Assembly: GCF_026626705.1 (NCBI RefSeq)
Contig: NZ_JAPNKC010000001.1
Coordinates: 2,542,001 to 2,606,000 of the forward strand
Direction of reading: 5' to 3'
Source: Pyxidicoccus sp. MSG2
GTDB taxonomy: Bacteria; Myxococcota; Myxococcia; Myxococcales; Myxococcaceae
DNA: 64,000 bases
Positions within the stretch are counted from its first letter, which is position 1, and each line of letters opens with the position of its first letter. The translations under genes were made by a program, and so were the position numbers. The notes under the pieces were generated by a model, which saw nothing but the letters and a program-made list of their open reading frames with translations, did no database searches and was not told the origin of the DNA. Shown here in pieces: positions 1-64,000 of this stretch.

Positions 1-206
1 GTCACGGGCGGCGTGGCCTGCTTCGGCTTGCGCTTGTCCAGGATCTTCTGGACGGCGGCGGTCGCCTGGTCGTCATCGAGTGAGGACGAGTGGCTCTTGA
101 CGTCGTAACCGAGCGCAGAGAGCTCGGTCACGACCTCCTTGTTGTCGAGCTCAATGCCGTGGCCCTTGAGCTCCTTGGCGATTTCATGGACGCGCTTCTT
201 CGACAT
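1..206 (-). CDS. infB: Translation initiation factor IF-2, N-terminal fragment (cut by window edge)
   Basis: Only the first 68 codons are inside the window; the gene runs off the left edge. The protein starts MSKKRVHEIAKELKG and continues through a helical segment to a Lys/Pro-rich stretch. This is the small IF-2 N-terminal domain that precedes the long linker of bacterial IF-2. IF-2 is the GTPase that brings initiator tRNA to the 30S subunit; its G domain lies outside the window. It is the last gene seen of rimP-nusA-ylxR-infB, the usual bacterial order, which supports the call. The ATG at 204-206 is the natural start. The 109 bp to ylxR contain a poly-C stretch and no other gene. Confidence 0.9.
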   Translation of the reverse strand, partial: MSKKRVHEIAKELKGHGIELDNKEVVTELSALGYDVKSHSSSLDDDQATAAVQKILDKRKPKQATPPV

Positions 207-315
207 ATTGCCCTTGTTGGCCTTCTGCTCCGCCGGCTTCCGGGGCGCAGCACCCTAGTCCAAACCCGAAAATGTGTGCGAGTGGTCCTTAACACCCACT
301 CCCCCCCCACACCCC

Positions 316-624
316 TTAGCTCCCCGTCCCCGACTCCCACGCCTGCCCGAGCTGCGACGGGTCAACCTGTCCCGCCTTGCCGCGAAAGGCCCTTCCAAAC
401 GCCTTCCGCTTCAGCGCTGCCGTCAGACAACCGGCACCGCACAGGTAGGCGCCCCGTCCTGGCAGCCGCCGTGCCCTATCCACCTCGATGGCGCCCCCAG
501 GCCCTATCACGAACCGGGTAAGCTCCGCCTGCGGTCGCTTGGACCCGCATCCGACGCACGTCCGGACCGGACCTGACTCCGCGCTCTGCTCTCCCGACGC
601 CTTGCGGCCTGACGGGCGCCCCAC
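316..624 (-). CDS. ylxR: YlxR family RNA-binding protein (DUF448)
   Basis: This 102-aa basic protein carries the YlxR signature: RTCVGCG near residue 21, then a GRGAYLC segment near residue 56. It has a GTG start at 622-624. YlxR proteins are small nucleic-acid-binding proteins encoded between nusA and infB in many bacteria; some are reported to affect RNase P or transcription. It lies 20 bp after the nusA stop on the same strand, exactly the conserved neighbourhood. The first 15 residues are rich in Gly/Ser/Lys and may be disordered. Family assignment is secure; the molecular role in this organism is not known from sequence. Confidence 0.88.
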   Translation of the reverse strand: MGRPSGRKASGEQSAESGPVRTCVGCGSKRPQAELTRFVIGPGGAIEVDRARRLPGRGAYLCGAGCLTAALKRKAFGRAFRGKAGQVDPSQLGQAWESGTGS

Positions 625-644
625 GTTCCCTTCCCTCCCCTAGC

Positions 645-2345
<1,701 letters not shown>

Positions 2346-2407
2346 GGTGTTCTCCTAAAAGGGTCCACGGGCGTCCCCGCTCGGAGGGGCGCCCTGTATG
2401 TCGACGT

Positions 2408-2893
2408 CTAGAACTCGAACTCCAGGTTCGCCTTCGCGATGTCCTTGAAGAGGATGTGGAAGGTTCCGGCACCTTCCACGTCCACCGAGATGCCGTCGCC
2501 CGCCACCTCGGTCAGCGTGCCGGTGAAGTTCTTGCGCGGGGGCTCGCCCAGCGGCCCGAACGTCTTCACCTTCACCTTCTGTCCCTTCACCCGCTCGAAG
2601 TGCGCCGGCTTCTTCAGCGGCCGGTTCACCCCGGGGCTGGAGACCTCCAGGCTGTACTCGTGCGGAACCAGGTCCTCCACGTCGAGCGCGGGGTCCACCG
2701 CGCGCGACACCTGGGTGCAGTCTTCCAGCCCCACCCGCCCGCCCGGCTTGTCGATGAACAACCGGAGGACCCAGCCCTCGCGCTCCCGGATGAACTCCAG
2801 GTCCACGAGCTCCAGGCCTTCACCCGCGACGATGGGCTCGAGCAGGCTCATGGCCCGCTCCTCCACCGTCTGCTTGAGGTTCTTCTCCGACAT
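2408..2893 (-). CDS. rimP: Ribosome maturation factor RimP
   Basis: The 161-aa product has the RimP pattern: an N-terminal alpha/beta domain with GLELVDLEF and LRLFIDKPGG, the SPGVNRPL motif at about residues 93-100, and a C-terminal Sm-like barrel ending in LEFEF. RimP is needed for late 30S assembly. The frame stays open upstream to 3301, but the conserved start MSEKNLKQ places the ATG at 2891-2893; the upstream extension is Cys/Arg/Pro-rich and unlike RimP. It is first in the nusA-infB operon, and the next gene is divergent. Confidence 0.95.
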   Translation of the reverse strand: MSEKNLKQTVEERAMSLLEPIVAGEGLELVDLEFIREREGWVLRLFIDKPGGRVGLEDCTQVSRAVDPALDVEDLVPHEYSLEVSSPGVNRPLKKPAHFERVKGQKVKVKTFGPLGEPPRKNFTGTLTEVAGDGISVDVEGAGTFHILFKDIAKANLEFEF

Positions 2894-3101
2894 ATCCGGG
2901 AAACAGGTCTCCAAAAACGCGAAAAGCGGGCACGCGGCCCACTTTTCGAGGTCCATCATCGAAAAATGTGGGGCGTCCGTAGCACACGCCCCGTCGGGGT
3001 GTAAAGGAAGGACGCACCCTCCTGCTCCGGGTGAAACCTGCCCGACAGGGCAAGGAATTCCCAGGGGTTCCGCGACCCGGACGGGCGTTATAACGGGGTC
3101 C

Positions 3102-3905
3102 ATGCACCTCATCGCCGCCGCGCAGATGGTGTCCACCGCGGACAAGAGCCACAACCTTGAGGTCGCCACCCGCCTCGTGCGGCAGGCGGCCAGTCTGGGG
3201 GCCCGCCTCGTCGGTCTTCCGGAGAACTTCTCGTGGATGGGTCCGGAGCCCGAGCGCCCCGGAGCCTCCGAGGGACTCGACGGCCCGACGCTCGCCCGCA
3301 TGGCCGAGCTGGCCCGCGAGCTGAAAGTGACGCTCCTGGCCGGCAGCGTGCTGGAGACGGGCGCGCCGGGGGGCCGGCTCTACAACACCAGCGTCCTCTT
3401 CGGGCCCGGCGGCGAGCGGCTGGCCGTCTACCGGAAGATGCACCTGTTCGACGTGGAGGTGGGAGACGGGGCCACCTATCAGGAGTCCGCCGCCGTGGCG
3501 CCGGGCACCGAGGTGGTCGCCGCCCAGACGGAGGTGGGCCGGCTGGGCCTGTCCGTCTGCTACGACCTGCGCTTCCCGGAGCTGTACCGGCGGCTGTCGA
3601 GGGACGGCGCCACCCTGCTGGCGGTGCCGGCGGCCTTCACGCTGATGACGGGCAAGGACCACTGGGAGGTGCTCCTCCGGGCGCGGGCCATCGAAAACCA
3701 GGCCTACGTGCTCGCACCCGCACAAGGTGGGAAACACTCCGCCAACCGCCTCACCTATGGCCACGCCATGGTGGTGGACCCGTGGGGGCTGGTGACGGCG
3801 CGGGCGTCGGAGGGCGAGGGGCTGGCGCTGGCGCAGGTGGACCCGGAACTGCAGGCGCGAATCCGCCGCAACCTGCCCTGCCTGCAGCACCGGCGATTGG
3901 ACTAG
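3102..3905 (+). CDS. Carbon-nitrogen hydrolase (nitrilase superfamily, Nit/omega-amidase-like)
   Basis: The 267-aa protein has the full nitrilase-superfamily triad: Glu41 in LPENFSW, Lys112 in YRKMHLFD and Cys153 in SVCYDLRFPELYRRL. Those motif surroundings fit the Nit1/Nit2 and omega-amidase branch better than true nitrilases. Such enzymes hydrolyse small amides, for example deaminated glutathione or alpha-ketoglutaramate; the substrate here cannot be read from sequence. The ATG at 3102 gives a product beginning MHLIAAAQMVS, as expected for the family; the longer upstream open frame is antisense to rimP. The gene is divergent from rimP and is followed by an unrelated envelope operon. Confidence 0.9.
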   Translation: MHLIAAAQMVSTADKSHNLEVATRLVRQAASLGARLVGLPENFSWMGPEPERPGASEGLDGPTLARMAELARELKVTLLAGSVLETGAPGGRLYNTSVLFGPGGERLAVYRKMHLFDVEVGDGATYQESAAVAPGTEVVAAQTEVGRLGLSVCYDLRFPELYRRLSRDGATLLAVPAAFTLMTGKDHWEVLLRARAIENQAYVLAPAQGGKHSANRLTYGHAMVVDPWGLVTARASEGEGLALAQVDPELQARIRRNLPCLQHRRLD

Positions 3906-3974
3906 CGTCTGAGTGGCCGGGCTCGTTTCCCACGAGTCCCTCCCATTACACTGCGGCTTCCCGGAACCCCCCAC

Positions 3975-4448
3975 GTGAACGGACGACGCTGGCCACCCAT
4001 GCTGCTCGCGCTCGCGCTCTCGGCCTCGCCGCTCGGCTGCACCGCCGAGGAGGCGCCGCCTGCGCCCGCGGCGTCCGCCCGTCCGGCACTCGCTCCCCGC
4101 GCGCACCTGAAGGCCCTGAAGGGCGAGGTGCAGATCAAGCGCGCCACCGAGGATGACTGGAGCGTCGCGCGCGAGGGGCACCCCCTCTTCGAGAACGACA
4201 AGGTGCGCACCGAGTCGGGCGCGGGCGCGGACCTCGTCTTCGCCAGCGACGGTGGCACGGTGCACCTGGGCGGCGACTCGCTCATCGGCATCGCCGAGAC
4301 GCGACTGCGGCCGGGCCAGCCGCGCACGGACCTCACGGTGCTGCGCGGCCGCATCGACGCGGAGTTGGAAAAGCCCGCGGTCCAGTCCCTCTCCGTCACC
4401 ACCCCGGCGGCCACCATCCAGGCCGGAAGGGAGATTGTCTTCCAATGA
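3975..4448 (+). CDS. FecR-domain lipoprotein
   Basis: The 157-aa product starts at GTG 3975 with a signal peptide ending in the lipobox PLGC (Cys22). An Ala/Pro-rich linker and then a FecR-type beta domain follow (about residues 45-150). Visible parts are an LKGEVQI strand, a FENDKVRT turn, DGGTVHLGGDS, the LRGRIDAEL strand and SVTTPAATI. FecR domains occur in transmembrane anti-sigma regulators and in free-standing periplasmic proteins; this one has no cytoplasmic part, so an envelope scaffold or sensory role is the better inference. Its stop overlaps the start of the LysM gene by 4 bp (ATGA), so the two are probably translationally coupled. Confidence 0.82.
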   Translation: MNGRRWPPMLLALALSASPLGCTAEEAPPAPAASARPALAPRAHLKALKGEVQIKRATEDDWSVAREGHPLFENDKVRTESGAGADLVFASDGGTVHLGGDSLIGIAETRLRPGQPRTDLTVLRGRIDAELEKPAVQSLSVTTPAATIQAGREIVFQ

Positions 4449-5338
4449 AGACGGCGCTCCTGACGCTGCTGGCGGGGCTGGGCGGCGTCGCGCAGGACAC
4501 GGCGGTGGTGGGCCCCCACGAGACGCTGCGCCAGGTGGCGGAGCGCACCGTGGGCGACCCGGGCGCCGCGGAGGAAATCCAGGCGCTCAACCGGCTGACG
4601 ACGGACACCGTGGCCGAGGGCACGCGGCTGAAGGTGCCCGGACAGGAGCGCGTCCTCGCGCAGCGGGCCCTGGAGACGGCGCGCACCCTCGTCGGGGACG
4701 CGGGGACTTCACCCGAGGCCGAGGCGCGGCTGAAGGAGGCGGAGTCGCACTTCCGCGCCGCCCGCTACACCCTGGCCTCCGAGGCGGCCAACGCGGCCGG
4801 GCGGCAGGTGGCGGCGACACCCAAGCCGCAGCCCTCCGCCTTCAGCGTGGAGGTGGGCCCGGACGGAGGCACCACCACCGTCACCGTGAAGAAGGGCCCA
4901 CCCGTGCGAGTGGAGGCCGAGGGCGTTACCCAGCCTGTCGCCACGGGAGAGTCGCTCAGCGTGGTGAAGGGCTCTCCGCCGCCGGCGCCGCATCCCCCCC
5001 TGGTGGCGCCGAAGCCGGGATTGCCGGAGGATGGGGTGCTGCTGAAGCTGCGCCCGGACCGGGCGGGCCTGCTGGGGCCGGTGAAGCTGACCTGGGCGGG
5101 AGTGCCCGGAGCGGAGCGTTACGAGGTGGAAGTGCTACACGACACGGAAAACACCCCTGTCTTCGCGCAGAGCGTGTCCTCCGTGGAGTTGAAGCTGCCC
5201 GTACTGCCGGCGGGCCGCTACCGGTGGACGGTACGCGCGCTGGGCCCGGCGGGCCGGTCCGAGCCCGGGGCCTCCCGGCGCTTCGAGCTGGTGTCGGAGC
5301 GGCTCAAGCTCGAAGTGCAGAAGGGACAGTGGCAGTAG
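4445..5338 (+). CDS. LysM-domain envelope protein with C-terminal FnIII-like domain
   Basis: The 297-aa protein opens with a short hydrophobic segment (about 1-17, probably a signal peptide). A LysM module follows at about 20-66, with HETLRQVAERTVGD, an ALNRL core and a closing GTRLKVPG. LysM binds GlcNAc-containing glycans such as peptidoglycan. The middle (about 75-200) is Ala/Glu-rich and then Pro-rich. The C-terminal 95 residues (KLTWAGVPGAERYEVEV, GRYRWTVRALG) resemble a fibronectin-III-like beta sandwich. It lies between a FecR lipoprotein (4-bp overlap) and an HD-GYP protein (19-bp gap), suggesting a wall-sensing operon. The N-terminal signal is weak, so export is inferred. Confidence 0.78.
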   Translation: MKTALLTLLAGLGGVAQDTAVVGPHETLRQVAERTVGDPGAAEEIQALNRLTTDTVAEGTRLKVPGQERVLAQRALETARTLVGDAGTSPEAEARLKEAESHFRAARYTLASEAANAAGRQVAATPKPQPSAFSVEVGPDGGTTTVTVKKGPPVRVEAEGVTQPVATGESLSVVKGSPPPAPHPPLVAPKPGLPEDGVLLKLRPDRAGLLGPVKLTWAGVPGAERYEVEVLHDTENTPVFAQSVSSVELKLPVLPAGRYRWTVRALGPAGRSEPGASRRFELVSERLKLEVQKGQWQ

Positions 5339-5357
5339 CCACTGGAGGAGCAGCACC

Positions 5358-7064
5358 GTGCGCCTTTTCAAAGCCATCCTCCTGTTGATGTTGGTGGTGG
5401 GCTTCGTCCCCACGCTGATGGTGGGCTGGCTCTCCGTGTCCCATACGCGCGAGCTGCTGGTGCGCGACGCGCAGGAGCTGGCGCAGGAGCGCGTGAAGCA
5501 GCTCCAGCTCAAGGCGGAGGGCTTCCTGGGCGAGCCCACCGACGCGGTGCTGATGCTGGCCCGCGTGCCCGGCTTCTTCGCGCTGCCCCTGGAGGCACAG
5601 CAGACGCACCTGGCGTCGGTGCTCACGCAGCGGCGCGAGGTGCTGGCGCTCACCGTGTTCGGCCCGGACCGCAAGCGGCTGCCGGGCCTGCAGGCCTTCT
5701 CGCGGCACGACGTGTCGCCCAGCTCGCTGGCGGGGCACGAGGAGCGCGCCCGCGCGCTGCTGGAGTCGCTGGACGGGCTGCGCTACGCGGACGTGGTGAC
5801 GGGGCCGGACGGAGACGGGCCGGTGGTGACGCTGGCCTTCCCCGTGGGCGAGCCCGTGAAGGGCTACGTCGCGGCGGACCTGTCGCTGGCGGGGCTGCGG
5901 CGGATGCTGGAGCAGGAGCGCGTGGGCAGCACCGGCTTCGCGTACGTAGCGGACCGGCATGGGCACCTCGTCGCCGGAGGCGGAGGCGTGGCGGGCCTGG
6001 GCGAGGACGTGTCCCGGCGCCGCCCGGTGGCGCACCTGCTGCGACAGTTGGAGCGCCAGCCGGACACGGAGACGTTCCACGTGGGCAACTTCGGCGAGGG
6101 CCGGGACGCGGTCGTGGCCGCGTACACGGTGCTGCCGGAGGCCGGCTGGGCCATCATCTCCGAGCAGCCGGTGGAGCATGCGTACCGGCAGGTGGAGGCC
6201 ATGGAGCGGCGCATCCTCCTGGGCCTGGGCGCGGCCATCCTCGTCGCGCTGGTGCTGGCGGCGCTCTTCTCGCGCAACCTCACGCGGCCCCTCAAGGGCT
6301 TCACGAAGGGCGCGCTGGAGCTGGCGCGCGGCAAGTTCGGCGTGGAGGTGGACATCCCCCAGAAGAACGAGCTGGGGGAGCTGGCCCAGACGTTCAACTA
6401 CATGAGCAAGCAGCTGCTCGCGTACGACATGGAGAACCGCGGCCTCTACGAGAGCCTGGAGAAGGGCTACCTGGAGACCATCGTCGCGCTGGCCAACTCC
6501 ATCGACTCGAAGGACGCGTACACGCGCGGCCACAGCCAGCGGGTGGGCGACGTGGCGGTGGAGGTCGGCCGCGAGATGAACCTCACCGAGCGCGAGCTGC
6601 GGCAGCTCCAGTACGGCGGCATCCTCCACGACATCGGGAAGATTGGAATCGTGGAGTCCATCCTCTGCAAGCAGTCGCGGCTGACGGACCAGGAGATGGC
6701 CATCATGCGCGAGCACCCGGCCATCGGCGACGCCATCATCGGCCCGGTGAGCTTCCTCGGCGCGGTGCGCGCGTGCGTGCGCCACCACCACGAGCGCTGG
6801 GACGGCACCGGCTACCCGGACCGGCTCCAGGGCGAGGACATCCCCCTGCTGGCCCGCATCGTCGCGTGCGCGGACACCTTCGACGCCTGCACCTCCACGC
6901 GCCCGTACCAGAAGGCCATGCCGCTGGAGAAGGCGATGGAGATTCTCGACAACCTCAGCGGCGCGCAGCTGGACCCGCAGGTGGTGCTGGCGCTGCGGCG
7001 GGTGCTGGCGAAGCAGGGCGTGCGGCTGGAAGGCCACCGGCTGCCCGTCAAGCTCGCCTCGTAG
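5358..7064 (+). CDS. Membrane HD-GYP c-di-GMP phosphodiesterase with periplasmic sensor and HAMP
   Basis: The 568-aa protein has TM1 (about 5-27), a roughly 250-residue periplasmic sensor of Cache type (about 28-282), TM2 (about 286-306), HAMP (about 306-358, NLTRPLKGF) and an HD-GYP domain (about 370-560). The catalytic motifs are intact: GGILHDIGKIG (His424-Asp425), HHHERWDGTGYP (GYP at 485-487) and ARIVACADTFDA. It should hydrolyse cyclic di-GMP in the cytoplasm in response to a periplasmic signal, a control point for motility and matrix. The GTG start at 5358 has a strong GGAGGAG site. It is the third gene of the FecR-LysM operon. Confidence 0.93.
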   Translation: MRLFKAILLLMLVVGFVPTLMVGWLSVSHTRELLVRDAQELAQERVKQLQLKAEGFLGEPTDAVLMLARVPGFFALPLEAQQTHLASVLTQRREVLALTVFGPDRKRLPGLQAFSRHDVSPSSLAGHEERARALLESLDGLRYADVVTGPDGDGPVVTLAFPVGEPVKGYVAADLSLAGLRRMLEQERVGSTGFAYVADRHGHLVAGGGGVAGLGEDVSRRRPVAHLLRQLERQPDTETFHVGNFGEGRDAVVAAYTVLPEAGWAIISEQPVEHAYRQVEAMERRILLGLGAAILVALVLAALFSRNLTRPLKGFTKGALELARGKFGVEVDIPQKNELGELAQTFNYMSKQLLAYDMENRGLYESLEKGYLETIVALANSIDSKDAYTRGHSQRVGDVAVEVGREMNLTERELRQLQYGGILHDIGKIGIVESILCKQSRLTDQEMAIMREHPAIGDAIIGPVSFLGAVRACVRHHHERWDGTGYPDRLQGEDIPLLARIVACADTFDACTSTRPYQKAMPLEKAMEILDNLSGAQLDPQVVLALRRVLAKQGVRLEGHRLPVKLAS

Positions 7065-7150
7065 GGGGCTCGCGCGCGCTTCGACGCGCCACGGGGCGGG
7101 AAGGATGGTAGGGAGGGCGCGGCGCTGTTGAGACTTCGGAAGGTGCAACG

Positions 7151-7489
7151 TTGAGTTTCTGGGACCGCATCAAGCCCGCCGAGAAGCCCGTCTCCGGGAC
7201 GGATGTCCGCGTGGCTCCCGACGGCTCCCGGCTGGAGCTGGGCTGGGACGACGGGGCGAGGACGGCCACCTCCGCACAGGTGTTGCGACAGCAGTGCCCG
7301 TGCGCCGGGTGCGTGGACGAGTGGACGAACAAGCGCACCCTGGACGCGACGAAGGTGCCCGCGGACCTGCGCATCAAGGAGGTCCAACCGGTGGGCAACT
7401 ACGCGCTGGCCTTCGTCTTCAGCGACGGCCACACCACCGGCATCTATCCCTGGAAGTTGCTGCGTGAGGTCACCCAGCCCGTCACCTGA
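7151..7489 (+). CDS. DUF971 / GBBH-like N-terminal domain protein
   Basis: The 112-aa protein uses a TTG start with an AGGTG site a few bases upstream. It contains the DUF971 pattern: LELGWDDG, then a Cys cluster CPCAGCVDEWTNKR (about 52-65), and near the end DGHTTGIYPWKLLRE. The same domain forms the N-terminus of gamma-butyrobetaine hydroxylase, and stand-alone members are often found near Fe-S or chaperone genes. No catalytic function is established for the stand-alone form. It lies 86 bp after the HD-GYP gene and 12 bp before the kinase, so it may be cotranscribed with the kinase. Confidence 0.82.
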   Translation: MSFWDRIKPAEKPVSGTDVRVAPDGSRLELGWDDGARTATSAQVLRQQCPCAGCVDEWTNKRTLDATKVPADLRIKEVQPVGNYALAFVFSDGHTTGIYPWKLLREVTQPVT

Positions 7490-7501
7490 GGAAGACCGTC
7501 C

Positions 7502-9298
7502 GTGAACGAACGCTATCGGTTGGTACGGCTCCTGGCCTCTGGAGGCATGGCGGAGCTGTTCCTCGGCGTGGCGCGCACGGAGGGCTTCGAGCGCGCCGTG
7601 GCCATCAAGCGGATGCTGCCGCATCTGGCGCAGGAGCCGGACATCGCGCGCATGTTCCTCGCCGAGGCGCGGCTGGCCATGCTGCTGCAGCACCAGAACA
7701 TCGCCACCGTGTACGACGTGGGCCAGGGCCCCGGCGGACTCTTCCTGGTGATGGAGTTGGTGGACGGGTGGGACCTGGGCGTGCTGCTGCGCACCGCCGC
7801 GCGGCAGGGCGTGCGCTTCCCGCCGCACCTGGCGGCCTTCATCGTGCTCCAGACGCAGGCGGGCCTCGCCCACGCGTACCGGAAGCTGCACGACGGGCGC
7901 CCGGTGATGGCGGCCCATCGCGACGTGTCCCCCTCCAACGTCCTCGTGTCGCGCGAGGGCGAGGTGAAGGTGACGGACTTCGGCATCGCCCGGCTGGAGG
8001 GCGGCTCGCTCACGGAGCCCGGCGTCTTCCGCGGCAAGGAGGCCTACAGCGCGCCCGAGGTGCTCCAGGGCTCGCCGGCCAATGCCCTCAGCGACCAGTT
8101 CTCCCTGGGCATCGTCTTCCACGAGCTGCTCGTGGGCCGGCATCCGTTCCATGACGTGAAGGAGCCCATGGCGGTGGTGTACGCCATCCTCTCCCGCGAG
8201 GTTCCGCCGCTGCCTCCGGACGTGCCCGCGCCGCTGGCGGACACCGTCCTGCGCATGCTGGCGCGGGCCCCCGAGCAACGCTTCCCGACGCCCGAGGCCC
8301 TGAGCGAGACGCTCGCGCGCTGGCTGGCCCGCTCCGGCGAGCCCGCCACGTCCCACGCGCTGGCCGACTTCATGCGGCGGATTTCCCTCCCCCCCACCCT
8401 GCGCGAGCAGGCCGAGGCGGGAATGGACGCGAAGTCGGCCCCGGCTGGAGCCACACGCCCGTCGAATCCGGGGCCCTTCTCGCTCGCCATGAAGGGGGAA
8501 GAGGTGGCGCTCGCGCCCGGGGGGCCAGCGCTCAGCGCCAGCGGACGGCTGACCCGCAACTGCGCGACGTGCGGTATGCCCCTGGCTGATCCGCAGGCGC
8601 CGTGCGACTTCTGCGCCGAGGAGACCTCCGCGCGCGATGACGTGGAGGGACTCCCCATGGCGGCCCCGCCTGGCTCGGAGCCGGCGCGCACGGCCGCGTT
8701 TGGCACCCCGGTGCCCGTGGCGCCTCGGGGGACCGGGGGCCACGCGGGTGCCGCGGCGCCCGTGGGCCCTGGTGTCTCCGCGTCGTCGAGCCAGGCGCGC
8801 CATCAGGGCATGCCCGCCCCGCAGCCGGAGCCCGTCCCTCCCCCGGAAGCCCTCCCACCGCGGAGCCTGCGGGAGACTCCCGCCAACGAGCTGGAGCTGG
8901 AAGAGCGCGCGCCGCGTCCGGAGAGCGACTGGGTGGAGGAGCAGGATCTGCCCCGCCCTCGCGGGCGCTGGGTGCGGACCGCCGTCGCGCTCGGTGTGGT
9001 CGCGGTGCTGGTCTCCGGTGGCCTCTGGGTGCTGACCACGCGCTCCTGGGTGGTTCCCATGGTGCTCGCGAAGCTGGGCGTCCCGATGCCCTCCCCCATC
9101 CTGAGCATCGTCAGCAACCCGTCGGGCGCCACGGTGCTGGTGGAGGGCCAGGACGTGGGCACCACGCCGCTCGCCGTGGACAACCTCTACCCGGACAAGC
9201 CCATCTCCGTGCAGCTCAAGCTCAAGGGCTACCGGCCGTGGAAGGGCACCTTCCGCGGCGGCGAGCCCGTCGAGTTCAAGGTGGCGCTGGAGCGCTGA
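7502..9298 (+). CDS. Ser/Thr protein kinase with zinc-ribbon, transmembrane and PEGA domains
   Basis: The 598-aa protein has a eukaryotic-type kinase domain (about 5-280): a Gly-rich loop LASGGMAELFLG, Lys36 in VAIK, the catalytic loop HRDVSPSN with Asp141, DFG Asp159, and SAPE near 183. A Pro/Ala-rich linker follows, holding a CATCG...CDFC zinc-ribbon-like element (about 357-376). One TM helix sits at about 499-520, and a PEGA beta domain at about 540-598 (SNPSGATVLVEG, GTTPLAVDNL). The layout is a cytoplasmic kinase with a periplasmic PEGA tail, common in myxobacteria. GTG start. Its 3' end converges on sspB with a 14-bp gap. Confidence 0.93.
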   Translation: MNERYRLVRLLASGGMAELFLGVARTEGFERAVAIKRMLPHLAQEPDIARMFLAEARLAMLLQHQNIATVYDVGQGPGGLFLVMELVDGWDLGVLLRTAARQGVRFPPHLAAFIVLQTQAGLAHAYRKLHDGRPVMAAHRDVSPSNVLVSREGEVKVTDFGIARLEGGSLTEPGVFRGKEAYSAPEVLQGSPANALSDQFSLGIVFHELLVGRHPFHDVKEPMAVVYAILSREVPPLPPDVPAPLADTVLRMLARAPEQRFPTPEALSETLARWLARSGEPATSHALADFMRRISLPPTLREQAEAGMDAKSAPAGATRPSNPGPFSLAMKGEEVALAPGGPALSASGRLTRNCATCGMPLADPQAPCDFCAEETSARDDVEGLPMAAPPGSEPARTAAFGTPVPVAPRGTGGHAGAAAPVGPGVSASSSQARHQGMPAPQPEPVPPPEALPPRSLRETPANELELEERAPRPESDWVEEQDLPRPRGRWVRTAVALGVVAVLVSGGLWVLTTRSWVVPMVLAKLGVPMPSPILSIVSNPSGATVLVEGQDVGTTPLAVDNLYPDKPISVQLKLKGYRPWKGTFRGGEPVEFKVALER

Positions 9299-9312
9299 GC
9301 CCGACTCCAGCC

Positions 9313-9843
9313 TTACTTCACCAGTCGCAGGTGGCCCCGACGCGGCGGCGGCGGGTCGTCCTGTGGCCCGTCCGGCGGTGCCGGAGGCGGAGCCACGTCG
9401 GACGGCTCACTGGAGCGCTCGCTGGCGGTGGGCACCTCGCGCAGGAAGGTGCGCGGGCGCTCGGCGGCCACGGGCACCACCGGCACGGGCTGCGGCGGAC
9501 GCGCCGACGCGGGCTGCTGGAGCAGCTCCGGCGGCATGTCGTCCGGGTACATCCAGAACTCCTTCGTCACGTGGCTGGCGATGGCGAACAGCGCCGACCA
9601 GGGCACCGCCACCGTGAAGCGCGAGCCGGAGAAGCTCAGCGTGCAGCGCACGCCCCACTCGCCCACCGTCAAATCCGGCGGGTCGAAGCGGTAGGAGAGG
9701 TTGAGGCGCAGGTGGGCCTCCCCCCTGATTGAGGCGGGGACGAGCACGCCGGGGCGGCGCGCGTCCAGGTGGATCATCACCATCCCCTGGTCGAGCGCGG
9801 CCAGCAGCCGCTCCTTCTTGTCGAGACCCTTCTTTTCGTCCAT
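9313..9843 (-). CDS. sspB: SspB family ClpXP adaptor
   Basis: The 176-aa protein contains the SspB fold region at about residues 12-95: MVMIHLDARRPGVLVP, LRLNLSYRFD and FTVAVPWSALFAI. A Pro-rich variable tail follows, ending in a short basic segment (GHLRLVK), as in SspB where the C-terminal end docks on the ClpX zinc-binding domain. In proteobacteria SspB recognises ssrA-tagged proteins and delivers them to ClpXP. It lies 33 bp downstream of smpB on the same strand, so the tagging factor and the adaptor are genetically linked. The family call is from the conserved core; binding to a myxobacterial ssrA tag is inferred. Confidence 0.85.
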   Translation of the reverse strand: MDEKKGLDKKERLLAALDQGMVMIHLDARRPGVLVPASIRGEAHLRLNLSYRFDPPDLTVGEWGVRCTLSFSGSRFTVAVPWSALFAIASHVTKEFWMYPDDMPPELLQQPASARPPQPVPVVPVAAERPRTFLREVPTASERSSEPSDVAPPPAPPDGPQDDPPPPRRGHLRLVK

Positions 9844-9876
9844 CGGTGTACGGCGAGAGAAATTCGGGCGCCCCTC

Positions 9877-10362
9877 TCAACGTCGGCGCATCGCCCGGTC
9901 CATCTCCCGCTTCGTCTCCCGCTCCTTGATGTCCTGGCGCCGGTCTTCGTGGTTCTTCCCGCGGCAGAGCCCCAGCTCCACCTTGGCCCGTCCATTCTTG
10001 AAGTACAGCACAAGCGGGATGATGGAATAACCCCGCTCCCTCACCTTCGCCGCCCAACGGTCAATCTCGGCCCGGTGCAGCAACAGCTTCCGGCCCCGGG
10101 TGGGCAGGTGGTCGAAGAGGCTGGCGGCCTTGTACGAGCCGATGTTGGCGTTGAGGAGGAACAGCTCGTCTCCCTTGGGAAGCGCGTAGGCGTCCGACAG
10201 GTTGGCGACTCCCTCCCTCAGCGACTTCACCTCGCTGCCGGTCAGCTCCAGACCGGCCTCCAGCTTCTCGTCCACGGTGTAGTCGAAGCGCGCACGCCGG
10301 TTCTCGGCGATGACCTTCACCCCGGGCTCACCGCCGGGTCCCTTCGACTTGCCACTTGTCAT
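9877..10362 (-). CDS. smpB: SsrA-binding protein SmpB
   Basis: The 161-aa protein carries the SmpB core: VIAENRRARFDY, GLELTGSEVKSLREG, the NANIGSY strand and RKLLLHRAEI. It has the usual basic C-terminal tail that becomes helical in the ribosome (KNHEDRRQDIKERE). SmpB binds tmRNA and puts it into stalled ribosomes for trans-translation. The ATG at 10360-10362 gives the product MTSGKSKG; an upstream extension to 10422 overlaps panC and is not family-like. Its stop is 33 bp before sspB and its start is 16 bp after the panC stop, suggesting one transcript panB-panC-smpB-sspB. Confidence 0.95.
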   Translation of the reverse strand: MTSGKSKGPGGEPGVKVIAENRRARFDYTVDEKLEAGLELTGSEVKSLREGVANLSDAYALPKGDELFLLNANIGSYKAASLFDHLPTRGRKLLLHRAEIDRWAAKVRERGYSIIPLVLYFKNGRAKVELGLCRGKNHEDRRQDIKERETKREMDRAMRRR

Positions 10363-10378
10363 ACGCGTCCCGCGTCTC

Positions 10379-11236
10379 CTAACCGGCCAGCGGCATGTTG
10401 TCGATGAGGCGCGTCGTTCCACTGAAGGCCGCGACGAGCAGGCGGGCGGATTGTCCTGGTGCCACCGAGGCCAGGGACGTCAGCCGCTCCGCGTCCACCA
10501 GCTCCACGTAGTCCTCGCGCAGCCCCGCCGCCTCCAGCTCGCGACGGACGGCGCCCACCAGCGCCCCTGACTCCCGGTTGCCCTCCCGCAGGAGCGCCTG
10601 GGCCGCCTTCAGCCCCTTCGAGAGGGACAGCGCCCGCTTGCGCTCCTCGGGGGACAGGTAGGCATTGCGGCTGCTCATCGCCAGCCCGTCGGGCTCGCGC
10701 ACCGTCGGCATGCCGACGATGTCCGCGCCCAGGTGCAAGTCCCGGTTCAGCGCCCTGATGACCTGGAGCTGCTGGTAGTCCTTCTCCCCGAAGAGCGCCA
10801 CGTCCGGCCGGAAGAGGCACAGCAACTGGGTGACAATGGTGGCCACGCCACGGAAGTGACCGGGTCGCCGCTCGCCGCACAGGCCCTGGCTGACCTCCGT
10901 CACCTCCACGTACGTCTGGTACCCCGGCGGGTACATCGCCTTGGGGTCCTCCGGGGCGAAGACGACGTCCACGCCCGCGCTGGCGCACTTCGCCACGTCC
11001 CCGGAGAAATCCCGGGGGTAGCGCGACAAGTCCTCCTTCGGTCCGAACTGGGTGGGGTTGACGAAGATGGACGTCGCCACCACGTCGGTGCGGGAGCGCC
11101 CCTCGCGCATGAGCGAGAGGTGCCCCTCGTGCAGGAAACCCATGGTGGGCACCAGCGCGAGCCGGCGCCCCTCACGGCGCAGCCCCGCCACCCACGCCTT
11201 CACTTCCGCCACGGTGCGCAGGACTGCGGTGCCCAT
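10379..11236 (-). CDS. panC: Pantothenate synthetase
   Basis: The 285-aa protein has the PanC nucleotidyl-transferase motifs: LVPTMGFLHEGHLSL (HEGH, about 31-45), VNPTQFGPKEDL, PGHFRGVATIV, FGEKDYQQL and SSRNAYLS. It condenses pantoate with beta-alanine, using ATP, to make pantothenate. The ATG at 11234-11236 lies 2 bp after the panB stop, so the two vitamin B5 genes are coupled. The frame is open further upstream into panB, but the conserved N-terminus starts at this ATG. Length is normal for the family. Confidence 0.96.
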   Translation of the reverse strand: MGTAVLRTVAEVKAWVAGLRREGRRLALVPTMGFLHEGHLSLMREGRSRTDVVATSIFVNPTQFGPKEDLSRYPRDFSGDVAKCASAGVDVVFAPEDPKAMYPPGYQTYVEVTEVSQGLCGERRPGHFRGVATIVTQLLCLFRPDVALFGEKDYQQLQVIRALNRDLHLGADIVGMPTVREPDGLAMSSRNAYLSPEERKRALSLSKGLKAAQALLREGNRESGALVGAVRRELEAAGLREDYVELVDAERLTSLASVAPGQSARLLVAAFSGTTRLIDNMPLAG

Positions 11237-11238
11237 GG

Positions 11239-12156
11239 CTAGACCGGAACCCCGTAGACGGGACCAATCTTCTCCCCGCCCTCGGCGGTGGCGGTGGACG
11301 ACTCCACGCGCGGCGCCGCGGGGTTGCCCGCCACGAGGCGGATGTTCTTGTTCGACTTGAAGGAGTGGTCCTCGTCGGGGAACGCGCCCTTGCGGACCTC
11401 GGAGAAGAAGGTGCCAGCCGCCTCCGTAATCGAGCCGTGCAGGTTGGCGTAGCGCTTGACGAACTTGGGCTTGAAGTCCGGGTTCATCCCCAGCAGGTCG
11501 TAACAAACGAGGACCTGGCCATCACAGTCCACGCCCGCGCCGATGCCAATGGTGGGGATGGACAGGCTCTGCGTCACCGTGCGCGCCAATTCCAGCGGCA
11601 CGCCCTCCAGCACCAGTGCGTAGGCCCCGGCCTGTTCCAGCGCCAGCGCGTCATCGAGAATCTTGCGGGCCTGGTCCTCGTCGCGGCCCTGTACGACATA
11701 GCCGCCCATCTTGTGGACGGACTGCGGCGTCAGGCCCAGGTGGCCCATGACGGGGATGCTGGCGCGGGTAATCGCGCGCACCGTCTCCGCGAACTCGGCG
11801 CCGCCCTCCAGCTTGATGCTGCCCACGCCACCCTCGGACACCAGCCGGCCCGCGTTGCGCACCGCTTCCTGGGGCGACACCTGGTAGCTCATGAAGGGGA
11901 GGTCACCCACCACGTGGGCCCGGCGCGCGCCGCGCGTCACGGCGGCGGAGTGATAGACCATCTGGTCCATCGTCACGGGCAGCGTGGAGTCATGGCCTTG
12001 AACGACCATGCCCAGCGAGTCACCCACCAGCAGCACGTCCGCGCCCGCCTGGTCGAGGATGTGGGCGAACGTGGCGTCGTAGGCGGTAACCATGCAGATC
12101 TTCTGGCCGATCTGCTTGAAGCGCTTCAGCGTATGGATGGTGACCTTGTCCTTCAC
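11239..12156 (-). CDS. panB: 3-methyl-2-oxobutanoate hydroxymethyltransferase
   Basis: The 305-aa protein shows the PanB TIM-barrel motifs: [17 protein letters not shown], the metal site [39 protein letters not shown], and [21 protein letters not shown]. It makes ketopantoate from alpha-ketoisovalerate with methylene-THF, the first committed step of pantothenate synthesis. The ATG is preceded by AGGAGGTGAACC, an excellent ribosome site. About 35 residues at the C-terminus ([12 protein letters not shown]) extend beyond the core fold and look disordered. It leads the panB-panC-smpB-sspB run. Confidence 0.96.
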
Positions 12157-12261
12157 GGTTCACCTCCTGTTGTCGACGGGTTGAACGGCCGTTGCAGACC
12201 CCTTCGCCCCTCGCCGTCCCTTTCGGGATCGCCGGAAGCCCGGAGTCCTCACCGCACTCTA

Positions 12262-12297
12262 ACGCCCTCCGGGCGGCCGTGGGGGCCAGGAGGGCGT
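12262..12297 (-). terminator. Hairpin downstream of deoxynucleoside kinase
   Basis: A perfect 9-bp inverted repeat (ACGCCCTCC / GGAGGGCGT) with an 18-nt loop lies 24 bp after the kinase stop, in the direction of minus transcription. No strong U-tract follows, so it may terminate inefficiently or only stabilise the 3' end. The rest of the 164-bp gap to panB holds no gene. Confidence 0.45.
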
Positions 12298-12320
12298 GCG
12301 GCCCGCCGGGAGCCTGAACC

Positions 12321-12965
12321 TCAGGCCCGTCGGGAAGCCTTTGGAAGGTAATGCTGGGTCCCCGGCTTCGCCTTCCGGATGGTGGCCAGGAGGTCCTCCC
12401 GGTCCGCCTCGTTGTTGACGAAGTCGATGTCCGAGGTGTCGACCACCAGCAGCGGCGTCTCCGTGTAGTGGAAGAAGAAGGTGTTGTAGGAGTGGACGAG
12501 CCCCTCCAGGTACCCCGAGTCGAACTTGCGCTCGAACTCGCGACCCCGCTTCTTGATGCGTTGCAGCAACACGTCCAGGCGGGCCTGGAGGTAGACGACG
12601 AGGTCCGGCTTGGCCACGCGGGGCCCGAGCGCCTCGAAGACGCGCTCGTAGAGGGCGAGCTCGTGGGCGTCCAGGTTGAGGTGGGCGAAGATGCGGTCCT
12701 TCGCGAACAGGTAGTCGCTGACCGTCATCGAGCTGAAGAGGTCCTGCTGGAACAGGTCCTGCTGCTGCCGGAAGCGCGACAGGAGGAAGAAGATCTGCGT
12801 CTGGAACGCGAACTTCTGCCGGTCCCCATAGAAGCTGGAGAGGAAGGGGTTCTCCTCCACCACCTCGAGGATGCGCCGGCCGGACAGGCGCTCCGCGAGG
12901 ATGTTGGAGAGGCTCGTCTTGCCCACGCCAATGGGCCCCTCGACCACGATGTACCGGTAGTCCAT
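12321..12965 (-). CDS. Deoxynucleoside kinase (dAdo/dGuo kinase family)
   Basis: The 214-aa protein begins MDYRYIVVEGPIGVGKTSL, a P-loop at about residues 9-17, followed by VVEENPFLSSFY and QTQIFFLLSRF. An ER..YLFAKDRI region and a lid-like RIKKRGREFERKFD complete the pattern. This matches the bacterial deoxynucleoside kinase family, which phosphorylates purine or pyrimidine deoxynucleosides for salvage. The ATG at 12963-12965 follows a GGGAGG site; the longer open frame upstream is Arg/Ala-rich and not conserved-looking. It is divergent from the small gene at 13192. Exact nucleoside preference cannot be assigned from sequence. Confidence 0.9.
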   Translation of the reverse strand: MDYRYIVVEGPIGVGKTSLSNILAERLSGRRILEVVEENPFLSSFYGDRQKFAFQTQIFFLLSRFRQQQDLFQQDLFSSMTVSDYLFAKDRIFAHLNLDAHELALYERVFEALGPRVAKPDLVVYLQARLDVLLQRIKKRGREFERKFDSGYLEGLVHSYNTFFFHYTETPLLVVDTSDIDFVNNEADREDLLATIRKAKPGTQHYLPKASRRA

Positions 12966-13121
12966 CCGCCGAGGCCTCCCGACCGCGGAATGCGCCACTC
13001 GAGGCCGCGCGCGCACCTGCGCGAGGGCACGGCCACGCACCCGGGCGGATAACACAACACGGGCGCTGGAATCCGGCAATTTTCGACGGCCGCACCGAGC
13101 GTCCGGGACGCTCGCGCTCCC

Positions 13122-13150
13122 TTGACGCTCCGGAGTGCATCCCCTACGGT
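13122..13150 (+). promoter_or_regulatory. Candidate sigma-70-type promoter for small gene at 13192
   Basis: TTGACG and TACGGT are separated by exactly 17 bp and end 41 bp before the ATG of the 92-aa gene. The -35 is near consensus; the -10 is weak, which is common in GC-rich genomes. Confidence 0.5.
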
Positions 13151-13191
13151 CCGCGCGACTTCATGGCGTGTGCGCGGGACGGTCTCCGGAC

Positions 13192-13470
13192 ATGAGTGGC
13201 AGGCAGCGGGCGAAGACGGTGGTGGTGTTGGAAGAGGCCCGCCAGAGCACCACCTCCAAGTCCACACCCGCACCGCCGGTGGAGCCGGATCCGCTCTACG
13301 GCGTGGTGCTCCTGAAGACGGCGTTGGAGCTCAAGCGGCGGCAGGACGGCTCGGTGGAGGAAATCCTCCGCGGCGTGCTGGCGCGCATGCGCATTCCCGA
13401 GGCCGAGTTCTTCACGTACCTGGAGCAGCAGGGCGGCCTGCTCCAGGCGCTGGGCCTGCGCAAGCGCTAA
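13192..13470 (+). CDS. Small conserved-looking hypothetical protein (92 aa)
   Basis: I do not recognise this protein. It has a basic, Ser/Thr/Pro-containing N-terminal 30 residues (SGRQRAKTVVVLEEA). A compact helical segment follows (DPLYGVVLLKTALELKRRQ, then VEEILRGVLARMRIPEAEFFTYLEQQGGLL). There is no signal peptide, TM segment or Cys motif. Support for a real gene is a candidate promoter 41 bp upstream, G/C third positions in frame, and its fit between the divergent kinase gene and the convergent rsmA. The ATG at 13192 is chosen over an upstream in-frame ATG at 13135, which would overlap the promoter. Confidence 0.65.
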   Translation: MSGRQRAKTVVVLEEARQSTTSKSTPAPPVEPDPLYGVVLLKTALELKRRQDGSVEEILRGVLARMRIPEAEFFTYLEQQGGLLQALGLRKR

Positions 13471-13497
13471 AGCCCGCGCGAGCGCCTGGCCCCCGCC

Positions 13498-14355
13498 CTA
13501 CTCCTCCAGCTTCGGAGGGGGCACCTTCTCCACCACCGGCCCGAGCGCGCGCTCGATGGCGGCGAACTCCTCGGGCGCGAGCGTCTCCGCGCGGCGCTGC
13601 GGGTCGATGCCGGCCGTCTGCAGCGCGGCGAGCAGCACTTCCGGAGTGCCGAGCGTGGTGTCCGACTTGATGGAGTTGAGCAGCGTCTTGCGCCGGTGCG
13701 AGAAGGACGCCTTCACCACGCGGATGAAGCGGGCCTCGTCGATGATGGGCGCGCGCGGGGCCTTGCGGCGGATGAGGCGCAGCACCGCGGAGTCCACCTT
13801 CGGCGGCGGGTGGAAGCGCCAGGACTCCAGCGTGAGGATGTTCTCCGCGTCGAAGTGCAGGCCGAGCAGGACGGTGAGCAGGCCGTAGTCCCGGTTGCCG
13901 GGCACCGCGGCGAGCCGCTCCACCACTTCCTTCTGCAGCGTGAAGACGGCGCGCGACACGTGGGCGCGCTGCTCCAGGACGCGGAAGAGAATCTGGCTGG
14001 ACAGGTGGTACGGGAGGTTGCCCACCACCGCCACGTCGGGCGCGCCGGCCACCTCGGCGAAGTCCACCGTGGCGGCGTTGCCGGCCACCACGCGCACGCC
14101 GGGGATGGCCTCCTTCTCCAGCACCGTCAGCATGTCGCGGTCCCGCTCCACGGCGGTGACGCGCGCCTTCGTCGCGGCGAGGAAGCGCGTGAGGTGGCCC
14201 AGGCCGGGGCCCAATTCCACCACCGGCTCGCCCTCGCGCAGGTTCACCGCGTCGGCGATGGTCTCCAGTGCCTCCTCGTCCCCGAGGAAGTTCTGCCCCC
14301 AGCTGTGCTTGGGGCGCAGGCCATGACGCTTGAGGATGTCTCGAGGCTGTTCCAC
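13498..14355 (-). CDS. rsmA: 16S rRNA (A1518/A1519-N6)-dimethyltransferase RsmA/KsgA
   Basis: The 285-aa protein has the KsgA/Dim1 motifs: HGLRPKHSWGQNFL at the N-terminus, the SAM site VVELGPGLGHLTRFL (about 45-59), the catalytic GNLPYHLSSQIL (about 112-123), and a C-terminal helical domain (SHRRKTLLNSI). It dimethylates two adjacent adenines near the 3' end of 16S rRNA as a checkpoint in 30S assembly. The GTG start at 14353-14355 is preceded by AAGGAG with a 5-6 nt spacer. It lies 15 bp downstream of tsaD on the same strand. Confidence 0.95.
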   Translation of the reverse strand: MEQPRDILKRHGLRPKHSWGQNFLGDEEALETIADAVNLREGEPVVELGPGLGHLTRFLAATKARVTAVERDRDMLTVLEKEAIPGVRVVAGNAATVDFAEVAGAPDVAVVGNLPYHLSSQILFRVLEQRAHVSRAVFTLQKEVVERLAAVPGNRDYGLLTVLLGLHFDAENILTLESWRFHPPPKVDSAVLRLIRRKAPRAPIIDEARFIRVVKASFSHRRKTLLNSIKSDTTLGTPEVLLAALQTAGIDPQRRAETLAPEEFAAIERALGPVVEKVPPPKLEE

Positions 14356-14370
14356 CCAATCTCCTTCCCG

Positions 14371-15366
14371 CTACATGCGCCAGGCGGGGTCCGCCGCCAG
14401 GCGGAAGTCTCCGCGCAGGCCGCGGCGGTAGGCCTCATACCCCGCCACCGCGATCATCGCCCCATTGTCCGTGCACAACCGCACCGGCGGCAGGAACATG
14501 TTCAGCCCCCGCTCCTCCGCCCGCGCCTTGCACAGCGCGCGCAGGCGCGAGTTGGCCGCCACGCCCCCGCACAGCACCAGGTTCTTGTGGCCCAGCCGGC
14601 GCGCGGCGGCCACCAGCTTCTTCGACAGCACGTCCGCCACCGCCTCCTGGAAGGACGCGCACAGGTCGGACAGGGCCTGCCCTTCCGGCAGGCCGTGCTT
14701 CTGCACGTGGTGCAGCACCGCCGTCTTCAGCCCGGAGAAGGAGACGTCGAAGTTGTCGCCGGGCAGCGCGCGCGGGAAGCGGATGGCCTCCGGGTTCCCC
14801 TTCTGCGCGAGCTGGTCGATGGGCAGCCCACCCGGGTACGGCAGCCCGAGGATGCGCGCCGTCTTGTCGTAGGCCTCGCCGGCCGCGTCGTCGCGGGTGC
14901 TGCCCACCAGCCGGTAGTGGCCGTAGGCCTGCACGTCATAGAGGCTGGTGTGCCCGCCGGACACGACGAGCCCGAGGAATGGCGGCTCCGGAGCCTCCTC
15001 GATGAGGCGGATGGCCAGCAGGTGGCCCTCCAGGTGGTTGGCGCCGACGAAGGGCTTGCCGGTGGCGAGGCTCAGCCCCTTGGCGACCTGCAGGCCCACC
15101 AGCAGCGCGCCGATGAGGCCCGGGCCGGAGGTGACGGCGATGAGGTCCACGTCGTCGAGCGTCTTCTGCGCGCGGGTGAGGGCCTCGTGGATGACGGGCA
15201 TCACCTGGACGATGTGGTTGCGGCTGGCCAGCTCCGGCACCACCCCGCCCCAGCGCCGGTGGATGTCCACCTGGGTGGAGACGACGTCCGACAGCACGCG
15301 CCGGCCGTCCTCCACGAGGGCGGCGGCGGTTTCATCACAGGAGGTTTCCAGTCCGAGGACGAGCAA
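14371..15366 (-). CDS. tsaD: tRNA N6-adenosine threonylcarbamoyltransferase TsaD
   Basis: The 331-aa protein opens LVLGLETSCDETAAALVEDG and has the TsaD ASKHA-fold motifs: the GGVVPELASRNH segment, SGPGLIGALLVG, the metal-binding HLEGHLLA, SGGHTSLYD and LCGGVAANSRLR. TsaD transfers the threonylcarbamoyl group to A37 of ANN-decoding tRNAs, with TsaB/TsaE as partners. The start appears to be TTG at 15364-15366; no ATG fits the conserved N-terminus. It is followed closely by rsmA, so both RNA-modification genes probably share a transcript with the receiver-TPR gene upstream. Confidence 0.95.
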   Translation of the reverse strand: MLVLGLETSCDETAAALVEDGRRVLSDVVSTQVDIHRRWGGVVPELASRNHIVQVMPVIHEALTRAQKTLDDVDLIAVTSGPGLIGALLVGLQVAKGLSLATGKPFVGANHLEGHLLAIRLIEEAPEPPFLGLVVSGGHTSLYDVQAYGHYRLVGSTRDDAAGEAYDKTARILGLPYPGGLPIDQLAQKGNPEAIRFPRALPGDNFDVSFSGLKTAVLHHVQKHGLPEGQALSDLCASFQEAVADVLSKKLVAAARRLGHKNLVLCGGVAANSRLRALCKARAEERGLNMFLPPVRLCTDNGAMIAVAGYEAYRRGLRGDFRLAADPAWRM

Positions 15367-15411
15367 GGCGGCTCACTTCTCCGAGGCGAGGGGAGCCAGC
15401 CGCCAGCCCGC

Positions 15412-18225
15412 TCAGTTGCCCAGGCCCTTGAGCAGCGAGCGGACCTCGTTGGCGGAGGGTCCCGTCGGTTCCAGGAACAAGTATCGCTTGTAGGCCTCGG
15501 CCGCCTGGGAATTCCGCCCGGTGGACTGGTACGCCATGCCGAGCGACAGCCAGGCACGCGCATTCCGGTCCTCCTCCTTGACCACTTCCTGGAGGAGCTT
15601 GGCGGCCTCGCGGTGGGCGGACTGCGCGATGGAGCCGTTCACCAGCGAGATGCCCAGGCCGGCCTTCGCCTCCATGGAGGCCGGCTTGATCGCCAGCGCC
15701 TTGCGGTAGCTGATGGCAGCGGACATGTGCCGGCCACCGACGATGGCCGCCTTCGCCGCCTTCACCAGGCTCGCGTACTCGACCTCCGGGTCCACCGGCG
15801 GCGTGTTGACGACCGGGTCTCCACCCTCGGGCTTCGGAGCCTCCGCGGTGGCTGCCCCGGCATCCTGAGTGGCAGCGGGCGCGGGAGGAGTCACGGCGGC
15901 GGTGGCCGTTCCCGCGTCGACGGTGGCCGTCCCCGCGTCGACGGCGGCCGTCGGCGTGGCGACCTCTGTCGGAGGCGGCGTCGGGTCCTTCTGGGGCTGA
16001 GGCGGCTTCACCGTGTCGACCGGGGTCGGCTGCTCCACCGGAGGCTTCGGCGCGGGCTCCTTCTCCTTCCCACCGGAGCCCGAGCCCCCGCCGACGGCGA
16101 CGACCGCGGCGACGGCGCCGATGAGCAGCGCGCCGACGGCCACGTACAGGCCGGTGCGCTTCGGACGGACGGCCTGGGCCAGCGCGGCGTCGGAGAGGTC
16201 CTCCTTCGACGCGGGGGCGGGCTTCACCTCGGCCGGCTTCGGGGCCGGCGTGGGCTTCGCGTCGACAGGCTTCGTCTCGACGGGTTTCGTCTCGACGGGC
16301 TTCGCTTCCGCGGGCTTCGTCTCGGCGGGCGGCGCGGTGACAGGCGTCGGCACCGCGCTCGGCGTTCGAGGCTCCTCGGCGAGGGCGGGCGCCACCGGCG
16401 CGGGAACGCCGTGGCCCGGGTACGGCGGCAGCGCGAGCTGCTGGGGCGGAGGCGACGGGACCTCCTCGACCTCCAGGACGGACTCGTCGGCCGCGGACAC
16501 CGGTGCCGCCGGCGGCACGTTGGAGCCAGGCTGGGACGGGGCGCCCCTGCCGCTCACCAGCGTCACCTCGGACGACGGAGGAGCCGGCGAGGGCGGCGGC
16601 ACGGGAGGCAGCGGGTTGGGGCCCACGGCGGCGCCGCCGAAGATGGGCGCGCGCGAGGCGGCCGACTCGGCGGCAACGGCGCCCTGGCCGAACGCCGGGG
16701 CCGAGGCGCCCTGGCCACCGGCACTCCCGAAGGTGCGCGGCGAGGGAGACCAGAGCGAGCCCGGCCCCCACGTGGACGCCGAGCTGATGCCGTCGGTGTC
16801 CACGCGGCTCCAGTCCAGCAGGAGGCTGCGGTGCGCCTGCTCCACGGCGCGGTGGGCCGGAGGCGGCTCCACGAGGAAGGCAGAGCCCTCCTCCGCGGGA
16901 GGCAGCGGGGGCGCCGCGGCCGGCTCCTCGGCGACGCCGTTGCGCCGGGGCCTCGCGGGGAAGACGACGACGTTGGCCGGCTGGGCCGGGCCCGTCGCGG
17001 CGGGCGCGAACGAAGCCTCGTCCTCCACGCCCGCGGGCGGCGAGAGCACGCTATGCGGCATCGTGCGCGGCGCGACCGGGACCTCCACGGGCGCGACGGC
17101 CACGGGAACGCTGGGGACTTCCACGGGCGCGACGGCCACCGGGACGCTGGGAGGCGGCTCGGGAGCCACGGGCGGCGGCTCGGGAGCCACGGGCGCGGGC
17201 TCCACCGGAGCGCTCGGAAGCGGGGCCGCGTTGAGCCACTGCTCGATGCCGGGCTTGCTGCTCTGCACCGGCTCCAGCGGGGCGTTGCCCAGCTCGCGGA
17301 TGAGTCCCTCGAAGTACAGCTTGCTGATGATGCCCAGCGCGGCGAGGTCCTCGAAGTCCGAGTCCTCCACCACGCGGCTCAGGGTGCGCTTGCCGTCGAA
17401 CAGGCGCAGCAGCCCGTTCACCTCGTCCGGAATCTCCGAGAGCCGGTCGGCGAGCTGGTGGTAGTCGATCTCGAACACCGTCTCGAGCGGCGGCAGCTGC
17501 TCGAGCATGCGCCCCCACTCGTCCAGGCGGCGCATGCCCTCCATCAGCAGGCCCTGGGTGGAGATTTCGATGCGCTCCGGGCGGTCCAGCGCGCTGAACT
17601 GCACCTCGAACTGGCCCTCGAAGGTGTTGAGCATGCGGTAGAAGGCGTTCTCGCCCTTCAGCCGCCCCAGCTCCGCGTCGATGACCCGTCCGTCCTTGAA
17701 GTAGACGGTGCCGGTGCGCTCACCCTGGATGTTGATGAGGCCCGTCTTGCGGCCAATCTCGAACGTCTGCACCAGGTCCACCACGCCCATGTCGGCGAGG
17801 CTGCCGGCGAAGCCGCCCTTCGTCGTCTCCCGCTTCTCGATCCTCTCCTTCTCCGCCTTCTGGAGGATCATCTTCACGCGGGTGACGATCTCTTTGATGT
17901 AGATCGGCTTGGTCAGATAGTCGTCGCCACCGAGCTCGAGGCCGCGCACCTTGAACTCGACCGACTTCTGGTTCGTCAGGAAGACGTACGGGATGAACTT
18001 GAAGCGCTCGTCGGACTTGAGCGCCTTGCACAGCTCGAAGCCGTCCATCTCCGGCATCTTCGTGTCGGCCAGCACGAGGTCCGGTGGGCTGATCTGGACC
18101 TTCTCCAGCGCATCCTTGCCGTGGATGGCCGTCGTCACGGAGAAGCCAGCCTTCTTGAGGCTGACCTCCATCACGCGGAGGCTCTTTGCGTCACCATCGA
18201 CCAGGAGCAGGTGCTGCTTGGCCAC
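15412..18225 (-). CDS. Receiver-DUF4388-TPR transmembrane signalling protein
   Basis: The 937-aa protein starts with an intact CheY-like receiver (about 4-120; Asp10/Asp12, phospho-acceptor Asp54 in [11 protein letters not shown], Thr84, Lys106). A DUF4388/PATAN-type region follows (about 134-320, with [17 protein letters not shown]). A long Pro/Ala linker with KPVETKPVE repeats runs to about 690, then one TM helix (about 690-712), another linker, and a TPR domain (about 810-937). The topology implies a cytoplasmic phospho-switch and a periplasmic TPR. No kinase gene is adjacent. It is the same domain theme as the giant gene upstream, which also has N-terminal DUF4388 and C-terminal TPR. Function unknown; a polarity or motility role is only a guess. 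Confidence 0.85.
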
Positions 18226-18275
18226 GTTACTTGCCTTTCGTCACTGCGGACTTCTACAGAGAGCCTGACGCGGGA

Positions 18276-18304
18276 GCATCCTGCCCGCTTTCCAGGCATG
18301 TCAA
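18276..18304 (-). promoter_or_regulatory. Candidate promoter for the receiver-TPR gene
   Basis: On the minus strand a perfect TTGACA (18299-18304) is followed after 17 bp by GGATGC, a weak -10. It lies about 50 bp upstream of the gene start, inside the 215-bp gap after the giant gene. No other gene is visible in the gap. Confidence 0.42.
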
Positions 18305-18440
18305 TGGCTTGGGGCGGCGGTGCCTCTGGCTGGCCCCCTGCTGGACAGGCGGCACCCGAGCCCGGTTCCAGGGAGGGCCGAGAAGGCCCGCTGCCAGGCA
18401 CCCGCACGATGCGTGAGGAACGCGGGAGCCCTCGGGCGGG

Positions 18441-21400
18441 TCAGCGGAAGAAGCCGCCTTTCTTCGGCGGGTTCTTCTTGCGCATCTCGATGAGGCGCAG
18501 CTCCTGGTTGGCTTCCAGGTGCTTGGAGTTGGAGCGCACCGCATCGCGGAAGTGGCGCTCGGCGCGGTCCATGTCGCCCTCGACGCGGGCGATGACGCCG
18601 AGCTGGTAATGGGCGCGGTCGCAGTTGGGGTCGGTGCGCACGGCGTCCGCCATCATCTGCTTGGCCTTGGCCATGTCCGCCTTGCGCGCCGGGTCCATGT
18701 AGATGGCCCAGGCACGGGCAGCGAGGTACACGGGCTTCGCGTCCATCGAGTAGGCGCGCTCGTAGTGGTCCGACGCGGTGGTGAAGTCCCGCTTGCGGAA
18801 GAAGACCTCGCCCATCTTGTAGAGGTCGTCCGGGCTGCTGTCGGGGCGCCCCGCGGCGCGAGCGGCCGGACTGGCGGGCGTGGGCGACGGCGTGGGCGCC
18901 TTCGGCAGGGCCTGCTGGGACTGGAGGGTCTGCTGGTACGCCTTGCGCCGGGCGTCGTCGTAGAGGACCTCGTAGGCCTCGCGGATGGCCTCGAAGACGG
19001 CGGTCATCTTCGGCGCCAGGTGGGGAATCGTCGGCGGCAGCCGGTCCGGGTGGTAGACCTTGGCGAGGCTGAGGAACGCCGTCTTCACCTGGTCTCGCGA
19101 GGCGTCCTGCGGGACGCCGAGCACGAAGAAGTGGTCCCGCTTCGCCTGGATGTCGGCGTAGCGCTGCTCGATGTGCTGGGCGAGCCGCGCCTCGTCCGGC
19201 TTGGGAGGCTCGGCGGAGGCGGCGGGGGTGGGAGCAGCCTGGGAGGGCTCGCTCGTGGGTGTCGCACCCACCGGGGCGGCAGGGCGCGCGCCGAGCACGC
19301 CCATGTTCTCCATCGCACGGCGCAGCAGGCGCTGGCGCCGGAGCTTCGCTGCCTCGTCGGGGTTGGAGGGGTCTGCCGCCACGTCGTCCTCGTCGAAGTC
19401 CCAGTCGTCCAGGTCTCCGGACGGCTCGGCCCATGCAGTCTGTCCAGTTGCCCCGGTGTTGTCACCGGGGAAGGTCCCCGGATCCAGAGGTGTCTCCGGT
19501 TCGATCGTCGCTTCAACAATGCCCTCCACGGGGGGCTCGTTGAAATCGACGCTCGCCTGATTGACATCCGAGCGGACGAGCGATTCCAGGTGCGAGTCCA
19601 CCTGCATGAGGGCCGCCTCGAAGGAGGCCGTGAGGGTGGCGGCGCCCTCGTCCTTGTCGAAGGCGACGATGCGCCACAGGTCCTCCTCCCCCGCCTTGGG
19701 CGAGGCAGGCCCCAGCCGGAGCGGCGGCGGCGCGGAACTGGGCGCCGGACGGGTCGCCCACAGGCTGTCGTCCGCCGTGGACGAAGTTTCCGCCGTGAGC
19801 GGGAGCGAAGGGGTGGGCGTGAGGACGGGAGGCGCGCCCCGGGGCGAGGCGCCGCGAGCGGAAGGCGGTGCGTCGGACGGCGTCAGGACCGGAGGCCCGG
19901 CGGCGGCGGGGGCCCGGGCCGGAGGCGCGGGCAGCGGGTCGGAGGCGGGAACGGCGTCGTCCCAGAGCTCGGGTTCGACCTCCAGCAGGGGCAGGTCCTC
20001 CGCCTCCGCCGGGGTGGACTGGGAGGACTCGCGTGCCTGCCACGGCTCGTCCTGCACGGGGACGAGGTCCTTCGTGCGAGTGGGCGGAGTGGTGCGGGGA
20101 GGCTCTTCGGCGAGCCAGGGCTCCAGCGGCTGCCTCTGCGAGCGGCGGAGCGCCTCTTCCATGTCCTGAAGGAGCGCGGCCTGGGCGAGCTGGCGGGCGA
20201 TGCGAAGGGTGTCGGGGCTCTCGGGCTGGGTGGGGAGCTCCAGGGAGGCGACGGCGGACGGCGGGACGGCCTCCGCCCACGAGTCGGCGGCGGAGGCCTT
20301 CGGGGGCTCGGGGTCGGTGGAGATGATGTCACCGACGTCGAGGGTGAGGGCGTCGGCGTCATCCGGGGTGGGCGCGGAGGAGAGCTGCTGGGACTGGCGG
20401 GCCTCGTCGGCGAGGCGGGCTGCCTCGGCGATGCGAGCCTCTTCGGCGATGCGAGCCTCTTCGGCGAGCCGGGCCTCCTCCTGCCGACGCTCCTCTTCGA
20501 GACGGGCCTCTTCCGCAAGCCGGGCCTGCTCAGCGAGACGCGCCTCCTTCGCGCGACGGACCGCTTCAGCGCGGCGACGCTCCACCTCGAGCCGAACCTC
20601 CTCGGCATGGCGGGCTTCCTCGGCGAGCCGGGCCTCTTCCGCGAGGCGGGCTTCCTCGGCACGACGCGCCTCTTCGGCACGGGCTTCTTCAGCGAGCCGG
20701 GCCTCTTCAGCGAGCCGGGCCTCTTCAGCGAGCCGGGCCTCTTCAGCGAGCCGGACTTCCTCGGCGCGACGCGCCTCTTCGGCCCGGGCTTCTTCCGCGA
20801 GCTGGGCCTCTTCAGCGACACGGGCTTCTTCAGCGAGCCGGGCCTCTTCAGCGACGCGGGCTTCTTCAGCGACACGTGCTTCTTCAGCGAGCCGGGCCTC
20901 TTCAGCGAGCCGGGCCTCTTCAGCGACGCGGGCTTCTTCAGCGACACGTGCTTCTTCAGCGAGCCGGGCCTCTTCAGCGAGCCGGGCCTCTTCAGCGAGC
21001 CGGGCCTCTTCAGCGACGCGGGCTTCTTCAGCGACACGTGCTTCTTCAGCGAGCCGGGCCTCTTCAGCGAGCCGGGCTTCTTCAGCGAGCCGGGCTTCTT
21101 CAGCGAGCCGGGCCGCTTCAGCGACGCGGGCTTCTTCAGCGAGCCGGGCCTCTTCAGCGACGCGTGCTTCTTCAGCGACGCGTGCTTCTTCAGCGAGCCG
21201 GGCCGCTTCAGCAAGCCGCGCCTCTTCGGCGATGCGTGCCTCTTCGGCTCGACGTGCTTCCTCAGCGAGGCGAGCCGCCTCTTCGGCGCGACGTGTTTCT
21301 TCGGCTAGCCGAGCCTCTTCGGCGATGCGAACCTCTTCGGCTCGACGTGCTTCATCGGCGAGGCGAGCTTCTTCAGCAAGCCGCGCCTCTTCGGCGATGC

Positions 21401-23975
21401 GTGCCTCTTCAGCGAGGCGCGCCTCCTCAAGCCGAGCCTCTTCAGCCCGTTGAGCCTCCTCCGCGAGCCGAGCCTCCTCCGCGAGCCGACGCTCTTCCTC
21501 CAGTCGCTCCTCTTCGGCGAGTCGGGCCTCCTCTGCGATGCGAGCCTCTTCGGCTCGACGCGCCTCTTCCGCGAGCCGGTTCTCTTCAGCGAGGCGCAGC
21601 TCTTCCGCTATGCGGGCCTCCTCAGCGAGTCGGGCCGCTTCAGCGACACGTGCCTCTTCCGCGAGACGCGCCTCTTCAGCCCTGAGCGCTTCGTCGGCCA
21701 GGCGTCGCTCTTCCGCGAGGCGAGCCTCTTCAGCCCTGCGCGCATCTTCTTCGCGCCGGACCTCTTCGGCGCGACGTGCCTCCTCCGCGAGGCGCGCTTC
21801 CTCCGCCAGGCGGGCTTCTTCAGCAAGGCGACGCTCTTCTTCGAGGCGGGCTTCTTCCGCCAGGCGAGCCTCTTCCGCGAGGCGGGCTTCTTCCGCACGC
21901 CGCGCCACTTCAGCGAGACGCGCTTCCTCTGCACGGCGCGCCTCTTCTTCCGCGAGGCGAGCCTCCTCCATCAATCGCGCTTCTTCGGCGAGGCGCAGCT
22001 CTTCCTCTGCGATCTTGCGACGCACCTCCTCGGCTCGGCGCGCCTCCTCCGCGAGCCTCAACTCCTCTTGGAGTCGAGCCTCCTCTTCAATCCTTCGCTG
22101 TTCTGCAACCCGGGCCTCTTCAGCAAGTCGCGCCTTCTCCAGCCGCGCCTCTTCGGCGAGCCGGGCCTCTTCCGCTAGACGACGCTCCTCTTCGAGGCGA
22201 GCCTCTTCCGCGAGGCGGGCTGCTTCCGCAAGACGGCGCTCCTCCTCCTGACGCGCCTCTTCCGCGAGTCTCAGTTCCTCCGCGCGACGGGCTTCTGCTT
22301 CAAGACGGCGCTGTTCAGCAACGCGTGCCTCTTCGGCAAGGCGAGCTTCTTCAGCGAGGCGGGCCTCTTCAGCGATGCGAGCCGCCTCTTCGGCACGACG
22401 TGCTTCTTCGGCCAGCCGAGCCTCTTCAGCTATGCGGGCTTCTTCAGCGAGTCGGGCCGCTTCTTCAGCCCGACGTGCTTCCTCAGCGAGACGTGCTTCC
22501 TCAGCGAGACGAGCTTCTTCAGCCAGCCGCGCCTCTTCAGCGAGACGCGCCTCTTCAGCCTGCCGAGCCTCCTCAGCGAGACGCGCCTCTTCAGCCTGCC
22601 GAGCCTCCTCAGCGAGACGCGCCTCTTCAGCCAGCCGCGCCTCTTCAGCGAGTCTGCGCTCCTCTTCAAGGCGCGCCTCTTCAGCAAGGCGCCGTTCCTC
22701 TTCGAGACGGGCTTCTTCCGCCTTCCGACGCTCCTCCGCGGCGCGCCGCTCCTCTTCTTCGGCACGGAGTCGAGCCTCCTCCGCGAGGCGGCGCTCCTCA
22801 GCGAGCCGAGCCGCTTCAGCGAGCCGGGCTTCTTCAGCCAGTCGAGCAGCCTCTTCGGCCTGGCGCCGCGCCTCTTCGAGTCGGGCCGCTTCGTCGGCGC
22901 GACGGCGCTCTTCCTCGAGCCGTGCCTCCTCGGCAAGCCGAGCCTCTTCCTCTGCTCGGATCCGCTCGGCTTCGCGTCTTGCAGCCTCCGCAAGGCGGGC
23001 TTCCTCCTCGACTCTGCGGCGCTCCTCTTCGCGACGGGCCTCCTCGGCCAGACGCGCCTCTTCGGCGAGCCGAGCCTCTTCAGCCCTGCGGCGCTCCTCT
23101 TCGAGCCGGGCTTCTTCAGCCAGACGCGCTGCTTCAGCCAGACGACGCTCTTCCTCGAGCCGAGCCGCTTCCGCCAGCCGCGCCTCTTCCGCGAGGCGGG
23201 CTTCCTCGGCCAACCGTGCTTCCTCAGCCCGGCGACGAGCCTCCTCCTCCGCGATACGGCGCGCCTCTTCCTCCGCCCTCCGCCGAGCCTCCTCCTCAAC
23301 CCGACGCCGAGCCTCCTCCTCCGCCTCACGCCGTGCCTGTTCCCGCGCCTCCCACTCCTCCACCGACAGCGCCTGGATGCACCCCTCGCGCTCCAGCACG
23401 AGCAGCAGTGCCTCCTGCGCGGCCGTCAGCCCTTCCGGCTGCCGGAACGCCCCCAGCGTCTCCAGGAACTCGCGCTCCGCCGCATCCGTGAGCCACGGTG
23501 CACACTTCGCCACGTCCTCACAGCGAAACACCCTCGCAACCCGGCTCCCGCCGACGGGCGCCTCCAGCGCCGCGCGCACCACCCGCGCACCCGCAATGGG
23601 CCGGAAGTCCTCCTCCACCGCCCCGGGCTCGAACGCCGCGCGCTCGGCCAGCTCGCTCAGCCTCCGCACGTGGGCGAGCACCTGCTGCTCCACCACCGCG
23701 TCCGGCTCCAGGCCGTACTCCTCCAGCAACTCCTCGTCCGGCGTCCCCGCCCCACCCCGCGCCCACAGCGCGTCCAGCGCCTCCGCGCCCAGCATCCCGC
23801 TCTGGAGGAGCGCCTGCGCCGGGCTCTGGTAGCCGAACCCCAACTGCGTGCCCACGAGGTTCCCCTCGCGCAACAGCAACCGCGACTCACGCCCTCCCGC
23901 GGAAAGCGTCAGCCTCCCGGTGGCTCGGGTCTTGTGGGCGGAGTACAGCGCTTCGGCGGCCTGCGACGGGGTCAT
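18441..23975 (-). CDS. Giant DUF4388 / helical-rod / J-domain / TPR protein (1844 aa)
   Basis: The domains run in this order. An N-terminal DUF4388/PATAN-type domain (about 15-200, ATGRLTLSAGGRESRLLLREG) comes first. A rod of about 990 residues (about 205-1195) built of six-residue units close to RLAEEA follows. Next is a Pro/Ser/Thr-rich acidic linker (about 1200-1600), a J domain (about 1608-1685, HFFVLGVPQDASRDQVK and the HPD motif in YHPDRLPP), and TPR repeats to the end. The J domain should stimulate DnaK-type ATPases. There is no signal peptide, so the protein is probably cytoplasmic. The gene follows trmL by 34 bp and precedes the receiver-DUF4388-TPR gene, a likely functional partner. 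Its role is unknown. The repeat is open in many frames, but only this frame has recognisable flanking domains. Confidence 0.85.
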   Translation of the reverse strand: MTPSQAAEALYSAHKTRATGRLTLSAGGRESRLLLREGNLVGTQLGFGYQSPAQALLQSGMLGAEALDALWARGGAGTPDEELLEEYGLEPDAVVEQQVLAHVRRLSELAERAAFEPGAVEEDFRPIAGARVVRAALEAPVGGSRVARVFRCEDVAKCAPWLTDAAEREFLETLGAFRQPEGLTAAQEALLLVLEREGCIQALSVEEWEAREQARREAEEEARRRVEEEARRRAEEEARRIAEEEARRRAEEARLAEEARLAEEARLAEAARLEEERRLAEAARLAEEARLEEERRRAEEARLAEEARLAEEARREEERRRVEEEARLAEAARREAERIRAEEEARLAEEARLEEERRRADEAARLEEARRQAEEAARLAEEARLAEAARLAEERRLAEEARLRAEEEERRAAEERRKAEEARLEEERRLAEEARLEEERRLAEEARLAEEARLAEEARQAEEARLAEEARQAEEARLAEEARLAEEARLAEEARLAEEARRAEEAARLAEEARIAEEARLAEEARRAEEAARIAEEARLAEEARLAEEARVAEQRRLEAEARRAEELRLAEEARQEEERRLAEAARLAEEARLEEERRLAEEARLAEEARLEKARLAEEARVAEQRRIEEEARLQEELRLAEEARRAEEVRRKIAEEELRLAEEARLMEEARLAEEEARRAEEARLAEVARRAEEARLAEEARLAEEARLEEERRLAEEARLAEEARLAEEARRAEEVRREEDARRAEEARLAEERRLADEALRAEEARLAEEARVAEAARLAEEARIAEELRLAEENRLAEEARRAEEARIAEEARLAEEERLEEERRLAEEARLAEEAQRAEEARLEEARLAEEARIAEEARLAEEARLADEARRAEEVRIAEEARLAEETRRAEEAARLAEEARRAEEARIAEEARLAEAARLAEEARVAEEARVAEEARLAEEARVAEAARLAEEARLAEEARLAEEARLAEEARVAEEARVAEEARLAEEARLAEEARLAEEARVAEEARVAEEARLAEEARLAEEARVAEEARVAEEARLAEEARVAEEAQLAEEARAEEARRAEEVRLAEEARLAEEARLAEEARLAEEARAEEARRAEEARLAEEARLAEEARHAEEVRLEVERRRAEAVRRAKEARLAEQARLAEEARLEEERRQEEARLAEEARIAEEARIAEAARLADEARQSQQLSSAPTPDDADALTLDVGDIISTDPEPPKASAADSWAEAVPPSAVASLELPTQPESPDTLRIARQLAQAALLQDMEEALRRSQRQPLEPWLAEEPPRTTPPTRTKDLVPVQDEPWQARESSQSTPAEAEDLPLLEVEPELWDDAVPASDPLPAPPARAPAAAGPPVLTPSDAPPSARGASPRGAPPVLTPTPSLPLTAETSSTADDSLWATRPAPSSAPPPLRLGPASPKAGEEDLWRIVAFDKDEGAATLTASFEAALMQVDSHLESLVRSDVNQASVDFNEPPVEGIVEATIEPETPLDPGTFPGDNTGATGQTAWAEPSGDLDDWDFDEDDVAADPSNPDEAAKLRRQRLLRRAMENMGVLGARPAAPVGATPTSEPSQAAPTPAASAEPPKPDEARLAQHIEQRYADIQAKRDHFFVLGVPQDASRDQVKTAFLSLAKVYHPDRLPPTIPHLAPKMTAVFEAIREAYEVLYDDARRKAYQQTLQSQQALPKAPTPSPTPASPAARAAGRPDSSPDDLYKMGEVFFRKRDFTTASDHYERAYSMDAKPVYLAARAWAIYMDPARKADMAKAKQMMADAVRTDPNCDRAHYQLGVIARVEGDMDRAERHFRDAVRSNSKHLEANQELRLIEMRKKNPPKKGGFFR
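20390..23360 (-). repeat. About 3 kb of 18-bp coding tandem repeats (RLAEEA rod)
   Basis: The basic unit is 18 bp and codes for six residues near R-L-A-E-E-A. Between about 20,690 and 21,210 the copies are nearly identical at DNA level and show a higher-order pattern, in which blocks mixing LAEEAR and VAEEAR units recur at least three times between about 20,830 and 21,060. Towards 23,360 the units become degenerate. The gradient suggests recent expansion at the 3' half of the rod. No unique spacers separate the units, so it is not a CRISPR array. Confidence 0.92.
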
Positions 23976-24009
23976 GCTCCGCCGCAGTGTAGTCCCTCTG
24001 CACCGCCCC

Positions 24010-24513
24010 TCAACTTGCCGGGGGTGCCTGCCTGCCCGCTCCGCTGAAGGCCACCTGCCTCAAGGCCTCATAGGCCCCGATGCCCACCGCCGTGGACAGG
24101 TTCAGACTCCTCCGCTCCGAGAGCATGGGAATCGTCACCGCCGTCCCCGTGCCCCCTTCCATCACCTCGGGCAACAGGCCTGTAACTTCCGAGCCGAACA
24201 CCAGGTGGTCTCCCTCCTGGAACCGGGCCTCGTACAGGGACGTCTCCGCCCGCGCGGAGAACAGCCACCGCCGGGCGTCCGGGAAGTCGGCCACGTACGC
24301 CGCATAGGTGGGATACAGCTTCAGGAACACCTTGTCCCAGTAGTCCAGCCCCGCCCGCTTCAGGTGCTTGTCGTCGATGGAGAAGCCCAGCGGCTCCACG
24401 AGGATGAGGCGGCAGCCCGTCACCGCGCACAGGCGGGCGACGTTGCCCGTGTTGGGCGGAATCTGGGGGGACACCAGGACCAGGTGCAGCGGACGCGCCA
24501 GGGGTTCGAGCAT
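24010..24513 (-). CDS. trmL: tRNA (cytidine/uridine-34 2'-O)-methyltransferase, TrmL family
   Basis: The 167-aa protein is a minimal SPOUT methyltransferase: an N-terminal LVLVSPQIPPNTGNVARLC segment, LVEPLGFSIDDKHLKRAGLDYW, then the knot region with LVFGSEVTGLLPEV, IPMLSERRSLNLSTAVGI. These match TrmL, which methylates the ribose of the wobble base of tRNA-Leu isoacceptors. Length is typical. It is divergent from the DUF192 gene (17 bp between starts) and lies 34 bp upstream of the giant rod-protein gene, so it may share that transcript. Confidence 0.9.
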   Translation of the reverse strand: MLEPLARPLHLVLVSPQIPPNTGNVARLCAVTGCRLILVEPLGFSIDDKHLKRAGLDYWDKVFLKLYPTYAAYVADFPDARRWLFSARAETSLYEARFQEGDHLVFGSEVTGLLPEVMEGGTGTAVTIPMLSERRSLNLSTAVGIGAYEALRQVAFSGAGRQAPPAS

Positions 24514-24530
24514 GGGATAGAACGGACTAC

Positions 24531-24899
24531 ATGCGCTGGAGGGTGAACAACGAGACGCGGCAGCGGCTATTGGCGGACCGGGCCGAGCAGGCCACCGGGT
24601 TCCTCCACCGCTTCAAGGGGCTCATGGGGCGGCGCTCGCTCGCCGTGGGCGACGGGCTGCACATCCTCCCCTGCAACTCCATCCACACCTTCTTCATGCG
24701 CATCCCCATCGACGTAGTGTTCCTGGACCGCCAGGGCGTCATCGTCAAGCAGTTGTCCGCGCTCCCGCCCTGGAGGGCGACCTCCGTCTACTTCCAGTCC
24801 CGCTCCGTGCTGGAGCTCCCGGCGGGCGTCCTGGAAGCGAGCGGCACCCGGGAGGGTGACCGATTGACCTTCGAGCGGGTCTCCGAAGCCGTGCCTTGA
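24531..24899 (+). CDS. DUF192 family protein
   Basis: The 122-aa protein shows the DUF192 pattern: RAEQATGFLHRFKGLMGRRSL, then LHILPCNSIHTFFMRIPIDVVFLD, and a closing LELPAGVLEASG. Many homologues are exported; here the N-terminus lacks a clear signal peptide (MRWRVNNETRQRLLADRAE), so it is probably cytoplasmic. The biochemical function of the family is not established. It is divergent from trmL and followed by the PP2C gene after about 110 bp that contain a candidate promoter. Confidence 0.85.
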   Translation: MRWRVNNETRQRLLADRAEQATGFLHRFKGLMGRRSLAVGDGLHILPCNSIHTFFMRIPIDVVFLDRQGVIVKQLSALPPWRATSVYFQSRSVLELPAGVLEASGTREGDRLTFERVSEAVP

Positions 24900-24939
24900 G
24901 CCTTGTTTCCCCCGCCTGAACAGCGGGCAGGCACGAGTT

Positions 24940-24968
24940 TTGACCGTTTTCCGAGGGCTTTGTTACTC
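24940..24968 (+). promoter_or_regulatory. Candidate promoter for the PP2C phosphatase gene
   Basis: TTGACC (24940-24945) and TTACTC (24963-24968) are spaced by 17 bp, 44 bp before the ATG. The AT-rich stretch stands out from the GC-rich surroundings. Confidence 0.42.
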
Positions 24969-25011
24969 TCCGGCGCCAGTTTCCCGCCCCCTCCATGAAG
25001 AGTTCCCGAGC

Positions 25012-25776
25012 ATGCGTATCGAGGTAGCCGGCAGCACCCACGTCGGGATGAAGCGGAATCACAACGAGGACAACTTCCTGGTGCTCCAGGAGGAGAACCT
25101 CTTCTGCGTGGCGGATGGCATGGGTGGCCACTCCTCCGGAGAGATTGCCAGCCGCATCGCGGTGGACGAGCTCGGTGAGTTCTACCGGATGACGTCCAAG
25201 GACCAGGACTGCACCTGGCCCTTCAAGATGGACAAGCAGCGCAACTATGACGAGAACCGGCTGTCCACCGGCATCAAGCTCGCCAACGCGCGCATCTTCG
25301 AGAAGGCCAGCATCGAGACGAAGTTCAAGGGCATGGGGACGACCATCGTCACCGTCCACTTCGCCAGCGACGTGGCCTACGTGGGCCACGTGGGCGACAG
25401 CCGCGTGTACTTCTTCCGCGCCGGCACGCTCAAGCAGGTGACGGAGGACCACTCGCTCCTCAACGACTACCTCAAGGCGAAGAAGCTCTCGCCGGAGGAA
25501 ATCGAAAACTTCCCGCACAAGAACGTCATCGTCCGCGCGCTGGGCATGAAGGAGAACGTCCAGGTGGACGTGTCGCGCGTGGAGCCGCAGGAGGGCGACG
25601 TCTTCCTGCTGTGCTCGGACGGCCTGAGCGGCATGGTGACGGACGCGCAGATGCAGGACATCCTCCAGCGCACGCCCGAGCTGGAGAAGGCCTGCGGTCA
25701 GCTTATCGACCTGGCCAACGCCGCCGGTGGCAACGACAACGTCACCTGCGTGCTGGCGCGCTACCACGCCGCCTGA
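25012..25776 (+). CDS. PP2C-family (Stp1-type) Ser/Thr protein phosphatase
   Basis: The 254-aa protein has the bacterial PP2C motifs: STHVGMKRNHNEDNF (metal Asp), CVADGMGGHSSGE (metal Asp/Gly), GTTIVTVHF, VGHVGDSRVYF, TEDHSLLNDY, LLCSDGLSG and GGNDNVTCV. All aspartates expected to hold the Mn/Mg centre are present, so it should be active against phospho-Ser/Thr. Such enzymes reverse Hanks-type kinases like the one at 7502. The ATG at 25012 gives MRIEVAGSTHVG; the frame upstream overlaps the candidate promoter. It ends convergent with murU across a strong hairpin. Confidence 0.93.
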   Translation: MRIEVAGSTHVGMKRNHNEDNFLVLQEENLFCVADGMGGHSSGEIASRIAVDELGEFYRMTSKDQDCTWPFKMDKQRNYDENRLSTGIKLANARIFEKASIETKFKGMGTTIVTVHFASDVAYVGHVGDSRVYFFRAGTLKQVTEDHSLLNDYLKAKKLSPEEIENFPHKNVIVRALGMKENVQVDVSRVEPQEGDVFLLCSDGLSGMVTDAQMQDILQRTPELEKACGQLIDLANAAGGNDNVTCVLARYHAA

Positions 25777-25797
25777 GCCGGACCGCCTCGCGGTGGA

Positions 25798-25819
25798 GGG
25801 CCCCGAAGCACCGGGGCCC
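25798..25819. terminator. Bidirectional hairpin between PP2C and murU genes
   Basis: A perfect 8-bp stem (GGGCCCCG / CGGGGCCC) with a 6-nt loop sits between the stop codons of two convergent genes (25776 and 25834). Position and symmetry suggest it serves both strands, although neither side has a long U-tract. Confidence 0.55.
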
Positions 25820-25833
25820 GTCCCGCGAAGACC

Positions 25834-26865
25834 TCACCGTCCGGTGAGAGGCGCGGGAATCCGGTGCGGGCCCCACGCGAGCACCTCGGACAGCGTCTCG
25901 CCCGCGGCCACCTCGGTCTCCTCGAACACAGCGGCGCGCTGCGCATTCACTCCGTCGCCCAGCTTCGCGCCCACGCCCACGGACACACCCGGGCCCACCG
26001 AGGCCCCAGCCGCCACGGTGGCGCCGCGCCCGATGTACACGGGCCCCTCCACCGACGTCGTGTCCACCTGCGCCTCGGGAGACAGCCACGCGCCCCCGGG
26101 CCCGCGCATCGTGCCGGCCAGCGGCGAGTCCGCGCCCAGCCACTCCAGCCGCACGCGCCCGGCGAGCACGTCCTGCACCGTGGCCAGGTAGCGCGACGGC
26201 GTGCCCAAATCGGACCAGTACCCGTCCACCCGCACGCCGCGCACCGTCTGCCCCGCCTGCATGGCGCGCACGTAGACTTCGCGGTTGATGTCCTCGGGCC
26301 CCTCGGCCGCCATGAAGTCGAAGATGCGGGGGGACATCACGTGCACGCCGGTGAAGTGCCACGGGGAGAGGCCCTCGCCGCCGGGGCCGTGGCCGGCGAT
26401 GCGCCGCACCCGGCCCCCGCCGTCCAACTCCACCGCCGCGTACTTCTCCGCCTCCGGCATGGGCTGAAGCACCATGGTGGCCACCGCGCCGGACGCGCGG
26501 TGCATGGCCACCACGGGTCGCAGGTCCACCGGGTAGAGGATGTCCCCGTTGAACACGAGGAAGTCATCCCCGGAGAGGAAGTCGCGCAGGCCGCGGATGC
26601 CGCCGCCGGTGCCTTGAATCACGGGCTCGTGCACCACGTGCAGCGGCAGCTTCAGGCGCGCGCACTCGGCGCGGGCCACCTCCGCCATGGTGTCCGGCAG
26701 GTGGTGGGTGTTGATGCCCACCGCCGTCACGCCCGCGGCCTTCAGCACCGCCAGGTGGTAGCGCAGCAGCGGCTGCCCGAGGAGCGGCATCGCCGGCTTG
26801 GGCCAGCGCTCGGTGAGCGGACGCAGGCGGGTACCCAGCCCCGCGCAGAGGACCATCGCCTTCAT
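25834..26865 (-). CDS. murU: Sugar-1-phosphate nucleotidyltransferase, MurU-like (MurNAc-1-P uridylyltransferase)
   Basis: The 343-aa protein has an N-terminal nucleotidyltransferase domain (about 1-235): AGLGTRLRPLTERWPKPAMP, FNGDILYPVD, HFTGVHVMSP and YWSDLGTPSRYL. A C-terminal left-handed beta-helix tail follows (about 255-330; VYIGRGATVAAGASVG). It lies 30 bp downstream of an AmgK-type kinase gene, the same pairing as amgK-murU of Pseudomonas. There, recycled MurNAc is phosphorylated and then converted to UDP-MurNAc. The generic NDP-sugar synthase motif would also fit GDP-mannose or NDP-heptose enzymes; the gene pair is what favours MurU. The added beta-helix is longer than in Pseudomonas MurU. 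Confidence 0.75.
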   Translation of the reverse strand: MKAMVLCAGLGTRLRPLTERWPKPAMPLLGQPLLRYHLAVLKAAGVTAVGINTHHLPDTMAEVARAECARLKLPLHVVHEPVIQGTGGGIRGLRDFLSGDDFLVFNGDILYPVDLRPVVAMHRASGAVATMVLQPMPEAEKYAAVELDGGGRVRRIAGHGPGGEGLSPWHFTGVHVMSPRIFDFMAAEGPEDINREVYVRAMQAGQTVRGVRVDGYWSDLGTPSRYLATVQDVLAGRVRLEWLGADSPLAGTMRGPGGAWLSPEAQVDTTSVEGPVYIGRGATVAAGASVGPGVSVGVGAKLGDGVNAQRAAVFEETEVAAGETLSEVLAWGPHRIPAPLTGR

Positions 26866-26895
26866 TGTCGCTTCCCCTCTCCGGGCTCGGGGCCG

Positions 26896-27936
26896 CTAGG
26901 CGGCCAGCTCGGGGACGTACTTCGCCACCAGCTCCTGCAGCTTGCGCAGCTCCGGCTTCCGCGCGAAGGCGTCACGCACGTAGCGCAGCGACGCGGGGAT
27001 GGACACCAGGAAGCCCGGGTTGCCCTTCACGCGGTTGATGAACTCGAAGCGGCCCGCGTCCTTCAGCTTGCGCTGGATGGTGAGCAGGTCGAAGAAGGAC
27101 TTGAACGCCGCCGCGTCGATGGCCTCGCCGCTCGCCTCTTTGAACGTCGCGATGTAGCGGTCCAGCATCTTGTCGACGAAGGTGCGGTCCAGCTCCACGT
27201 AGCTGTCGCGCAGCAGGGCCACCAGGTCGTACTGGCGCGGGCCCTGGAGGGCGTCCTGGAAGTCGATGACGACCAGCTCGCCCTCCTTCACCATGATGTT
27301 GCGGCTCTGGTAGTCGCGGTGCGTGAAGCCGCGCGGCGCGGCGGCCAGCTGCTTCGCGATGTCGCGGAAGGTGCGGTCCAGCTCGGCGCGCTCGGCGGCG
27401 GTGGGCTGTTTGCCGCTCCACGCCTCCAGGCCCCACTCGCGGAAGTGGTGCAGCTCCCAGTCGTACAGGTCCTCGTCGAACGCGCGCGTGAAGGCGAGGC
27501 AGTCCGGGTCCTGGTGCTTCTCCGCCTGAACGCGCAGCCGCGCCAGCAGGTCCACCGCGCGGGTGTAGAGCGCTTCGTTGTGCTTGCCGCCCTCGAGCGC
27601 GGACTCGAAGGTGATGTCGCTCAGGTCCTCCAGGACCATCATCCCCGCCGGCTCGTCGTAGCGGAGGATGCGCGGCACGCGCACGCCCAGCTTCTCCAGG
27701 TAGCGGTGCACGTTGACGAAGGGCAGCTCCTTCGGAGGCTCACCCTTGGTGGCCTCCTCGCTCTTCTTCGTCGCGTCCGGCGGCATCACCATCACCACCC
27801 AGCTGTCGGGCGCCGCGCCAACGCGGTAGTACGAGCGGTTGCTCGCGTCGCCCTTCAGCTTCTTGATGGCGGCGTGGGGAACGGGACGGCCGACGGCCTG
27901 TCCCACCTGGTCGCGCAGGGCGGCCTCGAGTTCCAT
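26896..27936 (-). CDS. amgK: Aminoglycoside-phosphotransferase-fold sugar kinase, AmgK-like
   Basis: The 346-aa protein has the APH/choline-kinase fold: KLKGDASNRSYYRVG at the N-terminus (the family's nucleotide loop), PRILRYDE and VLEDLSD. The catalytic loop is THRDYQSRNIMV (HxD..xN, about 210-221) and the metal site is VVIDFQDALQGPRQYD. AmgK enzymes phosphorylate MurNAc and GlcNAc at the anomeric position for peptidoglycan recycling that bypasses MurQ. Assignment rests on the QDALQGP-type motif and the adjacent MurU-like gene. Start codon ATG at 27934-27936. It is divergent from the cystathionine beta-synthase gene. Confidence 0.78.
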   Translation of the reverse strand: MELEAALRDQVGQAVGRPVPHAAIKKLKGDASNRSYYRVGAAPDSWVVMVMPPDATKKSEEATKGEPPKELPFVNVHRYLEKLGVRVPRILRYDEPAGMMVLEDLSDITFESALEGGKHNEALYTRAVDLLARLRVQAEKHQDPDCLAFTRAFDEDLYDWELHHFREWGLEAWSGKQPTAAERAELDRTFRDIAKQLAAAPRGFTHRDYQSRNIMVKEGELVVIDFQDALQGPRQYDLVALLRDSYVELDRTFVDKMLDRYIATFKEASGEAIDAAAFKSFFDLLTIQRKLKDAGRFEFINRVKGNPGFLVSIPASLRYVRDAFARKPELRKLQELVAKYVPELAA

Positions 27937-28321
27937 ATCGGCAGGATTCTCCGGAGGGGGTTTGAGACGAGAGACTCCCGAGTATGGGAGGCGCCCCCAT
28001 CCGGGTCAAAGCCCACGAGACGCGAACGGCCGGAAGCCCCCCGGGCTGTCACGTACGCGACGCGGCACCCTACCCCACACACCACGTCGCACCGCGTTGA
28101 GGGCCGCCTGGCGTCCGGGGAGAGAGGCCAGGGCCCGCCAGGGTGCGACACCCCTCCGACCCCTCCCAGCATGCGGCCGGCCGGATGTCGGAGATAGGGG
28201 TCCGGAAGGACGCCGGCCCCGGCCCTGTTCCTCACCGAGGGGCCGAGATGTCGCGTGCTGTCGACCGGGCCCGGGCGGCGACATATAAGACGCGCCGCGA
28301 ACCCTTTTTCCGGAAGCAGTG
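27937..28321. other. 385-bp divergent intergenic region, no gene seen
   Basis: The region separates amgK (minus) from cystathionine beta-synthase (plus). Open frames here lack G/C third-position bias and known motifs. It must hold both promoters. The last 60 bp contain an ATATAAG element that I take as the -10 for the plus-strand gene. I do not recognise a riboswitch. Confidence 0.6.
28261..28289 (+). promoter_or_regulatory. Candidate promoter for cystathionine beta-synthase
   Basis: TCGACC (28261-28266) and TATAAG (28284-28289) are separated by 17 bp, 32 bp upstream of the ATG. The -10 matches consensus at five of six positions; the -35 is weak. Confidence 0.42.
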
Positions 28322-29689
28322 ATGGACATCCACGACACCATTCTCTCCGCCATCGGTCACACGCCGCTGGTCAAGCTCCAGAAGCTCGTCGGTCCGAACG
28401 ACGCCACCGTGCTCGTGAAGTGCGAGTTCATGAACCCGGGCGCGTCCATCAAGGACCGCATGGCGCTCTACATCCTCGAGAAGGCCGAGCGGGAGGGGAA
28501 GCTCAAGCCCGGCGGCACCATCGTGGAGAACACGTCCGGCAACACCGGCATGGGCGTGGCGCTCGCGGCGGCGGTGAAGGGCTACAAGTGCATCTTCACC
28601 ATGCCGGACAAGATGTCCCTGGAGAAGATCAACCGCCTCAAGGCCCTGGGCGCGCAGGTGGTGGTGACGCCGACCAACGTGCCGGCCGAGGACCCGCGCA
28701 GCTACTACGAGACGGCCAAGCGCCTGCACCGTGAGACGCCGGGCGCCTTCATGCTGAACCAGTACCACAACCCCGACAACATCGAGGCCCACTACAAGCT
28801 CACCGGGCCGGAGATCTACGAGCAGACCGAAGGGAAGTTCGACTACTTCGTGTCGGGCCTGGGCACCGGCGGCACCATGAGCGGCGCCGGCAAGTTCCTG
28901 AAGGAGAAGATTCCCGGCCTGAAGAACGTGGGCGTGGACCCGGAGGGCTCCGTCTACGAGGGCTACTTCAAGACGGGCAAGCTGACCGAGCCGCACGTCT
29001 ACAAGGTGGAAGGTATCGGCGAGGACATGCTGTGCGGCGCCATGGACTTCAAGGTCGTGGACGACGTGCGGCAGGTGGATGACCGCCAGTCCTTCATCGC
29101 GGCGCGGCGCCTGGCGCGCGAGGAGGGCATCTTCGCGGGTGGCTCCTCCGGCGCGGCGGTGCACGTGGCCGTGCAGCTGGCGAAGGAAGTGGGCAAGGGC
29201 AAGACGATTGTCGTGGTGCTCCCCGACTCGGGCAGCAGCTACATCAGCAAGTTCCACTCGGACGAGTGGATGCGCGACAACGGCTTCCTGGAGGAGAAGG
29301 GCACCGGCACCGTGCGCGACATCATTGGCGACAAGCGCAAGGACGTGAAGACGGCGCGCAAGGGCGACAAGGTGGACCAGGTGGTGGAGACCATGCGGGG
29401 CCACGGCATCAGCCAGATGCCCGTCGTCACCGAGGACGGCCGCGCGGTGGGCATGGTGCACGAGTACGACCTGCTCAACGCCCTGGTCGCCGGCAAGGTG
29501 AAGTTCGGTGACGCCATCGACGCCATCGTCTCGCCGCTGCAGGGCGCGCTGTCGCCCGACACCAGCATCACCCGCCTGCGCGAAGTCTTCGCCCAGGACA
29601 ACGTCGCGGTGGTGAAGGAGGGCGAGAAGGTCGTGGCCATCGTCACGAAGATCGACCTCATCGACTACCTGCACCGCACGGGGGCGTAG
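28322..29689 (+). CDS. cbs: Cystathionine beta-synthase
   Basis: The 455-aa protein has the fold-II PLP domain (about 1-320). The PLP lysine is Lys44 in NPGASIKDR, the substrate loop is ENTSGNTGMG, the phosphate loop is GLGTGGTMSG, and GSSGAA is also present. Two CBS domains follow (about 335-455). It lacks the N-terminal haem domain of the mammalian enzyme. It should join serine (or acetylserine) with homocysteine to make cystathionine. A gamma-lyase gene lies 2.7 kb away, giving both steps of reverse transsulfuration. Two adjacent starts (GTG 28319, ATG 28322) are possible; ATG has better spacing from GGAAG. The CBS pair suggests nucleotide or SAM regulation. Confidence 0.92.
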   Translation: MDIHDTILSAIGHTPLVKLQKLVGPNDATVLVKCEFMNPGASIKDRMALYILEKAEREGKLKPGGTIVENTSGNTGMGVALAAAVKGYKCIFTMPDKMSLEKINRLKALGAQVVVTPTNVPAEDPRSYYETAKRLHRETPGAFMLNQYHNPDNIEAHYKLTGPEIYEQTEGKFDYFVSGLGTGGTMSGAGKFLKEKIPGLKNVGVDPEGSVYEGYFKTGKLTEPHVYKVEGIGEDMLCGAMDFKVVDDVRQVDDRQSFIAARRLAREEGIFAGGSSGAAVHVAVQLAKEVGKGKTIVVVLPDSGSSYISKFHSDEWMRDNGFLEEKGTGTVRDIIGDKRKDVKTARKGDKVDQVVETMRGHGISQMPVVTEDGRAVGMVHEYDLLNALVAGKVKFGDAIDAIVSPLQGALSPDTSITRLREVFAQDNVAVVKEGEKVVAIVTKIDLIDYLHRTGA

Positions 29690-29718
29690 TCGTCCGCTTC
29701 ACGGACACCTGAAGCACG

Positions 29719-29758
29719 GAGGGCCTCCACGCACCCTGTTCGGGAGCGGGAGGCCCTC
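29719..29758. terminator. Hairpin terminator between cbs and MaoC genes (copy 1 of a family)
   Basis: A 10-bp perfect inverted repeat (GAGGGCCTCC / GGAGGCCCTC) with a 20-nt loop lies between convergent stops at 29689 and 29785. GGTGTTTGTG follows on the plus strand. Similar arms recur at 30308 and 32350. Confidence 0.65.
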
Positions 29759-29784
29759 GGTGTTTGTGGCGACAGGTGGGCGGC

Positions 29785-30243
29785 CTACGTCGCGGGGCGC
29801 CGGGCGAAGAGCGCGTTGGCCAGCTCGGTCATCACCACGTCGCCGTGCTGGTTGCGGACCTCGAAGCGGAACTTGATGGCGCCGCGGTCCGCCTTGCTGC
29901 GCGACGGCGTGGTGGAGACGACCTCCGTGCGGACCGTCAGCGCGTCACCGGGGCGCACGGGCTTGAGCCAGCGCAGCTCGTCCAGGCCGGGCGAGCCCAG
30001 GCTCGCGGCCTTCCCGAGCAGGCCCTCCACGATGAGCTTGTGGCAGATGGAGGCCGTGTGCCAGCCGCTGGCGATGATGCCGCCGAAGATGCTCTCGCGG
30101 CCACCCTCGTCGCTCAAGTGGAAGGGCTGTGGGTCGAACTGCTTCGCGAAGGCGATGATGTCCTCACGCGAGATGACGTACGGCCCGAGCTCGCTCACCT
30201 CACCTGGCTGGAAGTCGTCGAAGTAGCGCATGCCGCCTGTCAT
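29785..30243 (-). CDS. MaoC-family (R)-hydratase / dehydratase-like hot-dog protein
   Basis: The 152-aa protein has a single hot-dog domain with MaoC features: the catalytic FDPQPFHLS (Asp/His, about 36-44), FGGIIASGWHTASI, and DELRWLKPVRPGDAL. MaoC-like hydratases add water to trans-2-enoyl-CoA to give (R)-3-hydroxyacyl-CoA or act in related acyl chemistry; substrate not assignable. Start ATG at 30243, with an internal ATG at residue 5 as an alternative. It stands alone between two hairpin terminators, downstream of the phosphatase gene on the same strand. Confidence 0.85.
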   Translation of the reverse strand: MTGGMRYFDDFQPGEVSELGPYVISREDIIAFAKQFDPQPFHLSDEGGRESIFGGIIASGWHTASICHKLIVEGLLGKAASLGSPGLDELRWLKPVRPGDALTVRTEVVSTTPSRSKADRGAIKFRFEVRNQHGDVVMTELANALFARRPAT

Positions 30244-30307
30244 AAAACCGCGGACCGGCGCGCGCCAGCCCGTGGTGAGCCCTGTGTCAGGGCGTGGGGA
30301 ATACGAA

Positions 30308-30344
30308 GGGCCTCCACGTCTTCACGGAGGAAGACGGGAGGCCC
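30308..30344 (-). terminator. Hairpin terminator after phosphatase gene (copy 2 of a family)
   Basis: GGGCCTCC and GGAGGCCC form a perfect 8-bp stem about 30 bp after the phosphatase stop in the minus direction. The flanking ATACGAAGGGCCTCC sequence is shared with copy 3. Confidence 0.55.
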
Positions 30345-30373
30345 CGGGACGTCAGTGACTCTGGAGCGTGGCG

Positions 30374-32236
30374 CTACTGGCGCGCGGGCTCGTCGTGGTC
30401 CGCGGTGTCCTCCAGGCGGTCCGCGGGAGGCAGCGGCTGGTCGAAGCGCAGGCCCTCGGGAGCGCGCGCCGGGTCATCCACGGGGCCGGACACGGCCTGC
30501 GTCTCCAGCGACTGCGCCTTCAGCGCCGCAGTCACCGTCGCCGGCAGCGTCTTGGTGAGGGTGAGCGTGTCCTTCACCGCGCCGGTGGAGGAGATGAGCC
30601 TCGCCGTCAGCGTGCCGCCGTCCACCACCACGTCCATGAAGCCGTACGTCGTGTTGTCGCGCAGGGCGGTCCACGAGGGCTGGCTGCCGGCGAAGGGTCG
30701 CAGGGTGGCGCCGCCGCTGCCCACCACGATGTACGGAATGCCACGCGTGCCCGACGGAGCCACCGCGTCGCCCTTCATCGGCTTGCTGCGCTCGTAGTTG
30801 TGGTCATGCCCGGTGAGCACGAGGTCCACGCCGTTCGCCTCGAAGATGGGCGCGTAGTTGCGGCGCACGGAGAGCTGCGAGCCGTGCTCGCCGCTGGACC
30901 AGGGCGGGTGGTGGAAGAACACAATCTTCCAGGGCTGCTTCGTCGCCGCCAGGTCCTGCTCCGCCCACGTCTTCTGCGCGGTGGCGGTGCAGCGGTCCGA
31001 CGACGCGAGGCCAATGGCGCAGTTGGAGTCGAGCGCCACGAAGTGCACGTTGCCCCAGTCGAACGAGTAGTAGCGCTCCGTGCCCGCGGGGTTGTTGGTG
31101 GGCAGGTAGAAGTTGTCCAGGTACGGCTGCCCCTGGTTCGTCACGTACTCGTGGTTGCCCAGCGAGGGGAACACCGGCACCTCGCGCAGCAGCGTCCCCA
31201 TGGGGGTGAACATGCGGTCCTGGAACTCCTGCTCCGTGCCGGAGGAGTAGGCGTTGTCGCCGAGCGCCACCAGGAACTCGCCGCGCCACTCCGGCTTGTT
31301 CATCATGGCAATCACGGCCTTCTGCGAGCTGCCACCCGTGCCGAAGTCACCCATGGTGGTGAAGCGCACGCGCGGCGTGCCCGTCGCGGACGCGGTGCGG
31401 AAGGCACGCACGCCGGTGACGGAGCCGCACGCCTCCACGCTGTAGCCGTACGTGCGCCCCGGCAACAGGCCCGTCAGCTTCACCGCGTGCCGCCAGCCCG
31501 CCACGGTGGCGGTGGCCGTGCGGGACAAATCCGTGCCCTCGCCGTAGCGAACGAAGGGCGTGCAGGACACACCGGAGCGGAAGGCGACGAGGGCGCTCGT
31601 CTGGCCCACGCTCTGGAGGTACGGCAGCCGCGGTAGCGCCGGCCCCGAGTCCGCCGTGGGCGTGGGGGTCGGCGGAGGCGTCGTCTGCTGGGCACAGGCG
31701 CGCGACTCGGCAATGGAGGCCCAGTCGTTCACCGAGTTGCCGTTGACGGTGATGCGCACGTAGCGCGCCTGCCGCGCGCTGAAGGCATACGTCTGCGCGG
31801 CGGTGTTCAGGGCGCTCGTCCCCGAGGTCGCCTGCGTGAAGGTGGTGCCGTCCGTCGAGGTGGAGATGACGAAGGAGTTCTGCCGCGTGTTGCCCTGGTG
31901 CCAGGCCACCGTGGTGCCGGCAACCGACTTGGAGGCGCCCAGGTCCATGGTGAGCCAGGCGCCCTTGCCCGGCCCGCTCCAGCGGGTGGCGAGGTTGTCG
32001 TCCTGGCTGTTGGCGGCGACGCTGCCGGCGCCGTCATCACCGCTGGCCGTGACGGCCGTGGTGGTGAGGATGCTGCACCCGGTGGCGGTCAATTCGGCCG
32101 CCGCGCCGCGGGCGTCAGGCGCCGGCAGCTCGACGGGGAAGTTCTGGTCGGTGGGAGTGGGGAGTGCGTCACAGCCGGAAGCACCGGCGAGCAGCGCACC
32201 CAGCAGACACGAAGTAGGAATGAATCGGTTGCGCAT
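30374..32236 (-). CDS. Purple-acid-type metallophosphatase lipoprotein with F5/8-type C domain
   Basis: The 620-aa protein starts at ATG 32236 with a signal peptide ending GASGC (lipobox Cys). A discoidin/F5-8 type C carbohydrate-binding-like domain follows (about 50-180; WLTMDLGASKSV, ARYVRITVNG), then an FnIII-like purple-acid-phosphatase N-domain (about 195-290). The metallophosphatase domain comes last (about 295-560): GDFGTGG, GDNAYSSG, GNHEY, HHPPWSSGEHGS and TGHDHNYER, all expected metal ligands. It should be an outer-surface phosphomonoesterase or phosphodiesterase, perhaps for phosphate scavenging. Longer open frame to 32347 lacks a signal peptide. It has its own terminator and stands as a single gene. 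Confidence 0.9.
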   Translation of the reverse strand: MRNRFIPTSCLLGALLAGASGCDALPTPTDQNFPVELPAPDARGAAAELTATGCSILTTTAVTASGDDGAGSVAANSQDDNLATRWSGPGKGAWLTMDLGASKSVAGTTVAWHQGNTRQNSFVISTSTDGTTFTQATSGTSALNTAAQTYAFSARQARYVRITVNGNSVNDWASIAESRACAQQTTPPPTPTPTADSGPALPRLPYLQSVGQTSALVAFRSGVSCTPFVRYGEGTDLSRTATATVAGWRHAVKLTGLLPGRTYGYSVEACGSVTGVRAFRTASATGTPRVRFTTMGDFGTGGSSQKAVIAMMNKPEWRGEFLVALGDNAYSSGTEQEFQDRMFTPMGTLLREVPVFPSLGNHEYVTNQGQPYLDNFYLPTNNPAGTERYYSFDWGNVHFVALDSNCAIGLASSDRCTATAQKTWAEQDLAATKQPWKIVFFHHPPWSSGEHGSQLSVRRNYAPIFEANGVDLVLTGHDHNYERSKPMKGDAVAPSGTRGIPYIVVGSGGATLRPFAGSQPSWTALRDNTTYGFMDVVVDGGTLTARLISSTGAVKDTLTLTKTLPATVTAALKAQSLETQAVSGPVDDPARAPEGLRFDQPLPPADRLEDTADHDEPARQ

Positions 32237-32349
32237 CGTGGGTGCCCAAACGGTGTCCGGCAGCAGACATTCCGTTTTGTGACGCGGCATCCCATGGCCC
32301 GACCGAAGCGCAGGCGGCCAGGCAGGCGCTCCGGAGCGCGGATACACGA

Positions 32350-32391
32350 AGGGCCTCCGCGCAGCCCCGGGTGGGGAAGCGGGGAGGCCCT
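32350..32391 (-). terminator. Hairpin terminator after cystathionine gamma-lyase (copy 3 of a family)
   Basis: AGGGCCTCC and GGAGGCCCT form a perfect 9-bp stem about 30 bp downstream of the gamma-lyase stop. The right arm is followed by CGGTG as in copy 1, and the left arm is preceded by ACGA as in copy 2. Confidence 0.6.
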
Positions 32392-32422
32392 CGGTGGCCC
32401 GGTCTGCTGAGGACCTGGCGGC

Positions 32423-33568
32423 CTACTTCACCGTGTCGAGCGCCTGGGCGAGGTCATCGCAGAGGTCCTGCGCGTCCTCGATGCCGACGGACAGGCGGAT
32501 GAAGCCGTCGGCGATGCCGAGCTTCTCGCGCGTCTCCTTCGGGATGGAGGCGTGGGTCATGATGGCGGGGTGCTCGATGAGCGACTCCACGCCACCGAGC
32601 GACTCGGCGCAGGCGAAGACCTTCACCGTCTTCAGGAAGCGGCGTGCCGCCTCCAGGCCGCCGTGGATGTCGAAGGTCAGCATGCCGCCGAAGCCCTTCA
32701 TCTGCTGGCGCGCGAGCTGGTGCTGCGGGTGCGTCTCCAGGCCCGGGTACGTCACCTTCTTCACCTTCGGGTGCGTGGCGAGGAACTGAGACACCTTCAT
32801 CGCGTTGTGCGCGTGGCGGTCCATGCGCACGTGCAGCGTCTTCACGCCGCGCAGCACCAGGAAGCTGTCGAAGGCGCCGGACACGCCGCCCACCGCGTTC
32901 TGGAGGAAGTACATCCGCTCGGCGACGTCCTCGCGGCTGGTGCAGGCGAAGCCGCCCACCACGTCGCTGTGGCCGTTGAGGTACTTGGTGGTGGAGTGCG
33001 TCACCACGTCGAAGCCGAGGTCCAGCGGGCGCTGGAAGTACGGCGTCATGAAGGTGTTGTCCGCGACGGACAGGATGTTCCGCTTCTTCGCCACCTCGGC
33101 GATGCGCGCCAGGTCGATGAGCTTGAGCATCGGGTTGGTGGGGGACTCGACCCACACCATCTTCGTCTTCGGCGTAATCGCCGCCTCGAAGTTCTCCGGC
33201 TTGGACAGGTCCACGAAGGAGAAGTTGAGGCCCAGGCGCTTGAAGACCTTGTCGAAGATGCGGAAGGTGCCGCCGTACACGTCATCCGACACGACGACGT
33301 GGTCGCCGGTGTCCAGCAGGTGCATCAGCGTGTCGGTGGCGGCAAGGCCGGAGGCGAAGGCGGCGCCGTGCTTCGCGCCTTCCAGCGCGGCGAGGCAAGC
33401 CTGGAGCGCATTGCGCGTGGGGTTCTGCGTCCGGCTGTACTCGTAGCCCTTGTGCTCTCCGGGCCCGTCCTGGACGTAGGTGGAGGTCAGGTACACGGGC
33501 GTCATGATGGCGCCCGTCGTGGGGTCCGGCTCCTGGCCGGCATGAATGGCAAGCGTGTCGAAGCGCAT
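32423..33568 (-). CDS. Cystathionine gamma-lyase / gamma-synthase family PLP enzyme
   Basis: The 381-aa protein is a Cys/Met-metabolism fold-I PLP enzyme: YSRTQNPTRNALQ, FASGLAATDT, the MVWVESPTNP loop, SVADNTFMTP, and the PLP lysine Lys195 in THSTTKYLNGHSDVVGG. ESLGGVESLIEHPA completes the site. Family members are gamma-lyases (cystathionine to cysteine) or gamma-synthases, which sequence motifs alone separate poorly. The nearby cystathionine beta-synthase favours gamma-lyase. The ATG at 33566-33568 gives MRFDTLAIHAGQEPD, the usual start; the open frame to 33628 has no SD or conservation. Confidence 0.9.
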   Translation of the reverse strand: MRFDTLAIHAGQEPDPTTGAIMTPVYLTSTYVQDGPGEHKGYEYSRTQNPTRNALQACLAALEGAKHGAAFASGLAATDTLMHLLDTGDHVVVSDDVYGGTFRIFDKVFKRLGLNFSFVDLSKPENFEAAITPKTKMVWVESPTNPMLKLIDLARIAEVAKKRNILSVADNTFMTPYFQRPLDLGFDVVTHSTTKYLNGHSDVVGGFACTSREDVAERMYFLQNAVGGVSGAFDSFLVLRGVKTLHVRMDRHAHNAMKVSQFLATHPKVKKVTYPGLETHPQHQLARQQMKGFGGMLTFDIHGGLEAARRFLKTVKVFACAESLGGVESLIEHPAIMTHASIPKETREKLGIADGFIRLSVGIEDAQDLCDDLAQALDTVK

Positions 33569-33642
33569 GGCCGGGGAACTAACACAGCCCTCCCGGCCAC
33601 GCACCAGGAGCGCCGCTGACCCGCTCACCGAGCCTACTCGGC

Positions 33643-34404
33643 CTACTCGAACTTCCCGTGCCGGCCCGCCCCCCGGGCGAAGCGGGTGGCGCCGCCGATG
33701 GACTCCGTCTGCACCACCTGGACGCCTCGCTCGAACTCCTGACGCAGTGCTTCCTCCAGGCCCAGGCCCGCCTGCTCGTAGGCCGAGGCCCGGTCGGCAT
33801 TCATACAGGCCTGGGGGAAGGCGGCGACCTCACGGGCCAGCGCCTCGGCGGCCTGTCGGGCCTGGCCCTTCGGTACCACGCGGTTGACCAGCCCCATGGC
33901 CAGCGCCTCCTGGGCCGACACGGGACGCCCGGTGAGGATGAGGTCCATGGCCCGCGACAGGCCGATGAGCCGGGGGAGGCGTACAGTTCCGCCGTCGATG
34001 AGCGGTACACCCCAGCGCCGGCAGAAGACGCCGAGCACCGCGTCCTCCTCCGCCACGCGCAAATCACACCACAGGGCCAATTCCAGCCCTCCCGCCACCG
34101 CATGGCCGGCGATGGCCGCGATGACGGGCTTGCCCAGCCGCATGCGCGAGGGCCCCATGGGGCCGTCACCGTCCGGGGCGAGCCGGGGCAGGCGCCCTTC
34201 CGAGACGGCCTTGAGGTCCGCGCCCGCGCAGAAGGTGCCGCCGTCGCCGTAGAAGACGCCCACGCGCGAGTCCGGGTCCGCGTCGAAGGCGCGGAAGGCG
34301 GCCACGAGTTCCTGCGCGGTGGGGCCATCCACCGCGTTGCGCACCTCGGGCCGGTGGAGGACGACGGTGGTGACGGGCCCGTTCTTCGCGATGCGCACGC
34401 TCAT
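33643..34404 (-). CDS. Enoyl-CoA hydratase/isomerase (crotonase) family protein with one altered catalytic position
   Basis: The 253-aa protein has the crotonase fold: VVLHRPEVRNAVDG, the oxyanion segment FCAGADLKA, HAVAGGLELALWCDLRVA (first Glu present), and FCRRWGVPLIDGGTVRLPRL. In classic hydratases the last motif carries a second catalytic Glu (QPE); here that position falls in RRWG, so hydration is doubtful and another crotonase reaction is likely. It starts at ATG 34404 (SVRIAKNGPVTTV). It is 74 bp upstream of the gamma-lyase on the same strand, with no obvious metabolic link. Confidence 0.87.
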   Translation of the reverse strand: MSVRIAKNGPVTTVVLHRPEVRNAVDGPTAQELVAAFRAFDADPDSRVGVFYGDGGTFCAGADLKAVSEGRLPRLAPDGDGPMGPSRMRLGKPVIAAIAGHAVAGGLELALWCDLRVAEEDAVLGVFCRRWGVPLIDGGTVRLPRLIGLSRAMDLILTGRPVSAQEALAMGLVNRVVPKGQARQAAEALAREVAAFPQACMNADRASAYEQAGLGLEEALRQEFERGVQVVQTESIGGATRFARGAGRHGKFE

Positions 34405-34499
34405 GGCCCGGGAGTCTCGGTCAGGCGGCGCACGCCGAGGTGACGCCGCCATCGCCGTTTGTCGGACTCTCTACTCATGGTCGAGGCCCGACCTCGGGC

Positions 34500-34964
34500 C
34501 TACTCCGCCTTCACCCAGTGCTGGGTGCGGCCGAAGACGGACACGCCGACGAAGCCGCGGACCTTCAGCTTCTTGCCCCCGTCCTCGACGGCAATCTTGC
34601 ACTTGTAGGTCTTGCCGTTGCCCGGGTCGAGGATGGTGCCGCCCGTCCACTCGTCGTCGTCCTTCTTGAGGTTCTGCAGGATGACCATCCCGAGGATGGG
34701 CTGGTTCTTCAGCGTCCCCTCGCACTTGTCACAGACCGGGTTCTCCGGCTGGTTGGGCTCGGGGAAGATCTTCTCGATCTTGCCAAAGAGCTTCCCGTTC
34801 TCCTCGTAGATGGCGATGACGGACTTCGGCTTCTTCGTCTCGTCATCAATGGTCGTCCACCGGCCCACCGGTGACGTGGCGTCCGCCTTCGCATCCTCCG
34901 CCAGGGCGCTCGAGGCGAACAGCACGGTCAGCGTGGCCAGTCCCAACCAACGGCTTGCAATCAT
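34500..34964 (-). CDS. DUF2147 secreted protein
   Basis: The 154-aa product has a clear signal peptide (about 1-24, cleavage after SSALA). The mature part matches the DUF2147 pattern: PVGRWTTIDDETKKPKSVIAIYE, GKIEKIFPEP, the CDKCEG pair of Cys, and DPGNGKTYKC followed by KLKVRGFVG. The family is a periplasmic beta-rich domain of unknown function, lipocalin-like in appearance. ATG at 34962-34964 with GGAGGAAC upstream. An 18-bp self-complementary sequence (AGGCCCGA / TCGGGCCT, 34484-34501) overlaps its stop codon and could help termination. Confidence 0.85.
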   Translation of the reverse strand: MIASRWLGLATLTVLFASSALAEDAKADATSPVGRWTTIDDETKKPKSVIAIYEENGKLFGKIEKIFPEPNQPENPVCDKCEGTLKNQPILGMVILQNLKKDDDEWTGGTILDPGNGKTYKCKIAVEDGGKKLKVRGFVGVSVFGRTQHWVKAE

Positions 34965-35168
34965 TCGGAGTTCCTCCGGTGCGGGGTTCGTTTGCGGACG
35001 AAGACTACCCCGGGGGCCTCTATATTCAGAGAAGACATCGCACCCCGCCACCGTCATGGACTTCCACAGGGGGCATGCCCTACAGCCCGAGACCGCCTTT
35101 CGGAGCTTGTCGTACGTCGGAGACTCGGGGATGAGGGGGCAGCGGTCTGGACGGAAGGACGCTTGGGC

Positions 35169-36155
35169 ATGGCTGAGTCAGAGGGCAACCACGGCGCGCA
35201 AGGGGCACCCGACCCGGTGGGGATGTTCGCCAACCGGCTGCGCAAGGACGCGAAGCGCTTCCGCAAGTGGGCCCGCGCGGAGCGGCTGACGGCCTTCCGC
35301 GTCTACGACAGGGACATTCCCGAGTACCCCTACGCCATCGACCTCTACGGCGACTGCGCGCACGTGGTGGAGTACCCGCGCCGCCGCGCCCTCAAGTCCG
35401 GCACCGCCGAGTCCCAGCGCGAGGAGGTGCTCGCGGAGGTGACGGAGGTACTCGGCGTCCCACCCGAGCGCATCTTCGTGAAGACGCACACGCCCCAGCC
35501 CTGGGGCCGCTCGCAGTACGGCCGGGTGGGCCAGGGCAGCAGTCGAATCGTCGTGGAGGAGCAGGGCCTGAAGTTCTGGGTCAACCTCGGCGACTACCTC
35601 GACACCGGCCTCTTCATGGACCACCGCAACACCCGCGCACGCGTGCGGGAGGAGGCGAAGGGCAAGCGCTTCCTCAACCTCTTCGCGTACACCGGGGCCT
35701 TCACCGTCTACGCCGCCGCGGGAGGCGCCACGAGCACCACGACGGTGGACCTGTCCAACACGTACCTCGACTGGGCCGAGGACAACCTCGACTTGAACGG
35801 ACTCGCGGACGCGCGGCACGTGCTGGTGCGCGCGGACGCCAAGGCGTGGGTGGAGGCACAGGCCGACGAGCCGGAGCGCTACGACCTGGTGGTCTGCGAC
35901 CCGCCGTCCTTCTCCACGTCGAAGAAGATGTCCGGCAGCTTCAACGTGCAGCGAGACCACCCGCGCCTGTTGGCCGCCATCCGGGCGCTGCTTTCGCCCG
36001 GCGGCGTCCTCTACTTCTCCACCAACTTCCTCGGCTTCGAGCTCAGCGACGCGGCGGCGCGGGGAATGGACGTGGAAGAAATTACCCCCGCCTCCATCCC
36101 CGAGGACTTCCAGCGGAAGGAAATCCACCGGTGCTGGCGGATGGTGGCCCCCTGA
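35169..36155 (+). CDS. Class I SAM-dependent rRNA methyltransferase (RlmI/RlmK type)
   Basis: The 328-aa protein begins with an RNA-interacting segment (MFANRLRKDAKRFRKWARAE; about 19-38). It has an OB/EEHEE-like part with VVEEQGLKFWVNLGDYLDTGLFMDHR, the SAM motif FLNLFAYTGAFTVYAAAGGA (about 175-194) and the NPPY-type VVCDPPSFSTSKKM. These features fit the RlmI and RlmK-domain (C-terminal half of RlmKL) families, which methylate 23S rRNA; exact base not assignable. ATG 35169 lies after GGAAGGA; the long open frame upstream from 34992 is antisense to the DUF2147 promoter region and unlikely. Confidence 0.88.
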   Translation: MAESEGNHGAQGAPDPVGMFANRLRKDAKRFRKWARAERLTAFRVYDRDIPEYPYAIDLYGDCAHVVEYPRRRALKSGTAESQREEVLAEVTEVLGVPPERIFVKTHTPQPWGRSQYGRVGQGSSRIVVEEQGLKFWVNLGDYLDTGLFMDHRNTRARVREEAKGKRFLNLFAYTGAFTVYAAAGGATSTTTVDLSNTYLDWAEDNLDLNGLADARHVLVRADAKAWVEAQADEPERYDLVVCDPPSFSTSKKMSGSFNVQRDHPRLLAAIRALLSPGGVLYFSTNFLGFELSDAAARGMDVEEITPASIPEDFQRKEIHRCWRMVAP

Positions 36156-36170
36156 GCTGAAGGGGCCACC
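36143..36170. terminator. Hairpin overlapping the methyltransferase stop codon
   Basis: A 9-bp perfect stem (GGTGGCCCC / GGGGCCACC) with a 10-nt loop spans the TGA stop and sits between convergent genes. There is no U-tract on either side, so its strength is uncertain. Confidence 0.5.
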
Positions 36171-36185
36171 TCTACCGGGCGCGCG

Positions 36186-37346
36186 CTACAGCCAGCAGAC
36201 GTTGTCGACGCAACGCTCGCCGGCGGGGCACTCGCAGTTCGCGACGCACTCCTTGCCGCTGCCCTGATTCACCGGCTTGCACACGCCGCTGTTGCACACG
36301 TTGCCCGCGGGGCACTCGCAGTTGGCGCGGCACACCGGCGAGGTGCCCGCGTCCGTCGTGGGCGTCGGCGTGGGCGACTTGCAGTGGCCGCTGCTGCAGA
36401 CCTGACCCGAGGGGCAGTCGCAGTTGGCCACGCACACGGGGCCGGTGCCCGCATCCGGAGGCGGGGGCGGCGGCGTGGGCGACTTGCAGTAGCCGCTGGT
36501 GCAGACCTGACCGGAGGGGCAGTCACAGGTGGCCACGCAGGCCTGGCCCGGGTCCGGCTGCGGCGACTTGCACTGGCCATTCGTGCAGACCTGCCCGGAG
36601 GGGCAGTCGCAGTTGGCGCGGCACTCGCCCCCGCTGGGAATGGGCATGCAGTAGCCGATGTGGCAGGAGTACTCGTTCGGGCACTCGGTGGTGGAGTCGC
36701 AGGACGCGCGGCACTGGCCGTCCACGCAGTCCTTCCCGTCCCCGCACTGGTAGGCGGACGTGCACGCGTTCGGGTCCGGCGGGCGGGTGCGGCACACGCC
36801 GGAGACACACGCGTCCGTGGAGGGGCACTGCGAGTCCGCCGTGCAGCCGTGGTAGCACTGGTTGTTGATGCAGTAGTTGCCCGCCCCGCAGTCCGCGTTC
36901 AGCAAGCACTTGTCGCTCGTGCCGGCGTCCGGACGCGTTCCACCATCCGAGCCGGCATCCGGGCGCGTGCCACCGTCCGTGCGCGTGCCAGCGTCCGTCC
37001 CGCTGTCCGGGCGCGAGCCACCCTGGCCGGGAACGCAGAAGTGGTCGGCGCACTTGTTGCCCGAGCCACAATCCAGGTCACGCACGCAGGGCGTGTAGCA
37101 GACGTTGTTGACGCACACCTCGCCCCGGTCGCAGTCGCGGGAGGCGGAGCAGCTCGTCGAGTCGGGTGGCACCTCGTAACAGCAGTTGTCGCGACAGGTC
37201 TCATTACTGTCGCAATCCGAGTTGCTGTAGCAATACTCCTCGTCGTCGTACCAGTCGTCGTTCTCGTGGATGATGCAGCCCGGCAGGGTCGATCCAAGCA
37301 AAAGCAAAAGCGACAGCATCACGCTGCGCGCGGGGGTATTCCTCAT
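36186..37346 (-). CDS. Cys-rich repeat lipoprotein
   Basis: The 386-aa product has a signal peptide ending LPGC (lipobox). The rest consists of about ten Cys-rich modules of roughly 30-40 residues, each near C..DCPSGQVC.NG.CK, separated by Pro/Asp/Gly/Thr linkers such as DAGTRTDGGTRPDAG. The modules resemble EB/dickkopf-like or Stig1-like disulphide-knotted repeats seen in many myxobacterial surface proteins. The Cys spacing and export signal imply disulphide formation outside the cytoplasm. I cannot assign a function; adhesion or matrix binding is a guess. It is divergent from the ECF sigma gene across a region with an AT-rich palindrome. Confidence 0.85.
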   Translation of the reverse strand: MRNTPARSVMLSLLLLLGSTLPGCIIHENDDWYDDEEYCYSNSDCDSNETCRDNCCYEVPPDSTSCSASRDCDRGEVCVNNVCYTPCVRDLDCGSGNKCADHFCVPGQGGSRPDSGTDAGTRTDGGTRPDAGSDGGTRPDAGTSDKCLLNADCGAGNYCINNQCYHGCTADSQCPSTDACVSGVCRTRPPDPNACTSAYQCGDGKDCVDGQCRASCDSTTECPNEYSCHIGYCMPIPSGGECRANCDCPSGQVCTNGQCKSPQPDPGQACVATCDCPSGQVCTSGYCKSPTPPPPPPDAGTGPVCVANCDCPSGQVCSSGHCKSPTPTPTTDAGTSPVCRANCECPAGNVCNSGVCKPVNQGSGKECVANCECPAGERCVDNVCWL

Positions 37347-37438
37347 GAGTAGGTACTCCGAGAAAGCTGGGGGACCGGTCCGGCCACCGGGTGGGTTGTC
37401 CGGGTTCAGGCGCGTTTGACGCCGGAGGCGGTACGGCT

Positions 37439-37459
37439 GATCAAAGAATAATTTTGATC
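37439..37459. promoter_or_regulatory. AT-rich palindrome between divergent lipoprotein and sigma-factor genes
   Basis: GATCAAA and TTTGATC are perfect 7-bp arms around a 7-bp AT-rich spacer, in otherwise very GC-rich DNA. The position (43 bp before the sigma start, 93 bp before the lipoprotein start) suggests an operator or promoter element. The regulator is unknown. Confidence 0.45.
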
Positions 37460-37502
37460 GCCCGCGTTGGGAGCGGCGACCCAGTCAGTACGGAGGTAGT
37501 CT

Positions 37503-38252
37503 GTGCTGGCCTGGACCATTCACATCGGCAACGGCGCGCTCGTGAAAGGCGCAGAACCGTTGCCGGCCCCCGAGGGAGCGCCTCCGGTGTTCTTCAGAGG
37601 AACTCGTTCACTGGCGGAAGTCAGCGCGCCGGCCGAGCGCCTCGCGAGCGCCGTGCCCGCGCCGGTGAGCGCGGACGAGGCCCAGCTCCACCACCTGGTG
37701 TGTCGGGTCCAGGACGGAGACCTCGCCGCCTTCGAGCAGCTCTACCAGCTCACGCGGCTGGACGCGGCGCGGACGCTGCGGCACCTGGTGGGCGACCGGG
37801 TGGAGGTGGAGGACCTGCTCCAGGAGACGTACCTGCGGCTGCTGACGGCGGTGAAGGGCTACCGGGGCGAGTCCCGCTTCCGGACATTCTTCTACCGGGT
37901 GTGCTCCAACGTGGCGCTGTCGCACCTGCGCTGGAAGCGGCGGCGGCCGGAGGACTCGTTCGCTGAGCCGCCGGAGCAGGAGTCACCGGGAGAGGACCCC
38001 GAGCGCGCCGCGGCCCGGCGCCAGGCGGCCCGGCTGGTGGAGCTGGCGCTGGAGCGGCTGAAGCCCAAGAAGCGCATCGTCTTCGTCTATTACGAGCTGT
38101 GCGGCATGAGCCCGGACGAGATTGCCGAGGCCGTGGGAAGCTCGGCCAACACCGTTCGCAGCCGCCTGCACCACGCGAGACTGGAGTTCAACGAGGCCAT
38201 GCAGCGACTGCTCGTTACCCGCCGCCCTGGAGGTCTCCATGGCCGGCCATGA
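37503..38252 (+). CDS. ECF-type RNA polymerase sigma factor
   Basis: The 249-aa protein has an unusual N-terminal extension of about 60 residues. Sigma region 2 follows (about 65-140; AAFEQLYQLTRLDAARTLRHLVGD, EDLLQETYLRLL, FRTFFYRVCSNVALSHLRWKRR in parts), then region 4 (about 180-240; KPKKRIVFVYYELCGMSPDEIAEAVG and TVRSRLHHAR). The start is read as GTG 37503 after a GGAGG site; internal starts would remove most of the extension. Its 3' end overlaps the anti-sigma gene by 14 bp, so the pair is coupled. Confidence 0.9.
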   Translation: MLAWTIHIGNGALVKGAEPLPAPEGAPPVFFRGTRSLAEVSAPAERLASAVPAPVSADEAQLHHLVCRVQDGDLAAFEQLYQLTRLDAARTLRHLVGDRVEVEDLLQETYLRLLTAVKGYRGESRFRTFFYRVCSNVALSHLRWKRRRPEDSFAEPPEQESPGEDPERAAARRQAARLVELALERLKPKKRIVFVYYELCGMSPDEIAEAVGSSANTVRSRLHHARLEFNEAMQRLLVTRRPGGLHGRP

Positions 38253-39912
38253 GGTCCAGGCGCTGTGGGCGCTGGCGGCGGGGGAGCTGGACGCGGCGGA
38301 GCGCTCCCGCGTGGAGGCGCACGTCTCTGGATGCGCGGAGTGCGCGGCGGAGCTGGAGCGGGTGAAGCAGTCCCGCGCGGCGCTGCACACGGTGCGAGAG
38401 GTGACGCCGGACGTACGCTGGGATGTGGTGGACGCGGGGCTTCGGGCCGCGGCGGCGCGACAGGCGGCGGCCCGGTCCCTGGGGCCGTGGGCGAGGCTGC
38501 GTGAAGCGGCGGCGCAGCGGGTGAAGCCTGCATCCGGGTCCTGGCGGCCCGGCGCCATGGCGGCCCCGAGGTCCCGGCTCCCGTGGGCCATGCTGCTCGC
38601 GGGGGCCTGCGCGGCGATGCTGGGCTTCTGGATGTTGCGGACGCCGGACGTGGCGCCGGGCACGACGGTGGCGGTGCTCGACGGTGACGGCGCTCCGGAC
38701 ACGCCCCAGACGGTGCAAGCGGGCACGCCCCAGACGGAGACGGTGCGCGACGGTGACGGCGCCCTCGCGGAGCTGCCTCGCGAAGGCACGGGCACCCTCG
38801 ACACGGCGCAGGCGGAGAGCACCTCGGGCGCGGTGGTGCGCGAGGCGGGTGGCGCGGAGCGGACGCTCCAGGCGGGCACGAAGCTGCGCTCGGGTGTCGC
38901 GGTCCGGACGCCCGCGCGTGCCACGGCGATGCTGCGGCTGCCGGACGCGAGCCGGGTGCGGCTGTCGGCGGGCTCGGAGGTGGAGCTGTCCCGAGCGGAG
39001 GCCCGCGACGTCCACCTCACGGTGCGTCGGGGCCGGCTGTCGGTGCAGGCGTCGCATGCGCAGCGGGAGGGATTCCTGGTGGAGGCGGCGGGCCTGCGAG
39101 TGTCCGTGGTGGGCACCGTCTTCACGGTGGAGCACACGGAGCACGGCGCGGCGGTGGCCGTGGCGGAAGGACGCGTGCGCGTGGAGGTGGAGGGCCAGCC
39201 TCCGCGACTGGTGAGCGCGGGTGAGCGGGTGGAGCTGGATTCGCGGAAGCAGACCCTGAAGCATGCGCCGGTGTCGGAGCCCGACCAGCGGGCCTTCGCG
39301 GAGCTGAGCGCCCCCGAAGCAGGGGTCCAGGCTCCGGCGACGGGGAAGCCGGTGGTGGCCATGAAGGAGCCGCGACCGCAGGCGCCACGCCCCGAAAACA
39401 AGGAGTCCGCAGAGCTGCCGGAAGAAATCCCGACGCGCACGCAGGTGGTGGCCGAGGTGGCTCCGTCCAAGGACGTGGCGTCCTCCGAAGCGGACCCCGA
39501 CCAGGAGTTCGCGCCCTACCCCGCGAAGTCCGTGACGGAGCAACTGCCTCCGAAAATGGCCGAGCCTCCCGCCCCACCGCCCCCCACCGCCGTGGCGGAG
39601 CGGCCCGCGCAGGAGAAGAAGAAGGAGCCGCTGATTCCGATGGCGCTGCTGTCGGGCGACGCGGACGAGCGCTTCCTGGGGTACGCGCGGCTCCAGATGC
39701 GCCCCCGTAAGTGCGAGAGCTTCCTGGTGGGCCTGCAGGAGATTGCGCAGCGGAGCCCCCGCGCGGACCACCGAGACCAGGCGCGCCAGCTTCGTGCACG
39801 GTGCCTGGCGGAGAAGCCTCCGCAGCAAGCGCCTCGGATGGACCCGCCGACAGCCCCTCGACTTCCCACGGGGCCGCTGAAGCCGGGAGGCCGCACCGGA
39901 CGGCTGCCCTGA
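38239..39912 (+). CDS. Anti-sigma factor with zinc finger, transmembrane segment and FecR domain
   Basis: The 557-aa protein begins with a zf-HC2/ZAS-type motif (His28, Cys32, Cys35 in AHVSGCAECAAEL), typical of anti-sigma domains that hold ECF sigma factors. A TM helix lies at about 114-133, and a periplasmic FecR domain at about 205-345 (RTLQAGTKLRSG, LRLPDASRVRLSAGSEVELS, VSVVGTVFTVEH, GRVRVEVEG). A Pro/Glu-rich linker and a C-terminal helical part (about 455-557) end it. Fusing an anti-sigma head to a FecR sensor is a known but less common arrangement. The ATG at 38239 follows GGAGG and overlaps the sigma gene. Confidence 0.88.
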   Translation: MAGHEVQALWALAAGELDAAERSRVEAHVSGCAECAAELERVKQSRAALHTVREVTPDVRWDVVDAGLRAAAARQAAARSLGPWARLREAAAQRVKPASGSWRPGAMAAPRSRLPWAMLLAGACAAMLGFWMLRTPDVAPGTTVAVLDGDGAPDTPQTVQAGTPQTETVRDGDGALAELPREGTGTLDTAQAESTSGAVVREAGGAERTLQAGTKLRSGVAVRTPARATAMLRLPDASRVRLSAGSEVELSRAEARDVHLTVRRGRLSVQASHAQREGFLVEAAGLRVSVVGTVFTVEHTEHGAAVAVAEGRVRVEVEGQPPRLVSAGERVELDSRKQTLKHAPVSEPDQRAFAELSAPEAGVQAPATGKPVVAMKEPRPQAPRPENKESAELPEEIPTRTQVVAEVAPSKDVASSEADPDQEFAPYPAKSVTEQLPPKMAEPPAPPPPTAVAERPAQEKKKEPLIPMALLSGDADERFLGYARLQMRPRKCESFLVGLQEIAQRSPRADHRDQARQLRARCLAEKPPQQAPRMDPPTAPRLPTGPLKPGGRTGRLP

Positions 39913-39932
39913 AAGTCACGCGCTACGACAGC

Positions 39933-41120
39933 TCAGCCGTCTGAGCCCGTGCGCGGCAGCTTCTGCGGCGGCTCCGTGGCATTCCCCCGCGCCACCAGCT
40001 CGCGAACCACGGACTCGAGCGCGCGGATGCGCCGGCCCGCGCGTCCGGGAGCCCACTCGGGCACGGCAGGTCCGCGCAGCAATTCCATGGCCTGCTCCAC
40101 CCCGCCCGCCTTGCCCTTCAGCGCGCGCGCCGTGGCCAGTCGCACGTTGCGCGCCGGCCGCCGGGTGACGCCTCCCTCCCACAGCAAATCCAGCGCGAAG
40201 GTGGTCCACACGGCCAGCTCGTCATCGGGACGCAGGAACGCCTCGAACCGCGCCAGCGCCTGCGTGCGCGGCTCTCCCGCGAACAACACCTCCTCGGGCA
40301 ACTCCACATGCAGCGGTGTGCTGCGCGCCAGTGGATGCTCGGGAGCGATGACAGCCTCGAAGCGCTCTCCCGTGGCTGGACGGCAGGCCACCGCGTGGAC
40401 CAGCTCGGAAGGAATGTTCGTTCCGGTCGGATGTGCGTTGGCCTCGCCGTAGAAGACGACGAGGTTCTCGAAGCGGTCGGCCAGCGTGCGCAGCTCCAGC
40501 GGCGGACGCCACGGGCCGAAGTAAATGCGGCGGCGGTTCGGAGACGTCCGCTGCGATTGCCGCTCCAACTGCGTGTCCACCATGTACTCGAAGGCCTTGA
40601 GCATGGTGTCGAAGCGCTCCGCGTCCCCCTCCAGGATGCCCAGCATCTCCACCACCGCCTCGATGGTGGACACGCAGTGGTCCGCGGGCTCGGCGCGGAT
40701 GCGGTAGTTGCTCGGCCGGCGGGGCACGAAGCTGATGCGCGGCAGGCTGGCGAGCAGCGGGTTTCGCGAGACGACCTTCTTCGCCTGGGGCCACGTGCCG
40801 TCCACGACGATGATGGTCTCCGGCGGATTCCTGCTGGCCTCCTCCACCGTGATGGCGTTGTCGCCCGGGAAGAGCACGGCCACCGACTCCGGCTTCGCCG
40901 CGAGCTGCTCCAGCCGCGCGTGGCCGGTGAAGTCCACGCCCTCGTGCAGTTCGGCGTTGCGCAGCGCCAGGCGCGCCATGCGTGCCGTGCCAATGGCCAC
41001 GCGCCGCTCACGCGGATGCTGGAGGAAGACGACGCGGGTCTTGGTCTCCAGCGGGGGCGGCAGTTGCGCGCAGTAGCAGGTACTCTCGGGACGGCGGCAG
41101 CGAAGGCACAGATTACGCAC
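39933..41120 (-). CDS. DTW-domain protein (tRNA acp3U aminocarboxypropyltransferase-like) with C-terminal extension
   Basis: The 395-aa protein has the N-terminal zinc-type Cys cluster CLRCRRPESTCYC and the domain core: FLQHPRERRVAIGTARMA, the namesake DGTWPQAKK (about 107-115), PSNYRIRAEP and CVSTIEAV. E. coli TapT, of about 230 residues, installs acp3U in tRNA using SAM. This protein carries an added C-terminal region of about 165 residues (about 230-395) that I do not recognise (VVFYGEANAHPTG, VHAVACRPATGERFEAVIAPE). That part resembles an exonuclease-like or separate enzymatic domain by its strand pattern, but this is weak. The gene is divergent from rsmE. Confidence 0.83.
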   Translation of the reverse strand: MRNLCLRCRRPESTCYCAQLPPPLETKTRVVFLQHPRERRVAIGTARMARLALRNAELHEGVDFTGHARLEQLAAKPESVAVLFPGDNAITVEEASRNPPETIIVVDGTWPQAKKVVSRNPLLASLPRISFVPRRPSNYRIRAEPADHCVSTIEAVVEMLGILEGDAERFDTMLKAFEYMVDTQLERQSQRTSPNRRRIYFGPWRPPLELRTLADRFENLVVFYGEANAHPTGTNIPSELVHAVACRPATGERFEAVIAPEHPLARSTPLHVELPEEVLFAGEPRTQALARFEAFLRPDDELAVWTTFALDLLWEGGVTRRPARNVRLATARALKGKAGGVEQAMELLRGPAVPEWAPGRAGRRIRALESVVRELVARGNATEPPQKLPRTGSDG

Positions 41121-41274
41121 AGTCAGCCTTTACGGTACGCCCCGGAGAGGGGCAAGCACTGCCGACAGGCCGTGCGGAGGCCGACCGGGGAGGCAGCCGT
41201 CCCACGGCTCCCGCGCCCTGACATCCCGCCCAAATGTCCCCCACGCCCCGGGGTGCCGGGGTACAGAAGCCCCC

Positions 41275-42039
41275 GTGAATCTGCTCCTGCTCTTCGACGA
41301 GGACTTCCTCCCGGACGGCACCGCCCGCCTCACCGGACGCCGGGCCCAGCACGCCCGCGAGGTGCTGCGCGCCGAGCCCGGTGAGTCCCTGCGCGTGGGC
41401 CGCCTGGGCGGCCTCACCGGCACCGGCGAGGTGCTGGAGAACAGCACCGGCGTCCTGCACCTGCGCGTCTCCCTCACCGAGCTCCCACCGCCCCGGGCAG
41501 GCGTGGACCTGCTCCTCGCCATCCCCCGCCCCAAGGCCCTGAAGAAGGTCCTCCCCGCGGTGGCGTCGCTCGGCGTGGACCGCGTGGTGCTGGTCAACGC
41601 GGCCCGCGTGGAGAAGAGCTACTTCGACTCCAAGGTGCTGGACGCCGCCTTCGTGCGCGAGTTGCTCCTCCAGGGCCTGGAGCAGGCCCGCGACACGCAC
41701 CTGCCGGAGGTCCTCATCCGCGAGCGCTTCCGCCCCTTCGTCGAGGACGAAGCGGACGCGCTCTTCGGCCCGGACGCAGTCCGGCTGCTCCCCCACCCGC
41801 CCGCGAAGCAGCCCCTGCGCGCGGCCGGGGCGGACACGGCCGAGCGGGTGGTGCTGGCCATCGGCCCCGACGGCGGCTGGGTCCCCTTCGAGGCCGACCT
41901 CCTCGAGGCCCACGGCTTCCGCCCCTTCTCCCTGGGCCCGCGCATCCTCCGGGTGGAGACGGCCGTGCCCGTCCTCCTGGGGCAGGTGGCCCTTCTGCGA
42001 GAGGACATTGCCCCGCGTCAGGAGTCATCTCGGGCTTGA
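41275..42039 (+). CDS. rsmE: 16S rRNA (uracil1498-N3)-methyltransferase RsmE
   Basis: The 254-aa protein has the RsmE layout: an N-terminal PUA-like domain (about 1-70; LTGRRAQHAREVLRAEPGE) and a SPOUT knot domain (about 75-250). The knot domain shows AIPRPKALKKVLPAVASLGVD, a QARDTHLPEVL segment, VLAIGPDGGWVPFEADLLEA and LGPRILRVETAVPVLL. RsmE methylates U1498 of 16S rRNA. GTG start at 41275. It lies 34 bp upstream of the aminopeptidase gene on the same strand. Confidence 0.93.
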   Translation: MNLLLLFDEDFLPDGTARLTGRRAQHAREVLRAEPGESLRVGRLGGLTGTGEVLENSTGVLHLRVSLTELPPPRAGVDLLLAIPRPKALKKVLPAVASLGVDRVVLVNAARVEKSYFDSKVLDAAFVRELLLQGLEQARDTHLPEVLIRERFRPFVEDEADALFGPDAVRLLPHPPAKQPLRAAGADTAERVVLAIGPDGGWVPFEADLLEAHGFRPFSLGPRILRVETAVPVLLGQVALLREDIAPRQESSRA

Positions 42040-42073
42040 AGGGTTGCCGTGCGCTGTTGAAGAGTCACACGCC

Positions 42074-43603
42074 ATGGCCACGTCCAACCCTTCCTCCCCC
42101 TCCGCCGACGGCACCTCGCAGCCCGCCGTGGGTGAGCAGCAGCCCCTCGTCACTTCGGAGCCGCAGGCCGCGCCCGCGAAGCCCGCCAGCCACGACACGG
42201 TGCCGCCCCCGGCCCTGCTCGACTTCATGGTGAAGCGGTGGAAGCCGGGCGCGAAGAAGCTGCCGCCCAAGCTGAAGAACGCCGACGCCTTCCGCGCCCG
42301 CCGCCGCGCCCTCTCCAAGCTGTTCCCCGGCGAGACGCTCATCATCCCCACCGGCCACGAGAAGGTGCGCGCCAACGACACCTACTACCGCTTCCGGCCG
42401 GGCACCGACTTCTACTACCTCACCGGCAACACCGAGCCGGACTGCGTCCTCGTCCTCCAGCCGAAGGAGGGCGGCGGCCACACCGACGTCCTCTTCGTGG
42501 AGCCCAACCCGGGCCGCAGTGACGCCACCTTCTTCACGGACCGCGTGAAGGGCGAGCTGTGGGTGGGCCCGCGCCTGGGCGTGAAGGAGAGCCAGGCCCG
42601 CTTCGGCGTGGACGAGGCGCGCGGCCTCGACGGGCTGAAGGACTACCTCGCCAGCCTGCACGGCGCCGTCAGCCGGCCCACGCGCGTGCTGCGCAACTTC
42701 TCGCCCAAGGTGGACACCGCGATTCCCGAGGGCGGAGAGCGCGACAAGGCCATGGCCCAGGCCCTCTCCGAGATGCGGCTGCTCAAGGACGCGCAGGAGC
42801 TGCGCGAGCTGCAGGCCTCCATCGACTCCACCCAGCGCGGCTTCGAGGACGTCATCCGCGGCCTGAAGACGGCGAAGACGGAGCGCTACGTGGAGGGCAT
42901 CTTCAACCTGCGCGCCCGCGTGGAGGGCAACGACGTGGGCTACGGCACCATCGCCGCCAGCGGCTCGCACGCGTGCGTGCTGCACTGGACGCGCAATGAC
43001 GGGCCGCTCGTCCCCGGGGACTTGCTCCTGCTGGACGCGGGCGTGGAGGGCCACACGCTCTACACGGCGGACATCACCCGCACCCTGCCCCTCTCCGGGA
43101 GGTTCTCGAAGGAGCAGCGCGAAATCTACGAGCTGGTGCTGGAGGCGCAGGACCAGGCGATTGCAGCGGTGAAGCCGGGCAACGACTTCATGGAGCCCAA
43201 CCGCGTGGCCATGCGCGTGCTGGCGAAGGGCCTGGAGTCGCTCGGCATCCTGGAGAGCGCCGAGGAGGCGCTCAAGGACGAGCACCAGTTCTACAAGCGC
43301 TACTCGCTGCACAACGTCAGCCACATGCTGGGCCTGGACGTGCACGACTGCGCCCAGGCGCGGCAGGAGGCATACAAGTACGGCAAGCTCCAGCCCGGCA
43401 TGGTGCTGACGGTGGAGCCCGGCCTGTACTTCCAGACGGACGACCTCACCGTGCCCAGGCGCTACCGCGGCATCGGCGTGCGGATCGAGGACGACGTCGT
43501 CGTCACCGCGCGCGGCTGCAAGGTCCTCTCCGGGAAGATTCCCCGCACCGCGAAGGACGTGGAGGCGTGGATGAAGTCCGTGTGGAAGGCCGCGAAGAAG
43601 TAG
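42074..43603 (+). CDS. pepP: Xaa-Pro aminopeptidase (M24B) with N-terminal extension
   Basis: The 509-aa protein has a Ser/Pro/Ala-rich extension (about 1-55), an AMP_N domain (about 58-200; RFRPGTDFYYLTGNTEPDCVL), and an M24 pita-bread domain (about 260-500). The five metal ligands are visible: Asp in LLLDAGVEG, Asp in TADITRTLP, His in NVSHMLGLDVHD, Glu in TVEPGLYF and Glu in VRIEDDVVV. It should remove N-terminal residues preceding proline using two Mn ions. Its start (ATG 42074) is chosen because the upstream frame overlaps rsmE. The low-complexity N-terminus is unusual for the family. Confidence 0.93.
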   Translation: MATSNPSSPSADGTSQPAVGEQQPLVTSEPQAAPAKPASHDTVPPPALLDFMVKRWKPGAKKLPPKLKNADAFRARRRALSKLFPGETLIIPTGHEKVRANDTYYRFRPGTDFYYLTGNTEPDCVLVLQPKEGGGHTDVLFVEPNPGRSDATFFTDRVKGELWVGPRLGVKESQARFGVDEARGLDGLKDYLASLHGAVSRPTRVLRNFSPKVDTAIPEGGERDKAMAQALSEMRLLKDAQELRELQASIDSTQRGFEDVIRGLKTAKTERYVEGIFNLRARVEGNDVGYGTIAASGSHACVLHWTRNDGPLVPGDLLLLDAGVEGHTLYTADITRTLPLSGRFSKEQREIYELVLEAQDQAIAAVKPGNDFMEPNRVAMRVLAKGLESLGILESAEEALKDEHQFYKRYSLHNVSHMLGLDVHDCAQARQEAYKYGKLQPGMVLTVEPGLYFQTDDLTVPRRYRGIGVRIEDDVVVTARGCKVLSGKIPRTAKDVEAWMKSVWKAAKK

Positions 43604-43627
43604 GCGGCCCCACCCCGGAGGACGGTG

Positions 43628-45088
43628 CTACGGCGCCGTCCCACCGGCCTGCGGCGCCGTCTCGCCGGGCTCCGTCCCCACCGAGCCTGGAGCGGGCGCT
43701 GGCGAGGGCGCGGGCGTCCCGGCCTTCGGCGCGGCCGTCTTGCGCGTCTTCTCCCAGTCCTCCTGGGACAGCGGCTTCATCTCCTTGAGGGTGGAGTACT
43801 CCAGCTTGTACTGGCGCGGCTCGGTGCGCTCGTCCGGGCCGACGGAGAAGTTGATGCGGTGGATTTCGTGCCCGTCCTCGGTCTCCAGCAGCACGCGCCA
43901 GTCGCCGGGCTTCAGGTTGGACGTCGTCGCGTAGTAGCGGTAGCCGCCGTCCGTCCCGTTGCTGCTCACGTTGGCCATGAAGCCGTTGCCGGACGTCGTC
44001 CAGCCCTTGTCGGGGTGGTCGTAGTACCAGCGCACGCGGACCTTGTAGGGCGCGAAGCCCTTGGGCGCGAAGATGCGGAAGAAGTAGTAGGGCTTGTCGC
44101 CCGGCTGCATCTGGAAGTCCGGGCCGAACCACGTCCACGGCTTGAACCAGACGGAGTCGTCCACCGAGGACAGCTGGTACACGCCGGGGCTGATCCTCTC
44201 CACCTTGTGGTAGATGTCCGCGAACTGCACGGCCACCGGCAGCGGCGGAATCACGCCCACCAGGTAGAGGACCAGCAGCACGCCCTGCACGCCGAAGCCG
44301 GGAATGGCCACGTTGCGGACGAGGAACTCCACGTCCGGCCGCCAGCGCTCAATCAGGCGCATCAGCCCGAAGACGCTCGCGCAGCCCAGGGCCACCGCCA
44401 GCAGGAACACCCAGAAGCCCATGCGGCCGAAGACCACGGGCAGGAGGCACGCGAAGTACAGCGTCACGCACAGGCTGAGCAGCACCACGCGGATGACGGG
44501 GCCCACCTGCCGGAAGCGCGGCAATTCGTTGGCCACCAGCAGCGCGAACAGGCCCACCACGAACAGGTAGGGCGTGAAGCCCGACGTGGCCTTGAACAGG
44601 ATGAGCATGAAGACGCTGAGCAGGCTTCCGAAGAGGAAGTGCACCGCGTCCTCGCGCCAGCGCCACACCTTGGCCAGCAGCTTCGGCGGCTCGGTGCCCT
44701 CGGGGAAGCGCTGCTCCAGGAGCAGCAGCGAGGTCAGGATGAGCAGGTACGCGAAGCTCTGCACCTGCGTCAGCGTGTCGTCGATGCGGCTGAGCGAGAC
44801 GATGTCGTAGATGAAGCCGCCGAAGAAGAAGACCGCCATCTCCCACTTCTCGTGGCGGGTGCGGAAGTCCTGCACCTTCTCCATGAGGGTGGGCGTCTTC
44901 GCCGTGGCCACCAGGTCGTCCGGGTCCACCACCCCAGCGGGCGAGGTGGCCGGGAGCGCGGTGTCCTTCAGCGCGACGGCGGCGTTGGTATCGGCGACGG
45001 GGACGTTGCCGGAGGCGACCGGGGCTCCCGGCGCTTCGACGGTGTCGTCCTGCTTCTCGGAATTGTTGGGCTGTGTTGCGGTGACCAC
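43628..45088 (-). CDS. DUF2914-type polytopic membrane protein
   Basis: The 486-aa protein has a disordered N-terminal 65 residues, then about seven hydrophobic helices (about 80-280: EMAVFFFGGFIYDIVSL, SFAYLLILTSLLLLEQ, AVHFLFGSLLSVFMLIL and others). A soluble C-terminal beta domain follows (about 310-445; WTWFGPDFQMQPGDK, VRVRWYYDHPDKGW, PGDWRVLLETEDG) of the DUF2914 kind, then a Pro/Ala tail. The family's function is unknown. GTG start at 45086-45088. It is downstream of the bolA-grxD genes and convergent with the aminopeptidase gene. Confidence 0.78.
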   Translation of the reverse strand: MVTATQPNNSEKQDDTVEAPGAPVASGNVPVADTNAAVALKDTALPATSPAGVVDPDDLVATAKTPTLMEKVQDFRTRHEKWEMAVFFFGGFIYDIVSLSRIDDTLTQVQSFAYLLILTSLLLLEQRFPEGTEPPKLLAKVWRWREDAVHFLFGSLLSVFMLILFKATSGFTPYLFVVGLFALLVANELPRFRQVGPVIRVVLLSLCVTLYFACLLPVVFGRMGFWVFLLAVALGCASVFGLMRLIERWRPDVEFLVRNVAIPGFGVQGVLLVLYLVGVIPPLPVAVQFADIYHKVERISPGVYQLSSVDDSVWFKPWTWFGPDFQMQPGDKPYYFFRIFAPKGFAPYKVRVRWYYDHPDKGWTTSGNGFMANVSSNGTDGGYRYYATTSNLKPGDWRVLLETEDGHEIHRINFSVGPDERTEPRQYKLEYSTLKEMKPLSQEDWEKTRKTAAPKAGTPAPSPAPAPGSVGTEPGETAPQAGGTAP

Positions 45089-45176
45089 GGCGGTTCCTCG
45101 GGGCAGCGGCGAACCATTCTAGCCGCACCGGGGGGAGTCGGTCTCCCCCTCCCCCCCGAGGCCCCGCGAGCCCCCG

Positions 45177-45497
45177 TCAGGCCGGGGACTTGCCGGCGAC
45201 CAGGTCCGCCAGCTCACCGCGCTCGGCCAGCTCCATGAGGATGTCGGAGCCGCCGACGAACTGCCCGTTGATGAAGATCTGCGGAATGGTGGGCCAGTTC
45301 GTGAGGTCCTTGATGCCCTGGCGAACCTCGGGGTCCGCCAGCACGTCCACCGTGTGGACCTCGCCGAAGGGCTGCAACAGCTGCAGCGCCCGCGCGGAGA
45401 AGCCGCACTGCGGGAAGAGGGCATTGCCCTTCATGAACAGGACGATTTTGTGCGACTGGGTTTCCTTCTCCAGCCGGGCCTTGAGCTCAGGGGTCAT
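45177..45497 (-). CDS. grxD: Monothiol glutaredoxin, Grx4/GrxD type
   Basis: The 106-aa protein has the CGFS active site (PQCGFSARA), KIVLFMKGN, the TNWPTIPQIFING loop and the GGSDILMEL C-terminal signature. CGFS glutaredoxins carry a [2Fe-2S] cluster bridged by glutathione and pass it on, often together with BolA proteins. The gene follows bolA by 15 bp on the same strand, which fits that partnership. ATG at 45495-45497 follows AAGGAG. Length is exactly that of single-domain monothiol glutaredoxins. Confidence 0.95.
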   Translation of the reverse strand: MTPELKARLEKETQSHKIVLFMKGNALFPQCGFSARALQLLQPFGEVHTVDVLADPEVRQGIKDLTNWPTIPQIFINGQFVGGSDILMELAERGELADLVAGKSPA

Positions 45498-45512
45498 CGA
45501 CAGCGTCTCCTT

Positions 45513-45770
45513 CTAGCGTTGGCCGAGCTTCTGCCACTGCTCGGGCGAATAGGTCTTCAGCGCGAGGGCGTGCAGCTCGCCCGACTTCAGCCACTGCTGC
45601 AGGGGCGCATAGACGAGCTGGTGCTGCTGCACCATGGGTTTGCCAGCAAAGGCGGGGCTCACCACCCGCGCCTCGAAGTGGTCTCCCGTCCCGGTGGTAT
45701 CTCTAACCTCGACCTCTGAGCCCGGCAGGGCCTCGAGGATGCGGGTCCGGACGAAGTCGGCATCGAGCAT
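45513..45770 (-). CDS. bolA: BolA family protein
   Basis: The 85-aa protein matches BolA: an N-terminal helix (VRTRILEALPGSEVEVRD), then DHFEARVVSPAFAGKPMVQQHQLVY with the conserved His residues, and a C-terminal segment (LKTYSPEQW). BolA-like proteins pair with CGFS glutaredoxins through a shared [2Fe-2S] cluster in iron sensing and cluster trafficking. The ATG at 45768-45770 overlaps the yqgE stop by 1 bp, and grxD starts 15 bp after its stop, so the three genes form one operon. Confidence 0.92.
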   Translation of the reverse strand: MLDADFVRTRILEALPGSEVEVRDTTGTGDHFEARVVSPAFAGKPMVQQHQLVYAPLQQWLKSGELHALALKTYSPEQWQKLGQR

Positions 45771-46384
45771 CAGTTCATCCCCCTTCCCATCACCAGCATG
45801 GCCGGGTCCACGCCCATGCCACGCAACGTGGTCTCCCACAGTTTCGAGGGCTCCAGGCCCAGCACCGCCTCGGCGGTCGCCTCGGCGAAGAGCCAGGAGC
45901 CGGCGGCAATCTCGCTCTCCAACTGCTTGGGGCCCCAGCCCGCGTAGCCCAGGCAGAAGCGCAGGCGCGGCGAGGGGTTCTCCAGGAGCGGCCCCAGCGC
46001 GTCCAGCGTGACGCTCAGGAACAGGCCGGGCAGCACCGGGTGCTTCTCGGTCTGCTCCGCGTCTTCGTGCAGGACGAAGCCGCGCTGCGGCTCCACGGGG
46101 CCGCCCACGAAGACGGACTGTTCGGTCCGCGCCGAGGCGATGCCCATGTTCTGGCCGCGCGCCAGCTCACCGAGCGTGAGGGGGGCCCCCCGGTTGATGA
46201 CGAGCCCCATGGAGCCCGTCTCACCGTGCTCGATCATCAGGATGACCGAGCGGTAGAAGTTCGGGTCCCCGAGCTGGGGCATGGCCAGCAGGAGTCCGGG
46301 AGCGAGGTTCTTCACGAGAGGAGCATCAACCGTTCGCGGGGACGGCGCAACCGGAACCCGTTGCCCGGGTTCCGGGCCGTCCAC
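45770..46384 (-). CDS. yqgE: YqgE/AlgH family protein (UPF0301)
   Basis: The protein is 204 aa from the GTG at 46382-46384. It has the YqgE pattern: APGLLLAMPQLGDPNFYRSVILMIEHGETGSMGLVINR, VFVGGPVEPQRGFVLHE in parts, and the C-terminal LGYAGWGPKQLESEIAAGSWL. The first 23 residues are not conserved in character; a second GTG at 46315 (VKNLAPG) would give 181 aa, closer to family length, but neither start has a good SD. The function of YqgE/AlgH is unresolved. It overlaps bolA and follows the response regulator by 21 bp. Confidence 0.88.
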   Translation of the reverse strand: MDGPEPGQRVPVAPSPRTVDAPLVKNLAPGLLLAMPQLGDPNFYRSVILMIEHGETGSMGLVINRGAPLTLGELARGQNMGIASARTEQSVFVGGPVEPQRGFVLHEDAEQTEKHPVLPGLFLSVTLDALGPLLENPSPRLRFCLGYAGWGPKQLESEIAAGSWLFAEATAEAVLGLEPSKLWETTLRGMGVDPAMLVMGRGMN

Positions 46385-46405
46385 CCCCGCGACATGCGGG
46401 CGACG

Positions 46406-46867
46406 TCAGTGCCAGCTCGTGTGCCTGGACTGGAGCGCCTCGGCGAGCTTCTCGGGGTTGAGGGGCTTGCCGATGAAGAGGTCCGCGCCCAGGCCCTTGC
46501 ACTTGCGCGCCATGGCCGCGTCGCTCATGGCGCTGACGCCGATGAGCACCGCCTGGGGGAAGCGCTCGCGCAGCTTGGACATCAGCGTGGCGCCGCTGCG
46601 GCCGGGCAGGAAGACGTCGACGACGGCGGCATCCATGCGCTTGTTGCGCACGGCGAACTCCGCCTCCTCCGCGCTGCCCACGGGGAGCGGCTCGTAGCCC
46701 CAGCCCGCGAGCAGCTCCACGAGGATTTCCCGGTGCGTCGGGTCGTCCTCGACGACGAGCACCGCGCCGCGCGCCGGTTCGAGCTTCAGGTCGTCGCTGC
46801 GCGTGGTGCGCTCGCTCGAGTCGTGTCCGGTGGAGATGGGCAGCTCTTCGACGGTGGGGAGGGACAT
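46406..46867 (-). CDS. Single-domain response regulator
   Basis: The 153-aa protein consists of a 34-residue leader and one receiver domain: VLVVEDDPTHREIL (acidic Glu40/Asp41/Asp42), the phospho-acceptor Asp84 in AAVVDVFLPGRSG, Ser112 in GVSAMSD and Lys134 in FIGKPLNPEK. All switch residues are present and there is no output domain. It could act by protein contact or as a phosphorelay shuttle. No histidine kinase is nearby. It is 21 bp upstream of yqgE, so it may head the yqgE-bolA-grxD transcript. Confidence 0.9.
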   Translation of the reverse strand: MSLPTVEELPISTGHDSSERTTRSDDLKLEPARGAVLVVEDDPTHREILVELLAGWGYEPLPVGSAEEAEFAVRNKRMDAAVVDVFLPGRSGATLMSKLRERFPQAVLIGVSAMSDAAMARKCKGLGADLFIGKPLNPEKLAEALQSRHTSWH

Positions 46868-46968
46868 GAGTGCACCGGTGGGCAAAAGGTTTCCGTGTGA
46901 TGGAAACCCACCCCCCAACGTGGGGCATTCCTCGGGAGGAGGAGCCTCTCCCACCCCTGAGACCTTCC

Positions 46969-47781
46969 TCAGGCGGCGCGGCGAGGGGCCGCCGAGAGCG
47001 CCTGGGAAGCAAGCGAGGCACCGAGCACCAGCAGCACCAGCAGTGCCCACGCGGGCAGCACCACGCGTCCACCGCCCACGTAGATGAGGGCCGCGTAGCT
47101 GGTGCCCAGGTAGCGGCCCAGGGACATGGGCTCCATGCGGGCGATGCCGAAGAAGCTCACGGTGGACTCGGTGAGGATGGCGGCGGGCAGGCGGCTGAGG
47201 AAGACGGCCAGCGCGAAGGGGCGCAGCGCGGGCCACAGGTGGACGCGGAGCAGGTGGGCCCCTCCCCCGCCGAGCGCCCGAGCGGCCGCGACGTACTCCT
47301 GTGACTCCAGCGTGGCCAGCCGGTTGCGGAACATGCGCGCCGGGCCCGCCCAGCCGACGAGGGCCAGCGAGGCGACCATGAGCCCGAAGGGCCCCAGTCC
47401 TCCGCCCGCCCCTGCATCCGAGAGGGACTGGCCCGCGAGCTGGAGCACCATGACGACCAGCACGTCGGGCAGCGCGAAGACGGCGTCCACGGCGCGCAGC
47501 AGGGCCTGCTCCACGGTGCCACCGGAGAGGCGCGCCACCGCGGCCACGGCGAGGCCGATGAGCGTGGACAGCGCACCCGCCGCGAGCCCCACGGCGAGGG
47601 ACACCCAGAGCCCACCGAAGGCGAGCTCGCACACGGTGCGGTCGGGACGCGTCGGGTCCATACCGAGCGGGCACGTGCTCGCGAGGGCCTCCGGGAAGAG
47701 GCGGCCCGCGACGAGGCTGAGCACGCCCAGTCCAATCAGGAGCGCCAGGCCGAATCGGGCCCGCGAAGGAACGCGGCTCAT
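46969..47781 (-). CDS. Peptide-type ABC transporter permease (OppC/DppC-like)
   Basis: The 270-aa protein has an N-terminal TM helix (about 10-28) and a short periplasmic stretch with Cys. The BPD_transp_1 core spans about 65-260; its EAA-type loop is AAARALGGGGAHLLRVHLWPAL in parts. Five to six TM helices fit the OppC half of peptide importers. The ATG at 47779-47781 overlaps the stop of the OppB-like gene by 4 bp, so both permeases are coupled. No ATP-binding subunit gene is adjacent, which is unusual; a shared ATPase elsewhere is needed. Confidence 0.88.
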   Translation of the reverse strand: MSRVPSRARFGLALLIGLGVLSLVAGRLFPEALASTCPLGMDPTRPDRTVCELAFGGLWVSLAVGLAAGALSTLIGLAVAAVARLSGGTVEQALLRAVDAVFALPDVLVVMVLQLAGQSLSDAGAGGGLGPFGLMVASLALVGWAGPARMFRNRLATLESQEYVAAARALGGGGAHLLRVHLWPALRPFALAVFLSRLPAAILTESTVSFFGIARMEPMSLGRYLGTSYAALIYVGGGRVVLPAWALLVLLVLGASLASQALSAAPRRAA

Positions 47782-48662
47782 GTCGTGGCCTCCCGGGAGC
47801 GAGGGTCCACCGCGTAGCGCAGCACTTCGACCGCGAGGCTCACGAGGACGAGCAGCGATGCGAAGGTGGTGGTGGCCACCACGACGACGGCCACCTGCTT
47901 GTTGAGCACCGCCAGCACGTAGAGCTGACCGAAGTACGGGAGGCCGAAGACGCGCTCCGCGGCGAACGAGCCGGCGAGCAGTGAAGTGGCCACTGGCCCT
48001 ACCGCGTCGAGCATCGCGGGCCACACATTGGGCAGCACGTGGCGGCGGAGCACCGTGCCGTAGGCCAGGCCCTTGCCCAGCGCGGTGCGCACGTAGTCGC
48101 GAGACAGCTCCGTCTCCAGCGAGTCACCCACCAGCGTGCCCAGGAAGATGCCGGGCCACACCGAGGTGCAGAGCGCCGCGCACAATTCCGGCAGCATGTT
48201 CCCGCGCTCCACCACGCCGGGAGCCAGCAGCAGCGCGGGAATGAAGACAGGCGTGCCGAAGGCCACGGCCGGCACCACGTCTCCCAGTGTCGCCCACTTC
48301 CCTCTGCGCCACCGCGTGCGCAGCAGCGCGAAGCCCAGCGCCCACGCCAGCGCGAGTGGCAGTGCCATCAACCCCACGCCCACGCTGCCGGAGAGCTTCA
48401 GCAGCAGCTCGTCGCCGGTGATGCCCTGGGCGCTGGTGCCCAATCGCTCGCCGCGAAAGAGCTTCTGCCAGGGACGCATGAAGCCCAGTGGCTCACCGAT
48501 GCCGAGATCGCGCTGGTACGAAGCGGCCAGTTCCTTGGAGACCTGCCGCTTGGCATCCGTCTCCGTGGTGAGCGGCAGCGAGGCCATGAGGAAGTACGAG
48601 GCCACCGCCACGAGGGGCACCAGCACCAGCTGCCGCGCCAGCCGCTGCGTCACGAGCCTCAT
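47778..48662 (-). CDS. Peptide-type ABC transporter permease (OppB/DppB-like)
   Basis: The 294-aa protein starts MRLVTQRLARQLVLVPLV, a first TM helix typical of OppB. It continues with RDLGIGEPLGFMRPWQKLFRGE (the family's periplasmic loop), then the permease core with GTPVFIPALLL and the EAA-type loop YVRTALGKGLAYGTVLRRHVL in parts. ATG at 48660-48662 is chosen; the open frame to 48914 would read through the palindromic tandem repeat upstream and lacks family character. It forms the second half of the permease pair and follows the substrate-binding protein gene by about 200 bp. Confidence 0.88.
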   Translation of the reverse strand: MRLVTQRLARQLVLVPLVAVASYFLMASLPLTTETDAKRQVSKELAASYQRDLGIGEPLGFMRPWQKLFRGERLGTSAQGITGDELLLKLSGSVGVGLMALPLALAWALGFALLRTRWRRGKWATLGDVVPAVAFGTPVFIPALLLAPGVVERGNMLPELCAALCTSVWPGIFLGTLVGDSLETELSRDYVRTALGKGLAYGTVLRRHVLPNVWPAMLDAVGPVATSLLAGSFAAERVFGLPYFGQLYVLAVLNKQVAVVVVATTTFASLLVLVSLAVEVLRYAVDPRSREATT

Positions 48663-48694
48663 GGCGTCACTCCAGCCCACTCGTTCGAGCGGCG

Positions 48695-48767
48695 GGCTCG
48701 CGGAATGAACATTCCTTCCGCGTCCACCGGGTGGCCGGCTCGCGGAATGAACATTCCTTCCGCGTCC
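48695..48767. repeat. Two 31-bp tandem copies with an internal palindrome
   Basis: The unit begins GGCTCGCGGAATGAACATTC and ends CCGCGTCC. Copies at 48695-48725 and 48737-48767 are identical and separated by 11 bp. Each contains the near-palindrome GGAATG-AA-CATTCC. They lie between the binding-protein and permease genes. Confidence 0.85.
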
Positions 48768-48861
48768 GTCGGGCGCCGGGCGGGGTTGCCTCCGCGCCCG
48801 GATGAGCCCCCGAGACGAAGCCCTTCCGCCAACGGGGCAACGCACCATTGCGGCAGCAGCC

Positions 48862-50562
48862 TCATGGCGCAGCTCCCGCCTGCGCTTCCGTCGCGGGAGC
48901 AAGCCGCAATGCACGCAGGGCGAGGAAGTTGAAGGGGTCCACGTCTAGCCCGCGCAGCCGCGCCCGGACGCGGAAGTAGCGGTCCGGGTGGTAGATGGGC
49001 GCAATCACGGCCTGCTCGCCCACCAGCACCTCCTGGGCCTGGGCATACAGCGTGCGAGCCTTCGCCTCGTCCGGCTCGCCGTCGCCCGCCTCGAGCAGCC
49101 GCTCGAAGCGAGCCATGGGCTCGCCGCCGGCCTGCGTCTCCCAGCCGGTCTGGTGATTGCCCTCGTGCTCGAAGAGGGTGAAGAAGGTGTTCGGGTGCGC
49201 GTAGTCCCCGCCCAGTCGGCGCAGGTACAGGTCATACACGCGAGGCCCCTCCGCCGAGCGCCGCGAAATCTCCGCCGAGAAGTCCGAGCGCGCATCCAGC
49301 ACCACCTGCACGCCCACTCGCGCCAATTGCGCCGCGACCCGCTCCGCGATGGCCACTTCCGGGAGGAACCCGTCGCCCTGTCGATAGACGAGCCGCAGCG
49401 GCCGGTCCAATCCAGGCACGCGAGCCAGCTCGGCCTTCGCGGCCTCGGGGGCATAGCCAGGCAGGCGCGCGGCCTCCTCGGGCGTGGCGGCACCGGGCAG
49501 CTCCGGTGGCAGCAGCACGTTGGACGTCCGGGCCGCCGGCAGCAGCCCCGCCATCAGAGCGTCCCTGTCCAGCGCGCGGGCCAATGCGCGCCGCACCTCG
49601 GGCCGGTTCAGCGGGGGACGCTCGGTGTTGAAGGCGAGGAAGTACGTGGACAGCAGCGGCTCGCGCTGCAGGTCCTCCGGCCGGCGCATGCGCAGCGACG
49701 CGGCACTGTCCATGAACACGAAGTCCACCCGGCCTCGCTCGTACAGCGCCGGGCCAATCTCGGACTTCATCAGCGTGATGACGGGCGCGGGCGTCTCGCC
49801 GGGCTGCAGCGGCGGAGGGAAGGCGGTGGCCGGGTTGTAGACCAGCCGCACGCGCTCACCTGCACGGTCCCAGCGCTCCACGCGGTACGGCCCCAGTGCG
49901 AGCGGGCGTCCGTCACGCGGCCGATCGAAGTAGTCGCGAACGTCCTCGTCCGACCTGCCCTCCAGGTCCGCCGCGGGCGCGGGATAGAAGATGTAGACGT
50001 TGGCCACGCGGGCCAGGAAGTAGCTGCGCGGCCGGGACAGCGTCACCCGCAGGGTGTGCGCGTCCACGGCTTCCACGCCCACGCTCTCCAGCGCCGCGCG
50101 CACCTCGGCCTCGGGGGCACCGCGCTCCTGGGCTGCGAGCGCCTCGGCCGCGCCCGCCAGGTCCACCATCTCCCCGCGCTCGCGCCCGCGCAGCGCGCGC
50201 CGCCAGCCGATGACGAAGTCGCGCGCGGTGAGCGGCGAGCCGTCCGACCAGCGCACGTCCTGTCGCAGGTGGAAGGTGTAGACCTCGCGGCCCTGGTCGT
50301 CGGTGACACGCTCCCAGCGCTCGGCCAGTCCGGGCTGCACGGAGTAGTCCGCCCCCAGCACGGTGAGCCCGCGCTGGGTGGCGAGCATGACGGGATAGTT
50401 CGCCCAGCTCTCCGGGTCCGAGTGGCTCCAATCCAGCGTGGTGGGCATGGACGGCACCACCACCTTCACGCCCGGGTCCGGCTGGAAGCCGCACGGCCCG
50501 CAGGCCGTGGCCGCCAGGACCAGCACGAGGAACGTCCACCGGAGTCGAGCGCGGGAGGCCAC
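48862..50562 (-). CDS. ABC transporter peptide-type substrate-binding lipoprotein (OppA/DppA-like)
   Basis: The 566-aa protein has a signal peptide and lipobox (LAATAC). The SBP_bac_5 domain shows VVVPSMPTTLDWSHSDPESW, the QPGLAERWERVTD segment, TFHLRQDVRWSDGSPLTARDF in parts, and AFNTERPPLNRPEVRRALA. It should bind peptides or similar solutes and pass them to the permeases downstream. The GTG start at 50560-50562 follows AAGGGG; a longer frame to 50658 would include the terminator hairpin of the RCC1 gene and is rejected. Confidence 0.9.
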   Translation of the reverse strand: MASRARLRWTFLVLVLAATACGPCGFQPDPGVKVVVPSMPTTLDWSHSDPESWANYPVMLATQRGLTVLGADYSVQPGLAERWERVTDDQGREVYTFHLRQDVRWSDGSPLTARDFVIGWRRALRGRERGEMVDLAGAAEALAAQERGAPEAEVRAALESVGVEAVDAHTLRVTLSRPRSYFLARVANVYIFYPAPAADLEGRSDEDVRDYFDRPRDGRPLALGPYRVERWDRAGERVRLVYNPATAFPPPLQPGETPAPVITLMKSEIGPALYERGRVDFVFMDSAASLRMRRPEDLQREPLLSTYFLAFNTERPPLNRPEVRRALARALDRDALMAGLLPAARTSNVLLPPELPGAATPEEAARLPGYAPEAAKAELARVPGLDRPLRLVYRQGDGFLPEVAIAERVAAQLARVGVQVVLDARSDFSAEISRRSAEGPRVYDLYLRRLGGDYAHPNTFFTLFEHEGNHQTGWETQAGGEPMARFERLLEAGDGEPDEAKARTLYAQAQEVLVGEQAVIAPIYHPDRYFRVRARLRGLDVDPFNFLALRALRLAPATEAQAGAAP

Positions 50563-50604
50563 TTGGGGCCCCTTGTACCCCGAAGCGCCCGGAGCCCGGA
50601 AAGA

Positions 50605-50660
50605 GAGAAGCCAGGACCCCGGCGACCCTGGTCGTCCGGCATCCTGGCTTCGCTTCAACT
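50605..50660 (-). terminator. Terminator hairpin after RCC1 gene, copy A of a flanking repeat
   Basis: GAAGCCAGGA and TCCTGGCTTC form a 10-bp stem with inner pairing. On the minus strand CTTCTCTCTTTCC follows. The 56-bp sequence is almost identical to the one at 54286-54341, on the other side of the RCC1 gene. Confidence 0.7.
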
Positions 50661-50723
50661 CCGAGTCCCTCCCCGCTCAGGGAGGAAGCCTTCGCCCGGG
50701 TGCGCCCTGGCCGGCAGGGCGGT

Positions 50724-53700
50724 TCAGGTCCCTCCCTGAACCATCACATTGACCGGTCTGGGGCGGTCAGCGGTCGTCCCGTCCCCCACCTGGCCGAGGT
50801 TGTTGCGCCCCCAGGCCCAGCCGGCACCCTCCGGACTCATGGCCGCCGTGTGGAACCGGCCCGCCGTCAGGGTGAAGGCGCCCGTCAGCCCCTCCACCCG
50901 CACCGGCGTGGAACGGCCCGTGGAGGTCCCGTTGCCCAGCTGGGCACCGGAGTTGTTGCCCCAGGCCCAGAGGGTGCCGTCCTGCCGCACCGCCACCGTA
51001 TGTGCATACCCGGCGGCAAGAGCACTGACTTCCGTCAGCCCCTGCACCTGCACCGGCGTGGAGCGGGCCGTCAATGTCCCATCCCCGAGCTGTCCCCAGA
51101 GGTTGTAGCCCCAGGCCCAGACGGTGCCGTCCTGCAGCACGGCCACCGTGTGGAAGTAGCCAGCAGCAATGGCCGCGACGCCCGTCAACCCCTGCACCTG
51201 CACCGGCGTGAGGCGGCGCGTGGTCGTCCCATCCCCCACCTGGCCGAGATCGTTGAAGCCCCAGGCCCAGACGGTGCCGTCCTGCCGCAAGGCCACGGTG
51301 TGAAGAGAGCCCGCGGCGATGGCGGTGACGCCTGTCAGCCCCTGCACCTGCGCCGGCGTGGTGCGGTGCGTGGTCGTCCCATTCCCGAGCTGTCCCCAGG
51401 AATTGCGCCCCCAGGCCCAGACGGTGCCGTCCTGCCGCAAGGCCACCGTGTGGGAGTCGCCGGCGGAGATGGCCGTGATGCCCGTCAGCCCCTGCACCTG
51501 CACCGGCGAGAGGCGTTGAGTCGACGTCCCGTCCCCCAATTGGCCATAGGAATTGCCGCCCCAACTCCAGACAGTGCCGTCCTCTCTTACGGCCAGGGTA
51601 TGTGAGTAGCCTGCGGCGATGGCGGCGACGCCCGTCACCCCCTGCACCTGCGCCGGTGTGAGGCGTTGGGTGGTCGTCCCGTCCCCGAGCTGTCCCCAGA
51701 GGTTGTCGCCCCAGGCCCAGACGGTGCCGTCCTGCCGCAAGGCCACCGTGTGGGAATCACCCGCGGCGATGGCGGTGACGCCCGTCACTGCCTGCACCTG
51801 CACCGGCATGACGCGGTAGGGGAGCGGTCCGCGCCCCAGTTGACCGTTGGAGTTGAAGCCCCAGGTCCAGACGGTACCGTCCTGCCTCACGGCCACCGTG
51901 TGGTCGATACCCGCGGCGATGGTGGTGACGCCCGTCAACCCCTGCGCCTGCACCGGAGTGGTGCTTTTGGTGGTCGTCCCGTCCCCGAGCTGGCCCCAGG
52001 GGTTGTTGCCCCAGGCCCAGACGGTGCCGTCCTGCCTCACGTCCGCCGTGTGGGAATCACCCACGGCGATGGCAATGGCGCCCGTCATTCCCTGCACCTG
52101 TGCCGGAGTGCGTCGTGGGGTGGTCGTCCCATCTCCGAGCTGTCCCCAGGTGTTGTAGCCCCAGGCCCAGACGGTGCCGTCCTGTCTCACGACCGCCGTG
52201 CCGAAGTTGCTCGCGGCGATGGCGGTGACGCCTGTCAGCCCCTGCACCTGCACCGGCGTGGAGCGGTTCGTGGTCATCCCATCCCCCAGTTGACCGTAGG
52301 AGTTGTTGCCCCAGGCCCAGACGGTGCCGTCCTGCCTCACGGCCATCGTGTGGGAAGCACCCGCGGCGATGGTGGTGACGCCTGTCAGCCCCTGCACCTG
52401 CATCGGCGTGGAGCGACGCGTGGTCGTCCCATCCCCCAGTTGACCGTAGGGGTTGTTGCCCCAGGCCCAGACGGTGCCGTCCTGTCTCAAGGCCACCGTG
52501 TGGTCGCCACCTGCGGCGATGGCGGTGACGCCCGTCAACCCCTGCACCTGCACCGGCGTGAGGCGTTGGGTGGTCGTTCCATCCCCCAGTTGGCCAGAGA
52601 AGTTGACGCCCCAGGCCCAGACGGTGCCGTCCTGCCGCAAGGCCACCGTGTGTTTGCTATCCGTGGCGATGGCGGTGACGCCCGTCAACCCCTGTACCTG
52701 CACCGGCGTGAGGCGTTGGGTGGTCGTTCCATCCCCCAGTTGGCCGTAGGAATTGAGGCCCCAGGTCCAGACGGTGCCGTCCTGCCGCAAGGCCACCGTA
52801 TGGGAGTCACTTGCGGCGATGGCGGTGACGCCCGTCAGCTCCCGCACCTGCGCCGGCGTGGGGTGTTGGCGGGTCGACCCGTCCCCCAGTTGGCCGGAGG
52901 AATTGCTCCCCCAGAGCCAGACGGTACCGTCCTGCCTCACGGCCACCGCGTGGTCGCCACCTGTGGCGATGGCAGTGACGCCCGTCACTCCCTGCACCTG
53001 CACCGGCGTGAGGCGTTGAGTGGTCGTCCCGTCCCCCAGTTGGCCAGAGCCGTTGTCGCCCCAGGCCCAGACAGTGCCGTCCTGTCTCAAGGCCAGTGTG
53101 TGGAATTCACCGGCGGCAATGGCGGTGACGCCCGTCAGCCCCAGCACCTGCGTCGGCCAGATGCGACGGGTGGTTCCCCCATTCCCCAGCTGGCCAAACT
53201 CGTTGTAGCCACAGGTCCAGACGGAGCCGTCCTGCCTCAAGGCCACGGTATGGAGGTAGCCTGCGGCGATGGCGGTGACACCCGTCAGTACCTGCACCGG
53301 CGTGAGGCGTTGGGTGGAGGAGGTCCCGTCCCCAAGCTGTGTCCATAAATTGCTGCCCCAGGCCCAGAGGATGCCGTCCTGTCCCAAGGCCACGGTGTGG
53401 TCTGAGCCTGCGGCGATGACGGTGATGCCCGTCAGCCCCTGCACCTGCACCGGCGTGAGGCGTTGGGTGGTCGTCCCGTCCCCGAGTTGTCCCCAGAGAT
53501 TCTTGCCCCAGGCCCAGACGGTGCCGTCCTGCCTCACAGCCAGGCCATGAGTGTAACCTGCGGCGATGGCGGTGACGCCCGTCAGCCCCTGCACCTGCAC
53601 CGGCGTGAAGCGGCGCGTGGTGGTTCCATCTCCCAATTGGCCGGAATCGTTGTTGCCCCAGGCCCAGACAGTGCCGTCCTGCCTCACGGCCAGGGTATGA

Positions 53701-54104
53701 GCGTAACCTGCGGCGATGGCGGTGACGCCCGTCAACCCTTGCACCTGCACCGGCGTGAAGCGGCGCGTGGTGGTCCCATCCCCCAACTGGCCGGAATCGT
53801 TGTTGCCCCAGGCCCAGACGGTGCCGTCCTGCCTCACGGCCGCCGTGTGGTTGCCACCTGTGGCAAGGAGGAGCCCCGCGGAAGTCGCGGCGGCGTTGGC
53901 ATCCAGCAAGCCCGACGAGGTGCTCTTGAACGAGCCCAGACCGCCGCGCGCCGTCGAGACGACTTCGCCCGTCGCCGCTTCGCGGGTGGCCGTCTCCTGC
54001 ATCCCCTGCTCCGCGCCCGGAGCACCTTGCGGACCGCAGCCCGCCACCGCGGCACAGATGGCCAGGGCCACCCACGCCAACCACTTCCGTCCTTCCTGTC
54101 TCAT
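50724..54104 (-). CDS. RCC1-repeat lipoprotein with about 21 propeller repeats
   Basis: The 1126-aa product starts at ATG 54104 (GAGGGG site) with a signal peptide and lipobox AVAGC. A short Ala/Thr-rich linker follows, then about 21 tandem RCC1-type repeats of 50-51 residues, each near GVTAIAAG..HT.A.RQDGTVWAWG. The count equals three seven-bladed beta-propellers. Repeats differ mostly at the variable surface positions after AAG and after WG.N, so they probably offer many related binding loops. The role is unknown; export makes a chromatin role impossible and suggests a surface or matrix adhesin. DNA repeat period is about 150 bp. It is bracketed by two copies of a terminator sequence. Confidence 0.9.
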   Translation of the reverse strand: MRQEGRKWLAWVALAICAAVAGCGPQGAPGAEQGMQETATREAATGEVVSTARGGLGSFKSTSSGLLDANAAATSAGLLLATGGNHTAAVRQDGTVWAWGNNDSGQLGDGTTTRRFTPVQVQGLTGVTAIAAGYAHTLAVRQDGTVWAWGNNDSGQLGDGTTTRRFTPVQVQGLTGVTAIAAGYTHGLAVRQDGTVWAWGKNLWGQLGDGTTTQRLTPVQVQGLTGITVIAAGSDHTVALGQDGILWAWGSNLWTQLGDGTSSTQRLTPVQVLTGVTAIAAGYLHTVALRQDGSVWTCGYNEFGQLGNGGTTRRIWPTQVLGLTGVTAIAAGEFHTLALRQDGTVWAWGDNGSGQLGDGTTTQRLTPVQVQGVTGVTAIATGGDHAVAVRQDGTVWLWGSNSSGQLGDGSTRQHPTPAQVRELTGVTAIAASDSHTVALRQDGTVWTWGLNSYGQLGDGTTTQRLTPVQVQGLTGVTAIATDSKHTVALRQDGTVWAWGVNFSGQLGDGTTTQRLTPVQVQGLTGVTAIAAGGDHTVALRQDGTVWAWGNNPYGQLGDGTTTRRSTPMQVQGLTGVTTIAAGASHTMAVRQDGTVWAWGNNSYGQLGDGMTTNRSTPVQVQGLTGVTAIAASNFGTAVVRQDGTVWAWGYNTWGQLGDGTTTPRRTPAQVQGMTGAIAIAVGDSHTADVRQDGTVWAWGNNPWGQLGDGTTTKSTTPVQAQGLTGVTTIAAGIDHTVAVRQDGTVWTWGFNSNGQLGRGPLPYRVMPVQVQAVTGVTAIAAGDSHTVALRQDGTVWAWGDNLWGQLGDGTTTQRLTPAQVQGVTGVAAIAAGYSHTLAVREDGTVWSWGGNSYGQLGDGTSTQRLSPVQVQGLTGITAISAGDSHTVALRQDGTVWAWGRNSWGQLGNGTTTHRTTPAQVQGLTGVTAIAAGSLHTVALRQDGTVWAWGFNDLGQVGDGTTTRRLTPVQVQGLTGVAAIAAGYFHTVAVLQDGTVWAWGYNLWGQLGDGTLTARSTPVQVQGLTEVSALAAGYAHTVAVRQDGTLWAWGNNSGAQLGNGTSTGRSTPVRVEGLTGAFTLTAGRFHTAAMSPEGAGWAWGRNNLGQVGDGTTADRPRPVNVMVQGGT

Positions 54105-54274
54105 CAATCCCCTCTTGCTATCGCGCTGCGCGAGCGCTGCCGTCCCGGGCCGGGCGGCAAAGGCAGCCGGCGCTTTCCGGGAGGGAGCTTCGGGAGACCT
54201 ATAATATTCCAGGAGCGTTGCAACTGGGTGCGCCCCACCCCATGGGAGTCGACACGGCTCCCAAAGGCAGACAC

Positions 54275-54341
54275 CCAGAAAAACAGAGAAGCCAGGACCC
54301 CGGCGACCCAAGTCGTCCGGCATCCTGGCTTCTCTTCAACT
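54275..54341 (-). terminator. Rho-independent terminator of lonV, copy B of a flanking repeat
   Basis: The same GAAGCCAGGA / TCCTGGCTTC stem lies 34 bp after the lonV stop and is followed on the minus strand by TCTGTTTTTCTGG, a proper U-tract. This copy looks like the original functional terminator. Confidence 0.8.
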
Positions 54342-54374
54342 CAGCGCCCCCGCGAAGGGGCCTTCAACCCAAGC

Positions 54375-56834
<2,460 letters not shown>

Positions 56835-56926
56835 GTATCCGCCACCTGCTGGCCTGCCGGGGAGACAGGCCATTGAAGAGTTGCCCGCCTGCCCGCTGGG
56901 AGAGCGCGCACACGGGGTGAAGCACG

Positions 56927-56981
56927 TCTATAACACGGCGATTTCGGGCACCGTTCCCCGCCTCAAGATTGGGGAACGGTG
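56927..56981 (-). promoter_or_regulatory. lonV promoter region with an 11-bp inverted repeat (operator-like)
   Basis: On the minus strand TATAGA (56927-56932) fits a -10 element. Overlapping the expected -35 is a perfect inverted repeat, CACCGTTCCCC / GGGGAACGGTG (56949-56959 and 56971-56981), with an 11-nt spacer. The geometry recalls heat-shock operators such as CIRCE, but the sequence is different. It could also be a second 3' hairpin for the upstream gene. Confidence 0.5.
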
Positions 56982-56997
56982 TCCTGCCATCAAGGGA

Positions 56998-57020
56998 ACA
57001 CCCGTAGCCTCCTCGGGTGT
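56998..57020 (-). terminator. Hairpin after the prolyl oligopeptidase gene
   Basis: ACACCCG and CGGGTGT form a 7-bp stem with a 9-nt loop 12 bp after the stop at 57033, followed by TTCCCTT on the minus strand. A short stem, so termination may be partial. Confidence 0.5.
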
Positions 57021-57032
57021 CCGCCCGGTATG

Positions 57033-59258
57033 TCAGCGGCCCTGCGCAGCCACCCCACCCTGGCGCATCTGCACCTCCAGCACGTGGAAGAGGAAAGCGT
57101 AGAGGTCCGCGCTGGACTCAATCTGCTTGGCCACCTGATCCGCGCCACCGTGGCCCGCGTTGGCCTCGATTCGCAGCAGGGCAGCCGAGCGGTTGCCCGC
57201 CGCGTTCTGCACGGCCGCCACGAACTTGCGGGCGTGCATGGGGTCCACCCGGTCGTCGTGGTCCGACGACATCATCAGCAGCGCGGGGTAGCGCACGTCC
57301 GGCCGCACGTGGTGGTAGGGCGAGTAGGCGTACAGCGTCTTGAAGTCCTCGGGCTTCTCCGCCGAGCCGTACTCCGGAATCCACGTCCGGCCGCTCCCGA
57401 AGAGGTGGTAGCGCACCATGTCCAGCAGTGGCACGGCGCACACCACCGCGCCGTAGAGCTCCGGGCGCTGCGTCATGGCCGCGCCCACCAGCAGGCCGCC
57501 GTTGCTGCCGCCGTAGATGGCCAGGCGACGGGCCTGGGTGAATTTCTCGCGGGCGAGGTACTCGGCCGCCGCGTGGAGGTCGTCGAAGACGTTCTGCTTG
57601 TGCTCCAGGCGGCCGGCGTCGTGCCAGGACTTCCCGTACTCGCCGCCCCCGCGCAGGTTGGCCACCGCGTACACGCCGCCCGCGTCCAGCCAGGGCAGGA
57701 TGCTCGCCCGGAAGGTGGGCTCCATGTTCACGTTGAAGCCGCCGTACCCGTACAGGAGCGTGGGCGCGGTGCCGTCCTGCTTCAGGCCCTTGCGGTACAC
57801 GAGGAACATCGGCACCCGGGTGCCGTCCTTCGACGGATAGAAGACCTGCTGCACCGTGTAGGCGTCCGGGTCCATGGGCAGCTCCACGCGGGCCCACTCC
57901 TCGGACTTCCCGGTGCTGACGGACGTCTTGTAGACGAGCCGCGGCGTCGTGAAGGACGTGAAGATGAAGTACGCGTCGTCCAGGTCCTCAAGACCTACCA
58001 GGTTGGACGCCGCTCCCACGCCCGGCAGCTGCACCGTGCGCACCGGCTTGCCCTCCAGGGTGGCCACGCGCACCTCGGTGGTGGCGTCCTTGAGGTACTC
58101 CATCGCCAGGTGCCCACCGACGACCTTGGCGCCCTGCAGGGAGGCCACCGGGTCCTCGGGGACGATTTCCTTCCACGCGGCGCGCTCGGGCTTCGCCGGG
58201 TCCACCACGAAGACGCGCTGGCGCGGGGCGCCCTCGTCCGTGGTGACGTAGAAGCGGTCCTTCCACGCCTGCAGCTCGTACTTCGCTCCCTGCCCCTTCA
58301 CGAGCAGGCGGAAGTCCTTCTCGCCCGGCCGCTTCCAGTAGATGTCGTTCTCGCTCCAGCCGCGGATGACGTAGACGAACAGGTACTTCCCGTCCCGGCT
58401 CAAGTCGCTCTGGAGGAAGGTGGTGGGGTCCCCCGTGCGCGGGTGCACCAGCGCGTCCTTCTGCGGGTCCGTGCCCAGCACGTGGTAGCGGATGGTGGTG
58501 TAGCCGGGCCGCGCGTCCACGGGGATGCTCGGGTCCGTGGGCAGCCACTCGTAATAGAAGCCCTTGTTGTCCGGCGTCCACTTGGGCGAGGCGTACTTGC
58601 CGCCCTCAATCACGTCGACCTTGGACCACTCGCCCGTGTCCACGTCCATGACATGGAGCACCGCCTCGTCCGCGGCGTTGGGCTTCTGGGAGAACACCAC
58701 CTTCTTGCCGTCCCACGAGGGCGCCCACATGCCCATGGAGAGGGTGCCGTCCTTGCTCCAGGTGTTCGGGTCCAACAGCACCTTCTCCGTGCCGTGCTCG
58801 CCGTCCCGCCAGTAGACAATCGACTTCTCCTTGTCCTTGTGGGTGCGGACGTAGAAGAAGCGGCCGTTGCGGCGCGACGGCGGGGAGATGGAGTCCGTGT
58901 AGAACAGCTCACGGAAGCGGCTCGCGAGCGCGTCGCGGCCCGGCATCTTCGCCAGCTCTCCGCGCGCCAGCGCGTCCTGCGCCTTCATCCACGCCTGGAC
59001 TTCGGGGGCCTTCTCGTCCTCCAGCCACCGGTAGGGGTCCGCCACCTGCGCGCCATGCAGCGTGTCCACCACGGGCTCGGCCCGGGTCGCCGGGTAGTTC
59101 ATTCGCGAGGATTCCTCCTGAGCCGACGCCAGGGACGCCGGCCGGGTCAGTTCGCTCGGCGCCGCGGAGGCGGACGCCGGAAGCTCCTCGCGCGCCGCTT
59201 CCTTCTGGCTGGCGCACGCGACGAGGGACAGCAACGCAGGGACGAGCAGCTTTCTCAT
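57033..59258 (-). CDS. Prolyl oligopeptidase (S9A) lipoprotein
   Basis: The 741-aa protein begins with a short signal peptide and lipobox (LSLVACAS). A Ser/Ala-rich linker of about 45 residues precedes the N-terminal part of S9A ([24 protein letters not shown]). A seven-bladed propeller follows (about 110-460), then the alpha/beta hydrolase domain (about 460-741). The triad is visible: Ser in YGGSNGGLL (about 584), Asp in SSDHDDRV (about 667) and His in NAGHGG (about 702). It cleaves after proline in peptides. A prolyl endopeptidase from M. xanthus is well characterised; this protein has a membrane anchor. ATG at 59258 is the only start with a signal peptide. It sits between clpX and lonV. 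Confidence 0.93.
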
Positions 59259-59346
59259 GGGGCCCCAGCACATACAGAAAGGCCCCCGGTCGTCCCACAA
59301 AAAGTGTGGTGGGGCCGGAAAGCGCCCGGCCCCTCTCCTAACGCGC

Positions 59347-59388
59347 GGGGCGCGCCGGAGCCGCCTCATTGGCTCCGTGACGCGCCCC
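59347..59388 (-). terminator. Large hairpin downstream of clpX
   Basis: GGGGCGCG pairs with CGCGCCCC, and inside them CGGAGCC pairs with GGCTCCG, giving a long interrupted stem 48 bp after the clpX stop. No U-tract follows; it may be a 3' stabiliser or weak terminator. Confidence 0.5.
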
Positions 59389-59436
59389 GTCAAACTTCTT
59401 CGACCCGCGAGTCAGCCGGGCCGCAAGGTCCGCGCT

Positions 59437-60717
<1,281 letters not shown>

Positions 60718-60864
60718 GTCATCCCTCGCTGCGCCTGTAAGGCCCCACGCCTGAAGACCGCCCCAACCCCTGCCTCCAGCCCAATCTAGTCAGCCCCTGT
60801 CCGGAACGTCCACGCACCTTCCGGGTACTTAACAGGCCGGTGTCACCGACGCAGAAACGAGAAA

Positions 60865-60901
60865 GCCGGAGTCGCGGGGACGCATTCCCGCGAGCTCCGG
60901 C
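60865..60901 (-). terminator. Rho-independent terminator after clpP
   Basis: GCCGGAG pairs with CTCCGGC, extended by TCGCGGG / CCCGCGA with a one-base bulge. CTTTCTCGTTTC follows on the minus strand. It lies 33 bp after the clpP stop and separates clpP from clpX. Confidence 0.75.
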
Positions 60902-60934
60902 CGCCCACCGAGGCCCGGGGCCTCGGACATGCGC

Positions 60935-61555
60935 CTACTTCTTCTCTTCCTTGCCCAGGCCCACGACCTTCCGGGGGCTCTGGATTTCGTCGATGATGCC
61001 GTAGGCCTTCGCCTCGGTCGCGCCCATGAAGTAGTCGCGGTCCGTGTCCTTTTCGACTCGCTCGATGGACTGGCCGGTGTGCTTGACGATGAGCTCGTTG
61101 AGCTTGGCCTTCATGCGGAGGATTTCACGGGCCTGGATTTCGATGTCCGTGGCCTGACCCCGCACGCCGCCCAGCGGCTGGTGGATCATGATGCGGCTGG
61201 AGGGCAGCGAGTAGCGCTTGCCCTTGGCACCGGCGAGCAGGAGGACGGCCCCCATGGAGGCCGCCTGCCCGACGCAGATGGTCGACACCGGACACTTCAG
61301 GTACTGCATGGTGTCGTAGATGGCGAGGCCGGCCGTCACCGAGCCACCGGGCGAGTTGACGTAGAGGTTGATGTCCTTGTCCGGGTCCTCGGACTCCAGG
61401 AACAGGAGCTGGGCGACGATGACGTTGGCCACGTCATCGTCGATTTCGGTGCCCAGCATGACGATGCGGTCCTTCAGGAGCCGGCTGTAGATGTCGTACG
61501 AGCGCTCACCGCGATGGGTCTGCTCGATGACGTAGGGAACGGGCATGAAGGGCAT
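60935..61555 (-). CDS. clpP: ATP-dependent Clp protease proteolytic subunit
   Basis: The 206-aa protein has the ClpP triad with E. coli-like spacing: Ser100 in [11 protein letters not shown], His125 in [10 protein letters not shown] and Asp174 in DTDRDY (25 and 49 residues apart). The oligomer/oxyanion segment [12 protein letters not shown] is present. The N-terminus [27 protein letters not shown] matches ClpP propeptide and start in parts. It forms the tetradecameric chamber used by ClpX. It follows tig by 41 bp on the same strand and is probably cotranscribed with it. Confidence 0.97.
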
Positions 61556-61596
61556 GTCGACCTCAGGAGGACCAGCGAAGCTCTAGGAGAAGAACC

Positions 61597-62874
61597 TCAC
61601 GAATACTTCGCCCGACCCCTCAGGAATTCAATCGTCTTTTCCTCCCTGAGTCGGAGAGACAACCCGAGCCGCTCGTCCGGGCCCTTGAAGTACTTCTTCA
61701 CGGCGGCGACGGGCTGACCGGCCTCGGCGGCGAGCTGTTCAATCCGGGCGTCCACGTCCGCGTCGTTGGCCTGGATGCCCTCCTTCTGGGCGATGGCCTC
61801 GAACAGCAGCGTGCCCTTCACCTCCTGGACGGCCTTCTCGCGCATCTCCTCGCGCAGGCGGTTGAAGTCCAGGTTGAGGCGGCTGGGGTCCACGCCCGAG
61901 CGCTGCAGCTGCTGCAGGGCGCCGCGCAGCATGGAGTCCATGGCGCGCTCCACCATGGCGCGAGGCACTTCGAAGGCGTTGCGCTCGATGAGGGCCTTCA
62001 TGAGCGCCTCGCGCTCCTCGCCCTCCACCTGCTGCTTGCGCGCCTTCTGCATGTCCTCGCGCATCTTGGTGCGCAGCTCGTCGAGCGACTGGGCGATGCC
62101 GGTGTTCTTGGCGAAGTCGTCGTTGAGCTCGGGGGTGATTTCCTTCTGGAGGGACTTCACGGTGATGTGGAAGCGCGCCGTCTTCCCGCGCACCTCCTCC
62201 ACCCGGTAGTCCGCCGGGAAGGCGTAGTCGATGTCCTTGGACTCGCCCACCTTCACGCCCTCCAGGGCGGCGATCTTCGACTCCACCAGCTCACCGGGCT
62301 CCACCTGGACGGTGATGCCGTCGGCCTTGCTGCCGGGGAAGGGCTGGCCGTCCACCTTGGCCTCGAAGTCGATGGTGACGTGGTCATTGGCGGCCGCGGT
62401 GTCGCGGTCCGCGACGGGCTCCATGCGGCCCATGGACGAGCGCATGCGCTGCAGCTGCTCGTCCAGCTGCGCGTCGGTGACGTCGGTGTCGGGCTTCGCC
62501 AGGGGCAGCTCGACGTACTCCCTGGCCTCCACCTTGGGCTTCACCTCCACCCGCGCCTCGAAGGTGAAGGGGGCGTCCGGCTTGAGGCCGGAGTTGGTGA
62601 CCTGGGGGTTGGCGACGACGTCCACGTTGTGCTCGCGGATGGCCTCCACGTACGCCGCCTGGACGACGCGCTGGATGACCTCGTCCTCGACCTGGCCGCG
62701 GAAGCGCTGCTCGAGGATGCGGCGAGGCACCTTGCCCTGCCGGAAGCCAGGCAGCCGCACCTGCTGGCCGAGCCTGGAGTACGCGCGGTTGAGCTCCTCC
62801 GCCACGCGGGCGTTCTCGACCTCGATGGAGAGCTTCTTCTCGATGGGAGAGAGCTCCTCGACCTGGACCTTCAT
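61597..62874 (-). CDS. tig: Trigger factor (ribosome-bound chaperone, peptidyl-prolyl isomerase)
   Basis: The 425-aa protein begins [19 protein letters not shown] and has the ribosome-docking signature [16 protein letters not shown] (about 44-59). A PPIase (FKBP-like) domain follows (about 150-240, [14 protein letters not shown]), and then the C-terminal helical chaperone domain. It binds nascent chains at the exit tunnel. A start 10 codons upstream (62904) is possible, but the conserved N-terminus starts at ATG 62874. tig-clpP-clpX order is widespread in bacteria. Confidence 0.95.
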
Positions 62875-62939
62875 GCGGGCCTCGCTCGTCGCCGCGGCGG
62901 ACATCCGTCCCGGGCGGCGCCGGAAAAGTGGGACGTGCG

Positions 62940-62968
62940 CCTTTAGGGGATAGGCACGAACGGGTCAA
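62940..62968 (-). promoter_or_regulatory. Candidate promoter for tig-clpP
   Basis: On the minus strand TTGACC (62963-62968) and TAAAGG (62940-62945) are separated by 17 bp. The site lies between tRNA-Leu and tig, 66 bp before the tig start. Confidence 0.55.
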
Positions 62969-62975
62969 CGCGAAA

Positions 62976-63057
62976 TGGGCGAGGAGGGACTCGAACCCTC
63001 ACACCTTGCGGTACCAGATCCTAAGTCTGGCGCGTCTACCAGTTCCGCCACCCGCCC
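62976..63057 (-). tRNA. tRNA-Leu (UAG anticodon)
   Basis: The sequence folds as a class II tRNA. The acceptor stem is GGGCGGG / CTCGCCC with one G-U pair; a D arm (GCGGAACTGGTAGACGC), an anticodon stem CCAGA / TCTGG with loop CTTAGGA, and a T loop TTCGAGT are visible. The anticodon TAG reads CUN leucine codons. The discriminator is A, and the 3' CCA is not encoded. It is 101 bp from the tig start and downstream of tRNA-Lys. Confidence 0.95.
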
Positions 63058-63126
63058 AGGGTGCGTCGCGCGCCTGCCGTCTTACCGCGAAACGTCGGGT
63101 GGACGGCAGTGGCCGGAAAATGAAAC

Positions 63127-63154
63127 GGGGCCCCTTCATTTCTGAAGGGGCCCC
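63127..63154 (-). terminator. Strong hairpin between tRNA-Lys and tRNA-Leu
   Basis: A perfect 12-bp stem (GGGGCCCCTTCA / TGAAGGGGCCCC) with a 4-nt loop is followed on the minus strand by GTTTCATTTT. It sits 5 bp after the tRNA-Lys 3' end, so it probably terminates tRNA-Lys and separates the two tRNA transcripts. Confidence 0.8.
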
Positions 63155-63158
63155 TGAG

Positions 63159-63231
63159 TGAGAGCGGAGGGAATCGAACCCACAACCTATGGATTAAGAG
63201 TCCATTGCTCTGCCAATTGAGCTACGCTCCC
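63159..63231 (-). tRNA. tRNA-Lys (CUU anticodon)
   Basis: A 73-nt class I tRNA: acceptor GGGAGCG / CGCTCTC, D stem GCTC / GAGC, anticodon stem ATGGA / TCCAT with loop CTCTTAA (anticodon CTT), and T loop TTCGATT. The T stem GTGGG / CCCTC has a T-T mismatch at pair 50-64. CCA is not encoded. Confidence 0.95.
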
Positions 63232-63277
63232 GGCACTGCCCCGGTCCGTCGCCTGCGCGACGTCCAGGTGGCGGCGG

Positions 63278-63306
63278 TAACTACAGAAGCCCGACCGTGC
63301 TGTCAA
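63278..63306 (-). promoter_or_regulatory. Promoter of tRNA-Lys
   Basis: On the minus strand a perfect TTGACA (63301-63306), a 17-bp spacer and TAGTTA (63278-63283) precede tRNA-Lys by 46 bp. The site lies in an AT-richer patch. Confidence 0.7.
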
Positions 63307-63584
63307 AAAGTATTTTCGGGCGCCCTTCATTCCCCCACTGCTGAGGATCTGACGGCCGGCGCGGCCAGCACCTGACGCCGCTCCGCACGCCCGGCGGCCG
63401 GCCCCTGGAACAGCTCCGGACGCGGATGAAGCAAGCGCCTCCCGCCGCTGTTCAACATGGCCGTAGCACGCCTTTCGTCCCGGCCGCACGACGCGTCGTG
63501 CGCGAGCCGCACTCCGGGACACGAGGCGCACGAAGGTTTCGTGGGCACTCATGCAGCAGAGGGTCGCCGCCGCGGCAACCAGGC
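63307..63584. other. Intergenic stretch without a recognised gene
   Basis: Between the tRNA-Lys promoter and the attenuator-like hairpin I see only short open frames on both strands, with no domain-like sequence and no ribosome site. It may contain the promoter of the bet gene or a small RNA ending at 63611. Confidence 0.5.
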
Positions 63585-63611
63585 GGGCGGACGGAGGTCG
63601 TCCGCCCTTTT
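63585..63611 (+). terminator. Rho-independent terminator / possible attenuator just before bet
   Basis: GGGCGGAC and GTCCGCCC form a perfect 8-bp stem with a 7-nt loop, immediately followed by TTTT. It reads in the plus direction and ends only 27 bp before the bet start, so it can terminate an upstream RNA or control read-through into bet. Confidence 0.65.
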
Positions 63612-63638
63612 CGCGAAGAACGGATGCAGGAGACGACA

Positions 63639-64000
63639 GTGACGGAAGCCAACACCCACCACAAGGCGGACAGCGCGACGGGCCAGGGCCCCCAGCAGGG
63701 ACAGTGGAGCCGGGAGCGCGCGGAGCTCGTGCGGCGCACCATCTGCCCCAAGGGCATCAGCGAGGACGAGTTCGCCCTCTTCATCGAGCAGTGCAAGCGC
63801 AGCGGCCTGGACCCGCTGCTCAAGGAAGCCTTCTGCGTGGCGCGCCGGCAGAACGTGGGCAACCGCGAGCGGCCCAACTGGGTGACGAAGTACGAGTTCC
63901 AGCCTTCCGAGGCCGGCATGCTCGCCCGTGCGGAGCGCTTCCCGGACTTCAGGGGCATCCAGGCGTCCGCCGTATTCGCCGAGGACGAAATCATCGTGGA
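63639..64000 (+). CDS. bet: Bet/RecT-type recombination protein, N-terminal part (cut by window edge)
   Basis: The frame is open to the end of the window (120 complete codons seen). After a polar N-terminus it reads AELVRRTICPKGISEDEF, ALFIEQCKRSGLDPLLKEA and FCVARR. This is the pattern of lambda Bet-family single-strand annealing proteins. Such proteins pair complementary DNA strands in phage-type recombination. GTG at 63639 has an AGGAG site with 6-nt spacing; an in-frame ATG at 63624 overlaps that site and is less likely. The C-terminal part and any exonuclease or Ssb partner lie outside the window, so a prophage origin cannot be judged. Confidence 0.82.
   Translation, partial: MTEANTHHKADSATGQGPQQGQWSRERAELVRRTICPKGISEDEFALFIEQCKRSGLDPLLKEAFCVARRQNVGNRERPNWVTKYEFQPSEAGMLARAERFPDFRGIQASAVFAEDEIIV

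Follow-up and report, generated by a model that had tools for sequence, protein, structure and literature searches.

The 64,000-nucleotide window analysed here, from Pyxidicoccus sp. MSG2, encodes a J protein (Hsp40) of 1844 aa, below called the J-protein, in which a DUF4388-type head is, as judged from the sequence, very probably joined to a J domain and TPRs by a single alpha-helix (SAH) serving as a tether. A wider reading is offered tentatively: an Hsp40 would ride on one of the longest SAHs known (about 1000 residues), and a polar-anchored DUF4388 head would deliver J/TPR/Hsp70 action over tens of nanometres, the rod keeping its charge pattern under rapid sequence change, sister lineages having a coiled coil or no rod.

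The gene is an open frame on the minus strand with its ATG start codon at 23975; the original prediction had the coordinates and the 1844 aa right and did not give the strand. Along the protein follow the head, the rod, a linker that is mostly disordered, the HPD-bearing J domain and the TPRs. The predicted order of head, rod, J domain and TPRs is recovered by the Pfam J domain with its HPD, the TPR match on the C-terminal piece and the helix-only stretch 209-1201, with DUF4388 below threshold.

18441..23975, minus strand: whole gene, 1844 aa plus stop, open frame
23364..23975, minus strand: head, aa 1-204, divergent DUF4388/PATAN (Pfam DUF4388 on the head alone, under the cut-off; aligned relatives)
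20373..23351, minus strand: rod, aa 209-1201, hexad-repeat helix, predicted single alpha-helix (periodicity, charge pairing, AlphaFold2)
20133..20216, minus strand: linker helix 1, aa 1254-1281 (AlphaFold2 helix; conserved alignment columns)
19536..19688, minus strand: linker motif A, aa 1430-1480, LWRI...SFEAAL...VDSHLE (regex; AlphaFold2 helix 1444-1472)
19299..19340, minus strand: linker motif B, aa 1546-1559, RRQRLLRRAMENMG (strict regex; helix in the AlphaFold2 model)
18936..19136, minus strand: J domain, aa 1614-1680, HPD at 1642-1644 (Pfam DnaJ)
18474..18833, minus strand: TPR region, aa 1715-1834 (Pfam TPR on the C-terminal piece; model helices, pLDDT mostly > 90)

The rod, at 993 aa (209-1201), is the protein's longest run free of P, G, W, F, Y and C and nearly coincides with the limits 205-1195 (about 990 residues) first proposed; it is composed of 326 E, 285 A (29%), 213 R, 102 L (10%) and 4 K, with no P or G. 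Its net charge of -114 is spread evenly (-34, -41 and -39 per third). The six-residue period near RLAEEA that had been read from the letters is confirmed by 61 exact copies of this hexad, by a lag-6 autocorrelation of LIVM of 0.594 vs -0.002 +/- 0.032 in 1000 shuffles (z 18.6; R/K z 19.6, E/D z 21.8) and by a LIVM Fourier power of 14.6 at period 6. Matches to Plasmodium_HRP, LbH, YdcK, LpxA/LpxD and similar models within the rod were set aside as low-complexity hexad matches, and the plus-strand open reading frames across the region, among them those of 929, 571 and 485 aa, are regarded as shadows that the 18-bp repeat casts on that strand.

The rod combines the features expected of an SAH, namely high charge, attractive i+3/i+4 pairs, absence of Pro and Gly, and no hydrophobic stripe, scored with our own measure and not with the Waggawagga program. 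The Arg-Glu pairing at i+3 and i+4 foreseen in the original prediction shows in the charge pairs: at i+3, 379 attract and 7 repel (z 23.1), and at i+4 the numbers are 231 and 22 (z 12.6), whereas the SMC coiled-coil control gave z 1.9 and 2.1. Likewise, the expected lack of a continuous Leu stripe is seen in the hydrophobic moment, which at the helix angle is lower than in shuffled rods (z -5.8, window 28), compared with z +5.5 and +6.0 for the SMC controls. AlphaFold2 models residues 205-329 as an unbroken helix with block pLDDT mostly 90-95, and residues 902-1192 as a helix with pLDDT mostly 79-88 and a dip to about 50 at 1041-1060.

The computed contour of the rod is about 149 nm, in agreement with the roughly 150 nm first estimated. 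SAHs have a persistence length of 15-30 nm; the contour corresponds to 5-10 such lengths, and a semiflexible tether is therefore expected rather than a stiff strut, with an rms end-to-end distance of about 63-85 nm as computed with that persistence length. Of the proposed "single, stiff" helix, the first adjective is thus backed by the SAH signature and the AlphaFold2 helices, and the second is not.

Comparison with relatives reveals what is kept in the rod. In 40 closed genes its length ranges from 62 to 1269 aa (at least 400 aa in 38 of them), and the longest rod in a relative reaches about 1340 residues; with such a range the rod is no exact ruler. The moment z is negative in all 39 further rods of more than 150 aa from the same bacterial family (f1), its absolute value being below 2 in four (L086, L090, L092, L094). 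In L087 and L095 the period is 8 instead of 6, and since attractive pairing is retained in L087, it is apparently the charge pairing, and not the hexad, that is conserved. Across six species pairs, colinear exact matches of at least 24 nt extend over 50-90% of the head but 3-31% of the rod, and the chain offsets of exact rod matches are all in frame. The rod DNA turns over fast while the charge pattern and the frame persist. Between-species values of the dN/dS kind were discarded as evidence of selection on the rod, as its units lack a one-to-one alignment and the alignment is biased towards identical amino acids; a comparison of codons at lag 6 took their place.

That the rod dimerises the protein as an ordinary parallel coiled coil, the hexad being a low-complexity variant of it, is an improbable alternative to the SAH. 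Its model is FrzS, in which a large coiled coil serves polar localisation according to the available text of PMC11580455, and COILS, run with our own version of its matrix, assigns P > 0.5 across 99% of the rod. The same program, however, also exceeds this value over 99% of (EEEERRRR)n and 96% of a shuffled rod, which makes the coiled-coil check suggested with the original prediction uninformative here, and COILS probability alone was dropped as evidence. Neither the heptad or hendecad periodicity nor the lasting register of a coiled coil is seen: LIVM power is 0.7, 0.3 and 0.6 at 3.5, 3.6 and 3.67 residues, and the median register run is 19 residues vs 30 and 50 in SMC; the low hydrophobic moment also argues against this alternative. 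In its favour, the orthologue L110 of family f9, at the same locus, carries a coiled-coil-like stretch at the position of the rod (moment z +6.6), and the single-chain helix is accordingly inessential family-wide. Still less probable, and in our view very unlikely, is a bundle or cytoskeletal filament in which three Leu stripes pack many straight helices sideways. Six steps of 100 degrees would place the Leu residues on three faces 120 degrees apart with one Leu per 18 residues each, and the Leu and Ala contents of the rod would suit such packing, but the evenly spread negative charge should oppose bundling and rods with a period of eight would lose the stripes.

A different possibility, which we consider unlikely, is that the rod has little selected function and is a DNA-level expansion by 18-bp slippage in a tolerant linker. 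The rod DNA is indeed a tandem array, with an 18-bp unit in about 127 copies; it turns over fast within a wide length range, and relatives in families f2 and f4 have no rod. Yet the 91 RxAEEA units, picked by protein pattern, occur in 64 distinct DNA versions, and codon pairs six apart, taken without selection, are almost saturated with synonymous differences (pS 0.66) but not with amino-acid differences (pN 0.23). The absence of Pro and Gly over 993 residues, the prevalence of rods of at least 400 aa and the charge pattern retained under a different period also speak against mere expansion.

We take the DUF4388 domain of the head to be real, yet very divergent. Pfam did not detect it in the full-length protein at E <= 0.01; with the head searched alone, DUF4388 (PF14332) matches at E 0.003 with 18.0 bits, below the curated cut-off of 25 bits. 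The DUF4388 head of the original prediction thus falls short of the threshold in this protein and gains its backing from relatives, with 28 of 29 aligned sequences, the window's included, matching at E <= 1. When six relatives were rescanned, L096 (47.2 bits), L097 (56.2 bits) and L084 (25.7 bits) were over the cut-off and L056, L087 and L092 under it. By hhalign the head resembles DUF4388 copies of the same genome weakly (probability 6.8 and 7.7%), and AlphaFold2 models it with low confidence (block pLDDT 34-74); the pTM of the two models made of the protein's pieces is 0.35 and 0.26.

At the other end, the J domain (Pfam DnaJ, E 1.7e-13, 50.9 bits vs a cut-off of 27.8) places the protein among the J proteins, its HPD being kept without exception in the 24 aligned C-termini, in which the J and TPR parts are strongly conserved. 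The model for class A/B DnaJ (TIGR02349) gives 50.4 bits vs 377.2 and is matched at positions 1-68 of 354 only. The TPRs are under their cut-offs in the full protein, the C-terminal piece alone reaching 33.7 vs 27 bits for TPR_2, and a TPR_2 match at E <= 0.01 occurs in all 24 C-terminal pieces. In the linker, motif A is found in 31 of 51 proteins, all among the 42 closed ones with HPD, and strict motif B in 33 of the 51, all again among those 42 and including the rodless L096; variants of motif B are recognised by eye in f9, f7, f4 and f2, and it has one further match only, with E 7.3, in its own genome.

A hydropathy scan of all 1844 aa detected no TM segment (highest 19-residue value 0.82). 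The TolA layout consists of an N-terminal membrane anchor and a periplasmic rod; with no such anchor here, a TolA-like periplasmic rod, as once suggested, does not fit. We lean slightly towards a cytoplasmic, specialised (class C) J-protein acting as a tethered co-chaperone.

The J-protein with its rod is conserved and syntenic within its own bacterial family. Within the class, 110 of 145 genomes hold a match to the head (E <= 1e-3, weak ones counted), and within the phylum 96 of 195 hold one to J-TPR (E <= 1e-30). Seven DUF4388-J-TPR proteins have no rod, their longest helical segment being 12-33 aa: L096 (594 aa), L097 (616 aa), L098, L102 and L116 in f2, and L113 and L117 in f4. Their J-TPR part aligns and most carry motif B or a variant, and those of f2 sit at the same locus with REC-DUF4388 and TsaD genes close by; in L096, Pfam finds DUF4388 and J, no TPR at E <= 0.01 over the full length, and TPR_2 on the C-terminal piece. 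The rod therefore appears as a variable insert in a DUF4388-J-TPR protein. Deep support in the tree is weak for the order of f1, f2, f4, f7 and f9, so that a single origin of the helical insert cannot be read from it.

The genome has further paralogues combining DUF4388 and J. One of them, L042 (627 aa), shares with the J-protein DUF4388 (56.4 bits), a J domain with HPD (DnaJ, 28.7 bits) and TPR (TPR_14, 24.8 bits), all three over their cut-offs, and differs from it by a receiver domain in front (41.8 bits), the absence of a rod and another locus. The name RtdA, for a DnaJ-like response regulator of Myxococcus xanthus, may belong to a protein of this kind; the open-licence literature yielded nothing on it. 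That literature, searched for DUF4388, DnaJ and Myxococcus, likewise held no described protein with the layout of the J-protein, as the original prediction had supposed, and no experiments on it; the layout is nevertheless less isolated than that implied, given the rodless kin in other families and the DUF4388 and J paralogues.

The gene neighbourhood is well conserved, the following neighbours belonging to it:

24010..24513, minus strand: upstream neighbour, TrmL-like SpoU methylase (Pfam SpoU; TrmL model 147 bits, cut-off 190.6)
15412..18225, minus strand: neighbour of 937 aa, receiver, DUF4388, Pro-rich linker, one TM segment and TPR (Pfam; hydropathy 2.62 over 19 residues)
14371..15366, minus strand: downstream neighbour, TsaD (Pfam; belongs to the conserved gene order)

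The SpoU methylase gene, present in 49 of 50 loci, ends 34 nt ahead of the start codon of the J-protein. Of the 41 loci holding the J-TPR end, 40 have the REC-DUF4388 gene next after that of the J-protein and in the same orientation, and it is followed by TsaD in 38 of 40 loci, the remaining two being without a TsaD match. No sigma-70-like site was found, terminator-like sites were rarer than in shuffles (2 vs 5.2), and no Hsp70 model was matched by any of the eight neighbouring genes compared.

Several known systems share parts with the J-protein. At the cyanobacterial pilus motor, a TPR-containing DnaJ3 acts with DnaK1 and GrpE, and PATAN binds PilB in Synechocystis (available text of PMC12288463 and PMC10519157). 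This system, with its PATAN response regulators PixG and PixE, has the same PATAN, J and TPR parts, a likeness judged part by part; PATAN and J-TPR are on separate proteins without a rod, whereas the J-protein has them on one chain. In M. xanthus, loss of the Hsp70 SglK reportedly lowers S-motility, and the PATAN proteins MXAN_3211 and MXAN_4965 co-occur with SgmX. TopJ is a J protein in the large scaffold of a polar motility organelle, the Mycoplasma terminal organelle, and resembles the J-protein in having its J domain in a large protein; the TopJ models NF037946 and TIGR03835 reach 42.2 of 300 and 35.5 of 512.25 bits, with the J domain alone matched. The SAH domains of myosins, caldesmon and others are also charged, paired at i+3/i+4 and stripe-free; according to PMC5378345 their mean length is about 75 aa and the maximum, in myosins, about 200 aa, in contrast to the 993 aa of the J-protein rod with its Arg and almost no Lys.

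We envisage a head bound to some partner whose site is fixed; the REC-DUF4388 protein next door might mediate this, or the partner might be a motor ATPase, as for cyanobacterial PATAN domains. The rod would be a monomeric semiflexible tether on which the J domain and TPRs range over tens of nanometres around the docking site; the TPRs would hold a client or DnaK, and the J domain would trigger ATP hydrolysis by DnaK at that site. By analogy only, the likeliest process would be that by which a polar machine, for instance the motor of type IV pili, is assembled or reversed, and a link to the type IV pilus or to polarity is itself doubtful. Co-occurrence with PilB was rejected as evidence for it, PilB being present in 144 of 145 genomes, including those without a detected orthologue. 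It is also conceivable, though improbable, that the J-protein is a general stress co-chaperone without specific address, its long helix merely shielding or spacing. The strong conservation of J and TPRs would agree with this, as would recognisable neighbours that resemble tRNA-modification and peptidoglycan-recycling genes and not motility genes; the DnaJ models, however, are matched in the J part only, and the dedicated head with its constant REC-DUF4388 neighbour would suggest an address.

An orthologue is present in Myxococcus xanthus strain AM003 (L056), and the proposed tethered co-chaperone should therefore be testable in a standard laboratory organism. A monomeric helical rod would exceed several-fold the length of the SAH domains in the literature consulted (PMC5378345), and its natural length series of 62-1269 aa would lend itself to polymer physics in vivo. 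If the proposal is true, a J protein would gain both an address and reach, and PATAN and J-TPR, separate at the cyanobacterial pilus motor, would be united in one chain.

The protein under study, hereafter the J-protein, starts 34 nt past the gene for a TrmL-like methylase and is laid out as follows:

Window 18441-23975, minus strand: J-protein gene, open frame of 1844 codons with an ATG start
aa 1-204: head, predicted divergent DUF4388
aa 209-1201: rod
aa 1202 to about 1596: linker
Window 19299-19340, minus strand: motif B, RRQRLLRRAMENMG, in the linker
aa 1614-1680: J domain
aa about 1715-1834: TPRs

The rod, J domain and TPRs of the original prediction are all present, and HPD is kept in 24 of 24 aligned C-termini. 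Keyword searches of the literature found no publication on this protein. It has no transmembrane segment (top 19-residue hydropathy 0.82), and should therefore be cytoplasmic. DUF4388 was absent from the Pfam scan of the full-length protein (E ≤ 0.01); when the head was scanned alone it scored 18 bits (E 0.003), below the 25-bit cut-off, and the profile comparison with DUF4388 copies of the same genome was weak. The domain was matched at E ≤ 1 by 28 of 29 aligned sequences, and it exceeded the cut-off in three of six rescanned relatives, namely the rodless versions L096 (47.2) and L097 (56.2) and the relative L084 (25.7), the heads of L056 (Myxococcus xanthus AM003), L087 and L092 falling below it. 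From these profile matches the head is accepted as a putative divergent DUF4388.

The 993-residue rod lacks Pro, Gly, Trp, Phe, Tyr and Cys entirely, and its autocorrelation at lag 6 lies 18.6 to 21.8 SD above shuffles (LIVM, R/K, E/D). COILS assigns coiled coil to 99% of the rod, yet the shuffled rod also reaches 96% and a synthetic charged helix 99%, so that a positive coiled-coil prediction, which might have spoken against the single alpha-helix (SAH) originally proposed, was equalled by the controls. Attractive charge pairs outnumber repulsive ones by 379 to 7 at i+3 and 231 to 22 at i+4, against 30/16 and 30/15 in a coiled-coil arm of SMC from the same genome; at the helix angle the rod's hydrophobic moment falls below that of shuffles (z -5.8, window 28), against +5.5 and +6.0 in two SMC arms; and coiled-coil register runs are short (median 19 vs 30 and 50 in SMC). 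AlphaFold2 gives one unbroken helix for aa 205-329 (block pLDDT mostly 90-95) and another for aa 902-1192 (mostly 79-88, falling to about 50 at 1041-1060), from shallow alignments (12 and 9 rows) with low pTM (0.35, 0.26); as monomer predictions, these models are compatible with oligomers as well.

The original prediction of an SAH-type rod is supported, that of its stiffness is not. Taking 15 to 30 nm as the persistence length of an SAH, the rms end-to-end distance is computed as 63 to 85 nm, against a contour length of 149 nm. The net charge of -114 may stiffen the rod. It is better named a tether than a strut.

Colinear exact matches of at least 24 nt in six species pairs cover 3-31% of the rod; for the head the coverage is 50-90%, and for the post-rod part 22-81%. 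All chain offsets are multiples of three. The 91 RxAEEA units, picked by protein pattern, occur in 64 DNA versions. When no units are selected, codon pairs at a spacing of six show differences at 66% of their synonymous sites and 23% of their amino-acid sites; at spacings of five and seven the amino-acid figures are 59 and 55%. The repeats are old in DNA and held to the protein pattern. The rods of the relatives L087 and L095 have a period of eight, not six, and charge pairing in the former is still attractive (i+4 215/7). We conclude that a physical property of the rod has been kept and its sequence has not.

A search of 145 genomes of the class gave head matches in 110 (E ≤ 1e-3, weak matches counted), and one of 195 genomes of the phylum gave J-TPR matches in 96 (E ≤ 1e-30). 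Of the 52 loci sampled, named genome records supplied 12 and further genomes 40 (L062 and L075 duplicate one record); 50 loci had a head match. Including the window, 42 of 51 frames are closed and carry HPD (594 to 2197 aa). Among the closed frames, 40 have a helical stretch of at least 40 aa; their rods range from 62 to 1269 aa with a median of 910, and 38 of them reach at least 400 aa. The longest rod of all, 1337 aa in L053, lies in a frame truncated by the contig end. Some assemblies are fragmented and their repeats may be misassembled; single-contig genomes give the same layout (e.g. L063-L068, L070, L074, L076-L078).

The conserved gene order is TrmL, J-protein, a receiver (REC)-DUF4388-TM-TPR protein and TsaD. 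TrmL was found in 49 of 50 loci (not in L096), and the J-TPR match was missing in nine of 50. The REC-DUF4388 gene is next on the same strand in 40 of the 41 loci holding the J-TPR end, the exception being L097, which has it on the opposite strand, about 1.6 kb upstream; TsaD then follows in 38 of 40, without a match in L088 and L092. This REC-DUF4388 gene (window 15412-18225, minus strand) is the constant partner of the J-protein gene; within the source organism's family (f1) the best-matching segment of its product is 73-99% identical, often more than TsaD. A MurU-like nucleotidyltransferase and an AmgK-like kinase are encoded side by side (window 25834-26865 and 26896-27936, minus strand), both below NCBIfam cut-offs; their order upstream of TrmL is kept in many loci, and their resemblance suggests a role in peptidoglycan recycling.

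At the same locus, relatives in family f2 of the phylum (L096, L098, L102, L116) are rodless, with longest helical segments of 19-29 aa. L113 and L117 of family f4 also lack the rod, which is therefore a variable insert. The moment is negative in all 39 further f1 rods above 150 aa, weakly so in four (L086, L090, L092, L094). In family f7 the moment of the helical stretches is neutral (-0.3, -0.2) and their charges pair mostly at i+4; in L112 the stretch covers frame aa 1-197. L110, the f9 orthologue, has the same two genes downstream and a coiled-coil-like stretch of 827 aa (moment z +6.6; aa 140-966 of a frame open at its 5' end). In the J-TPR tree f1 falls together with weak support (70/70), the f1 rows with the shortest inserts (L088, L119, L094) form a group (83/85), and the deep order is not resolved. 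L054, from a record titled Comamonas sp. KCTC 72670, has the same locus and stands beside Myxococcus xanthus; it is probably a misnamed myxobacterium. The J-protein is a DUF4388-J-TPR protein carrying an extreme SAH-type insert.

The AlphaFold2 model shows the linker as largely disordered, at block pLDDT mostly 30-45, and places three longer helices in it. By strict regular expression, motif B occurs in 33 of 51 proteins, including rodless L096, and variants judged by eye occur in f9, f7, f4 and f2, so that it is kept from rodded to rodless families. With its Leu core between Arg residues, motif B resembles DnaK-binding peptides; we take this as a lead only.

Paralogues in the same genome are as follows:

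L042: REC, DUF4388, J, TPR
L040: DUF4388, J, TPR
L044: J above cut-off, DUF4388 just below
L041: 515 aa, DUF4388, J-TPR part matched weakly by BLAST

L044 (G000:C1 3067018-3070380) lies in an open frame of some 1900-2000 codons with an EAEARA-type helical stretch before DUF4388 and J, and its J domain (34.3 bits) lacks HPD. L041 has neither HPD nor a Pfam J match, and is possibly a degenerate J protein.

J proteins direct Hsp70 to clients, and the address sits in their other domains; here the DUF4388 head and the TPRs would form that address. We regard DUF4388 as the domain published under the name PATAN. Reports on Synechocystis describe binding of PATAN regulators to PilB, the ATPase of the pilus motor (PMC12288463, PMC10519157), and action of the TPR-containing DnaJ3 with DnaK1 and GrpE at this motor (PMC12288463, PMC9239167). 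Those on M. xanthus describe lowered S-motility on deletion of the Hsp70 SglK (PMC8265645), effects of StkA on exopolysaccharide and S-motility (PMC4319316) and co-occurrence of the pilus activator SgmX with two PATAN proteins (PMC11580455). Co-occurrence with PilB cannot discriminate because PilB is present in 144 of 145 genomes, and the recognisable conserved neighbours resemble tRNA-modification and peptidoglycan-recycling genes. By analogy with the Synechocystis and M. xanthus precedents, it is plausible that the J-protein has a client in polar motility.
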